DNA of 64,000 nucleotides from Chlorella sorokiniana. Taxonomy: Eukaryota > Chlorophyta > Trebouxiophyceae > Chlorellales > Chlorellaceae. The stretch lies in NCBI GenBank assembly GCA_025917655.1, contig CP084615.1:620001-684000 (forward strand). The letters are read 5' to 3'. Positions within the stretch are counted from its first letter, which is position 1, and every line of letters begins with the position of its first letter. A model generated the notes under the pieces. That model did not search any database, had not been told where the DNA came from, and saw only the letters and a program-made list of their open reading frames with translations. Shown piece after piece: positions 1-64,000 of the stretch. The translations under genes were made by a program, and so were the position numbers.

Positions 1-558
1 GCATTCAGTTCACAGCAATGCTGCCGCTGCAGCCGCCGCAGCTTATCCCCCTCCCCCAGTTGGCCCCGTGTGGCAGCTGCTGCATGAGGCCTCCCACCCA
101 CCCGAGGGGTCGCCCACGCGGCCGGTGGCGCCGCCCAGCAGCGCCACGGGGCGGTGGCCGCAGCGCTGGAACCAGGCGAGCACGATGATGCCCAGCAGGT
201 TGCCGAGGTGCAGGCTCTCCGCTGTGGGGTCAAAGCCGCAGTAAGCCAGCAGCTGCTCCTGGGTGCTGACGGCCGCCAGGTCGGGAGAGGTGACGTCCTG
301 CAGCAAGCCACGCGAGCGCAGCACGGCGACCACGTCCTGCAGCGGCGCGGGCGGCGGCGCGGCGGCGGTGCCCGCGGGGGCTGCTGCTCCACTTCTGCCG
401 CCGCCGCCTGCACGGTGCTGCTCCCCAAGCTTCGCCACAGCTGTCGCGCAGTGCTGGGGGTTTCTGCCGCCAGTGGCCTGCAGCTGGAAACGAGCACGAG
501 TTGCCTTCAGCAGGAGCAGGCGGCGGCACCCATTGCAGAGCTGGCAGCAGTGCCACAT
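1..558 (-). CDS. Tyrosyl-tRNA synthetase, bacterial/organellar type (5' part, runs off left edge)
   Basis: Charges tRNA-Tyr, presumably in mitochondrion and/or plastid. Seen: the first exon (about 102-558) reads a Ala/Pro-rich, Arg-containing leader of roughly 90 residues, then the class I catalytic start with FDPTAESLHLGNLLG (the HLGN form of the HIGH motif) and LLGGATGRVGDPSG, diagnostic of TyrRS. The exon ends at a GTGGGTGGG donor immediately after GDPSG, as expected for an intron inside the GDPSGK motif. The first in-frame ATG is at 558; a GTG lies further upstream at 597. The leader fits an organellar transit peptide. The rest of the gene lies left of the window. It is divergent from the AFG1-like gene, about 445 bp away. 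Confidence 0.88.
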
Positions 559-1003
559 CCAGCACCACACTATCCTGTAGCAGTGGACACCGCTCACCTC
601 GAAAAGCCTGATAGGAGGCGGGCCGGCAAGCCAGCGGGTCTAAAGGAGCGGGTACACTGTGCTACCGGGCTGGCGAGCAGTCGGCCCCAGCTTGCGAGAC
701 CTCCACCGCATGCCATGGCGGCTAATATGTGTTATATGTAAACAGCAGTGGCAATGTGCTTGAAGGCGCAACAGGTTCGGAGGTAAGCCTGTCTTGCTGC
801 CTTGCAGCGCCGTTTTGCGATTCAGTGGACTATTTGAGTATTGCACAACGGATGCAAGGCTTCCATGCGCAAAGTTGTGACGACCCTGCTGCGTGCTTCG
901 GACTCGCGCCCAAAAACTAGCCCTGGCCAACGCTGCCAAAGCGATGACAGATCGATTTGATGAAATCGTTCCAATGCACATTGCTGTTTAATGCAAGGCG
1001 CGC
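559..1003. other. Divergent intergenic region TyrRS / AFG1-like
   Basis: This 445-bp stretch separates two divergent starts and should hold both promoters and 5' UTRs. It is visibly less GC-rich after about 720. I see no clear TATA box, RNA gene or conserved reading frame. Confidence 0.5.
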
Positions 1004-4000
1004 ATGAGTGGAACGATGCGGAGAGCTTTTTTCTCTGGCTCGACTCTCGAAGCCTGCACCGAGCATTTCGGTTGCCTTCGAGTTGCGACCACTGTCTAGT
1101 TTAGCTCCAGTTTTGACGACAGAAGCAGCAGGCCCGTCAGGTTGGACCGCCGCGGCTGCCACCGCCGCCGGCACCTCACTGGCGGAACGCTACACGGCCC
1201 TGGTGGCGGCGGGCACTCTGCAGCACGACCCCCAGCAGGCTGCTTGCGTGGAGCGCTTGGATAGGCTGCGCCGCGAGCTGGCCTCGCACTCCAAAAAGGC
1301 ACGCAGGAAAACTCTGCATGGAACAGGAGCGGCATCAGGTCATGCCACGTCGACAGGTAACCGGCTCTCCCCTTTAGTCACCGTCGTGCACACCGCAGGT
1401 GGCAGCCTACCAACAGCAGTATGCCGCGTACCAAGAGCGCCGTGAGCAGGTAGAGCAGCGGCTGATGGCGGAGGAGGAGGGCCGGCTGCTTCGTGAAGAA
1501 GAGGCCGCAGCAGCGGCAGGAGCCCGCGATGAGCAGAGCATGCTGGGCTGGCTCAGCACCGCTTTGGGTGCTCCCGCCGCAGCACATGAGGCGCCGCCGC
1601 AGCGCACGCGGCAGCAGCGGCGCACCCTGGCCAAGGCGCGGGTGCAGGCGCGGCTGGAGGAGCAGCTGGGCCCGCCGCCGCCGCCACCCGCAGCCCCGAA
1701 AGGCGCGCTCACTGGCAGCTGCTGATTGTGCGTGCAGCGACTCTGGTGCCTCCTCCCGTCCTGCTGATCCCCTGCTCATGCCCCTGCTGGTGCCCCCTTG
1801 TGAGCGCGCCATTACCTGGCAAGGGACTCTGAAGCTGAGCAGGCTGTCCTTCGCAGGCGTGTACCTGCACGGCAGCGTGGGCAGCGGGAAGAGCCTGATG
1901 CTGGACCTGCTGGCGGCGGCGGTGGCGCGGGAGGCCGCCGTGCCGCACCTGCGCCGCCTGCACTTCAACTCCGCCATGCTGGAGCTGCACAGGTGGGGCT
2001 TGAGTTGATCGTTGTTGCAAGCGTTTGGGTGAGGTTGCTGCTCATCCCTTGGAGCAACTGCCTGTGTTGTGGTGTCGGGTCGCACGTTGAGCCAATCCAT
2101 GCTTTCTTCCCGCCCATGCGTCCCCACCCACGCGAGCAGTCGTATGCATGCAATCGAGTCTGACCGCATGGCGCGAGAGCAGCGGCAGATGGACAGCTAT
2201 GCAGCCGCCGTGATGCAGCAGCAGCGGCAACAAGAGCAGGAGCGGCAGGGCGCGGCGGATGCCCCTGCCACGGCAGGCGAGACGCCTGATGCGACGCGAA
2301 GCAGCGGCGGCAGCAGCCCCTGGCAGAGCATCCTGCGGCTCGACCCGCTGGCGCGCAAGATGAGGCGCAGCAAGCTGGCCCGCATGTCTTTCCGGCGGTG
2401 AGGCATGCCTGGACAGCCTGCTGCCGGCCGGACACCCCTTCCCCCTGCTGGCACTTCTCTCCCTCGAGAGAATGGAGATCGTGCCGTCGCCTGTTGCGCT
2501 GCCATGGTTGATTGACCTTCGGACTGTTGGCAAACATTGTTCGCCCATCGCCCATCCCTCCACACAGGCTGATGCGGGACATGCAGGGCCGGTCAGCAGA
2601 TGAACATGCCCAGGCCCTGGCCGCCTCCAACTCCGCCGTCGTCCAGCAGGCCGCCCGCGCCCTCATCCGCAACTGCGACACGCTGCAGCTGCTGCGCTTG
2701 CTGGCGACGGCAGCGGCAACGGCGGTGACAGCAAGGGCAGCTCGGGGACACTGTGCAGCCTGCGGCAGGGGCAGCCGAAGGAGCGGCAGCGGCAGCTGCT
2801 GCAGGCAGCAGGATCTCGGCGCTGCTCTGCTTTGATGAGGTCCAGGTGCGAGTCGCTCGCCCCCGCCGCCGCCGCCGCTTCCTGGCCCGCCGCCGGTGGC
2901 GTGTGCATCAAATCGGTGATCCATCAACCAAGTTTGCGCCTTCTGTTTTCTGTGTGTTCCTTCATGCCCTGCAGGTCAGCGATCCATTCACGGTGAGCAG
3001 CAGCCGGTTTGTCGCATGGCGCCGCCAGCACCGAGGCTGTGGCGTCCCTTGCTCTCCCTGCCAAACTACCATGCACCCCATAGGCCCCCCTCCCCACCCC
3101 ACACACACACACACACATGCACACAGCAAACGCAACACACATACACTGACACCGCCCCGCCCTGTGCTTCCCAGGCCGCCGCACTGAAGGGCCTGGTGGA
3201 GGCGCTGCTGGCTGAGGGGTGCGTGGTGGTGGCCACCAGCAACCGCGCCCCCCGCCAGCTCGAGCGCCACGGCCTGCACGAGGCGCTCTTCTCCCACTTC
3301 GTGGACAGCTTGGAGGCTGCTTGCGATGTGGTGGCGCTGGAAGGGGGCGGGACTACCGCCGCCTGGCCGCCGCCGCGGCGCCGCCGCTGCTGCCGCTCGG
3401 CGCACACGCGCAGGCAGGAGCGGGGGCGGGAGCTGAGGAGGCACCCCGCACGCCTCCTACTTCTTCCCGCTGGGCCCCGCGGCCGACGCAGCGCTGGAGC
3501 GGCAGTGGCGCCAGCTGGCGGGCGCGGCGGCCTTCCCGCACGCGGCCCCCCACCCCCACGCGGCCCCAGCCAGCAGCTGTCGAGCTGGGGGTGATGTTTG
3601 GGCGGCGGCTGCGCGTGCCGCGTGCCGCGGGCGGCGCCGCCTGGTTCTCGTTCGCGGAGCTGTGCGCGGTACCGCTGGGCGCCGCCGACTACCTGGCCCT
3701 GGCGCAGGCCTACCACACGCTCTTCCTGGCGGGTGTGCCCCAGCTCAGCATGCAGGCAGGGGCTGCCGCGGGCGTTGGCTGTTTGGCGGGCTTGGTTCAG
3801 GGGAGGTGCCGCCTTCTCGCCTGCCTGGAAACTCTGCTCCCTGCACACTCCCTGTCAGGAACAACCCCACCACACATCAACCCACGTGTCGACACATCCA
3901 CTGGCACACGCGCACACACAAATACACGGTCCCCCCCCCCCCCGCACACACACACACACACGCACCGTCCTCACGCCACCCCCTCCCCCGTGGTTCCGCT

Positions 4001-4599
4001 CCCGCCGCAGGTCCGCGACCAGGCCCGCCGCTTCATCACGCTGGTGGACGAGCTGTACAACAGCCGCGCGCGCCTCGTGTGCTCCGCCGCCGCGGCCCCG
4101 GACCGCCTGTTTGCGGGGGCGGGGGCGGGGAGGAGCCGATCGTGGACCTGGAGTCGCTGCAGGTGGGCAGGGGCTCGAATCTGGATGGGTGGGGCAGGGG
4201 CGCGGTGAGCGCATGGGTGCAAAGGCAGAGGATGAAGATCATCTCGGGCGGCCTGCGTCCAGCTGGCACTGGCAAGGGAGAGGTGCAGGCGCTGCCTCCA
4301 AACGAGCCTGGAAGCCCGCAAGGCACGCTTGCTTGGAGCAGCCATTGCTGAGCACGGCTGGAGCTTGGTCGTGCCCGCCATGTGCGCAGTTCGAGACGGC
4401 GGTGGAGGGAAGCCGCCTGCGTCGAGACCTCACAGCCGACGGCGGCGTGGCCCCGGTGGCGGCCACTGCCGCCGAGGCAGCCGCCGCCGCGCGGCGCCTG
4501 GGCGGCGAGGAGGAGCGCTTCGCGTTTGCGCGGGCTGTCAGCCGGCTGTATGAAATGCAGACTCCGCTGTACCTTGCATCTCGGCCTCGGCTGCCCTGA
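1004..4599 (+). CDS. AFG1: AFG1/LACE1-family AAA ATPase
   Basis: Mitochondrial/organellar ATPase family linked to turnover of respiratory-chain subunits. Seen: an N-terminal AERYTALVAAGTLQHDPQQ segment typical of the family near 1180-1240; a charged coiled stretch around 1400-1700; Walker A GSVGSGKS near 1873; Walker B LLCFDEVQ near 2825; an exon from about 3175 with VVVATSNRAPRQLERHGL (sensor 1); then VPQLSM, RRFITLVDELYNSR and the C-terminal LYEMQTPLYL. Introns at about 3084-3174 and 3755-4010 carry CA/C-rich tracts. The exon from 3175 changes frame at about 3350, 3440 and 3585, and another change lies near 4125; most fit one missing base in a G/C run. The start is unclear: ATG at 1004 is followed by a frame change before the conserved part. 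Stop at 4597-4599. Confidence 0.85.
3084..3160 (+). repeat. C/CA-rich intronic tract
   Basis: Runs of C followed by (CA)n lie in the 3' half of an AFG1 intron, just before the acceptor of the next exon. A second such tract in the same gene is at 3931-3963 (fourteen C or so, then CA repeats). Both have the C/CA-rich strand as the sense strand. Confidence 0.8.
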
Positions 4600-4834
4600 G
4601 TGCGCAGCTGCGACAATGGGGCGGCTCCTGCGGAGTTGTGTCATGGTTGCTGCGCCTGCGTCCCGATGGATCCCTCACTACTTGACCAGCCGTTGGCTCA
4701 TGCTTCACAAACAAATTTATATTCTTTCATTCAACCGCTCCAAATTTCTTTCCTTCTTGATTCCAGCTCTGAATCCCTCCGCCATGACCATCCATGATCA
4801 TGCATAGCATGGCTGCTGCTAATTCAGGCTGCCC

Positions 4835-7159
4835 TCACAAATTGAACATCACTTTGATGGCGCCGGTGCTGTCTGCGCAGTGCGCGGTGTCGAACCCCGC
4901 AGCACATCGTCCTGGCTGAAGCCGAATCTGCTCAGGGGAGAAGAAGTGCGGGGTGTGCTTCGCATCCATGCTGTGCTGGCGACAGGGTGGCGGGAGGCGG
5001 AAGCTGCGGATGGCGGGTCGGTCTGCAGGGCGTGGCTGGCGCGTCTGGACCATCGCATTTCCCTTTACAGCTGAATGAGAGCTTGCCTGTGTGTGATGAG
5101 CGGCTTCACATTGACCCGCCCAGATGCTATCAGACTAAGGCACAGAGGGTACTGCAAGCAGGGGCAGGAAGCCTTGGAGTGGGTGTGGCCCACGTGACTG
5201 CAAATCTTGCTGGCCGCGGGGCTGGAACAGGAACCGCAGGGATCAGCACATGATGCAGCCCACAAGAGCCCGCATCTCAGGGGCGTCTGGAGGCATGCAC
5301 AGCTGCCGTCGCACCTTGCGCCTCCCGATCCTGCCGACACACACACCACCACCAACAGCAACACCGAAACACCGCCCACCCACTCTCCCGCATGCCCACC
5401 GTGTTGGCGTATCTGAAGCAGCCCAGTATGTCCACTTCCCGTATGCTGGCCTCCGCCAGCGGCAGGCTCATCTCCTCCTGCCCCATCCCAACCAGCACAA
5501 CGCGGCCGCCGCTGGCGCAGGCGCGCAGCGCCACCTGGCACACCAAACGCACGCAGCATTGCTCAGCTTCTCAAAGGCAGCCGCTGCAACAGCTTCCCAG
5601 GACAACCAGCACACACCTCGGGCGCTTAACAAGCGCACTTGCCTCCTCGCTGCCAAAGCGCAGGCAAGGCAGGCCAGGCAGCGGCGGGAGCAGCGGCAGC
5701 AGCGCGCCTGCATCGTTTGTTGGAACCCGGCGCAGTCTATCACGACGTTAAAGCCGTCGGTGGCCCCAGCGGCGCGCGCGAGCTCGCCCGCCACGTCAGC
5801 GGGCGCCGCGTCGGGCGCCACCTGGACCGCCACGTCAGCGCCTAGCCGCCGCGCCACCTCCAGGTTCTCCTGCTTCAGGTCCGTGATGGCCACGCGGTCG
5901 GCGCCGAACGCCCGCACCGCCAGCAGCGCCACCAAGCCTGCAGGCACATGAGAGGGAGTGGGGAGGGGGGTGACCTGGACTGGAGTGTGAATGCAGCACA
6001 GGAGCCTGCATGCTACCACCGCACGCAGGCGCGTCCATCAAGACCTCACTTGCTGGCGTGCGTGCAATGCTCACATGCACGCATTTCTGCAAGGCCAACT
6101 CACCGATGGGACCGGCCCCCATCACCGCCACGCTCGTCCCCGGCTGCACGCCCCCCGGCGGCACGCGTGCACCCCGACCGACAGCGGCTCGCACAGCGCG
6201 CCCTCCTCAAGGCCCACGCCCGGCGGCAGGCGGTGGCACCACTCAGCGGGGTGGTCCACCCAGCGGGCCAGGCAGCCGTGCACGGGGGCGTGGCGAAGAA
6301 GCGGATGCCCGGGTCCAGGTTGTAACGCCCCTCCCTGCAATGAACCGCGTTGAGCCCAGGGAGAAAGACAATGTGAGGTGGCCGTCTGCGGCCTGCGCAC
6401 CGTGCCCAGGCCCAGCTGAGGGTGCAAACATGTTGGGGCGCTGGGGCAAACTTATTGGGGCGCCCGCTCCGCTGTCGCTCCGGCGCTGCGGCAGCAGGCG
6501 CCTGAAGCTGGGGCCACAGGCTGGGCAGCTGCCAGCTCCCCCTGGCCCTGTGCCTGCTATGTATGACGCTTTCGCAGGCTTCTACTTTTCTGTAGCAAAC
6601 CTTCACACTCGCCTGGAGTGTCGGTGGGAGCAGCAGGGCACCCCCGGCTCCAGCGCCACTCTGTCTCCCACCCGCAGCGAGGTCACCCCCGCCCCACCGC
6701 CGCAACTGTCCCCGCCGACTCATGACCGATCACCATAGGCTGCTCCACCACGAAGTGAGCGATGCGCCCTGCGGGTGGAAAGGTGGCAGGCAGCAGCATG
6801 AGACCGGGTCGGCGGAGCACCAGTGACAGGCGGCGCGGCAGACCAGCCAGCAGATGCTTGCCCGCTTCAGGTAGTGCACATCGCTGCCGCAGATGCCCAC
6901 GGCCTTCATCTCCACGCGCACGTGGCCATCAGGGGGCCGCCTGCAAGCAAGCGAGGAGGAAGTAAGAAGCACTGGACGGGTGCGGTCGTGACAAGCCGCC
7001 GCCAACTGGGCGGACGCCGACAAATAAGAAAGTGCGCAAGAAGTTGTTCGACACTGTTCACCACAGACTTCGGCAAGCTGACAACAGACCTGGCAAAGGG
7101 AAGCTCTCTACACGAAGATCGTCAACGCCATGGAGAACTGCCGCCACGTTATCGGCCAT
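4835..7159 (-). CDS. Zinc-type sorbitol/xylitol dehydrogenase (MDR family)
   Basis: NAD(P)-dependent oxidation of polyols (sorbitol, xylitol) to ketoses. Seen in order on the minus strand: [19 protein letters not shown] at the start; [12 protein letters not shown] with the catalytic zinc Cys; [32 protein letters not shown]; the [21 protein letters not shown] segment; the Rossmann motif [49 protein letters not shown]; and the terminal GAIKVMFNL. This order is classical SDH. Start ATG at 7159 was chosen because MADNVAAVL matches family N-termini; stop at 4835-4837. Frame breaks near 6290 (one C short in a C run) and 6155 (one G short) interrupt conserved sequence. Several short introns. Divergent from the METTL21-like gene. 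Confidence 0.9.
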
Positions 7160-7586
7160 CAAGATGATATCGAAATGCGAATCAATGTTGAAGCTGTGTA
7201 TTCCACAAGGAAGATCAATTTGCTGGGTGCGGCAGATGCTGAGGTGGCGGCGCCACTTGCATCTGGCAGTCGGCATGCATTGCTTGAGTTTGCATTCGAT
7301 GTTGTCCATCTCTGAGAAGACATTTGTTGAGAAGACAATTGTTTATCAAATCTGTATGCATTGTATCGCCGCTTGTGCGATTTTGGGCGCAGTCGCAAAC
7401 TACTAGTACTTCAGGCGCGAGTCCTGCACAGATCAAGAGGCAAGGATCATAAGGCCACAGCAGTAAAGACACGCGCAGGAGCGACGCGGCCTTACGGCCG
7501 CTCTTGTGGCGCGCCGCCTCTCTCGCAGCGGCACCACCGTCGCCCGGCATACCGCCGCCGGCGGGGCGCCTTCCTTCTTGGGCACC
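7160..7586. other. Divergent intergenic region SDH / METTL21-like
   Basis: About 427 bp between two ATGs. The part next to the SDH start (7160-7420) is AT-richer than its surroundings, consistent with promoter DNA. No RNA gene or conserved coding segment was seen. Confidence 0.5.
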
Positions 7587-9537
7587 ATGTTGGAGCGCTG
7601 GAATACGCATTTCAGCACGACGGTGGAGCAGGAGCTCTTCGGGTGAGCACTAGTGCGATTTGTTGTGCCTGGATGCAGACGACATGCCTCGGGCTTGCAT
7701 CCGTCGCCAATCTGGGCGCCAAAACCGACGGCATTGGGCCCCCTCCCATCAATGCCCCCTCCTCGCAGCATCGACTTCCACCTCGCCCAAGACCCCAACT
7801 CATCCAACCTGGGCACCACGGTGTGGGACGCCTCCATTGTGCTGGCCAAGTACATCGAGAAGGTACACGGGGCGGGGCGCAGGGCAGGGCAGTGGAGCGG
7901 ATCGCCCCAAAGCTGATGGCCGCATGGGCCAGGCGGCTGCTCACCCCAGCTCTTTGCACCCTCCCTGCAGAACAGCCGGCGGGGCGATTTCGCGCGGTCC
8001 AAGGTGCGCGGCAAGCGGGCGCTGGAGCTGGGGGCGGGCATGGGGCTGGCCGGGATGGCGCTGGCGTTCCTGGGGGCTGGTGAGGGGCGCTGCCCGTGTA
8101 TCAATGGTCGTGGTGCGCTGCTACCGGGAGGACTTCCAGTCAATCGGCAAATCAGAATATGGTTGATGTGGTTTGTTGCTGTAATGGCTGCCTGCCTCAA
8201 TCCCATGCGCGCCCCCGCCATCACACTCCCAACCATCTTGTTCCACCCGCCCACCGCCGCGCCCGCAGATGTGACCTTCACCGACATCGGCGACGTGCTG
8301 CCGCTGCTGCAGCGCAACGTGGAGCAGAACATCTCCCCTGCAGCCCTCAAGGGTGCGCGCTGCTTGCAGAGTCTGCGCACGCATGGCTGGGCTGCCAGCG
8401 GAGCTTGTGCAGTCAGTTTGCGTCGCTCCTGCTGCCCCTGGCGCCGCCGACGCGGCACTTCCTGCTGTGCGCAGTCAAAGATGCGGCATGGGCAGCGGCG
8501 GAGGTGGGGAAGGTGCGCGTGGCGTCCCTCGACTGGGCAGACCCGGCCTGCTACGCCGCCTTTGCGCCGCCCTACGACTTCCTGCTGGCGGCGGACTGCG
8601 TGTACAGCGAGCTCGCTGGTGAGCGCCTGTGCTGGCCTGCTGGCTGGAAGCTGGCTTACTCGACACTGCAGTTGTGGTGCACGCCTGGCTGGCTGGCAAC
8701 AGATCAAGCAAGAGCAGCTTGAGCGGATGCGCGTTGTCGTCCGCAGCCGCGGCTGTTGATGGCCTTGCTGTGTCCCGCTGGCCGCTGTTCCCCCTCCTGC
8801 AGTGCCGCACCTGCTGGCCACGGTGCTGGCGATGGGCGGGCCGCGCACCCAGACCATCATCACAAACGAGTTTCGGTCGCAGGTGGGCGGCATGGGCTGC
8901 GCCGCCGGGCTCGCCTGCCGACCCTGCTGCGCCGGGCTTTCGCAGCAGCGCGCCCAGCGGCTTGCGTGCCAGCCCCCAGCTGTTGGCCCGCGGCTGCAGC
9001 AATCTACTTGGGGGAAGCCTGCATGTAGTAACTCATGCCGAGGAGCTGCCGCTGCTGCCGCTGCCGCCGTCTGCCCCTCCCTGCCCGCAGGCTGTGCATG
9101 ACATATTCATGGAGCAGTTTGGGCGCCACTTTGCCATCCGCAAGGTAGCCCCCAGCAAGATGGACCCGAATTTCCAGCACCCCCTCATCCACATATACCT
9201 GCTGAAGCGGCGCAAGCAGCCCCTTGAGGCGGGGGCGGCGGTGGAGGCCGGCGGAGAGGCGGAGGAGGTGGGGCCTGCGGGTGCCCAGGCAACTGAGCCG
9301 GCAGCAGAGGCCCAGCGTGAAGCAGCAGACGCTGGTGGACCGGTCGCCAGGCTAGAGCAGAGCCTGGCAGTGCCCTCCGGGGCAGCCGGGAGCGAGGCTG
9401 AGGGTGGCGCGGCAACGGAAAGCGGCGGAGCTGAGGGGCCAGGTGGCAGCGAGGTAGCGGTCAACCCCGCAAGCCACAGATTTATGAGCAGCAGTTTGAG
9501 ACACGCAGGGAGGCCTCGATGCTGGCACGAACGTTGA
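7587..9537 (+). CDS. METTL21-like protein N-lysine methyltransferase
   Basis: SAM-dependent seven-beta-strand methyltransferase of the METTL21/methyltransf_16 type, which methylates lysines of proteins such as chaperones or elongation factors; substrate here unknown. Seen: MLERWNTHFSTTVEQELFG at the start; HLAQDPNSSNLGTTVWDAS; SAM-binding motif I ALELGAGMGLAGMALAFLGA; VTFTDIGDVLPLLQRNVE; SLDWADP; PYDFLLAADCVYSELA (the family's D-x-x-Y signature as DCVY); and TIITNEFRSQ. At least five introns separate these blocks; the first joins at GG|GTGAGC. After KMDPNFQHPLIHIYLLKRRK comes an about 100-residue Glu/Ala/Gly-rich tail to the stop at 9535-9537, longer than in most relatives. No frame break seen. 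Confidence 0.87.
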
Positions 9538-9887
9538 AAGACGTTGAGCTGTGAATGTGCTGATAATCCCCGTGATGCCTGACGAGCGGTGCTGGAGCAA
9601 GCTCATCAGTGGCGCCGCTGAGCGGCCAGGCAGGGCGGGCCCGCGCAGTTTGCGCGGCGGGTAGATGCCGCCCTGAAGTTTACACAAGTCGCATATTGAA
9701 CCCTGAACGCGGCGAATCCGACGCGTAGGAGGCCGTGCAGTCAGACGCGCCCCAGGTGTCAAGGCGGTGGAGATGCACGCGCTCCTTTGTCGACTTTTCT
9801 CCACTTGTTACCCCGATTCCACCGCGCTCCTGCCATCTTGGGCATCTCATCGCTTTTAGACACCAGCCAGGGAGCCCCTGAATAGAC
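9538..9887. other. Intergenic region upstream of secreted protein gene
   Basis: Holds the 3' end of the METTL21-like transcript and the promoter/5' UTR of the next gene in the same direction. No coding or RNA signal recognised. Confidence 0.4.
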
Positions 9888-11444
9888 ATGGCCGCCATGG
9901 GGACAAGGGCACTCGCCCTCTGCCTGCTGCTGCTGGTCGCGGGCGTTCACAAGGCAGCCTGTAGGGAGCTGAAGCAGGACGACCTCGTATCCCAGGAGGA
10001 GGCGCCAGTGGAGGGCCTGGGGCCTGTTCCCGCCCCCGCCCCCGCGCCGGGGCCCGACGGCGGCCTCTACGGCTTCGAGCAGGGCGAGGAGCAGGCGTCG
10101 TCGCTGGGGGGCACCACCGAGCCGGAGGATTACGCGCCCGAGGAGGACAGCAGCACAGGCGCCACCGAGGAAGACGCCGGCGCCGTTGCTGGCGGCAGCG
10201 ACAACACTTCCGAGGAGGACAGCAGCACAGGCGCCACTGAGGAAGACGCCGGCGCTGATGCCGGCGGCGAGCCTGTGGAGGACGGCGACCTCACCATCCA
10301 GAACGGCAACACCCTGCTGACCACCAACGATGTGCCTCCCGCAGAAGGTGGGCAGTTGCTGGGCGAGGCAGTGGCTTGGTCGGTGGTCGGCGGGTGCGGC
10401 AGGTTAATGCTGTGTTCACATGGACGGGCCTGGCCCTGAGCTGGCTGGCGGCGCCCCACTCGCTCCACTTGCCGCTGCCCCTTTGGTGTCCCAGGGAGTC
10501 GGTCGCCTGCCTCCCTTTCCGCAAATGTTGAATGGCCGCATGGGCACGTCTTTGGCTGCGCCCCGTGCGACACCCCTCTTTACGGCCCCCCTCATCCCCA
10601 CTCCCGCGCACGGCCCGCTCCCCCGCAGGCTTCACGCCCCCGAGGTCCCCGCTGAGTTCCGCGGCAGCTGCCAGCTGACTCCCCAGCAGTACAACCAGTG
10701 CGACGACGGCATGAACCTGTTCCCCGGCACCGCCGACCAGTACCAGAAGCTGGGTGACCCCAGCCAGGTGGAGAACTGCGGCCTCATCCCCGTGTCCAGC
10801 GTGGTGCAGTCGGTGAGCCTGGGTGCAGAGAGCCGGGTGCTTGCTTGCTGTTTATTGCTTTGGTTGTGGACTGGTGTTTGCTCCAGGGGGACATGCGTGG
10901 GTGTGCAGCGGCAGCGCCAGTGCCAGCCGCGCAAGAAGGCGGGAGGGCTCGTGCCTTGCTTTGGGTGGCCGTTGTGTTGGCGGGCGTGGCTAGTTTGAGT
11001 TGCCAACGGCCAGTCGGAGGCTTTGCAGCCCACGACGCCCAGCGTCTGGGCGGGCTGCCTGAGAAGCTGACTGCTGGTTCCGCGGCTCTGCGCCGCTCGC
11101 CCGCAGATTGAGGACTGGGCGTACCGCGGGCAGTACGGCGGCTGCCCCATCCGCGCTGTCACCGCCACCCGCATCTGCATCGGCCAAGGCCCTGCCGACG
11201 GGAGTGAGTGCCAGCTGTCGCTTGCCATGCTTGTGCATGCCGTGCACAGCGCCCGCCCCTTCCAAACGCGCCGCCCATGCGCACCTGCTTCAAGCGGGCT
11301 TGAGCTGAGTGCCCTCCCTGCGGTGCCTGCAGGCTGGGCGCGCGGGTCCTGCTGTGGCCTGAGGGCGACTGCAAGCCTCTGTGCGTCAAGATGACGGGCA
11401 GCGGCTCGTCTGTGGAGAACTTCGGCCGCACCGCCAGCTGCTGA
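9888..11444 (+). CDS. Secreted acidic, Cys-containing protein of unknown function
   Basis: I do not recognise the family. Seen: a clear signal peptide (ALALCLLLLVAGVHKAACRE) after ATG 9888; a low-complexity Pro/Ala stretch; an acidic Ser/Thr/Glu region containing two near-identical units EEDSSTGATEEDAGA at about 10140 and 10218; then a Cys-bearing domain spread over later exons with GSCQLTPQQYNQCDDGMNL, GDPSQVENCGLIP, RGQYGGCPIRAVTATRICIG and a final CKPLCVKM..GRTASC. Exons are about 9888-10347, 10629-10812, 11107-11201 and a last one to the stop at 11442-11444. The last acceptor is uncertain: the obvious CAG at about 11331 gives the wrong frame, while one at about 11303 keeps it open and adds a Cys-rich stretch. 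Likely extracellular or wall-associated. Confidence 0.65.
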
Positions 11445-11891
11445 AGAGAGCGAGCAGCCGCTGAACACGGCTGCACTGAGTGCCTGACAGGCCGAGAATC
11501 GAGTGCCAGCCGAGCGTCCTCAATCCTTGCTCAACATCTGTCGCGCCAGCAGATCCCGGCCCGGGTCTGGCGCCGCTATTCGGCGCCCAAGATTCGGGCT
11601 TGGGCTGCAGCCGCCTTGGAATTGCTTTGCCCCGATTCTTCCAAGATTCAGTACCGCCGTTCTGGCATGTCCCCATTCAAAGAGTTGTGTTGCTGTCCCC
11701 TTGCAATCCTCTATTCATTGCGTGTTGTTCAACAGCTTTCAATTAGGTTGCTGCAGCATATGCTGTGCATCCAACATCGGGTTTGTAGATGTCAATATGT
11801 AGGAACACAACCATGAGTCGGCATGCATCCAGGATGGTGGTGAGGCTCTCAACCGCCCAGGGTGCCATGAGCTCCAATCGGTGTGCCCCTC
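11445..11891. other. Convergent intergenic region
   Basis: Lies between two convergent stops and should be the 3' UTRs of both transcripts. AT-richer towards 11680-11810. No coding or RNA signal seen. Confidence 0.4.
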
Positions 11892-14800
11892 TCACGCTGC
11901 CGCCTCCTCCGACTGATCCAGCTTGAGGTCCGTTGCCACCATCTTGGCTGCACCCAAGGAAGGACACACGGATATCTGTCCTGAAAGCAGAACCAACGGG
12001 GGAGACTGCGAGCGCTGCGGCAGCACCAAAAGCCGCAGACACTGGAGGCTTGTGCCCCACCTGCGATGGGATGGTAGTTGGGCCTGTGCACCAGGAACGT
12101 GTCCAGCGCCAGCTGCCTGGCAGCTGCACTCTTGCTGTTGCTCAGCGCGCGGTACAGCGGGCGCAGGAACCTGCGGGGGGGCGGGCAGCGGCAACGCTCT
12201 GTGCGGCGGCCTCGCGGCACAGACAGGCGGCCACAGTCAGGCGGCCACAGTCAGGCGCAAGACAACGGGTGCCTCGAAGCAGCGGCGGTGCCCTTGGCGG
12301 CGCCTCACTTCATGCGGCCCTGCTCCTTCAGGAACGCCTGAGCCTTAGGAAGGATCACGTCATCGCCTGCACCCAGAGCCACACACGCCAGCAGCGCGCC
12401 TCTGCGACCGAGTGCCGCACACAACCTGGCAGCAGGCACCAGGGGTGGCGGCGCACGCAACGCATGCCCCGCCGCGCTGCTGCTGCCTGCTGCGACACCC
12501 GGCTGCAAGCGAGGCAGGGAGCTGGATTGCAGGTGGGCAGGCTGGGCAGGCTGCGGAGTGAAGCGGCTCACCTGCATTGATGCACAGCTGGTACCAGGAG
12601 GATCGGATCTCGGAGTTGTGGCGGCTGTCCAGGCCGTACAGCTGGTCCATCCTGCAGCAGTACAGGCAGGACAGACGCATGTGCAGCGCAGCGGTCCCAG
12701 GATGGGCCAGCGGCCGCACTGAGCTGCCTGAGGCGGGCGGCACGCCGCACACAGAACTCAAAACTCATAATGGTGGGGCTGCGATGCGACGTGGGCAACG
12801 CTGCGCTCACTTGCGCGTGACGCTGGGGTGCAGCGGCTGCATTGCCCGAAGCTCAGCCAGCTTGTCCAGGAAAGCCACCAGCTGCAGGTGGGTCCATGAG
12901 GGAGGGGCGGGGGAAGGGGCGTCCGCAGTGGGGGCGCACAGGGATGCAGGGGCTTACCTTCGGCAGCAGCGCGGCCGGAACCGCTGCTTTGCATCCCCTG
13001 GCCGCCCAGCAGTCTGCCCTGGGGAGCAGCGTGAGCTGCCAGGGCCCTGAAAATATAGCCGGCGTCGTCGCCTTCAAGCAAGCGCGATGGCAATCAAGCC
13101 AGGGGCTCGCCTGGGTGGAGCTCCAGTCCTTGATGTCGTCGGGAGGCGCCTGCCGGGCCGTCGCTGCCGATGCCCATCACATCGCAGGTGTGCCACCTGC
13201 TCGGGCGTTCAGAGAGAAGTCGCAGGAGCAGCAACGTGCACTTCGCTTTCTCGCACATGCACCTTTCCAGGCAGCATGCTGTGGTGCAGCTGCTTGCTAG
13301 CGCCCATCCCGACCAAAAGCCAGCTTCTCGTACCCTCCTCTCCCCTCCAGCCCTTGAGCAGAATTGCTGCTCACCGCTTGGCCAGCTCGAACGACTGCTG
13401 TCCCAAGCTGTCGTCGTATTCATTCTTCACTGGAGGCATGCCTGCAAAGAGCAGTGTGCGATCAATGTGCAAGTCGAGAGGCTGAGGGGGATCGTGGAAG
13501 TGACAGCAAGAAGATGGAGCGATGGCAGCCCGCCTGCCATCATAGCTGCCTGCGTGCCTCGCGCAGCCACCCCAGCCCAACGCCGCCCACCTGGCTTGTA
13601 AAGCCAAGTCTCCCAGTCAATGTCCTGGATGCGCTCATCATCCTGCACGCAAGCCGTGTGTGTGTGTGTGTGTGTGGGCGGGGGGGGGAGGGCGCGGGGG
13701 GCAGGCAAACGCAGTTTCGACATGCAGGGCAGGTGAGGCGCTGCACGTGCAGAACAGCGCTGGCTTCGCTTGCAGACCAAACCACGGCGCGGGCTGGGGC
13801 AGCACCTTGAAGTGGTCGCAGAAGAAAGCACGGAAGTCTTCCGAGGTCAGCGGCTGCGCCTGGAAGCGCTGGATGTACGCGCGGAAGAAGGGCTCGAAGG
13901 CGGCGGCGCCCCCACCAGCTCTTGCAGGTAGTGAATGAAGCTGAAGCCCTTCTCGTCTGACGCCTCAGAGGGGGAGGGGAGTGTGAGGCGCAAGGCAGGT
14001 CGGTGCAGTGCTGGGATGCGGGCATGCCGCAAACTTCATTCAGCCTCATTGGTTGGGAGGCAGTTCAGGCTTGGGGGGCATGCACCAGCGAGGCGAAGGC
14101 AGCGGGAGGAGGCTTCAGCGTGTGCATCGCTCACTCACAAGGGATGGAGGAGAAGGCGTCGTCAGGGTCAACGCCTCCTGCGGAGCAGGCGGGGAGCGGG
14201 GGAGGCGGCCGGACGCAGCGGTCAGAACCATGACTTGCTATATTAACAATGAGCGCTTGCCGGCGCTCTTGCGCTGCAGGGCTGCGGTGCGCCGCCGCAG
14301 ACCTGACAGGTCCGGCACGAGGCGGGTGAAGGGGTGCTCCTCGCTGCCAAACTGCTTGCGGATCGTGTCTTGCATCTTCAGCCAGCCGCCCGCTGCCTGG
14401 AACTGGTACCGCTGCAGCAGCGGCGGCAGCGGCGGTTGCTTTCATGCCAAGGCCCGCCACCCACCCGCCAGGTTGGGCACCAGCGCGGTGTAGGCGTGGC
14501 CCTCCCAAACTGCTTCACAGCAGCCTGGAGCTCCAGCCAGCCCATGGAGGCCTGCAGCTGGTACATCTGCGGGGCCGCAGCGACGGGTGGCCTTCGTGCC
14601 GCTGGGCAGCCAGCCGCTCTGCCCCAAGTGTTACCAGTACCGGCCTTTTCTGCTCATTCACAAGCTGACAATCCAACGGCTGGCCCCGGCACCCCGACCT
14701 CTGCTGCTCACTCACAAGCTGACAATCCAACGGCTGGCCCCACCTTCTCGCCGTACAGGCGGCCCAGGATCTTGCGCTCCAGGTACACCGTGAAGCCTTC

Positions 14801-17129
14801 GTTGAGCCAGAAGTGCTCCCAGGTGGCGTTGGTGACCAGGTTGCCTGCGGGGCGGCGGCGGCGGCGGCGGCGCACCCGCAGGCAGGGCACTGCAGCGTCA
14901 GGTGCAGGGCTGGCTCTTGCAAGGTCGACCCTGGGTTGCGGTGCCCTGCACCGCCAGGCCCTGCTGCTCGCTGGGAGCCAAGGCCGCTGCACTCCTTGCG
15001 GCTGCCAGCTGGCGCCCCCGGGCCATTGCACTTGCGCACCCGTCCAGCTGCCTACCTGTCCAGCTGTGTGCGATTTCATGTGCCACCACGTTCGCCAGGG
15101 AGCGGTCTCCAGCCAGCAGCGTGGGCTGCAAGATGGGGGACGTGCAGCAGGAAGGTGCCAAAATCACAACCAGGCGAGCGCCACACACTTGCCCATGTGA
15201 AAAAGACGCACAGGCTTTTGCAGTTTCTGCCGCGCGCTGCTGCTCACCGTAACAAAGGTTAGGCAGCTGCAGGGAGCGGAGGAAGAGGACAAAGAGAAGT
15301 CAGGGGCAGCAGGAGAGGGGAGGGGTGTGGGTATGGGTGGGGTGGGGTGGGGGCGCGTGGGGCCGGGGCCTGCTGCAGCCAACCACCAAGCAGCAGGTGC
15401 AGAAACGGCTCATGGCGGTGCAACAGCGGTACAGCAGCAGCAGCCGGCGGCCTCACGGGTTTTCCATGCCGCCGTAGCAGAAGCTGGGGGCAGCAGCAGC
15501 AGGTCGTAGCGGCCCCACTGGTAGGGTCCTGCCAGCTCCTCGGCAGCTTCCAGAAACTTTTGGGTTTCTGGGGGACGTGAGCAGGATTGTGAGGGGCAAG
15601 GTGAAGAAAGGAGGGCTCAGAAGCAGTAGTTGGGTGGATGCAAGCAGACAGCATCCACCAAATGCGTGGTCGGGCAGGGAGGCCTGAAACCTTCCCCCAC
15701 CACAGCCAGGCTGCGCACCAAGGCTGGGATCTGAAACAAGCTAATGGAGCGATGAAGCTCATGCACTGCATGCGCACCGCCACCGCCCCGTCCCGGCACA
15801 CACCCGCAAACTCGTATTCCCCTGCCTCCACCATCTCCGGCTCGCTCCACACGGCAGAGATGGGTCCCAGCGGGCGGCTCTCCAGGTTGCCGACCGCCAG
15901 GGCCAGCAGGTAGGAGGGGATGGGCATCTTCTGGCGGAAGCGGAACACCTTGGTGCCTGCCCGAGAGCGCGTGGCGGCATGCTTCAGCTCTGCAGCAGCG
16001 TGGCGGCGGCAGAGGCTGGCTTGCAGCTCGCTGTGGCAGTGGCAGCAGCGAGGGCCTCCTTTGCAGGCGCCGGCACGGGCGCTGCAGCAAGCGGAAGGGC
16101 AGCGGTGACGGGCGCGCCTGCTCCCTCCACGCCGTCGTCTTCAGGCACAGCGCTCATGAGGGCCCGCAGCGCTGCTGGCACCCGTACCGCCGCGGCGTAG
16201 GTGAACTTGGCGCCGGGGGTGTCCTGGCAGGGCAGGATGGAGCTGCGGGCGGGGGAGGAGCGGTTGCGAGGGTGGCTCCTTCTTTACTGAGCGCAAGGCG
16301 CACGGGAGGGCGGCTCCGGGCCAGGCAGCCGGGCAGCAGGGGCCCTCACCGCGCGTGGATGGCCTGGCACTGAGTGAACAGGTAGGGGTGCTTCTTGCCA
16401 GCAGTCTGCTCTGACGGCAACCTGCGGCAGGGCACACCAGCTCGCAAACATCTGGGTCCGCGGCTGCTGTGCAGTTTGTGCCGAGAGATTGCGCCGCTGC
16501 CGTATGCCAGCCTGCCCTCACCATTGCACCGCGCTGGCCTCCTGAGAGGCTGCAAAATCGATGCCCACCGCCACGCTGTCCCCAGCCTTCAACCCCGGCG
16601 GCAGCTTCACAGTCAGCTTACTGCCCAGCGCCTTGTGCGGCTCCGCCAGGCTGAACTCGGCAGCTGCGGGTGAGGAGGCAGCCGTGCAGACTCCGGGTCA
16701 ACACAATGCAAGGTGAGCAAGCGCGTGCTGCAATGGCGGCTGAACAGCTGCGAGCCAAAGGACCGGGAAAAGCAAGGCTGGGCGCAGGTGCTGCGGCGGC
16801 CCCCACCCGCCCCATTGACGGTGACGGCGCTGACGGCGACGTCGCGCGTGTCCAGAGCAAGCTCCGAAGCGCCGTCTGCCCGCACTGTCACAGTGTGATC
16901 CACGTGGCCGCTGAGCACCTTGGTGTCAAAGTCAACGTCCAGCTCTGCGCGTGTGGGGGCAGGGGATGGAATCAGGCAGCAGGCACGGGCGCCGGCTTGT
17001 GCCGCAGAGAGGAGACTGTTAAGGAAACAAGGGTGCGCTCTCACCAATGTCGCTGTGCGTAATGGCCGCCTCCTGAGGGTTGGCCTGCGAGCTGTGCTCC
17101 CGAAAGATGCGCGAGCTGCGTGCCGGCAT
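11892..17129 (-). CDS. LTA4H: Leukotriene A4 hydrolase-type M1 aminopeptidase
   Basis: Zinc metallopeptidase of family M1 (LTA4H/aminopeptidase B branch), probably cytosolic; in algae expected to act as an aminopeptidase. Seen on the minus strand: [42 protein letters not shown], the [20 protein letters not shown] block, substrate motif YGGMENP near 15440, zinc site [12 protein letters not shown] near 15070, [18 protein letters not shown] near 14800 (second zinc Glu), [11 protein letters not shown] near 14150, and the C-terminal [29 protein letters not shown] plus [12 protein letters not shown]. Start ATG 17129 and stop 11892-11894. More than ten introns. Frame breaks in the GGMEN exon and in one duplicated exon fit one missing C or G. 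Two alternative copies of one exon lie at 14303-14411 and 14465-14566. Confidence 0.92.
13656..13692 (-). repeat. CA/C-rich intronic microsatellite (sense = minus)
   Basis: A (GT)n run followed by G tract on the plus strand, so C then (CA)n on the coding strand of the aminopeptidase gene, inside an intron. Confidence 0.8.
14303..14411 (-). other. LTA4H-type gene: alternative exon copy B
   Basis: Reads [37 protein letters not shown] with intact frame. It begins after CTGCTGCAG in phase 0 and ends at TCAG|GTCTGC in phase 1, the same phases as copy A, so either copy could be spliced to the [11 protein letters not shown] exon but using both in series would shift the frame. Closest to the canonical family sequence. 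Confidence 0.8.
14465..14566 (-). other. LTA4H-type gene: alternative exon copy A
   Basis: Reads [19 protein letters not shown] then, after one apparent missing [14 protein letters not shown]. It aligns with the helical segment that follows GEK in this family. It starts after CCCCGCAG in phase 0 and ends at GCGG|GTGGGT in phase 1 (once the missing base is allowed). It is the more divergent of the two copies, lacking the usual [11 protein letters not shown] core. Confidence 0.75.
14658..14741 (-). repeat. 30-bp direct repeat in LTA4H-type intron
   Basis: A perfect 30-bp copy at 14658-14687 and 14712-14741 lies in the 177-bp intron before exon copy A. The second copy abuts the donor after the GEK codons, so the start of the intron has been duplicated 54 bp downstream. 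Confidence 0.85.
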
Positions 17130-17653
17130 GGCGGCTTCAACCGCTGGCAACGCGGTCGGGGGCGGCAGGCGGGTGGAGGGTCGCGTGCCAGCTGGGTGGC
17201 GCCAGAATTTGGTGGCGTGATCAAGCGCTGATCGCCTCCCACGTGCGAGTGCGACTTTTCCAGAGGGTATGCAAGAGTGGACAGAGCGGGGAACGGTGGC
17301 TCTGTGCGCAATCTGGCCGGTCTTGGCGGTGGGGCGCATTTGATCGATCAACTGAGAGATCATCAAGCCGATCTGCTGTACTTGGGGAGCCTCTGACGCA
17401 TCTGTGCGATGCATGCTGTCCCCAAACCGGTGGAACCCTAGTTGGTGTGAGTTCCGGCCAAACGCCAATGATGAGGCTGCCATAAGCAATGTGATCGTCA
17501 TGTTGGTGCAGATCACCAACTGTTGAAGCATGCAGTCTCAGGAACCACCACCGCCGCCAGCCGCCGGCTGTCCCCTCTCACTCCGCTCTTTGCTGGGGCC
17601 TGTTGCAGATTCACATTAAAACTTGCTGGTCAACCCACAGAACATCGCACATG
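17130..17653. other. Intergenic region between GNAT gene 3' end and aminopeptidase start
   Basis: About 524 bp, both neighbours on the minus strand. It should hold the aminopeptidase promoter and the GNAT 3' UTR. No coding or RNA signal recognised. Confidence 0.4.
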
Positions 17654-18700
17654 CTACAATGCCGTGTGCAGCAAGAGGCGGCGGTTTCTGTTCAACCCTC
17701 GTGCGTAGGCCTCGCTCTCCTCGCTCTCGACCTCGAAGCCGCTGCTGAGGTACACAGCGCCGCCGCCGCCGTGTTGCCAGCCTCCACGTGTACTGCAGCA
17801 CACACGTCGCAGCAAGCATTGCATGAATGCTTGGTGCCGGGGGTAACAACCACAGAGGAACGTTTGGTTTCAATCGAGCAGGCCTTCCAGGTGTCTGCAG
17901 AGGCTCACCGTAGAGGTGCCGCACCCCCGCCTCCGCCGCCTCCCGCGCCGCTTCACGCAGCAGCTGCCGCGCGACCCCCCGCCGCCGCGCCCTGCCAGGT
18001 GGCCACGTTGCTGATGTAGGCGCGCAGGCGGGCCTTGTCCCCCTGCTGCGGCAGCCTGCCGATCAGCTCCTCAGCCGGCAGCTTGGCGCACTGGTTGAGG
18101 TCCAGCGTGCCGACAACCAGCTGAGGGCCCGGACCATCCGGCTGCAGGATGAGCACGCAGCGAGCGCGCGACAACCGTGAGAGCGCGGCTATGGGTTGCC
18201 TGCCAATTGGCTGCTTGCAGCGCAGCCCCGGCGGGAAGGGCAGGGCGTTGCGTTTGTAAGGAACAGGCGACGAGCCGGGGGTGGGGCCGCACCTCGGCTG
18301 GCAGCATGCAGGCGGGCTCGGCCCCGGGCGGGCACGTCTGCTCCGGCTGCAGCGCCACCAGGGCCGTGACCCTGCAGCCCTTGTACTCCTCGTCTGTGCC
18401 CGCCACCTTGCCCTCCAAGGCACGCCAGGCCGTGTCTGCCTTCATGCGCAGGAAGCTCTGGGGGCAGGGCCGCAGGCTGATGACAGCGGTTGGTTCATGC
18501 ACGGCATCCTTGGGGCCAAGGTTTGAGCGCTTCGCACCCCATGCACGGGATCCTTGCCTGCCTGGCGAACTCGCTGCGGTCTGGTGGAACCACCGTGAAG
18601 GCCGCCGCCGCAGGTACCCTGCCGCCCGCAGCTCTGCCGGCGTCTCCGCCCGCCGCACCGTCACAGGCAGGGCGGCTGCTGCCAGCACAAGCCTTTGCAT
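17654..18700 (-). CDS. GNAT-family N-acetyltransferase, frame broken twice
   Basis: Acetyl-CoA-dependent acetyltransferase, probably plastid-targeted; substrate unknown. Seen: MQRLVLAAAALPVTVRRAETPAELRAAG at the start (ATG 18700); SFLRMKADTAWRALEGK; VTALVALQPE; CVLILQPDGPGPQLVVGTLDLNQ; LRAYISNVATWQG; then in another frame VARQLLREAA..AGVRHLYV (the acetyl-CoA motif A region); VHVEAGNTAAA; and in a further frame VYLSSGFEVESEESEAYARG ending LNRNRRLLLHTAL and TAG at 17654-17656. The breaks fall at about 17980 (GCG repeat/G6 run) and about 17760 (GCG repeat). The pieces otherwise align perfectly with GNAT order, so assembly error and recent inactivation are both possible. Divergent from the CCB gene. 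Confidence 0.75.
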
Positions 18701-19012
18701 CCCGATCTCTCAATGGTGTGCAGCACCTGTATCAAGCTACTGTAACGAGGTCAGCACTCCCAACGCAGTTTCGTTTTACCGGCAACGGGTGCAAGGGTTC
18801 AGACAGCTTTGGCCTATTTGATCAAGCCGCCTAGACCAACAGTAGATAAAATTATATGCTGCACTCCTCATCGGAAGCCGTAGTGGTCGACATCACATCG
18901 CAGCAGGCCCATCACCTCCTCCACCGCCCCTTCTGATGGTAGGCTGTGTCATCATTTATGTGTGCATACTGATTGTTCCTCAACACCAGGCGCAGCACCG
19001 CAAAGCACCACA
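18701..19012. other. Divergent intergenic region GNAT / CCB-like
   Basis: 312 bp between divergent ATGs, AT-richer than flanking exons (for instance around 18840). Expected to carry both promoters; no specific site identified. Confidence 0.45.
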
Positions 19013-20827
19013 ATGCAACTCGTTCTGCGCGGCTCCCACACCGCGAGGCCTGCAGCTGCTATCACCAAAAGCTCAGGCTGCGGCGCACACGGATGCGACA
19101 GACGCCGCGGCAATGCACTGACGGTGGCGGCCAGTGCCGCCGGCCAGGTATGCGGCGCCGCCGCTGCCGCCATTCCCCCGGCGCCGCGACTGCCCCCTGC
19201 TGCGCAAGCTGAACTCTGCCTACAGCTGTCTCTGCAGGGTGAGGAGGGGCTGGTAGCCCGCTTCCCAGACGCCTTCCGCGCGCTGCCTCTGGTGGCGGGT
19301 GCAGCGGGCATTGTGGGTGTGGTGGCCAACCGGGTGGCGTCCGGGGTGAGCGCCGCCGCTCCTGCCGGCCGGGCTGCCAACAGCACGCCCGTGCTTCGCA
19401 TTGGTTCGAGCCGCACGTGGGTGACAGGAAATTTTGTGCTATAATGCATGAGACCTTTTTCAGTGTCCATGTCCAAACCTAGTCGAATGCGACCCCTGGC
19501 AAACCCTGCCGCCCTCTTTGCCTCCCCCCCCCACCCACCCACCCACACAGATCGCGCCCGTCGTCTCCGCCAGCTCTGCGCAGTCCCGCGGCGACGTGCT
19601 GGTCATCGTGATGTCGGCGGTGCTGGTGCTGACGGGGCTGCAGTGGCTGTCGCTGAAGCCGCGCGAGCCGGTGGCGGCGCAGCTGGAGGGGGAGCCCGTG
19701 GAGTGGCGCGCCCCGGGCTGCCGCGAGCGCTGGCGCAGGAAATGGAGTGGTGAGGCCGCCGGAGTCAAAGCTGCCGGCTCTCCCTTACGACGCTCTCCCT
19801 TCAGACACTGAGCCAGCCCCCGCACAGCCCCTGCCCTGAAGCCAAACAGAGCTGCGCCCAGCACTGCGGCCAAGCAAACCGAGCCATGCAAGCTGCAGAA
19901 CGCTTGCTGAGGTTTCGTCAGAACGGTCCCCTGCCCACCGCGCTGCCGCAGGGTTTGGGCCGCCGTGCGCAGCGCCACGCGGACCCGCTCCCTGGCCCTC
20001 TTCTACAACGGGCGCTGCCTGCTGCTGGCGGGCGTGGCGGCGTCGGGGCCGCCGGGGGCGCGGTTTCGCCGGGGCCCATCTGCCAGGCAGCCATGAAGAG
20101 CGGCAAGGGCAACTACTTGGCCAACCTGGCGGTGTTCCCGGGTGCGCAGGCAGGCGGTGTTGCTGCACACCGTCGCCGCTGTTACCGATCGTCTGATGGG
20201 CATGTTTCCTTGAGACCCACGCATCGCCGCCCCTGAACAGCACACCGCCATGAGTGCTTGTGGCTCTTGGGCTTGGGCCTCCCGGGCATGACCCAGGCTG
20301 GTCGCTTAGCGCCCCGCCCCGCTGCAGGCCGCCTGGAGTTCGCGCCCTACCTGCCCCCAACTGCCAGGCGGCGCTGGTGCAGCCCGTGGGCCCCGCGGGG
20401 GTGCTGGTGCTGGGCAGCGACACGCAGCGAGGCTTCAGCCGGCTGGACCAGGTGGGGCCAGGGGCCGGCAAACGGCTGCGCGAGTTTGAAGTGCCGGTTG
20501 GTTTCTTCGAAAGGGTCTTCTTCCTGGATTGCAACGCCAGAACATCCACGCTCCTTTCCAGCCCACGCGATGGCAGCAATGCACCAGGCAGTACCGCCCC
20601 GTTTGCCCCTGCAGGCCTGGGTTTCGTCCGTTGCAGACAAGCTGGAGGTGCTGCTGGAGAAGCTGGCCCGGGCAGCGGCTTCAAGCAGCAGAAGTGAGGG
20701 CGGGCACGGGCGCGGGCAATGGCGGTGGATGGGCCCTTGCTGCTTCCAATGCTGCTCTCCTCATATATTCCCATTCAACTCCACAACTCGGTCCCCCTGC
20801 AATGTTACAAAGCGCTACAAGAGGTGA
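19013..20827 (+). CDS. Cofactor assembly of complex C subunit B (CCB2/CCB4-like), plastid
   Basis: Thylakoid factor for covalent attachment of heme ci to cytochrome b6 in the CCB (system IV) pathway. Seen: an Ala/Arg/Ser-rich transit-like N-terminus from ATG 19013; two hydrophobic segments, ALPLVAGAAGIVGVVANRVASG and VLVIVMSAVLVLTGLQWLSLK; then TRSLALFYNGRCLLLAGV, KSGKGNYLANLAVFPG, RLEFAPYLPP, NCQAALVQPVGPAGVLVLG, SDTQRGFSRLDQ and AWVSSVADKLEVLLEKL. This is the two-helix plus DUF2930 layout shared by CCB2 and CCB4; I cannot decide between them, with a slight lean to CCB4. A frame break between YLPP and NCQAA (about 20357) fits one C missing from a C run. The intron at about 19350-19550 ends in a CCCA-repeat tract. 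Stop at 20825-20827; the tail after LARAAASSSRSEG may be over-long. Confidence 0.8.
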
Positions 20828-20896
20828 CATACACAGCGCATGCCCGTTGCGCTGAGGGTGATATGCATAGGCCAGGAGACTAGCCACACGGCAGCC

Positions 20897-22699
20897 TCAG
20901 AGCAGCAGCTGTGCAACCAGGTTGTTCAGCTGGAGCGCCAGGTTGCGCGCCGCGGTGCTGTCGCCACCGCAGCCCTCGGCCACCAGCGCCCGCTGCTGGG
21001 CCGGGGGCAGCTGCAGGTACTGCTGCAGCAGGTCGCCGTCCAGCACCGCATCCAGTGGCAGCTGCTCGGAAGCTGCCAAATGCTGCTGCGCCGCGCTGCC
21101 GACGGTGGGCGCACGCGGCGTGGAAGGCTCGCTGCCGGCTCCAGCCGCCGAGGCCTCGCCAATGGCCACAAATGGAGGGCCGAGGACTGGAGCTGCTAGT
21201 GCTTCCTCTCTGCTGAGTGTACCAGGCCGCCTGGCAGGGCCGCTTTCTTCCTGGCCAGCGGGAGGCGGCGGGTGGCGCCACGTCACCGCCTGGCCCTCGG
21301 CACCAGCGCTGCGCCGGAAAGCTGCGTGGCTGCCGCCGCTGAGCGGCGCCATGAGAGGGTGTGCCGCCAGGGCCGCCTGCAGCCCCAGCAGCTGCGCGGC
21401 TTCCTGCCGATCCATCGGTACCAGCCTCACAGCAGTGCCGCCAGCAGTGACCGCAACCAACTCCGCGGCGGCGGGGTGGGCGCCGCCGCCGCCGCCGCTG
21501 CCCGCGCTGCCGCCGAGCTGGCTGCTCCCAAAGCCGAGGCTGCCCTGCAGCAGCGCCACCGCCGGCTCCCCCAAGGAGAAGGCACAGCGCTCGCGCAGCG
21601 TGGGCTCGTGATCCGGCCAAGGCTGGCGCAGCAGGGCCAGCCCGCCCCGCGCATCCAGCGCCGCCGCCGCCAGCGCGGCAGGCCCGGGCGCCGCCGCCGC
21701 GCTGCGGCCTACTGCAGGCAGCGCCACGGCACCCACGGCTGGCCTGCAGGCGCAGTCCGCTGCCGCCACTGCAAACCCGGGCTCCTCCTCCTCTTCCTCA
21801 CCCCCTCCCTGTGCGCCGCCGCCGCCCACCGCCCCGTGTGCCGCCGGCTGCGGGGCCAGGCCCAGCCGCTGCCGCACATCAGCCGCGCCTGGAGGAGCCA
21901 GGCGGCGCAGTCGCGCCAGAGCCGCACGCTGCTGCTGCCGCGCCGCCTGGGGGAGCCAGGGGGCGGTTCGTGGTAGCGGTACAGAGTGACGCCCTCGCCG
22001 CGATCGGCCGCTGCCAGCAGCCCCCGCTGACCTGCGGCAGCGGCAGGCATGGCAGTGCCCGCCCGTCTTCAACGAGCCAGCAGCAGTTGCGAGTTTGTAG
22101 GCAATGAACGCACAGCCAGCGCTCGCTGACACCAAAACTGAGCATGCTGCCGCCAACCCCCTCTTGCTGCAAGTGTGGAGGCACGGTTGCCTGCCGCATG
22201 CTGCGCCCACCCACCCTGAGGGAGACGATAGGTCGGTTGGTGGGCGTCCAGGCCACCCGACGCAGCAGCTGCTGGCGGTGCCGCCACTCGTAGGCCACCA
22301 GGCGCCGCCCCACCGCGGCAAACAGGCGGCTGCCGGCGGCGGCGGCGGCTCCGCTGCTGGCAGCCGCAGCGGGCGCAGCAGGGCGGCCGGTCAGGTGGGT
22401 GCTGCCGGGGCACAGCGCCAGCACTCGGCTGGGCAGGTGCAGCTCCGCCGCCGCCACCAGCTGCAGCCGGCGCCGCCGCGGCGCCGGCTCCGGCCCCGCG
22501 AGGCGGCCGCCGCGCGCCGCCGCCGTCGCCACCTCCAGCTGCAGCAGCAGCAGGCGGCCCTGCAGCGTCGCGCTGCGCTCGTCGTCCCACAGGGACTCCC
22601 CGACGCCGCTCATGACGGCGGCCAGGCTCTGGATGCGCTCCTCGGCGCCGATGCTGGTGCCAGCCACGAGGAAGCCGCCCCACGGCGCGTCGTCGCCGC

Positions 22700-22730
<31 letters not shown>

Positions 22731-25700
22731 GCGGGGACTCGGGCGAAAAGGCGATGGGGTGGGAGCGAAGGCTGCCGGGGCCCGCCTCCTCCCCCACCTC
22801 GCCCGCCACGTCGGCGGCGGCAGCCTCGCCCGCGCCGCCCGCCCTCGCGGGCTGCCGCCGCCGACCAGAGGGCGGCGGCGGGTCCCACACTTCCAGCGCA
22901 GTGATCTTCTCCTCTGGCATGAACCCTGTGTAGCTCGCCAACAGCTCGCCTGCGCAAGAAGGGGGACAGCCGGAGCGGCCAGCCCCGTCATGTGGTCGTT
23001 GTTATGTTGAGATGAAGGCGGCTGCAGGCAGGGCTGTCTTGCAGAGAGGGAAGGCCAGCGGGCACAGCGGCATCCGGCATGGAAACTGCGGGCGACTGCG
23101 CTGCCAACCTGTGGCTGGGTCCAGAATCTGGATCGCTGCGGGGTCGCCCTCAGGCCCCTCCTCGTCAGCCGCCTTCCAGCCGTGCCGCGCGCGCAGCAGC
23201 TGCGACGTGCCAGCCACCGCCACCGCTCCGCTCGCGGCGTGCACGGCCAGCCGAGCCGGCTGCAGCTGCTGCGGCAGCGGCCAGCAGCGCGCTTCGGCCA
23301 GCTGCTGCGCTTCCAGGGAGACCATGCGCAGGCAGCCGTCCGCAGCGCCGCACAGCAGGAAGAGCTGCTGAGCTGGCGTCGCCGCCGCCGCCTCCCGCTG
23401 CCGCTGCTCCTGATGCTCCTGCTCCGCGGGCAGGGAGGCCAGCGACAGGCTGCTGCCACCTGCGCCGCCAGCGTCAAGCAGCAGCGCCGCCGCTGCCCGC
23501 ACACCCGCCAGCGTCAGCGGCTGGCATCGCACGCGGCCGCCGCCATCGCACGCGCCGTCGCCACTGCTGCCGCTGCTGCTGATGGGTGTGCCGGGCGGGC
23601 GATGGCGCAGCAGGGACACGCGGTCGCTCAGGGCGACCGCCGCCGGCTGCGCGCCGTAGGCTGCCGCCGCCGCCGGGCAGGGCTGCTGCGGCGGCAGCGG
23701 CAGCAGCACGACTGGCTGGTGGCCCAGCGAGACCGACAGCAGCTCCTCCTGCTGCTCCTCTGCGACCGTACTGCCGGTGCTTCCTGTACTGCCGCTGCCC
23801 CTCCAGCTGCACAGAAGCTGCACGATGCCGCCCGTGCGCAGGCCCACCACCACCCCCACCGCGCCGCCGTCGCTCCCACTGCTGCTGCTGCCACGCTCGG
23901 CCCCGCCGGCGGCTGCGGGCAGCAGCAGCAGGCTCTCCGGCGTCAGCAGCTCCCGCTGGAAGCTGCGGGGCGACAGCGGCGAGGCCGCCGCCGCCGCCGC
24001 CGCCGCAGCCGCCGCCGCCGCCGCGCTGGTGGCCGACAGATCCAGTCGCTGCAGGGGCAGCAGGGCTGCGGCTGGGGGCTGGCCCGGCTGCTGCGCCTGC
24101 CCCAGCTGCAGCTGGATCAGCAGCACGGAGGAGCTGTAAGTGCCCACAGCCAGCACCGCGGCACCCGGGCGCCCGGCAACGGCAGCAGGCCGCTGATGCA
24201 GGACGCTTCGCAGGCCAGGGGCAGCGCCGCCGCCTGAACCAGCTCCAAAACGTCGCCAGCCGCCCGCCCCGCGCCGCCGCCGCGAGCCGGCGCCGAAGGC
24301 AGCAGCACCACCAGCTGGCGACCGCCGCCGCCGGTGCAGAACAGCAGCAGCGCGGCGTCGGCCACCGCGGCGGCGCGACGCGGCCGCCCGGCGGCGGGCG
24401 CCACGCGTAGCGCGCGGCGGAGGCTGCCTCGGGCGCCCCGCTGCCGAACAGAACCACCCCTTGAGAGGTGACCTGAGCTGCCACGCAGCGGCCGTCCGCC
24501 GCCAGGTTCCCCGCTGCCAGCGTCTGTGCATCCGAGTGCAGGGCATACATCTCGGTGACATCCCGAAACACGCCGCCTGCAGACACAAGCAGCGGGATAC
24601 AAAGCAGAGCACGTGAGCAAGCAGCCAGGGTTGAGCGGATTGCTGTTTGGTTGTTTGGGGAGGCAGGGCATGGCATCGGGCGGCAGCCGGAAAAGGCGGA
24701 GGGGGAGCGGCAAAGGCCAGGTCAGAAAGCCACGCCTGCGCCTCACCCTGCGCGGCCAGCAGGCGGCTGCCGCCCACGTAGCCTAGCAGGGCCAGGCTGT
24801 GGTGGGGTCGGCGGCGCGGCGGCGCAGGCCCCACAGCCCGGTGAGGCCCTGCACGGCATCGACAGGCAGAGGCAGCGGCGGCAGGTCGGTCAGGGCTGGC
24901 CGGCTTCTGTTGGCCTGGCAAGAGCTGCGCAGCAGCCGTTGGGGTTGCGCCAGCGTCGACCAACACGCCCCGTCGGGCGGCTGCAGCAGAGGCAGGCGGG
25001 CGGGAATGCTGGCAGTGGAAAGTGATGGACAAGGCACGCACCTCGGCGGCGCCCGGCAGCTCAAAGGCCGCCTCCGGCTTGGGATCAGGATAGAGCACGC
25101 AGAGGCCGCCCCCAGGGCTGGCGCCGCCGCCCGTGGCGCGGCAGGCGGCGTAGAGCTGCGCCTGGCCGCCGCCCTCCAAGTCCGCCAGCTGGCAGTCGGC
25201 CAGCGCCGCCGCCGCGGGCAGTGTGCAGCAGCCGGCGCGGCCCGCGGGGCCCGCCTCCCAGCCAGGCGCCGCCTGCTGCGCCGCCAGAAGGTGAGCAGGC
25301 AGCAGCGGCTCGTAGGGTGCCGCGGCGACGGCGGCGCCCGGGGCCGCTGCAGCCGCTGCTTCGCTCGCCTCGCCAGCTGCTCTGCTGGAGGAGCGCAGCA
25401 GCTGCAGCCCGCCGCCGTCGGTGCAGGCGACCAGCAGGCCGCCAGGCAGCGCCGCCAGGCTGCGCACAGCCTGCGCCAGCCGCTGCTGCTCGGGGCAGCG
25501 CTGCGGCGACAGCACGTGCGGGGGCGGCGGCAGGGGGCGGCCGCCGCTGGCGGGGCCAGTCGGCACAGGCTGCCGTCCTCCAGAGCACATGCGAGCGCTG
25601 GCGGTGCAGGCGGAGCCCCTGCCGCAACGCCGGGCCCCACTTCCCAGCAGCAGGCGGTGATCATTGGAGGGCGGCTGGCCGTGCCGCCGCCCGAGGGGCT

Positions 25701-27135
25701 CAACTCCTCCGCTTCCGCTTCGTCCTCCTCCATGCCGGCAGGCGCTGCCTCTGAGCTGGCGCTGTCGGCATCCGCCTCCCGCATCTCCACCTCCCTGGCT
25801 GCTGCTGCTGCTGCTGCTGCAGCTGCGCTGCCAGTTGGCCCTCCTGCGGCAGCTCCTGCCATAATTCCATGGGCTCAGCCCCCCACCCCGCGCTGCAGCC
25901 GGCTCATCAACCGCCGACGCAGGGTGCGATGCCGGCGCCGCACGTGGGGATGGTGCTGCATCACCCGGCTGCTGCTGCGCATGCTGTGCCGGGCCGTCGC
26001 TGCCACGCAGAGGTCGCACGAACTCCACACCGCATTCTCGGAGCACCAACAGACTGCTGCCGGGCGCTGCAGCCCAGCCCGCAGCCCCCTGCATTGGCGG
26101 TGGCGGTACCAGCCCACGCGGCGGCCCCCGGCTGGCACCGCCCTGCAGCTTGTACTGCGCAACACGCTGCACGATGCACCGCTGCCCTGCTGCGCCCGCT
26201 GCCCCGACGCTGTACTGGGCCGCACTGAAGCTGCCCTCCGCAGCGACCTGGTGCAGCGCCGCCACGCAGAAAGGGTGGCCCGCTTGCCAGTCGGGTCCGC
26301 CAGCTGCCGTCGGCGCAAGCGTCTCCTCAAAGCACAGGCTCAGAACGTTGCTGCGCAGGGAAACTGGCTCCAGCATCTGGAAAGGAGGGCCCGCTCCTGC
26401 TGCCTGGCGCGCAGCGAGGCACAGCGTGCCGCCCACAGATGCTGCCGCCACCGCCCGGCCGCCCGGGTGCACCGCCAAGAGGCTGAGCGGGTCTCCAGGC
26501 TCGTCAGGCGGCAAGGCCAGCTGCTGTACGACCGTAAACCTGCAGCGATACGAGCCCCAAGTGCAGATTGAACGGGACGGGCAAGCGGGGTTTGGCGGCG
26601 AAGGTGCCAGGGGCCCGCGATGGGTAAAGCGGCAGGAGCTGGCAGAAGCGGCTGCGGCTGACCTGCAGCAGGCGGCATTGAAGCGCAGGATGGAGAGGTG
26701 GCCCGAGTTGGTGAGCAGCGCCAGACACTCCTGCTGTTGACGGAGCCAAGAGTGCACCGGAACAGGCGTCAGCAACAGACGGCGGCAAACTGCTGGCAGG
26801 ACTCGGGGGAACACTTCCGAGACAGCCGTTCCGATCTTACAAAAAAATCTGATTAGAGGTAGCACGCGCGGCTATACGGCGGCTCGCCTGTTGACCAAAC
26901 CCAGCCGCGGTTGGCAGGCGAGCCAGCCCGCGCACGGTGGCAAAGAGCGGCTGCTCGCAGACAACCTCCAGCTGCCCTTCGCCATCCTGCGGCCCTTCTT
27001 GTGCGATCAGCAGTTGTAGAGTGACGTCTGTAGCTGCCACGACCGCGGGGTGGGCGCCCGGCAGAAAGGCTCCCGCTTCGGGACATGGCAATATGCGCGA
27101 GAACGGCAAGCCGTTCGTGCCAAGAACGCACTCAT
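20897..27135 (-). CDS. DDB1/CPSF-A/SF3b130-superfamily beta-propeller protein
   Basis: Large scaffold of the family that includes DDB1, CPSF160 and SF3B3; the exact branch is unclear, and plant At3g11960-type CPSF-A proteins are a candidate. Seen on the minus strand: ATDVTLQLLIAQEG..VCEQPLFATVRGLARLP (propeller A start); LGHQPVVLLPLPP..VALSDRVSLL; GCLRMVSLEAQQLAEARCWPL; MPEEKITALEVWDPP; GRLLLLQLEV; RLFAAVGRRLVAYEW; and the C-terminal LDGDLLQQYLQLPPAQQR, matching the IDGDL..FL element of the family, then NNLVAQLLL and stop at 20897-20899. Long Ala/Gly/Pro/Ser inserts swell the protein. No ATG lies in frame with the first conserved block; ATG 27135 becomes in-frame if one base is missing nearby. 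More frame changes occur, for example near 25865. Possible roles are RNA processing or ubiquitin ligase scaffolding. Confidence 0.72.
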
Positions 27136-27511
27136 GGGGATCCGATCATCGCATAAAGGGCGCGTGCCGCTGAACACCACCCCTAGTGTCCATCAACCTT
27201 GCCGCCACGCTGACCTGGCCGGGCGGAGCGGCAGCGACCGTAATTCCCCTGGGCTCCAGGCATTTTGAACTCTGAGTAGGCCTGTTATCGGAGTGTGTGA
27301 CACACTAACTTACTATATCATGTGCCTGCCATACCAATCCAATCATTGCTGTTGCCAAGGTTGACGAGAAAGCAAGCACCGGGCAGCACCCAAACTCCAG
27401 TCTTCCATGTGCCCATGGCGGCTGGGGCGCTATTCCCTTCACAAGTCCAGCGTGAAAATCCGTCATTCCTGACGTTTGCAGGGGCAAGGCGTCATTATTC
27501 CCCAAGCTGCA
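27136..27511. promoter_or_regulatory. Divergent promoter region with short palindrome
   Basis: 376 bp between divergent starts, AT-richer than the flanks. A perfect 6-3-6 palindrome AGTGTG-TGA-CACACT lies at 27292-27306, near an ACTATAT-like stretch at about 27312. Regulatory meaning is inference. Confidence 0.35.
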
Positions 27512-29846
27512 ATGTTACATAGGCGGCACCGGCTCCTGCCTTGGACTGCAATTTTCTGTGCTGCTGCAGTTGCTGCGGTCTTGTTTGGGCGAGGGGCCAC
27601 TCCAGCTGTTCGACCCGCAGGCAGTGCATCCAGCGGCGGCGCCCGTCGCCGGCTGCAGCAGTCTGTGCTGCTGCCCTCTGCTCTAAGCGAGCCGGCTGGC
27701 GGCTTTTCGACTGAAGGGGCGGCCTCTCAGGGCCCCCAGCCGCAGCAGCAGCTGCCCCAGTTGGTTCTGCCCCAGCTGCCGCCACAGTCCACCAGCGTGG
27801 CAGTGGCTGTGCTTTCTGGTCTGGGTGAGCGCCATGAGTCTCATAATGTGGAACCTAACTGAATCTTTTGCGAATACATGCGAACACAAGTGCATCACTG
27901 CCTCTGCCAGCCCTGCAGGCGGGAGCGAGTTTGCTGCGAGAGCGCTGCCTGCGGAGCGTGAGCGGCGGCACACTGATGTGCATGCGTGCCCCTCCAGCTC
28001 CCCACCCTTGACAACAGTCACAACTTTCTTGCCTCTTTGCAAATTGTGCAGGAAACCTGAATGCCTTTTTGACGGGCGTGGACGCGGCGTACGCTGCAGG
28101 CGGCGTCGCGCCCGTCGCGGTTGCCATGTCAGCGGCTCTGCAGGCGGGGGCATCTACGGAGCTGGCAGCTGCCATCGGCGCCAGCACCGCGCTGCCGGGG
28201 CTGGCTCAGTCTGCGCTGGGCCGCATGCTTCAGCAGGGCTACGCCATTGGGCGTTGCCAACCTCATTGCACAGTGAGCTTGAGGGGGAGGGAGAGCCTGC
28301 AACTTAGAATACCTGTCCGCCCTGACCAGGGTAACTGGGGAAACTGTCGGCGCTGACCAGGCTTGCTACACCTTGATGGCGCTGCCCCAAAGGAACGACA
28401 CCCAGCAAGCTGCGGAAGCTGTCGCAGCCGCCTTCCTGCTTAATGGTGGCGGCGACCTGGCCCTGGCCGTGGCGAGGCAGCTGGGCGCCATGCTTGACTC
28501 GGTGGGGTGCACAGACACGCTCTCTGGCGTTCTGGAAGCGGCAGGGGAAGCTGCCATTGTTGAAGCTAAACAGGCGGGCATGCCAGGCATTCCCTCGTTT
28601 GGGCTGGCTGCAGCACAGCTGCCGTCCCTGGCGGCATGCTGGATGGTGGGTGGCAGGGCCCTCGCCCAGCAGACGCTCGCCGCTTTGTCTCCGACAATCG
28701 CCGCCGACTCTGGTGAGCAACGCGGCTTTGAGTGGCCTTCACGAGAATCAACATGCGCTGCGTGCATGCTTGCTGAGTATTTGGCAACATCCCCAGGTTG
28801 ACGCGCCCTTGTCATTCCTTCTCCCAAGACGCAGGGCCGCCTGCCTTGCCGCCCCTGCCAGAACCCCGCTCCAGCTTGCTTCTCAGCCTGGATTTCAGCC
28901 TGTTGGAAGCGCAGCCCGATCAAATCGCTGTGGTCCCGATGGGGGCCATCAACCCTTGGGAGCTCCAGCCGCCCTCGCAGGCAAGTTCATGAATGGGAGC
29001 GCGAAATTGGAGCAGCTGTCAGGCTCGTGGCTGCTCAGATCATGCCCTTTCTCATCTGCAGGCCCCTCTGCACCCCTCCGCGCCTTCAACGACCCAGCAT
29101 CCGTGCCGCAGCAGCCGTCGCTGCAGCCGCAGCCGCAGCGTCGCGCTGACGTGTTGCCAGCTGTGCTGAGCTTTGACTCTGGGACACAGCAGCAGGAGCA
29201 GGCCGCCGAGGACTTGCCTGCCCTGCCAACCACACAGCAATTGCAACACGAAGGAGATCCGCTGTCAGAGCAGGCCAGGCTTCCACCCGCTATCGAAACG
29301 GCAACGGCACCCATCAGGCTGCCACCACCCTTGGCTGAGGCTCCCCCAGCCGAGCAGGATGCAGCCACAGCTGTCAGGGCTGGCCAACTGCAAGCAGAGG
29401 AGGCAGCCCAAGGGGCGGCCTCCCCAGCACCCGAGGCAGAGCAGGTCAGCCGTCTGTCAGGGGCGCGCCTTCACAGCCAGCAAACTCTACGGGGCAGAGC
29501 GCGCAAGAACAAAAAGCCGCATGCACCGACAACGCTCCAGACCGGAGATTCACATGTGCCCAGCAGAGGCAGTTTGGTAAGTGCCAGGCTCTGTGGATGC
29601 TGCAGGGCGGCTGGTGCGCCAGGACGTGCGGACGGTGCCAGCTGCCTGCTGAGCCATGAGGTTGATCTGTCAGGCTGAGAGGCAACATTGCAACATGACT
29701 TGTTTGGTTCACGAGTTGCTGGGGAATTCCAGTTTCTTGGTGCAAGTGTTGCATGTTGTTCTTTACAGGCACTGCGACGTGGCAGCATGCAAAAATTCAC
29801 ATGCGCGAATGGGAGCGTTGGACGCTGCGGCAAAGACTGTCGCTAG
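27512..29846 (+). CDS. Ala-rich membrane-anchored or secreted protein, family member 1
   Basis: Uncharacterised. Seen: from ATG 27512 a basic tip then LPWTAIFCAAAVAAVLFG, a signal peptide or signal anchor; a Gln/Pro-rich linker; exon 2 after GG|GTGAGC with GNLNAFLTGVDAAYAAGG and an Ala-rich helical stretch; then AAEAVAAAFLLNGGGDLA, GAMLDSVGCTDTLSGVLEAA, PSLAACWMVGGRALAQQTL; and a long Gln/Pro/Glu/Ala-rich tail ending with basic RGRARKNKKPHAP. The SVGCT and CW(T)xVGG elements are shared with the convergent neighbour at 30122-32229, so the two are paralogues. A GTAAGT donor at about 29578 could join a last short exon ending at 29844-29846; otherwise the frame ends at 29678. Splice choices are uncertain. 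Confidence 0.6.
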
Positions 29847-30121
29847 TGGCATGTGCACTGGCATCAGAGAGAACCCGACGGCCCTGGGATTGTGGATTGA
29901 CTGGCAAGGAAAGTAGTAGCGAGGAATCATCCAGATGGCCCTCCCCGCTTCCCTCAACACAGGGCGTAAACCGAGTTGCATGCATGCAGCCTTCCAAAGG
30001 TCATCCAGCGGCACTTGTGCGGCTCAGCCCTGGGCGGTGGGGGCGGGGGCCTCGGCGCCAGAGGTGCCCGGGGGGCAGGCCGGTCTGCATCGGCGCCACG
30101 GCTCCAACAGGGGCCGCACCC

Positions 30122-32229
30122 TCAGCTGCACACAGGGCCCGCAACGAGACGGTCCAGCACTAAGGCAGGATTCAATATCACGCTGCGTCAGCTAGGCATT
30201 GAACTCCAGCAGGCACAGCATTGATTCGGTTGTCCAGCCAAAGCACACTTGCCTGTCTCACCAGCCGGCGCCTGGCTGACCACAATCACGGGCTGGATGG
30301 AAGCGAGGAGGGCGCCTGCAGTGTCGCCGCCCACGGTGGTCCAGCAGCCTGCAACGCCGGGCTGCTGAGCGACTGCAGCGTAGCCAAGGAGGGAAGGGGA
30401 GGGATTTCGTCAGCACACTGCCATCCCCCTGCAGTTTGGCTGTGCAATTCATCTACTACTGCATGGCTCGCCTCCAAGCAGCCAGCAGCAGCGCTCACTG
30501 GTGTAGGCAAAGGTCTGGCCGCGGCCGGCATAGGCAGGGTTGTCGCCGGTCACGAGGCCGCTGGCAGCGCGCAGGGAGTCTGCGGCGGAACAGGGGCCCA
30601 GCAGGGTTGTGAAATGGGCTGTGGCGGCGCCTACCGCCGACTGTCCAGCTTGCTGCAGTTGCACACTCCAGGTCCAGCGATATGCCACTCCTTCCTACAA
30701 CCGCCTGCGCACCCGCCAGGGGACCAGTGCAGCCCACAGACTGTACAATCTGGGAGAGCTCGCGCACTGTTGCCAGCGCGGGGCCGGCGCCGCCTGCCAG
30801 CGTGAAGGCGCCTGCCATTGCGTCGGCGGCCTGCTGCACGTTGCCGCGCCCAATCTGAACAGGGTGTAGTGAGTGGTGCGTTGGCAGGGGCACAGGGCCA
30901 GCCACTGACGACGTAAACAGGTGATGGGTGTAAGGGCACGAGAGGAAAGAAGCTCGACATGCCATCAAACACAAATGCGAAGTTTACCAAACCAATTTGG
31001 GAGGAAACACACAATCACAAACATGCTGGACGAGACATAAAAGGCAACTGAGCTGTTCAGGGGGCTGCATGGTGCAGAGTCGCGATGCGCCGCCTGCACA
31101 TCAGCCCCTCCCCCGCCCCAATTGGGTTCTAGCAGCAACAGGTGACCCACCTGATCGGCAACTGCTCGAGCCCAGGCGGCCTCCAACACACTAGCGATGT
31201 CGGATCGGCCAAAGGCGGTGGCCGTGGCGATGGCGTTCAGCAGGGCGGTGCCGTTGCCCTGCGGGGGGAGGGGGCGGGCAGCGGGGGCAGCTCGTCCTCG
31301 GAGACGAGGAGCCGCCTTGGACGCCACCACAGCGGGGCGAGCTCCGCAGAGCCGCTTGCAGGAGGGTGTATGAGGCAGGTGGCAATGCGCCGGAGCAACC
31401 CCAACGTGTAGCCTGCTGAGGAGTGCAGCCCCTTCAACCCAGCCGCACCCATACCCCACCTGGCCAATCGTGTCGGCAAAGCGCGGGCCACCGCGGTCTC
31501 ACCGCCGACCTGATTGGCGGAAGACACAGCATTGGCAAAGGAGTTTACGTTGCCTGTCGAAAGGGGAGCGAGGGGCAAACATTCAGCTGAACAACCGGCG
31601 TCCAGCCAGGTGCGCTGGGGGGAAAAGAACCCAATCGCAGCTGGTTCTGTGCAGGGCGCCGAGCGCGTGCATCCAAGGCTCACCGCCGATGGATGACAGC
31701 ACAGCCTGCACCTGGGCGGCAGCCTGGGGAGGCACAGGCGGCAGCAGGAACTGCACACGGGAAGGATGGGTGGGTGGATGGGGGTGGGGGTGGGCGCCTG
31801 AGGCACCTCCTGCTCGGTTGCCCCACAAGCTGGCGGCCCGTCTGCAACTGGCAACAAGGCTGGCGGCTGCATGGCGAGCTGCACCCGGCGGGCGGGCGGG
31901 CGGGCGGGCTGGCAGTCAGACCTGCGGGAATTGCTGCTGGGCTTGTTGCAGCAGTGTCCGCCCTGCAGGAGACGCAACGGAGCGCAGGTTCAGGTTGCTG
32001 GGCGAGCTTCCCAGCGATGGCGGAGGCGCGGGGAGTGGGAGGGGCACCGGCATCCCAGTCCAGGCCGTGCCGACTAATTCACAGCTCTTGGGCACCAGGC
32101 TTCGAGGATTCGGACAAAGATTGCTTCCAAGGTTGCGTGGGAAGCACTCCAAGGCAAGGCGCGCTGAGACCCACCTTGGGCGGAGACCACGAGCGCCAGG
32201 AGCGCAGCAGCAGCCAGGAAACGAGCCAT
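30122..32229 (-). CDS. Ala-rich secreted protein, family member 2
   Basis: Uncharacterised paralogue of the preceding gene. Seen: signal peptide MARFLAAAALLALVVSAQGG at ATG 32229; short exons each encoding a helical Ala-rich block: GRTLLQQAQQQFPQ, PPQAAAQVQAVLSSIGG, GNVNSFANAVSSANQVGG, GNGTALLNAIATATAFGR, GRGNVQQAADAMAGAFTLAG, LSQIVQSVGCTGPLAGA, AASGLVTGDNPAYAGRGQTF, then GVAGCWTTVGGDTAGALLA and SIQPVIVVSQAPA. The repeated G-N-x-x-x-x-x-N/A pattern suggests an internal repeat of about 30 residues per exon. A possible last exon reads VILNPALVLDRLVAGPVCS with stop at 30122-30124, but this junction is uncertain. An intron near 31750-31800 has a CCCA-rich tract before its acceptor on the coding strand. 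Probably extracellular. Confidence 0.6.
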
Positions 32230-32588
32230 GGTGATGGTGCTGGGGGTGTGCAGGTGGGGCAGTAAAGAACAAGGTGGATGGGGGGGGTTGTTAGGGAAAG
32301 GAGGAAAGAACGGTCCCTGCTGACGTTTGGGGACCTGCCCCCAAAACGGCTGCTGACTAACCAATACCTGCGGCAGGGCTGTCGCAGACTTGGAAACTGC
32401 CAGAAAGCAAAGGTGCCTCCTGCCTCCCCACTTGCTGCTGATTGAGTCCGTGCTTTGAATAAGCCTCCTGCGCCAGCTGCACTGGTTTGAGTGCTTGATT
32501 GACGCAACGATGATGCGGAAAATTAATGTGAAAGAATTCGACACAGCAATGCTGCACGGGTTCATGGAAAGTGGTGGGACGCAAGCGC
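32230..32588. other. Intergenic region
   Basis: 359 bp between the start of the secreted-family gene and the stop of the CBM20 gene, both on the minus strand. Should contain the secreted gene's promoter. No other signal recognised. Confidence 0.4.
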
Positions 32589-35500
32589 TCACAAGTGACG
32601 CTGCTGAAAAACTGCGCTACGCCGCTCAGCTGGCGGGCGCGCCTGATCCGCTGCTGGCGCCTCCGCTGCCGCCGCCGCCTTGCGAGGCCTGCCCCTGCGC
32701 GCCTTTACGGGTGGAGACTCCCCCTCCAGCCGCTCCGCTGCTTTGGCAGCGGCAGCGGCGACCTTGCTGGGGGCACGCCGGGCCTTCGGCACGCTGGCCG
32801 CAGCCACCGACGGCGCGGCTGCTGCTGCTGCCTCGCTGGCCTCCAGCGCACCACCCGCGCTGCTCGCCGCCTCTGCCGCCTGCCTGCGCGTCCGGCGTGC
32901 TCGCCCGGTTTGGGCCTGCTCTGCATCAGGCTCTGCATCGCTGCCAGCTGCCGCAGCAGCGCTGCCTGCGCGGGGCTTGCGCCCGCAGGATGGCTTTGCA
33001 GCCGGCGCCGCGAGATCCGCGGCCTCTGCTGAAGGCGTAGCAGCCGCAGCTTCCACAGCGGCAGGCCCCTCAGCCTGACCTGCATCGTCGGCTGGGGCTG
33101 GTGCCTTGCGGCCGGCGCGGCGCTTTCGCTGCTGTGGGTTGGGTGCCGCAGCTGCAAGAGCGTGCTGCTCCTGCTGCTCAAGCTGCTGCTGGTCCTCCTC
33201 CTCCTCCTCCTCCTCTTCCTCCGTCAAGGCCCTTGAGCTCAGCAGCCCCACCGCCTCGTGCAGCGTGGCGGTAGTGGCGGCCAGCTGCACAGGCGGAGCA
33301 GGCGGATAGGCGGGTTGAGTCGCTAGCAAAGGCATCGACCGCCATCAGCAGCCAGAGCTGGCAAGGGGCCCACTGGCGGCACATCCCATGCCTCTGGCCT
33401 GCCACACCATAACACACCCGCCTACACCCCACAGCGCCCCTTGCCGTGGGGTGGGCGCCGCAGTCGAAGGCCCCACCTGGGCCTGCAGCGCGGCATTGAG
33501 GGTTTTGGCCTGCGCGTGTGCCGCCGTCGCCGCCGCTCGCTCCGCCTGAGCCTCTGCCAGCTGCCCCTGCAGGCGGGCCAGCTGCTCTCGGCGGCCCGCG
33601 CCTCCTGCCCCTGCCCGCCGCCGCCGCCGCCGCTTCCTGCCGCCGCAGCTGCGCAAAGGCCTGGTCGGCGGCCAGGCGGGCGAGGGCGGCGTCCTGCAAG
33701 GAGGGGGAGGGGGCAGCAGGAGCACGCCGTTCAGCATGGCATGCCCTTTGGCCTAGGCCGCCTCCCTGCCTCCATCCATGCACACGCATGCTCCCTGCCT
33801 CCATCCCTGCACACGCATGCCGGCAGCCTGCCCCTGCCTGCAGCGTAAGCTGTCCTTCCCGGCCCCGCTGCGAGCCAGTGGCTGGGGACCACCCGGCCGA
33901 GCCGGCCACTCGCGGCGACCTCGGCCGGGGTGGTCCCCAGCCAAACGCTCGCAGTGGGGCCGGGAAGGACGGCTGATTCTGCAGGCAGGGGCAGGCTCGT
34001 CCCCGCACTGGCCCCTCATTGCTCGCGCCCGCCAGCCCCCCACCCACCTGCTGCGCCCCCGCCAGCTCCACCCTCGAGCGGCGCAGGTCAGTGCGCTGCG
34101 CCTCCAGCTGCGCATACAGATCGCCCGCCCAGGTCTGCAGGCGGTGGTCACGCGGCGCGGGCGCTGCGCCGCCCACCGCCAGCTTGGCGCCCGGCCCTGC
34201 GTACCTGCGTCAAGGTGGAGGGTGGACTCGCGCAGAGGGGCAGTCAGAGCGGCAGTACAGAGCACACCGGCGCTGCCAAGGCAGGCTGAGCGCGAGCGAG
34301 TGCGCTCCAGCCCCGCCCTATCCTCAGAAATCTCTTCAAGCCCACCACGCCTCCTCCGCCTCCTCTCTTTTCACGGCAAGTTTGCCTCGTTTGCTGTGCC
34401 AGGCGCGCGCCCGCCCACCCAGCCACTCACCCACCCGCCCACCCGCACCAGCTTCTTGCCTTTCTGCATCTCCTCCCCTCCCTCTCACATACACCACTTC
34501 TCTCCACACCCCGGAGTGCTCACCAGTCGTCATGCACAGCAATGCCGCCCGCCACGCCGCCCTCCGCCAGCCGCACCGCCAGCAGCGAGTTGTTTCCGTC
34601 CTGCCAGGCCATGACCTGGGTGGCTGAGGCGTCCAGCAGCACGTACTTGTACTCCGTGACAGAGCCTGCGGTACAGTTTGGGATGCAGTTCCAAGTTGGG
34701 CACCTGTGAACCGCACAGGCGTACGCATATGAGGTGTGAAAGGCGCCTGTGAGGGGTGGCATGGAGTGGGCGTGGCAGATTGAGGTACAGGATGGTAGGG
34801 GATGGCTTGGAGTGGGCATGGCAGATTGAGGTACAGGATGGTACGGGATGGCAGGAGCAGGAGCACCCCAGGCACGGCAATGGCCGCTGGCGGCAGCCTG
34901 CCAGGCACATGAGCACAGCTCAAAGCGTCGACGCGTGTGCCCGCCCCAAGCATCAAGCACACACACGCGCACCCGCAGGCATCTCCACAGTCGCTTGCCA
35001 CACGTCCCCCTCGCCCCACCGCAGCTCCGGAGCCCCCGCCAGGTTCCAGCTGCCTGCAGGCGGAGTGTCGGGAGCCAACGGCGGCAGCAGCAGAGTGAGG
35101 GCCCCGCCCCGCAGCTGTGCAGGCCCCGCAGCGGTGCAGGCCCTGCAGCTGGCCAGGGCTCCGGGCTTGGGGGAGCAAGGAAGCGCTGTGCGCGCTGAGC
35201 TCGCGCGGCGGAGCTCACCCAGCTGCTCGCAGGCGCCCACCACCTTCACCCGCTGCCCCATCTGCGCCCGCATGCGCAGCCGGAACTGCACGGACACGGG
35301 CTGCCGGCGCGCCATGGCCGCCGCGTATGCCGCCAGCGCCTCGGCGGCTTCACGGCTGCCGGCCGCCGCATCCAGCTGCCACTCGCCGAGGTCGGAAGCC
35401 TCGGCAGCGCCTGCCCCAGCCGGGATGCCGCCAGCAGGGAGCAGGAAGGGCGGCGCGACGCCGTTGGAAGCGCTGCTGACCCCGTTGCTCGCGTCGGGCT

Positions 35501-35781
35501 GCTGCTGCTCCTCCTGCTCCTGCTGCTGCTCCAGCACCACCAGCGGGTCTGGCTGCACAGCAGGCCGCGGCCCTGGCGCCGCCGACTGATAGGCTGGGGG
35601 AGGTCGGCGTGCCGCCCTGGTGGACTGGCAGGCCGCCCTGCCGCATCTGCTGCGCTCGCCAGTACAGCACGCCGCTCAGCAGCTCCTCCACACTCGCCTT
35701 GCGCGCGTCGGCAGAGGGCGAGGGTCCAGGGCCAGCGCCGGCGCCGCTGCCCAGCCCCTGCGCTGCGGCCAAGGTGCGCAT
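32589..35781 (-). CDS. CBM20 starch-binding, coiled-coil protein with AT-hook-like tail
   Basis: Starch-granule or starch-sheath candidate. Seen: N-terminal MRTLAAAQG from ATG 35781 and KASVEELLSGVLYWRAQQMRQ; a Gln/Glu stretch; a CBM20 domain split over exons: VSVQFRLRMRAQMGQRVKVV, GSWNLAGAPELRWGEGDVW, ATVEMPAG, EYKYVLLDASATQVMAWQDG, NNSLLAVRL. The conserved Trp and Lys/Tyr positions of CBM20 are present. Then helical exons TWAGDLYAQLEAQRTDLRRS, DAALARLAADQAFAQLRRQE and QLARLQGQLAEAQAERAAA (coiled coil), and a final exon with a poly-Glu run and basic patches, including RRGRPRK, an AT-hook core, before the stop at 32589-32591. A frame change near 35570 probably reflects an indel. Chlamydomonas SAGA proteins also pair CBM20 with coiled coils, so a pyrenoid role is possible. 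A transit peptide could lie in an unseen upstream exon. Confidence 0.75.
33762..33819. repeat. Two-copy 29-bp tandem repeat (CBM20 gene intron)
   Basis: Copies at 33762-33790 and 33791-33819 differ by one base. They lie directly beside the foldback at 33826-33996. Confidence 0.85.
33826..33996. repeat. Foldback: about 76-bp inverted repeat with 18-bp loop
   Basis: Left arm 33826-33901 and right arm 33920-33996 are nearly perfect reverse complements with a few mismatches and one small length difference. The element sits in an intron of the CBM20 gene. It resembles a small foldback/MITE-like insertion, but I see no clear target-site duplication, and it encodes nothing. Confidence 0.8.
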
Positions 35782-36971
35782 AAGCCCAGGTCTCTGCCCG
35801 CGAGCCAGCGTCACTGCGGTGGAGGTCACAGGCAGCCAGATCAATGGAGGATGGGCTCAGCAGGATGGAGCAAAGCCCTCGCAGGCGGCAAGCAAGCCCC
35901 GGCGCAGCGGCAGCATAGTTTGCTTGCCTCGCTGGGGAGCAGCGCATCCTGCGCTTATTGCACGATTCGACGTAGTTGAATGCGTCATAGGAGGGGCTGA
36001 AAGACTGCCGGGAGCTGCCAGGCCTTCCGCAGGTGTCGATGCCGCAAAACCCAGGGGCCTGCCGGATGACTCAAACGATCACAAAACTCTTCAGGATTCC
36101 TGCTCGCAATGCGGCATCTGCTAGCTCAAATGCGCGGCGACCTCCGACCGAGCCCGTGCGCAAGCACAGCAGAGCCCTCCTAGTGGATTTATATGACGCT
36201 TTAAAATCCCGTCATCAGGAAATGGGGAGATTGCCAGGCGTACTACAAACATAGAAGGTTTGGAAGGAATGGCTGTTGCATCGGCGCATGGCCGCACAGG
36301 CAAGCCGCACATGCGATGGACGTCCTCTTGCCTTGCGAAATTGCTCTTGGGCTGCGTGTAAGGATATGTGTGGGATTGCAGTGGTCATACAGTAATTTGT
36401 AGGGGACCATAGAAATGTTGCATGTCACGGGAAGCTTGACTGGTCATATGGTCATATGTCGACATGCGGCAGACTACAAAAACCAGCATCTCAGGTGGTC
36501 ATGAGGGCTCCTGAAAGCTCACCAGTTGCTCATGAATCGACATGGGAAAGTGTCCAAAAGACTGCAAAGCAGCTTTTGTGCGACACGCTCGATGCTGCAT
36601 TTGAGTAGCACGTCTGTAACCTGCTGGCCAACGGCGGGCTGGGTTCAAATCGCTACAGGAGAACAGCAGCATTCATGGACGCCAGGAAGGGGGTCTGGCG
36701 TGCCCCTCCGACAGCCATGGTGTCGGTAGGGTTTCAAGGTTGAAGTGCACGGCATTTGCTGCGAGGTTTCCGTCCAAGATTCTGATGGAAAGGTTCATGT
36801 GCACGTTCCTGAAATTGATCGGAGCGATGCAGTCGTCTCACGCGCCTCATGCTCTGGCATGCTTTGCCACCTGGCGGAATCCCCGCACTCCCTAGAAAGC
36901 TGCGCCTCTGATCATGATACTGGCAGTCGAATACATCAATTCAAGACTACCACATCAATTTACCAGCAGCT
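35782..36971. other. Long divergent intergenic region
   Basis: About 1.2 kb upstream of both the CBM20 gene and cupin 1. From about 36050 the base composition is much more AT-rich than the rest of the window, with short repeats such as GGTCATAT twice near 36443-36458. No coding segment, tRNA or transposon hallmark was recognised. It should contain the cupin 1 promoter; its remainder is unexplained. Confidence 0.45.
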
Positions 36972-38884
36972 ATGACGCACCACACGCTCTCGGCTGTGGC
37001 TCTGGCGCTCGCCTGCTGCCTAGTCACCGTGCACGCGCAGGCCCCCTACACGGGTAAGTCGTTGGAGGGGAGTCAACTCTTGCTCGCACGCTTCTAGATC
37101 AGGTCAGGGTATGAAGTGCCTGCCCCTGGAAGGGGGTAAGTCTTTAGGGTTGGGGGTCTTTTCTTCCGGCTGCCGATGCTGCCCAGCATATTTACCACAC
37201 CCAAGACTCACAAAACTCGTCCCGAGACGATCAGGCGGCCACAGCCGCTGCTGCACCCCGCAAGCCCAGCAGCTGCTGGAAGGGAGCTGGCGGATGCTGA
37301 CGCATGCGCTACGTGCAGCTGGGGCGTGAAATGCATGCTGCGGCTGAAGTCATCTGGAACAAATTGCTGGCCATCTCACGCGTCCCGCGCCCTCACCTCC
37401 CGCCTGCAGGCCCGGAGAGCTTCATCAACACCTTTGATGCCTTTGGCCCCGGCCTCGAGCTGCCGGGCGCCACCATCGGCCTCGTCAGCGCGGGCCAAGT
37501 GTACGGTGCCAACGTGGCCGGCACGTCTGCTGTGCTGGTGCGTGACTGGCCTGCAGGGCTGCCGGCATCTGCCAGCCGCGCTGCTTGACCCCAGGCTTGC
37601 CTGAGCCAAGCCGTGCCTGCCGTGCAACGCGATCCCTGCTCCAGGCGCGCTGCGGTTCGCTTGCCACCCGTATGTGACCGTTGCAGATCACGCTCCAGCC
37701 GTGCACCATCCTCCAGCCCCACACCCACCCTCACTCGGAGTTTTCCTTCACCGTGTACGGTGCGCCCTTGCGCCGCCGCCCAGCTGCCGCCCGACACCGC
37801 AGCCGCCGGTGTGCTAGTCAACGCAAGGGCAGCGCCCCGCGCCGCCCCACCCCACCCCCTACCTCCCCACCTTGATTGACCGTCAACCTCCATCTTGGCT
37901 GCTCCTCTGCTGGCTGTCTTTGCAGGCACCGTGGTCCACTCAACGCCCTACAACAACCTGACCCTCTTCAACCTCACCGCCAACACCGGCGAGGCCCCCG
38001 CCCGCGGCTTCGCCATCTTCCCCGCAAGCAAGTGGTTCTGGTGGCGGCTCGGACCTGTTCCGGCCCTGGCCCTTGTCCCTCTTGCCGCTCTGGGGTGGGC
38101 TGCAAAGCTCGGCTGCTCCCTGCAGTCGTAAAATGCCTGCGCTTTCCCTGCTGCAGGCCAGCTGCACGTCACCTACAACCCCACCTGTGAGCCGGCCCAG
38201 GTGCTGTCAGTGTTCAACACCCCCTACCCCAGCCTCAACTTCTACCCGTATGCCCAGGTGGGCTGCTGTTAAACAGAAAGTATTTGCCGGCAGGTGCCAG
38301 CGCCATGCATGATGCAGCCGCAATGACACTGGTGCTGCGGCGTGGCAACTCTGGGCAGACAAGTCTTATGACCACCATATCCACACCCCCACGTTTCCTT
38401 GTACGCCAAGACCCCGACAGCTTCCCCCAACGCATCTCATCACGCCGCTGCCACTTTGGTAGCGGAACTGCTGGCAGCCTGTGGCACTAGCTGAGCTTGC
38501 CTGCTGCCCACCCCTGCTGCACCCCCGCCCCCGCCTCCTTCTGCAGAGCTTCCTGCCCGAGGAAGTGACCGAGTCCTACTTCAAGGGAAAGCTGGACAAC
38601 AGCCACCTTGCTGAGCCTGTGGGCACCGCTGAACTGGGTAAGGCTCCAGAGCTCAGCGCCGCGATGCGCTGAAGGCAGCGTGACCTGCTTGAAGCCGCCC
38701 GCTCGCCCACCTCGCCACTGCTATTGCCATTATCCGCTTGTTTTGAGGGCATACTCTTGCCGCAAGCATGCACCTGTTGTGCTGCACACGTGCAGAGGGC
38801 TGCAAGTGCCGCGGCGACAGCAGCGACCGCGGCGATAGGAGCGAAGACGAGCACAAAGACCACAAGGACCGCAAGTTCTTCTAA
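36972..38884 (+). CDS. Secreted germin-like cupin 1
   Basis: Extracellular germin/spherulin-like cupin. Seen: signal peptide THHTLSAVALALACCLVTVHAQ from ATG 36972; GPESFINTFDAFGPGLELPG; GLVSAGQVYGANVAGTSAVL; then the metal motif CTILQPHTHPHSEFSFTVYG, matching H-x-H-x3-E-x6-G of cupin motif 1; TVVHSTPYNNLTLFNLTA; GFAIFPASQLHVTYN, matching motif 2 P-x-G-x2-H-x3-N with Ser in place of Gly; CEPAQVLSVFNTPYPSLNFY; SFLPEEVTESYFKGKLD; and a Cys/Asp/Lys-rich tail ending DRKFF at TAA 38882-38884. Seven or so exons. The intron after PA starts with GCAAGT (38028), the only donor that keeps frame, so it is a GC-AG intron. Tandem duplicate of the next gene. Wall or stress role is inference. Confidence 0.85.
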
Positions 38885-39879
38885 GCATCCAAGGGATTTC
38901 TGAGACGGGCTAAGCATGCGCCAGCTGCAGCTCCCGCTGGCAATACTTCCTAGCCTGCTGGCGTACGTTCCCCATGCAAGCCACGCTGGCTCATCTGGAT
39001 AGCTTCCTCAGCTGGGGTTCTATTACCTTTTACCCCTGCTTTCTCTCATATTTCTTGCATATTCTTGTCAGTTCCCGCCTAATAACACCCCGCTAGTATA
39101 TCCTTTTGATCTTCGGTGGAAGCTGCTGACATGTCCACGTTCTCCTTCCGGTGCGCCACCTTCGTGCGGATCAGAAGTGGCTGCCGCTATGTCCATTTCA
39201 GGTGACATTTTCATCCCTTTGTAGCCTATTGTTCAGCGATGGATCCATCATCTGTGTTGATTGCATTACACTGCCACCGTCGACAGACACCTGCACAGCT
39301 GCTGCGTCCCACTGAGCTCAAGTGCCCGAGCAATTTAAGCTCAGGTGGCACAGTTATGGCGCGGATGAGTGGGTCTGGGATGGCCCATTATGTCCTTCAT
39401 ATAGGTTGTCATGTGAAGTATTAACATGAGGTGGTGCATTTTTAGGAGGGTGACAGCACAGACAGGAAGGCCCCGACTTCCAGATGGCACAGCAAGCCTC
39501 CGGGCGCCGCTGCTTGTCCCGAGCGAGCAGGAAGAACCGGCACATCAGTCTCACGCTACAATCATCACAGAGTGAGAAGACAAAGGAACTCCCAACCTTT
39601 CCCCCGACTATTGAACCACCAGAATAGGGTACATGACAGTTAAAGCAGGTTTCGTGCATTTTCTAAGACCAGAAGTACATGTGAAACGTAAAGATGGTGC
39701 TGGACCTGTGAAATTGGTGAAGGAAACTTCAAGTTCCTTCACGCACGCTGTGCGTGCTGGGTTGCCCCGTTGGCATCCGTGATTCGGGGCGGCTCTCGAA
39801 ACCTGCTCCAGCGGCTCCATACACACCCATTTTGCCTTCCTATAACTGCAAGTTCTTCTCCTTGAGGTACCGGGACGTC
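38885..39879. other. Intergenic region between tandem cupins
   Basis: About 1 kb, AT-richer than the genes. Contains the 3' UTR of cupin 1 and the promoter of cupin 2. No conserved reading frame or RNA gene recognised. Confidence 0.45.
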
Positions 39880-41669
39880 ATGGTTCGCATCGCAGTGCCT
39901 GTGTCGGCCCTGGCTCTCTTCTGCTGCCTGACCATCGCGGATGCCCAGACAGTCTACAAAGGTGAGTGTAAGGAGTCAGTTAAAGATGGCACAAGCGCCT
40001 GTCCTTTGTTCCGGCGCTTTACCTTTGCCATCTCTGTCGGAGCGTGCTTTGTGCCCACAAACCACGTGGCACCGCCCATTTTGTCTTTCACGACACCTGA
40101 ACATGCTTTACCTCCGGTATCACGCGTTTAAAGGCCGTCCGCGAGGTTTCGTCACCTCACCGCCCGCCTGACAAGTGCCTGCTGGCCTGGTAGATTCTAA
40201 TTTCCAAGGGTCTGACCTCTTTGTGGCGGAACCCAAACCCCTTCTCTTCCAGGCAACTCCAGCTTCATCAACAGCTTTGACACTGTTGGCAACGTGGTGC
40301 AGCTGCCTGGGGCCAACCTCAGCCTGGTCACGGCAGGCGAGGTGTATGGGTTGAACATAGCCGGCCAGTCGGCAGTGCTGGTGAGCTCGTGTGCATGCTT
40401 GCTGCAGCATGCCACATGCCCCAAGCGCACACTCACCTTGTGAGCTTGGTTGTGTCCCTCTGGCCCCCATCTAAAGTGCGTCTCTGTTAAAATGGAGCTG
40501 AAACGTTGCTATGCCCCCTTCAGCTCGCCCCCACATCCCCCTGCCACACCCGCTGCCCGCAGATCAACCTGGCTCCTTGCACCATCCTCCAGCCCCACAC
40601 CCACCCGCACTCGGAGTTTGCCTTCACCGTGTACGGTGCGCCCTTGCCGCTGCTCGGGCGTGCCATGCAGCCATCATTGGCTGCCTGAGCAGCCCGAGTC
40701 GGTCGCTTGAGCCATCCGCCAACCAGCGTCTGGCCGATATCCGCCAACCAGCTTCATCCCTGTCTCTGCTCCTCAGGCACCGTGATGCATTCAACCCCTT
40801 ACAACAACCTGACCCTCTTCAACCTCACCGCCAACAATGGCGAGGCAGCGACTCGCGGCTTCGGCGTCTTCCCTTCAAGTGAGACCTCTCCAGGGAGCGC
40901 CACGGAACCTGCCTCCACCAGTGAAGCCCGCCTGCGGCAGCTTATGCAGCTGTCTGAGCGCCTCTTTTAACGTCTGCGAGTGCTTGAGGCCAGTTTGAGC
41001 CCAGCGCTGGTGGCATGCCCGGTTTCTCTTCTTGTAGCCAAGTCCAAAGCAGATGCCTCCTTGCTCACTCCCCCGCGCCCCCTTCCCATCCCATGCAGAC
41101 CAGCTGCACGTCACCTACAACCCCACCTGTGAGCCGGCCCAGGTGCTGTCTGTCTTCAACACCCCCTACCCCAACCTCAACTTCTACCCGTATGCTGAGG
41201 TGGGCTGCTGCTGCCACCACCGCTGTGGTGCTTGCCCCAGCCATGCTGGCCCAGGCACGCCCACTTGCGGGGGAGGCTGGGTTGCGGCGTACCAGCCGTT
41301 GAGGTCTCCCTCACTGCGCGCGTTCTCCGGCCAGCGGCTGACCGTGCTTGGCCGCCGCCGTGCCCGCAGAGCTTCCTGCCCAAGGAAGTCATCGGGGCAT
41401 TCTTCAAGGGCGAGCTGGACGCCGCTGACCTGGCCAAGCCCCTTGGCACAGCTGAGCTGGGTGAGGCCATGCTGCCGCCCCCTGCCACCTGCGCAGCAGC
41501 TTCCCGCTTGAAAGTGCACCGGGCTCGCGCTCATGCAGCGTGGCGTCCACGTTCTGCTAAGCCTGCCCCGCGCAATCGTGGTCACTGCGCTGTCCCCTGC
41601 CTGGTGCCCGCTGCAGTGGGTTGCAAGTGCCCCAGCGGCGGCAAGAACAGGCGTCGCCGCCGGCTCTAG
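39880..41669 (+). CDS. Secreted germin-like cupin 2
   Basis: Tandem paralogue of cupin 1 with the same exon order. Seen: signal peptide MVRIAVPVSALALFCCLTI..ADAQ from ATG 39880; GNSSFINSFDTVGNVVQLPG; SLVTAGEVYGLNIAGQSAVL; CTILQPHTHPHSEFAFTVYG with the three metal ligands His, His, Glu; TVMHSTPYNNLTLFNLTA; GFGVFPSNQLHVTYN with the fourth His and Asn in place of the usual Gly; CEPAQVLSVFNTPYPNLNFY; SFLPKEVIGAFFKGELD; tail GCKCPSGGKNRRRRRL, strongly basic where cupin 1 is mixed-charge. Here the intron matching the GC-AG intron of cupin 1 has a normal GTGAGA donor (about 40880). Stop TAG 41667-41669. The two proteins are very similar in the core, so the duplication is fairly recent or under strong constraint. 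Confidence 0.86.
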
Positions 41670-42682
41670 ACGCCAAGAGCCTGGTTTAACCCAAATTGTA
41701 CAGAGCGCTCTGAAGCCATTCCCGCTCCCCTTGCCGCCTACGTCACTTAACACGGTGGACTGTTGATGCCCTGGACCCCTATCATGACTTGGAATTCCTT
41801 TCTGAAGCTGTTTGCACCTCACTTTGAGGCAAAGACTCTACTTGCAAAGCCTTCTCTACTCCCAAATGCCTTCTATGGCAAGCCTACTATGTCCATCTGG
41901 GTCTTGAAACCGCATCAGTGTAATCACTGCTCGTCAGCTTGCGTGCCGCAAAAGAGTTGAAATAGCGCCATACCTGCCTGCCAAGCACAAGTGCATTTAT
42001 CGTCTTGCGGAAGCAGCCATATAGTTGCGTCGATGCTACAAGTCAGTGCTTGTAATCGGTGCCCCAGCTCAGCTAGCACATTGATCGCCGCTCTGGCAGA
42101 GGAGCGCGTCCCGCTCGCTGACGTGTCGGCATGGGGGCCACCCGCGCCCCCACCGAGGCCCAGCAAGCTGCCAAACCCACTTTGTGCGAGAGTATAGGAT
42201 CACTTAACGAGGTGCTGCCTCCCTGGGAGCACCATTGCTACAGGGCTCCCGAGCTTCGCTAAGGGTCGGCAAGGAAACGCCGGGGTTTCACTTTCAGATC
42301 AACGAGTGGCGACATATTTTGCTGTCCGCCGCGCCGGCATCCTTCTCTGCGCGCAGCTCTGCACTTTTCAGCTGGCAGCGTTTCAAGCGGCCAGGCCGCG
42401 ACCAAAAGACCAGGTGATCTTCTGTCTCTTATTGCTTGTGTCGCGGCGCCAGGTGCCCGGCAGCCCTGCAGGGCACCCACTGCAACCCACCGTGCCTGCA
42501 GGCCAGGGTGCGGCCGTAACTCTGCTTAGTGCAGCGACCGTGGCTCCTGCCCTTGCCTTCCGCGCTGCTCCTGGCATAGCTGACAGGTGAATGCAGGTTG
42601 CCCGGTGCGCAGGTCACGCTGCTGGGAGCGTCGGTCCTAGCACGAGCAGCGGCGGTGCCGACCACCACCGCTTCCGGCCGCC
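41670..42682. other. Intergenic region upstream of EDR2-like gene
   Basis: About 1 kb. The first half is AT-rich; the last 100-200 bp contain candidate splice sites and may be 5' UTR exons of the EDR2-like gene. No other gene recognised. Confidence 0.4.
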
Positions 42683-45600
42683 ATGCCGCACTACCGCAGC
42701 CCCAGCAAGATGGCGGAGGGGCGCAAGCTGATCGTGGAGGGGGAGGTGTGCCGCGAGAGCAACGTGGCCGGGAGGCTGGTCAACAAGCGGTGGATGCAGC
42801 TGTTTGGGCCGTCGGGCGCGGGCGAGCCGCCGCTGCTGGCGTCGTTCCGCCACCGAGGCGACTCCGAGCCCAGCAAGCTCTGGGAAATCACCCGCAGCTG
42901 CTCGGTCAGCGAGGTTGAGCGCGGCACGTTCAACCTGCGCACCGAGACGAGCACGCTGGTGGCGGTGGTGGCGGGGAGGTATCGGGAGATTGAAATGGTG
43001 GGGCTGGCCGCCGCTGCCTGCTGCCCGCCTGCCCGCATGCACCCACTGCTGGTACACACCACCGCTCGCAACGCGCCCAGGTTTGGCGCGCGCTCCCTGC
43101 TTCATCCTTGGGGATCTTCCGGCTAGCTGGAGGCCTTTGCGCCCTCGCCCGCCCTCCCTGCAGTTCTCGTTTGGGCTGCACTTTGGCTACAGCGGGCTTT
43201 TTGCGGCGGAGGGCCTGCGCCTGTGCTTCGACAAGCAGGCGGCCGCGCACGAGTGGCACAGCGAGCTGGCGGCCGCCATCCGCCGCTTGGAGCGCATGGG
43301 CAGCGGAGGTGCGGCGCTGCTGCTGCGGGGCTGCTGGCCGCCGGGTTGCGCCGCGCCGGCTGTGCCTGCCACCACGCTGAGTGTCGCAACCCGGCGGCCA
43401 GCAGCCCCGCAGCGAGCTGGCGGCCGCCATCCGCCGCTTGGAGCGCATGGGCAGCGGAGTGTCGCACCGCAGCAAGCATGCAGCATAGGGCGTCCTGCTG
43501 TGGTTGACCACCTCCGGTGCGCCGTCTGCAGGCCGCCTTGGCTCCCTGTCTTCCTCCAACGACGTCACGGCTGAGGCGGCGGCGGCCGCCCCACATCCGA
43601 CGACGGCGCCTCCTCGCCCGCACCCGGCCCCGCCCGGCGCCGCCCACCGCCTCCGCCGCCTCCTCGGCGGTGCAGGCCGAGGCGGAGCGTGTGCTTCGTC
43701 AGTGGCAGTCGGTGCGCCACGTCAACGGCGTGGCGGTGTATGCGGAGGAGGAGGGGCCCGACGGCGACGGCGGCGCGCTCATGGTCTCCGCCGTCGTGCG
43801 TTCCTCGCCCCAGGAGTGCTTCGACGTGAGCCGCCCCTGCCTCCGCTGCCGCCGGCTGGCTGGTGCTGGCCAAGCCCGGGCCGCTCCGGTGGCAGGCGAT
43901 TTACAGTTGTTAGGGATGGTGTGCCCAACATGTGCCTCTCTCCCCCGCCGAAGCGGCGACCCCCCCCGCCCTTCCCTCCCGCTCACCCAACCATCCCACC
44001 CACCCGCATGCTGCAGGTGCTGATGAGCAGCAACCATGCGCGGGCGAGTGCGGTGATACTGCAGGGGAGGAGCGAGTGCTGGAGGTTGTTGACAAGCACA
44101 CGCAGGTGTGTGTGTGCATGTGACCACTCTTTGCCGGGGCGGGGCAGGCGGGGAGCGTGGGAAGCGTCGCAACTGTTGGTGCGAGTGCCCGTTCCCTGCC
44201 GGCACAGAGGGCAGGCAAGCAATGCCAGCAGACGGATGTTGCGTGCGCGCGCATGATTTTGGCGGGCGGTCGAGCCCGGTCTGGGCAAAGGAGGCTCCGC
44301 GCCCTCGCTGCAGCCGGAAGCAACCTCTCTCTTGCCACCTACCTCCCACCTCCCAACACGTCTCGCTTTGCCCTACCCCACCCCCACCCCTCATACACCC
44401 CATCCACCCACCCAGGTCGTCATGCATTCCTTCCAGCCGGGCGGGCTGGTGGGGCGGCTGTGCGCCCCCGCGAGCTGGTCATGCTGCGGTCGTGGCGGCA
44501 GGACGCCGACGGCACCTACATCGTGCTCTACCAGTCCACCCAGCACCGCAAGGCGCGCCCCGCCAAGCCCGGCCTGCTCAGGTGGGGCGAAGGTGCTTTA
44601 GGCTGGGGCCTGGCTGCTGCAGAAGGAGGGGTTTCTGGAAAAAGTGGATGGGCGCGTTTTGGGGGCGTGGGGGGCGGCGGCGGGGGCCCGGGGGGCTCTG
44701 GGGGATGGTTGCACTTCGGCTTACTGTTGGTGGGTCGCTGAGGAGCGGCTGAAGTAAGGCAGCGGCGGGGCATGCCGCCTGGATGTTCCCGGCGTGGCTG
44801 GCTGCCGCTGCCGCTGCATGCATGGCCCCTGCCCTGTGGCTGCAGCGCGTGCATGGTGCTGCTGCACTCTCAAGGCCTGGCATGCTCTCAAGGCTGTCGC
44901 CCCGCCCCTGGTGCCCCCTCCCCTCCCTACAGCTGGGGCACCCCTGTGAGGGCCCACGTGCAGGCAGCCGGCTTCACCGTGTCGCCGCTGCTGCCGCGCT
45001 ACACGGGTGCGTTGGCCTTTGCGTTGGCCGCCTTTTGCTGGCTTTTTTTTTCATGTGTGTTTCTAATGTGTGTTTGGTAGGCGGGGGAGGGGCTACCGTG
45101 ATCCCAGGCCCAGGCTGAGGCCGCTCTCCTGTGCTGGCCGGCGCCTGAGGCCTTCCCTGGCAGCTGCTGCGGCTGCCCTCGCTCCTTCCCCGCCCAGCCG
45201 ACGGCCCAGCCCCTGCTTTGCTTGTGTTGAGCGCCCCTCGCCCCCTCCCACCCCTTCTCGTTGCGCAGGCGGCGGCCCCTCCCAGGAGTGCCTGGTCACT
45301 CTGGTGATGAAGGTGGACCTGGGGGGCTGGCTGCGCCAGGGCGGCCCGCTGCTGCGCCTGGGCCGCGTGGTCAGCGAGCCGGTGCTGCGCGCCTGGCTGG
45401 AGCCCATGCTGCTGTCGGTGGTGATGCTGCGCGACAAGGTGGAGCAGAGCCGCTTCGTGGTGCGACCCTACTCCATCGGCGACGCGGTGGAGGAGGGCGA
45501 GGCGGAGGCGGAGACGCCGCGATCCACGCCCCGCACCGTGGCCAGGTGCGGCTGGCTGTGGTGCTGGGTGTAACTGCCCCCGCCCCGCCCCCACCACCAT

Positions 45601-48176
45601 AAGGCCTGCTGGAGCTGCCTGCCGTGCCTGAGCATGACCTGCAAGCCCTGCCTGCAAGGCCCTAGTTTCTGGTGGCCGCGCATCCAGCCAAGCCACCCAC
45701 TACGGTGGCCCCACCTTACCCACCTGGCTCCCGTGCCCCCAGCAGGACCACCACCTTCCTCACATATTCCGGGCGGCGCAGCCAGGAGACGCAGGAAGCG
45801 GTGCGGCGCGGCCCTGGACTCATGGCCCCGGTGGCAGAGGGCCCCGCCGCCGTGGAGGCCGCCGCGCCAGGAGTCGTGCGTGCCACCACGGCGCCCGTCA
45901 TCCCGGAGGAGGTGGAGGCTGCGCGTGCGGCGCTGCAGCAGGCAAAGGAGCTAGAGGTGCCTGAGGACGAGCGCTGGGCGGTGCAGGTGGGCTGGCACTG
46001 AAGGGGGCGGGGGGGAGACTGACCGTGCGTGCTAGCAAGGCCAGCAGTCAGCCTGCAGCGGCTGGGCTGGGTTACTGCTTGGGCAGCCTGCATGTTTGTG
46101 CGATGGCCTGCAGCCGGCTGATTCCCTACTCCTCGCACACCGCGCGGCACTGATCCGCGGTGCTTTCACGTGGCTTCTCCTGCTTTCTCCCGCCCCTCAG
46201 CTGTGAACCCTCCCCCCCCCACACACACCCACACACCCACTTCCCCCGCTCGCTGCTGTGTCGCCGCAGGGCACCGCTCAGCCCCGCTTCTGGTCCTGCC
46301 CCGGTACCGCCGACCTGAGGGTGCGGGGCCGCAACTACCTGGCCGACAAGAAGAAGATCCCCGCGGCGATGCCCATGTTTGACCTGTACAGCGCCGAGCT
46401 GGTGGAGGTGGATGAGCCGATGTGGCACATGGCCCGCTTCCTGCCCTCCGTCAAGTGAGGCGGCGGCGGCGGCGGCGGGCGCCGTGTCGGCCTGCGTGCT
46501 GCTCGCGGGCGGCATGCCTGCAGCAAGGGCGGGAAGCGGTGGTGCGAGGGGAGAGCTCCAGGCAGGGGCGACGGTGCCCAGCCTCTGCAGCCAGGATGAG
46601 GGCAAGATGGCGGCTCGGCACCCCTCGCCCCCTCCCCCGCAGGTACTGCGCCGCTCCCTTCATGTTCATCCTACAGCTCATGGTGCCTGCCAACCCGCCG
46701 CTCAGGTGGGTCCCATCCCCACCCGCTACTTCGTTCGCTCAGGCTGCCTCCGCGTGCGTCAGCCTGCGCGCATCTCGCCCACTGCTCACATCCTGCAAGC
46801 TTCTCCTCCCACCTCCTCGCCTTTCCTCCCATCGTTTCCTGCTGCCCGTCTTCCGCTTGTCGCCCTCTGCAGCTTGACCATGGTGTGGACGGCGCCTCTC
46901 AACCCCATGACCGAGAGTTTCGAGACTCTGTGCGCGGCGTGGCCCGAGGACTCCCAGGGCACCGTGGCCGCCTTCTTCAAAAACCTCTGCGAGTGAGCGC
47001 TCCTGCACCCACGAACCGCGGCAGCAGCGGATTGAGCAGCCGGCGCGCTTGCACGTGCGGGCGCCGGCGCCCTGCTGGCTGGGCCGCTCCCGGCCGCGCG
47101 CACCCGTGTGTGCGTTGCCCGACAGCCCGCCGCCGCCTGGCTGCCCCCTTGCGCGCTCGCGCCAGGTGGATGCAGGGGGACGGGCCCGAGGCGGACGCGG
47201 CGCGCAGCAAGAAGTTCAAGCTCATCCCGCGCATCGTCAAGGGCAGCTGGATCGTGAAGCAGAGCGTGGGCACCACCCCGTGCTGCTGGGCCAGAAGCTG
47301 GCCACCCGCTACTTCCGAGGGCCAAACTACTTCGAGGTGCGCGCCAGCCTGTGAAGGGGCCCGCTTGCGAGGCCTTTGCCGGGCGCTGTTTGCGGCCACG
47401 TACAGGACGCAGGGCAACCCTGGTTTTCGCAAAGGCGGCACCCTGGGCTGGGGGCGAGGGCAGGCAGACGGCGTTGTGCGGCGTGGCCCCATGCAGTGGA
47501 CAGCCAGCGGCTGCCGCTGGTTTGATCAAAAACCACCCAGCCTGTGGCCTGACTCGCGCCTGCTTACGCTGCGCTCCCCCGCACCCCTCTTTTGCACCAA
47601 CAAAACGTCCCCATCATACAATACCCCTTCATCCCCCCCCCACACACCCCCACACCCCTCCACACCCCCGCACCCCCACACACCACAAGTGCAGGTGGAT
47701 GTGGACATCACCAGCAACACGGTGGCCAACAGCGTGACGAGCCTGGTGGTGGGGGCCATCACCAGCCTGGTGGTCGACCTGGCGCCGCTGGTGGAGGGGC
47801 AGGTGGGTGTGTGGGAAGGGCGGGCGCAACACCAGGTTGGGGGCTTTGCTTGGCAGGGGAAGGGAGACGATGCGCACGCAGGCGGGGCATCCCAATGCTG
47901 GCTGCCGCGCCCGGTCCTGCCGCATAGGGGACTCTCAGCAGCAGCCTGCATGCCGGCCACCCGCACGCAGCGGCCTGCCGTACCTGAGCCCACCTGCATG
48001 CAGCAGCCCGCCGTGCCTGAGCCCTGCCTCTCGCACCTCCTCCCCGCTGCCAGGCTGAAGACGAGCTGCCTGAGCGCCTGATTGGCAGCGTGCGCTTCGA
48101 GCATCTGGACCTCAAGACGGCGGCGTACCTGGACGACGAGACCGGGAAGATCTACAAGAACGACAAGATCCTGTGA
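42683..48176 (+). CDS. EDR2: EDR2-like PH-START-DUF1336 lipid-binding protein
   Basis: Relative of plant ENHANCED DISEASE RESISTANCE 2, which binds phosphoinositides and lipids at membranes. Seen: PH domain from ATG 42683 with LVNKRWMQLFGPSG, LWEITRSCSVSEVERGTFNL, SFGLHFGYSGLFAAEGLRL and CFDKQAAAHEWHSELAAAI; START domain with RQWQSVRHVNGVAVYAEE, VVRSSPQECFD, ELVMLRSWRQDADGTYIVLY and VTLVMKVDLGGWL; then DUF1336 with FWSCPGTADLRVRGRNYLAD, KKIPAAMPMFDLYSAELVEV, FILQLMVPANPP, KKFKLIPRIVKGSWIVKQSV, FRGPNYFEV and DVDITSNTVANSVTSLVVG, ending at TGA 48174-48176. About fifteen introns, several C/CA-rich near the acceptor. Frame breaks near 44468 and 47278 each fit one C missing from a C run. The intron at 43309-43531 contains a copy of the preceding exon end and a palindrome. 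Confidence 0.92.
43260..43458 (+). repeat. 48-bp exon-end duplication inside the following intron
   Basis: The last 48 bp of an EDR2 exon (43260-43307) recur exactly at 43411-43458 inside the next intron. The second copy is followed by GTGTCG, so it still ends beside a possible donor. Confidence 0.9.
43322..43413. repeat. Perfect 29-bp inverted repeat, 34-bp spacer
   Basis: Arms 43322-43350 and 43385-43413 are exact reverse complements, very GC-rich, in an EDR2 intron directly before the duplicated exon end. A strong hairpin is expected in DNA or pre-mRNA. Confidence 0.9.
46210..46243 (+). repeat. C/CA-rich intronic tract
   Basis: C run then CACACA-type repeats before an acceptor in the EDR2-like gene. 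A similar longer tract is at about 47634-47690 in the same gene. Confidence 0.75.
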
Positions 48177-48586
48177 CGCCCTCGCACTGAGGCAGTGGCA
48201 CCGCCGCTGCAGGTGCCCCTAGCGCACAAACGTCCATGCCCAGCCGCCTGAAAGGCGGAAGCTGCAAAGCAGAAGCGCACCTGCGCTGGGATTTGACTTC
48301 CGTGCCGTCGCCATCACTGATGTTTTCCTTTGGCAACGCCGACTTTCAGCCCTGTTTTGCGCTGTTGGGGCTGGTTGAGGACGCTGCTGCTGCGGCCTGC
48401 CCCGTGCAAGCCTGGCAAGGTGGCGGCAGACTCGCGCGTGAGCTTAATCTACTCTTACATGTTGTTTAACATTTGTAAAGTGTCCTCTCTTCCCAGGTTT
48501 CAAGGCCAACACCATTGGGTAGCATCAAAGCAAGATTGTTGCAGTCGCTGATTGAGGTGTGCGGCAGTGGAGCGACGGGTGGCAGC
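48177..48586. other. Intergenic region
   Basis: About 410 bp between EDR2-like stop and dCMP deaminase ATG, same strand. The reading frame of the deaminase is open upstream of the ATG to about 48515, without another ATG. No RNA gene seen. Confidence 0.4.
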
Positions 48587-50426
48587 ATGAGCAAGAAGCA
48601 ATGCAGCAGCGTTTGTTCCATGCCGGACGATGACGGCTGCAATATATCCACTTGTTTCAGTCACAAGCACATGTCATACGATAGCAACACCTCCCGGCTG
48701 CTGCTGGTGGCGGCCGCAAGTGCCGCCGCCTCCTCGCTGCTCACCTATGCTGTTTTTAGGTGGCATTCAAGCAGTGAAGAGGAAACAAATTCAAATGCAC
48801 GTGCAGGCGGGGCACAGCCGCCGAGCGGTGATGGCAACTTGAGTGCCCCGCTGCGTGTATCGATCAGTGCAGACCCCTACGACCCTTCCCCGAGGAAAGG
48901 GTGAGACTTTGCATTAAATCCATGCGGGAGACCGTCCGCCAGAGACGGCGCTTGCGCATGGCCCCGCCCGTCACCGCCGCTCGTTACGGCGCCACTGCCT
49001 GCCCGTCACCCTGGCAACCAAACCGCCCACCGCGCTGACAGGTACCTGAGCTGGGACGACTACTTCATGGCGGTGGCGTTCCTCAGCGCACAGCGGTCCA
49101 AAGATCCCAACAAGCAGGTGCAGCGCCGCACTCGCGATTGCACGGCTGGCATGCAAGGTGGTGCCCCTGCCTTGCTTGCCCCTTGCCGCTGTGTGGCGAT
49201 CCTGCCGCTCTGTCTTGATCGCAGGTTGGCGCCTGCATTGTGGATGCAAACAACGTGATCTGCGGCATCGGCTACAACGGATTCCCGCGGGGCTGCCCTG
49301 ATGCCGAGGTGCGGCTGCCCGCAGCTGAGGCGGCTGCTGCTTGTGTTGCACCTGTCCAGCAGCCCTCTTCCTGACAGCAAAACGAAGCGAAACGGCCATA
49401 CGCGGTGCTGACGCGGGGCAACGCGGGGCAAGCGTGGGCACGAGTGCGCGCCCCACCGAGCGTGCGACGCCCAGCTGTGAAGCACCCTCGGCCGCCGCTG
49501 CTGCCCCTGCGCGCAGCTGCCATGGGCCAAGAAGTCGCGCGGCGGCAACCCACTGGAGACGAAGTACCCCTATGTGTGCCACGCCGAGATGAACGCCATA
49601 CTGAACAAGAACGGCGCCTCGGGTGAGGCGGCGGGCTGGGTTGAGACGCAGTTCGAAGCGCTTGGTTGAACCGCATGCACTGCGATTGTGCCAGGCCTGA
49701 GGGAAACCCTCCTGCTCGTGGTTGCTTCGGTTGCTGGCTGAGGGAGCCTGCAACGGGGCTGCCCATGTGTTTGTCGCTGCAGTGGCAGGCGCGCGCGTCT
49801 ACGTGACCATGTTTCCCTGCAACGAGTGCGCTAAGCTGATGATCCAGGTGCTGCCCTTGCTTGAGGAGCGGCGGGCAGGGACCCAGTTCCCCGCCTCCAG
49901 CGCTGTTTGTGCCAGGGCAAGCCCCGCCGTCAACAACGCAGCACCCCTGCTTCCGGTGTCCCGTGATTCCGGCAGCCTGTGTCCGTGCAGGCTGGCATCC
50001 GCGAGGTGGTGTTCCATGAGGGCAGGACGCAGCGCCGCGCTCCGACTCGCCGCTCGTCACCGCCAGCTTCAAGTGAGGGGGACCGCGCGGCCCGCTGCTC
50101 ACATGGCTGCTTGCGTTCTGAATCGTATTCTGATTTTTGTCTTTGCGGTATTGGGCATCCCTGTGCCAGCCCCGCCCGTTTTCGCGCCATGGCAGGCTGC
50201 AGGGCGGCCAGCCGCCGTGCTTGCATTGCCGTCCGTACCGCCCCCAATGCTGTTCCCTGTGCCGCCTGCCCGCCCTGCCCGCAGCCGCGACCAGCAGTAC
50301 GCCGCCTCCCGCCGCCTGTTGGCCCTGGCTGGCGTCAAGCTGCGGCAGCACCTGTTCCAAGCACCCGTGCTGCTGCGCCGCAAACGACCCTCCGCGGCCG
50401 GCGGCATCCTTGCAGCGCAGCAGTAG
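48587..50426 (+). CDS. DCTD: Deoxycytidylate (dCMP) deaminase with N-terminal membrane segment
   Basis: Zinc enzyme converting dCMP to dUMP for dTMP synthesis. Seen: an N-terminal extension from ATG 48587 with [20 protein letters not shown] (a likely membrane segment or leader) and a Ser/Glu linker; then [75 protein letters not shown] with the zinc His and catalytic Glu, [18 protein letters not shown] with the two zinc Cys, [11 protein letters not shown], and [20 protein letters not shown]. These are in family order, over about seven exons. A frame change near 50030 lies between EVVFHEG and the end of that exon. The frame stops at 50424-50426, but an adjacent frame stays open to 50784 and encodes a Gln-rich stretch, so a longer C-terminus is possible if a base is missing. 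Confidence 0.88.
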
Positions 50427-50899
50427 CAGCGGCAGCGGGATTGCGCAGCCAAGCATAGCACCTTTGAGTGGAGAGCAAGGCCAAAGCAATGGCGTTGTGC
50501 CAGCGGTGGAGGCGGCGGTTCGCAACGGCGGCTTGCCAAACAGCAACAGCAAGGCAGCAGCTTCGGTGGCCTCGGCCGCGGCTGCTGGGCTGCAGAGCCG
50601 GCGCCGCCGGTCGCGCCGCCAGAACTACCAGCAGCACCAGCAGCAGGGGCAGCAGCAGCCGCAGGAGCAGCACGAGCTACAGCAGCAGGCACGGCAGCAG
50701 CAGCAGCAGGTGCAGCAGCCGGCGCAGCAGCGTGAGCAGCAGCCACAGCAGCACCCACCAAAGCAGCTGGGCGTGGAAGCCTGACCGTTGCAAAATCGTG
50801 CTTGAGGCGAGCAAGTGAATTCCACCGATGTTCAAGCAGCCCAATCTGATCAGCAAGCCATGCAGGCGTGTAGCATTGCCCAATGCACGCGCGCGTCCC
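50427..50899. other. Intergenic region with CAG-rich, possibly coding stretch
   Basis: Between the deaminase stop and the convergent STR6-like stop. From about 50625 to 50770 it is CAG/CAA-rich and could encode a poly-Gln tail (open to 50784 on the plus strand), preceded by a Ser/Ala/Gly-rich stretch and RRRRSRRQ. It may be a real C-terminal extension of the deaminase or simply 3' UTR. Confidence 0.4.
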
Positions 50900-53800
50900 C
50901 TATGCATCGAGCTGCTGCTGCACGTGCGCCAGGAAGTCGGCCACCCGCGCAGCTGTCGCCGTGCTGCCCGGGATAATGTGGCCGCCGCTGTGGCGGATAA
51001 CAAACCGCTGCGGGGAACAGTGGGAGGCAGCAATCATGGCCGGTCAAAGAGGGATAATGGGGAACAGCGCTGAGAGTGAGGTCACGTCAGGGCGCGTTGG
51101 TTGCTTGATGGGGCAGCAGGCGGTTCCTGCAATGGCCGGCGCAGCCCAGGCCAGCACACCTGAGTGGGTTCAAAGCACTCTGCCAGCGCCGCGCTTTCCT
51201 CGGCGCTGACCTGGCGGTCGGCCGGACCTGCAAGAGGGCAGGCCAAGGCGGCCGCTCAGCACCACCAACACCGCCAAAAGCTGGTACCTGTAGCACAGCG
51301 CGCAGCAGCTCCGTTGCCCGGCCGCCGCACAGCTGCCTCGCCTGCGCTGCCGCCATAGATGTGCAGCGTGGGCAGCGCCGCGCCGCCCACCGCGGCCGCC
51401 TCGTCCAGCAGCTCCTGGTGGGCCGGCAGCGGCGAGCGGTAGCCGGAGCAAAAGATGGCGAAGCGCGGGGGGCTGTGGCCTGCGTCGTCGCGGCTCGCCG
51501 CACCGCCCCCGCAGCTTCTGCCGCTGCTGCAGCCACTGCTGCGCCGCCAGCACGGCTGCCACGGCGGCGCCCTGGCTGAACCCCAGCACGCCGTCAAACG
51601 GGCCCTGCTCGGTAAGCACCTGCTCCAGCTCCCGCTGCGACTCCTCCCACCCCGCCGTCTGCGCTTGGAGCTGCCACTCGTCGGCATACTCTGGCACGCC
51701 GCCGCCGCCGCAGGCATGCGCAGGCCCCTGCTGCAGCGCAGCGTGCTGCTCCGGGGTCAGCAGCCAGGCGCGCCGCGGCGGGCCCGCCTGCTTGCAACCC
51801 CCTTGCTGACAGCGCAGGGGTGCTGCTGCGCTCGGCTCGCCGCCTGGCAGCTGCTGCACCAGGCCTGAAGGCTGCTGCGCGCAGTCGCCTCGTCCCAGAG
51901 GGTCCCGTTGCTGCGCCGCAGCGCCGGCGGCAGCAGGCTGCTGCTCGGCCTCGCCCCCGTCGCCGGCTGCTTGGTCCAGGCGGGCAGCTCGTGAGGCCCA
52001 TCCACAAACACAAACTCAGCCATGTGCCGCAGCCGCTTGCGCAGGCCGTGCGTGCGTCCCTGCTGGCGGTGTTCAGCGGCGGATGAGAGGGCGGCAGGCT
52101 CATTTCTGATGCCAGGCCCAAGCGGCAGAGTTCCAGCGTGCTCAGCGCCCTTTGCATGCAGTGCGCACCTCAAAGTTGCGAGCCGACTGCCGGAAGCCGT
52201 GCAGGCACACGATGCGCAGGCGCCTGCCGCCCGCGGCGGCCGCCGCCCGCTGCCTCCGCCGCTTTGCGCACAGCTCGCACGTCAGCTGCTGCCTTGCTGC
52301 GCCCTCGCCTGGCTGCTGCTGGGCCTGCTCTCGCTGCTGCTGCTCCTGCTGCTGCTGCTGCCCGTCCTCAGGCGGCGCACGCGCTGCGCAGGCTTCACAC
52401 ACCAGCACCAGCATGCGGCACTGGCCGCAGCGGCGGCGCTGGCTGTAGTCGCCCCAAGGCGCGCTGCACATCACGCACCGCCCAACGACTGCGAGAGGCG
52501 GCGATTTTGGGGGTTTGAGTAGGTGGCTGGCCAAAGTGTTGAATTGAGAAGGCGGCTGGCCAAAGTGTTGGGTGTGCGAGTGGAGTTGCAGTTGGATCAT
52601 CAGGCGTGGCAGGCGTGGAACAGGCACTCATTGCATGAAACCAGGGCTGCAAGATGCAAGGAACCTCATGCCTGGCGGCGAGGGACCCACCGGTGCCGCT
52701 GCCGCTGTCCACGCCGCCGCGCTCGTCAAACACAAAGTTGGAGCCGCGGAAGAAGCCGCCGCCGGGAAGGCCTCCAGGTAGCGCTGGATGCCGCCTGGGG
52801 AGCGGTGTCGGGGGCAAGTTTGAACACAAACGGGAGAATCAACAAGGGGAAACGAGAAGCACTTGATCAGACGGGTCCAGGCGGACCGCGTGATCAGTCA
52901 GGGTCTCCAGCTGCTGTGTCTGGCTGCAGCGCGCACAGCGTGCCAGCAGTGCTGCTCGCCCTCCCGCCTCGCCCCGCCGCACCCCTCAGCTGCACCACGT
53001 CCTGGAAGCTGGGGCCCAGCGACATGAGGTAGGCAGAAGCGCGCTCACACCTGCATTGGAATGCGTTTACGATGGTTTCTCCATGTACCAGTTGCCCGCA
53101 GCCAAGGCGCCACTTTCAGCACGGACACATGCGCGGCACCCACGCTGCCACGCATGTGTCCTTCATGCTCCCTCACACAGTGCGCGTACCCACGCCCGCA
53201 CCCCCCCCGCCCAGCAGCTCACCGCACGCCGCCCGTGCAGTACATGAGTATGCGGCGGTTGGCCAGGCGGTGCTGGTTGGCCTCCAGCCAGGCGGGGGTG
53301 TCGGAGAAGCAGCGCACCTCGGGGCCAGCACCGACACGCCGGGCTGCAGCGGCGGAGGACGGAGAGAACAGGCCAAGGGAAGGTAAAGCAGAGAAGGGGG
53401 AGGGAGTGTCGGCGGCTGTTACCCAGCGTCAGACAGTCAGTCGAGAGGGCAGCGAGCGCTGCCTTGGCACGCGCGCGTTTCCGCTGAACACCCTGGCAGA
53501 GACGGGCATGACTGGAGCGCTGTCGCGCGCGGCAGCACCGCACCGCTCCCGCACCGGCTCAAAGCGCCCGATGCGCGACTCGTAAAAGTTCCGCGTGTCG
53601 ATGAGCACCGTCTCCTTGGCGGCCGCCTGCTTGACGGCAGCGCCGCCGTGCTCGGCTGCTTGCCGGTCGCTGCGTTGCGCCTCGGCAGCCGCCTGCTCCA
53701 GCAGAGCGTGGAACTGTGCTGGTTCCAGGTGGGGCGCCCCCGCAGGCAGCAGCGCTCCATCGGCGCTGCCCGGCATCCAGTCAGCTGCGCCCAGGCTCAC

Positions 53801-54376
53801 CACCTCCTTCACGGCCTGCACCGTCAGGCGGTCAAAGCCCTGCACAGGGGGCGCCAGACGGCGGGCAAGCAGTGTCCTTCGGAGTGTGTTTGCAACCGAC
53901 AGCCGGGCGCCTGATGGCCGCAAGCAAGCAACGCCAGGACTCACCGACTGCTGCATGACCGCTGCGTTCCTGCGGCCCTCGCTCTCGGCAAGCTTGAAGT
54001 CAATGGGCGGGCCGCCGTCGCCGAAGCGAGCCTCCACCGAAGCGATGTGGGCGCGCAGGGCCGCCATGCTGCCGCCCAGCGTGGCATTCAGGCCGTCCAA
54101 AGCCACGCGCACCCTGCCGACCAAGCCCTGACGGAGTGGAACAATTGCATATAAGCATTGAATCAGAGGGTACAGTCTTGCTTCGGCCAACAAGCAGGAA
54201 GCACTTAAGGGAGATACCAGAGCTGCTTCAAGGCACAGCCGGTGGCGGGTGGTGCCTACCTGCTGCTGGCACTGCTGTGTGTACCATTGGCATGCTTCGT
54301 CACGGATTCCTGGCCTACTCAAGTCCCTGTAGGCATAGTACAGCAGTATGCCCTCCGCCCCAGCGCCCTCGTGCAT
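50900..54376 (-). CDS. STR6: STR6-like fusion: rhodanese (TrhO/UPF0176 type) plus zinc finger plus FSH1/OVCA2 serine hydrolase
   Basis: Seen on the minus strand from ATG 54376: GILLYYAYRDLSRPGIRDEA; GLVGRVRVALDGLNATLGG (acylphosphatase-like N-domain of TrhO/UPF0176); ETVLIDTRNFYESRIGRFEP; the rhodanese active loop RRILMYCTGGVRCERASAYL with catalytic Cys; GGGFFRGSNFVFDERGGV; a zinc-binding region with C-x2-C pairs (RCVMCSAPWGDYSQRRRCGQ, CRMLVLVCEACAAR, LTCELCAKRRR); then a hydrolase with LRIVCLHGFRQSARNFE, FVFVDGPHELPAW, FDGVLGFSQGAAVAAVLAAQ (nucleophile Ser), FAIFCSGYRSP, PTLHIYGG, RFVIRHSGGHIIPG (catalytic His) and FLAHVQQQLDA at stop 50900-50902. The same three-part order is known in Arabidopsis STR6 (At1g09280). 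Indels near 52766 and 51950 fit one missing G/C. Rhodanese parts of this kind hydroxylate tRNA uridine in bacteria; the plant role is unclear. Confidence 0.9.
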
Positions 54377-54856
54377 GGTTCCGTGCCTTAGCAGCCGGGC
54401 ATGTCTTTACAACTCGAAAAAATGGCTTAACAGACGATTAAAATACTATATGATACTATATGAAGCATACAACATCGTTCAGAGCCACTTCCGTGCACTC
54501 TTGCAAGAAGGGCAAGCCAGCTGTACGACAGGGTGCAGACCGAATGATCCCTGCAGCCAGCCCCGCGCAGGCTCCGCGTGGCAAACTTATTTCGAAAGTG
54601 TGGTGTCCAAGCATTTCTCCAGTTAGGACGCAACGCTCTTTCACTTGTTGCGCAGCGCACGCTAGTTGGGACCGTCCCTCAAAACAACCTTCCCAATCAG
54701 CTTAAAGCGTGTGGTGGCTCGCGCCAGCCTTGCGATCGGCGTATGCAGAACCCTGGGGCCGCCGTCTCCCGACACAGTTGGGGTGGCGCAGGGCAGGGCA
54801 GCTCTGCGGCGTGTAGCAGCCCAGGGGGCGCTTGGGTTGCGCGTAGCGGCAGCGCA
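54377..54856. other. Divergent intergenic region STR6-like / NT5C2-like
   Basis: 480 bp between divergent ATGs. AT-rich around 54410-54480, fitting a shared promoter. No RNA gene recognised. Confidence 0.45.
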
Positions 54857-60001
<5,145 letters not shown>

Positions 60002-60451
60002 CGGCTGGCCAGGCAGCGTGCCGCGGCTGGCCCCCATGGTTGCACGGCCCAGGCTGCTGCGCCTCCTCTAGTCCTCGTATTGTTTGCGTACCTTGCGCAC
60101 TCTTGTATGCTGCCTGTACTTTAGTGCTGACTGCCGATCGCGGGCACCCGCCACCCGCGTGGGCGCTTTTGAAATGCGTTGCCTGACATGTTCAAAGCCC
60201 TCGCATTGGCTCTTTGGTGCCCGTGCCCATCTCCTTTTGAGCTGCCTTCAGCCCTTCCCCTTTGTAATCTGCGGCTTGCAGCCACTGTTATCAACTGACG
60301 AAGCAGTTGCGCCAACGCGACGCCAGATCGGCATCAAGAGGAATATTGTGAATGTCCGAACACCCGCTGCATTCTGACCCGCAAGTTGGCCATTGCCGAT
60401 TGATTTCAGTCAACCTCCGTTCCTGCTTCCAGGCTTTGCCAGTCATCCAAC
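60002..60451. other. Intergenic region
   Basis: 450 bp between two plus-strand genes, holding the NT5C2-like 3' UTR and the PAP2 promoter. AT-richer at 60230-60420. No coding or RNA signal recognised. Confidence 0.4.
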
Positions 60452-61677
60452 ATGTTGCAGCTGCGGAACGTGCACCGTTCCATTGCCACGACCACGTGCT
60501 CTCTAGAGCCCACTCCCCGCTCTCACAAGCGGGGCCCCGGCCCGCCGGTGCAGCGCGCTCTGATAAGGCCGCCCCCTGCTTCCAACAACGTTGGCGGGCC
60601 TGCTGCTCCCACGCACCACCACGTCGCGCAACCAGACGGCACGCACCGTGGAACCACTCCAGCTGCAGCGGCTGCCTGCAGAAACCCTCCTACTCTTGGC
60701 AGCCGGGCGGGTGCAGCGGTCGCGGCAGACGTCTTTTCCAGCAGCAGTCTGCACCTCTTGCAGCCTCTAGATGCAGCTGCACACAGCTGGGTGGCCAGCC
60801 ACTTGGATTTGGAAACGCAGCTCACTGTCGCAGGTCAGTAGCTCCTGCAGGACGGTGTGGAGCAGGAGGGTGCCTGTGCCGGCCTGTGGAAGTGCATGCT
60901 CACCTTCCTGGCTGCTCCGCTTGTTCGCAGGCAAGCTCGTCTCTGACAGCGCAATCACCCTGGGCCTGGTTGGCTGGGCTGGTGTGACGGCGGTGGCGCT
61001 CAACACGCGCAGCCCAGCGGTGGCGCGGGCGCTCGGCGTGTCTGCCTCCGTGTATTGGCTGGCGGGCGGTGCCATCAAGCATGGCGACCCCTGCCTCGTT
61101 GACGCCCTCAAGCATGCCTTCCAGCGGGCACGCCCCTCAGACCACCACCACACCTTTGCCTTCCCCAGGTGATGCAGCAGCGGCAGCCTCGCTCGCGGGA
61201 GCCTGTCGCCGCCCGCTCTTGACCCAGCCAAGAGGGCTGCGTCGCTGGTGGTGGGAGCACATCGTGAGAGCACAGAGTGTCCCGCCTCTCACGTGCGATC
61301 ACCCTGCTGTCTGCAGCGGGCACACCACCGCCGCCACGTTCATCTGCGGCACGCTGCTCTTCCTGCTGCTGCCGCTCGCGCTGCAAGCCATGGATGAGCA
61401 GGCGGCGACACAGGCAGCAGCAGCAGCGCGGCGGCAGCAGCCTGGGCCGCTGCGACAGGCTGCAGCCTGGCTGGAGCAGCAGCGCTGGCGGCTGTGGGGC
61501 GCAGCCGCAGGCGTGACGGCCACCGGCCGTGTGCTGGCGGATGCTCACTGGTGCTCCGACACCCTGGCAGGCGCCTGCCTGGGGGCAGCCCTCACCAGCC
61601 TGACTGTGCTGCTGGCGGAGTGCCTGACTGCAGCCTCTGGGCCTTGCGCGAGTGAGGGCGGCCGGCGCGTTGATTAG
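60452..61677 (+). CDS. PAP2-family lipid phosphate phosphatase, probably plastid-targeted
   Basis: Integral membrane phosphatase of lipid phosphates (phosphatidate or prenyl phosphates). Seen: a Ser/Pro/Ala/Arg-rich N-terminus of about 90 residues from ATG 60452, transit-like; DAAAHSWVASHLDLETQLTV; a hydrophobic stretch ITLGLVGWAGVTAVAL; motif 1 as KHAFQRARP (K-x6-RP); FAFP at the exon end joined to SGHTTAATF, giving motif 2 PSGH across the intron; LLFLLLPLALQA; and motif 3 as TGRVLADAHWCSDTLAG, where the usual Ser before Arg is Gly but the Arg, His and Asp are kept with R-x5-H-x3-D spacing. Ends ...SEGGRRVD at TAG 61675-61677. Three introns or so; no frame break seen. Small, as in plant epsilon-type LPPs and bacterial PAP2 enzymes. 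Confidence 0.85.
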
Positions 61678-62635
61678 ACGCCTGCAAAACTTGTATCTGT
61701 GTCAGCAGGTTGGATTGGTGTCCAGATCCCCATTCGTTGTCGTGTACATCCTCCTTTCCCAGGGTCCCCTTGAGGCGCGCCGGACTCTTCTTCGCTGGCC
61801 AGGGAGCCTGCCTCCAAACGAACCTGCTTTTGTGCGCCTTCTGAACCCTTTGCGCCCCTCAGCCAATTTTTGCACGCACTAATCTGCAGGCATTGATATT
61901 GCATGCCCCTTTTCACTGCCGTGTTGGATTTTGGCCTTCTCCCTTTTGTCTGAGCAGTACACGAGCCTGGCATGGGGACGAACCCTGTGAACGGGGACCA
62001 AGCATCCTCCTGCCCGATGCCAACTGCAGTGTGTGCAGTAATTCATCGAGTCCTTCGTTCATCGTTCATTTAATGAAGTTCATTGTCCGAGGGCAAGCAG
62101 GGTGGGGCTTGCCCAGTAAGAAACGGGCCCCCGTGCATGCAACTGCGCTGAACACCTGCTGTGCCCGCTGTCGCCCTCATGAGCCAGGCCCCCTCAACTC
62201 GGAGTTTGAAGGCACTCTGACAAGAGCAGGCTTTCAATACCTTAAATCTAGTTCGTTCGCTTGACATGCACGCGCGACAGCCTCCCCCGACACGAGAAGC
62301 GATATTGCAATCGACCTTGGTGCCTTCCTCTCGCACTCTAGACGTCGTATAACACCTATCTACTGTTAGTCATGTCGATACAGCCGGTTAAGGGGCATGT
62401 AGAGGTGAATCCTATTGCAATGACTAAGTAGCCTCGAACGGCTGCTTGTCGGCCTCTCGCAAGTTTTCACAGCTTTTCAATCTATATTTTGGTGAATAAG
62501 TGGTGATTCGGCCGGTTTTGAACCCATCTGTCCATCATATGGGCTTCCCTGTCACAAACCTTGCCAAACCCAACCTGGTTGGCTCGCAGGCACTCTACAT
62601 GTCGCCGTGTCAATTGCAATCTGGTCATTGCAGCG
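61678..62635. other. Long intergenic region
   Basis: About 960 bp, AT-richer than the genes. It holds the 3' end of the PAP2 transcript and the promoter of the last gene. A perfect 7-bp inverted repeat is at 62367-62373 and 62420-62426, but no RNA gene is supported. Confidence 0.4.
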
Positions 62636-63836
62636 ATGTCGAAGGTGCTGAGGTGCTAGCCGCACTGCGGCGGGACGCCTGGCCCACCCGGGAGCAACGC
62701 CGCCGCCACCCGCCTCCGAGGAGCAGCAGTTGGCCGCTAGTTGCGCAGCACGCCAGCCATGCACCAGCAGGCGCAGCTCGAACGCAACGTACGATGCTGA
62801 AGGTGAGAATGACGCATTTACAGGGCAATCTGGGATTGCAGCCGTTGGCTGGTGGAGCAAGCCACGGGCCGACTTTTCCCAAACGCCCACCCCGGCGCAG
62901 ATGCTGATCCTCGCCCCCGCAAGGTGCGGTTGCTGCCATCCACAAGCACTGGCTGCGGTGGGCTGCTGCCCCGCCGCACATACACATGGCGTGGTGTGAG
63001 CAGTCGTCGTGCGCAGAAGCAGCTGAGGCAGCTGGAGGCCGCAACTCAGCAGCAGCCGCAGCAGCCCTCAGCATCGCCTGCACAAAGCATGGACAGCGTC
63101 CAAAGCTTACAACAATTTGAGCGTGCACGGCGGCAGCGGCAGCAGCAGCAGCAGCCCTCGATGCTGCAGCAGGAAGGGCTGAGAGCAGCAAGCAGTGCTG
63201 CCGGTGGCAGCAAAGAGGGAGATCGAGCCTTTGCCGCGTTGACAACCTGGCTGCGGATGAACATACACAGTGTGAGTCCAGCGGCAGGTTTGCACTCTTT
63301 TCCACAAAACAGCAATCCAGTGTGATATCACTAGAAAGCAATCAACTGCAGCCGTTGGCTTTCTCTGATCTTCCATCCCTCGGATCCCTTCCCTGCTTTT
63401 GCAGTCCCGCACAGCCAAAAGGGTTGTTCCCTTTCTTGGCAACTACGATGGCACCAGTGGTCGGTGGACTTTCCGGCTAAACCCAGCCCTGGGCTGGAGC
63501 GACCTCAGCGCCGACACGCGGCAGCGGCTGCGCCACTTGCCCGCAGAGGCGCAGCAGGCGTTTGCCGCCAAGTACCCGGCGCGGCCGCTGCAGAGCTGGC
63601 GAGACAAGTCGCAAAAGTACAAGCCCCCTCACAGCAGCAAGGCGCATTTGGTGCTGCTGGAAGACTTGGTGCTCTCCTTGCATGCGGTCTACATGCAGCA
63701 CGAGGGCGGCAAGCGCACAGAGGCCAGCATTGTAGCGCCGAGCAGCAGTGGTGGGTCGACCAGCACTGCCGCTGTGGCCACTCCGACTGCTTGCGAGCTG
63801 GCAAGCTGCGGCACCAGCGTGTTGCGCCTCTCATGA
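62636..63836 (+). CDS. Unknown basic, Gln-rich protein
   Basis: I do not recognise a family. Seen: a probable first exon beginning ATG 62636 (MSKVLR, then apparent frame changes) and ending SEEQQLAASCAARQ..NATYDAE at a GTGAGA donor near 62803; this joins in phase to DADPRPRKVRLLPSTSTG at 62901, then RTYTWRGVSSRRAQKQLRQL, a Gln-rich coiled stretch, and DRAFAALTTWLRMNIHS; after an intron at about 63271-63403 comes SRTAKRVVPFLGNYDGTSGR, WTFRLNPALGWSDLSADTRQ, RLRHLPAEAQQAFAAKYPAR, LVLLEDLVLSLHAVYM and a Ser/Thr/Ala-rich tail to TGA 63834-63836. The block from KRVVPFLG to HAVYM looks like a folded domain of about 100 residues. Start and first exon are uncertain. Confidence 0.5.
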
Positions 63837-64000
63837 GCCGGTTTGATGTTTGATTTATGGCTTTTTGCGCTCAGAGGCAATCCCATGTCTTCCGGGTCAA
63901 CGCCAACAGGAGACCCTCAATCAGTCGACACTATTCAGCGATCGAAAGGGAGACGAGGTCTTGAAAGTCCCCGGAGACGCCCCAGCTGCGAGGAAACTGC

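Follow-up and report, generated by a model that had tools for sequence, protein, structure and literature searches.

Candidate mutually exclusive exons in an algal gene for an LTA4H-type M1 aminopeptidase

The window analysed here, the whole stretch of 64 kb, contains on its minus strand a gene for an LTA4H-type M1 aminopeptidase. One segment of the protein is encoded twice in this gene, by adjacent exon copies that are referred to as A and B. The gene and the features around the two copies, given in the direction of transcription, are as follows.

11893..17129, minus strand: LTA4H-type M1 aminopeptidase gene, about 20 exons in a hand-built model
14744..14844, minus strand: E9, the upstream shared exon, which encodes the zinc-ligand Glu; 33 residues, ending in phase 0
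14465..14566, minus strand: exon copy B, 102 nt as assembled; 21 residues, a frame break and 13 residues in another frame
14412..14464, minus strand: intron between B and A, 53 nt
14303..14411, minus strand: exon copy A, 109 nt; 36 residues plus a split Gly codon, phase 0 to 1, no stop
14139..14177, minus strand: E11, the downstream shared exon; 13 residues plus a split Tyr codon, entered in phase 1

The conceptual protein, in which frame breaks were written as X, aligned with frog LTA4H (4gaa) at 628 bits and with human LTA4H at about 600 bits. It contains the GGMEN motif, which is located behind a frame break in E6, and the HEIAH-18-E zinc site, both of which it has in common with the human (1hs6) and frog enzymes. 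Equivalents of the residues that we take to be Asp375 and Tyr383 of human LTA4H are common to these proteins as well, whereas the residue that we take to be human Tyr378 is Phe in the algal aminopeptidase; the numbering and the roles of the motifs are our assumption. Pieces of 98 residues with A and 96 residues with B scored 68.6 and 68.1 bits, respectively, against the M1 peptidase family PF01433, and both pass its Pfam gathering score of 27.7. Full gene models, hand-built and with X at the breaks, scored 715 (A) and 715.8 (B) bits against TIGR02411, the LTA4H equivalog, which is below the curated cut-off of 761.7 bits. We therefore filed the gene as an LTA4H-type M1 aminopeptidase and make no claim of epoxide hydrolase activity.

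Both A and B correspond to the segment that we take to be approximately residues 337-371 of human LTA4H. Each copy is preceded by AG and followed by GT, and their local alignment scored 88, whereas 2000 shuffles averaged 17.8 and never exceeded 40. These borders and this score bear out the original prediction, made from the DNA letters, that two adjacent minus-strand segments encode the same LTA4H region. The end of the upstream exon at 14744 also agreed with that prediction; the downstream neighbour that it had placed near 14185 exists, but starts at 14177. Two adjacent homologous exons for one protein segment are what would be expected of a mutually exclusive pair. In tblastn searches of A and B against the whole window, each copy was the best non-self match of the other, the next best matches had E values of 0.27 (A) and 0.048 (B, on the other strand), and no third copy was seen.

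Two further repeats were observed in the window. A 48-nt direct repeat (14640-14687 and 14694-14741, 92% identical, spacing 54) sits in the intron just upstream of B, starting beside the E9 donor, and looks like a recent tandem duplication. Elsewhere on the plus strand, the neighbouring stretches 37301-38669 and 40216-41666 have nearly identical translations, such as QLHVTYNPTCEPAQVLSVFNTPYP at 38141-38245 and 41098-41187; from their sequences, these stretches are probably a tandem gene duplication.

The splice signals of the two copies differ in strength. The donor of A, GTCTGC, is weak (3.55 bits); only 3 of the 16 other donors measured were lower, and 13.7% of 211 other GTs in the gene region matched or exceeded it. 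The acceptor of A is strong (11.07 bits), with 0.9% of 335 other AGs scoring as high or higher. B has a good donor (7.15 bits, equalled or exceeded by 2.8% of the other GTs in the gene region) and a fair acceptor (7.34 bits, equalled or exceeded by 3.0% of the other AGs). All 16 donors measured besides those of A and B are GT, in a set that leaves out E15 and E18; the end of E15 at 13110 (minus strand), placed from continuity with frog LTA4H, has an apparent GC donor (CAG/GCGAGC).

Of 16 introns measured in the gene, none is shorter than the 53-nt intron between B and A; the other 15 range from 100 to 236 nt. Control of exon choice by RNA structure was considered and rejected: duplexes among the E9-B, B-A and A-E11 introns did not surpass dinucleotide shuffles, of which 140, 89 and 61, respectively, were as strong or stronger (200 shuffles each). 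A stem just inside the A donor was likewise dismissed as a signal, its 70-nt stretch folding at -26.8 against a shuffle mean of -26.8. Rfam and tRNA scans of the 64-kb window were empty. Because no pairing between introns rose above shuffles, we propose that short distance, helped by loss of frame, would be the cause of exclusion. Both devices are described in human genes: in the portion of the study available to us, mutually exclusive exons are explained by a distance of less than 50 nt between donor and branch point or by a frame shift, and 57 of 629 clusters are potentially steric (PMC5740500).

The reading frame of the pair depends on how B is read. After KQFG its frame is broken, and 13 further residues follow in another frame up to the GT donor. 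Taken literally, the frame is kept by A alone, lost by B alone, kept by B followed by A and lost when neither copy is present. The original prediction had both copies running from phase 0 to phase 1. This is correct for A, which is compatible with E9 and E11; B has 102 rather than 103 nt and a broken frame, and would fit its neighbours only if the assembly misses one base. The same prediction held that using both copies would shift the frame. As assembled it does not, and the argument would be true only if B misses that base; it thus depends on the break in B being an assembly error.

Similar breaks are present in E6, E12 and E15, and a further one in an unrelated FSH1 gene, which is why we consider an assembly indel a plausible cause of the break in B. 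Around the breaks in E6 and E12 the alignment with frog LTA4H is close, and that in E15 falls in a gapped, variable and poorly aligned stretch. The rate is three breaks in 1508 coding nt, a count that leaves out A, B and E5. At this rate the probability of at least one break in 102 nt is about 0.18, and by arithmetic it falls to about 0.13 without the E15 break. The frame also changes in E5 (15950-16110, minus strand), whose first frame ends in a stop. This exon was left out of the rate because it could hide an intron; an indel is the other possible cause of the change. Relative to animal LTA4H, this exon carries an Ala/Pro-rich insertion. The coding frames of the exons other than E5 contain no in-frame stop.

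For neighbouring genes, 20 open frames were scanned against Pfam. In the FSH1 serine hydrolase gene (51352-51679, minus strand), profile positions 78-129 and 127-168 were matched in different frames only 25 nt apart, which is too close for an intron. With 20.4 bits, the second part narrowly misses the cut-off of 21; the split points to an indel error in the assembly. There was a weak suspicion of another break in a GNAT-like gene (E 0.014), and one suspected in a 5'-nucleotidase gene found no support, its second frame having no Pfam match. That the breaks come with little substitution damage suggests sequencing or assembly indels.

Both copies fit the LTA4H family. Within the gene context, A scored 138.6 and B 139.4 bits against TIGR02411; the bare exons scored 11.6 and 13.7 bits. 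Pairwise alignment to human LTA4H gave 84 for A and 68 for B, which carries X there. A family profile was also built from the best 80 of 152 relatives in a bacterial and archaeal genome scan together with the human sequence. It gave 110.5 bits for A, 115.9 for B, 121.3 for the human segment and 89.4 with no exon; the prokaryotic homologues serve for this profile only and give no information on the occurrence of the exon pair among algae. Relatives were absent from viral contigs in two scans, and phage tblastn found none. On these scores, the earlier description of B as canonical and A as diverged lacks support: the two are equal against TIGR02411 and A is nearer to human LTA4H, though the family profile prefers B. 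Sequence comparison does not clearly mark A as the one that diverged.

Comparison of A with B revealed an excess of synonymous change. Over the aligned codons pS was 0.58 and pN 0.26 (dS about 1.13, dN about 0.31), giving a dN/dS of about 0.28, a value based on 33 codons only and with dS near saturation. The 33 differences in 99 aligned nt were distributed as 12, 6 and 15 over codon positions 1, 2 and 3. Neutral evolution was simulated from a single starting copy (A) with indels absent. At 0.5 substitutions per site, stops arose in 70.5% of the simulated sequences and the score of A was kept in 0 of 400, and at 0.15 substitutions per site it was kept in 3.5%. In a codon-usage scan whose training set excluded A, this copy scored 12.4 and ranked within the top 80 of 1277 segments.

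The differences between the copies include positions that we take to be human residues 361 (Pro in A, Ala in B), 362 (Phe, Tyr), 364 (Arg, Ala) and 368 (Asp, Asn). A also has two extra residues relative to B. In our alignment, frog LTA4H has Leu, Asn and Asn at the equivalents of 362, 364 and 368, indicating that variation at these positions occurs in a real enzyme. His360, Phe362, Lys364 and Val367 are among the flexible residues chosen at bottlenecks of the LTA4H tunnel, according to the part of that study available to us (PMC6828983). Switching exons would thus probably tune peptide preference and leave the zinc site untouched.

Four other explanations of the locus were weighed. A could be the exon in constitutive use and B a duplicate that died recently, its frame break being genuine. 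Read literally, the frame is indeed kept by A alone and lost by B alone, and A is the nearer of the two to human LTA4H (84 against 68). However, past its break B remains a full conserved match with a good donor, its TIGR02411 score equals that of A, and exons indispensable to a functional enzyme, the GGMEN exon among them, show breaks of the same sort, so that we regard a dead B as unlikely. The weak donor of A would also suit a rare or poison element, most likely A itself, with transcripts containing both copies or neither being directed to nonsense-mediated decay and no second useful protein being made. Skipping both copies does lose the frame, as would joining both if B has 103 nt, but a pure poison exon would need neither the intact frame of A nor its fit to the family, and this explanation appears quite doubtful to us.

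The remaining two explanations concern the assembly and the gene as a whole. Misassembly of, or recombination between, two paralogous genes could have placed B of one beside A of the other, and both the frame breaks, which suggest an imperfect assembly, and the unusually short intron between the copies could be taken that way. In the stretch read, however, every remaining exon of the gene model occurs once, and A and B, with one-third of their aligned nucleotides different, are too diverged to drive homologous joining; duplication of a short exon is simpler, and a chimaera is improbable. That the whole gene is a pseudogene would account for the breaks in E6, B, E12 and E15 and for the first frame of E5, which runs into a stop at its frame change. 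Against this stand coding frames that, besides E5, are without an in-frame stop, the 16 other measured donors, all of them GT, the 628 bits to frog LTA4H and the similar break in the unrelated FSH1 gene; we consider a pseudogene highly improbable.

The explanation that we favour, and hold to be rather probable, is that A and B arose by tandem duplication and both function as alternative exons, with one or the other spliced between E9 and E11. The original proposal of a mutually exclusive pair remains the best reading of two selected-looking copies with splice borders at either end and a 53-nt intron between them; its frame argument stands only if B contains an assembly error. Counting against the pair are the broken frame of B as assembled, the literal in-frame joining of B to A, the weak A donor, intron pairing that did not rise above shuffles, the rather small probability of a chance break in B and the unsupported suspicion of a break in the 5'-nucleotidase gene. 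The sequence shows the duplication of the exon; according to the proposed mechanism, either A or B would be joined to the shared neighbours. Splicing from B to A would be disfavoured because 53 nt presumably leaves too little room to set a branch point far enough from the donor, and transcripts with both copies or neither would lose the frame provided that B really measures 103 nt in the organism. The choice between A and B would then alter residues at the bottleneck of the substrate tunnel and so tune peptide preference. We put forward more tentatively, as a possibility that we would not yet expect to hold, that a unicellular alga makes two forms of this aminopeptidase by a steric short-intron switch, with Arg and Phe at the bottleneck of one form and Ala and Tyr at that of the other, and thereby regulates substrate preference. 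If transcripts confirm the pair, it would represent an either-or exon choice that retunes the substrate tunnel of an enzyme in a presumably unicellular green lineage.

In the portions of the open-licence PMC literature available to us, we found no report of a duplicated exon for the 337-371 region in LTA4H, nor this arrangement under mutually exclusive exons for LTA4H or Chlorella or under algal tandem exon duplication. Human clusters of mutually exclusive exons share both devices proposed here, a short distance from donor to branch point and lengths not divisible by three, and were validated by junction reads, whereas the algal pair is deduced from genomic sequence alone (PMC5740500, as far as the accessible text goes). 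A closer parallel in lineage is cyn23 of Volvox carteri, in which exons 4 and 5, of 106 nt each, are mutually exclusive and give isoforms that differ at 13 residues; the available part of that report includes a section on verifying mutually exclusive exons (PMC4378016). As is proposed for the gene described here, two neighbouring exons belonging to one length class swap a single protein segment in a green alga. The Volvox gene encodes a different enzyme, its two exons are equal in length and it has transcript evidence, in contrast to the unequal lengths, the frame break in B and the purely sequence-based case of the LTA4H-type gene. To judge from what is accessible of the Volvox report, this kind of exon pair is already known, and the pair in the LTA4H-type gene would be a new member of it.
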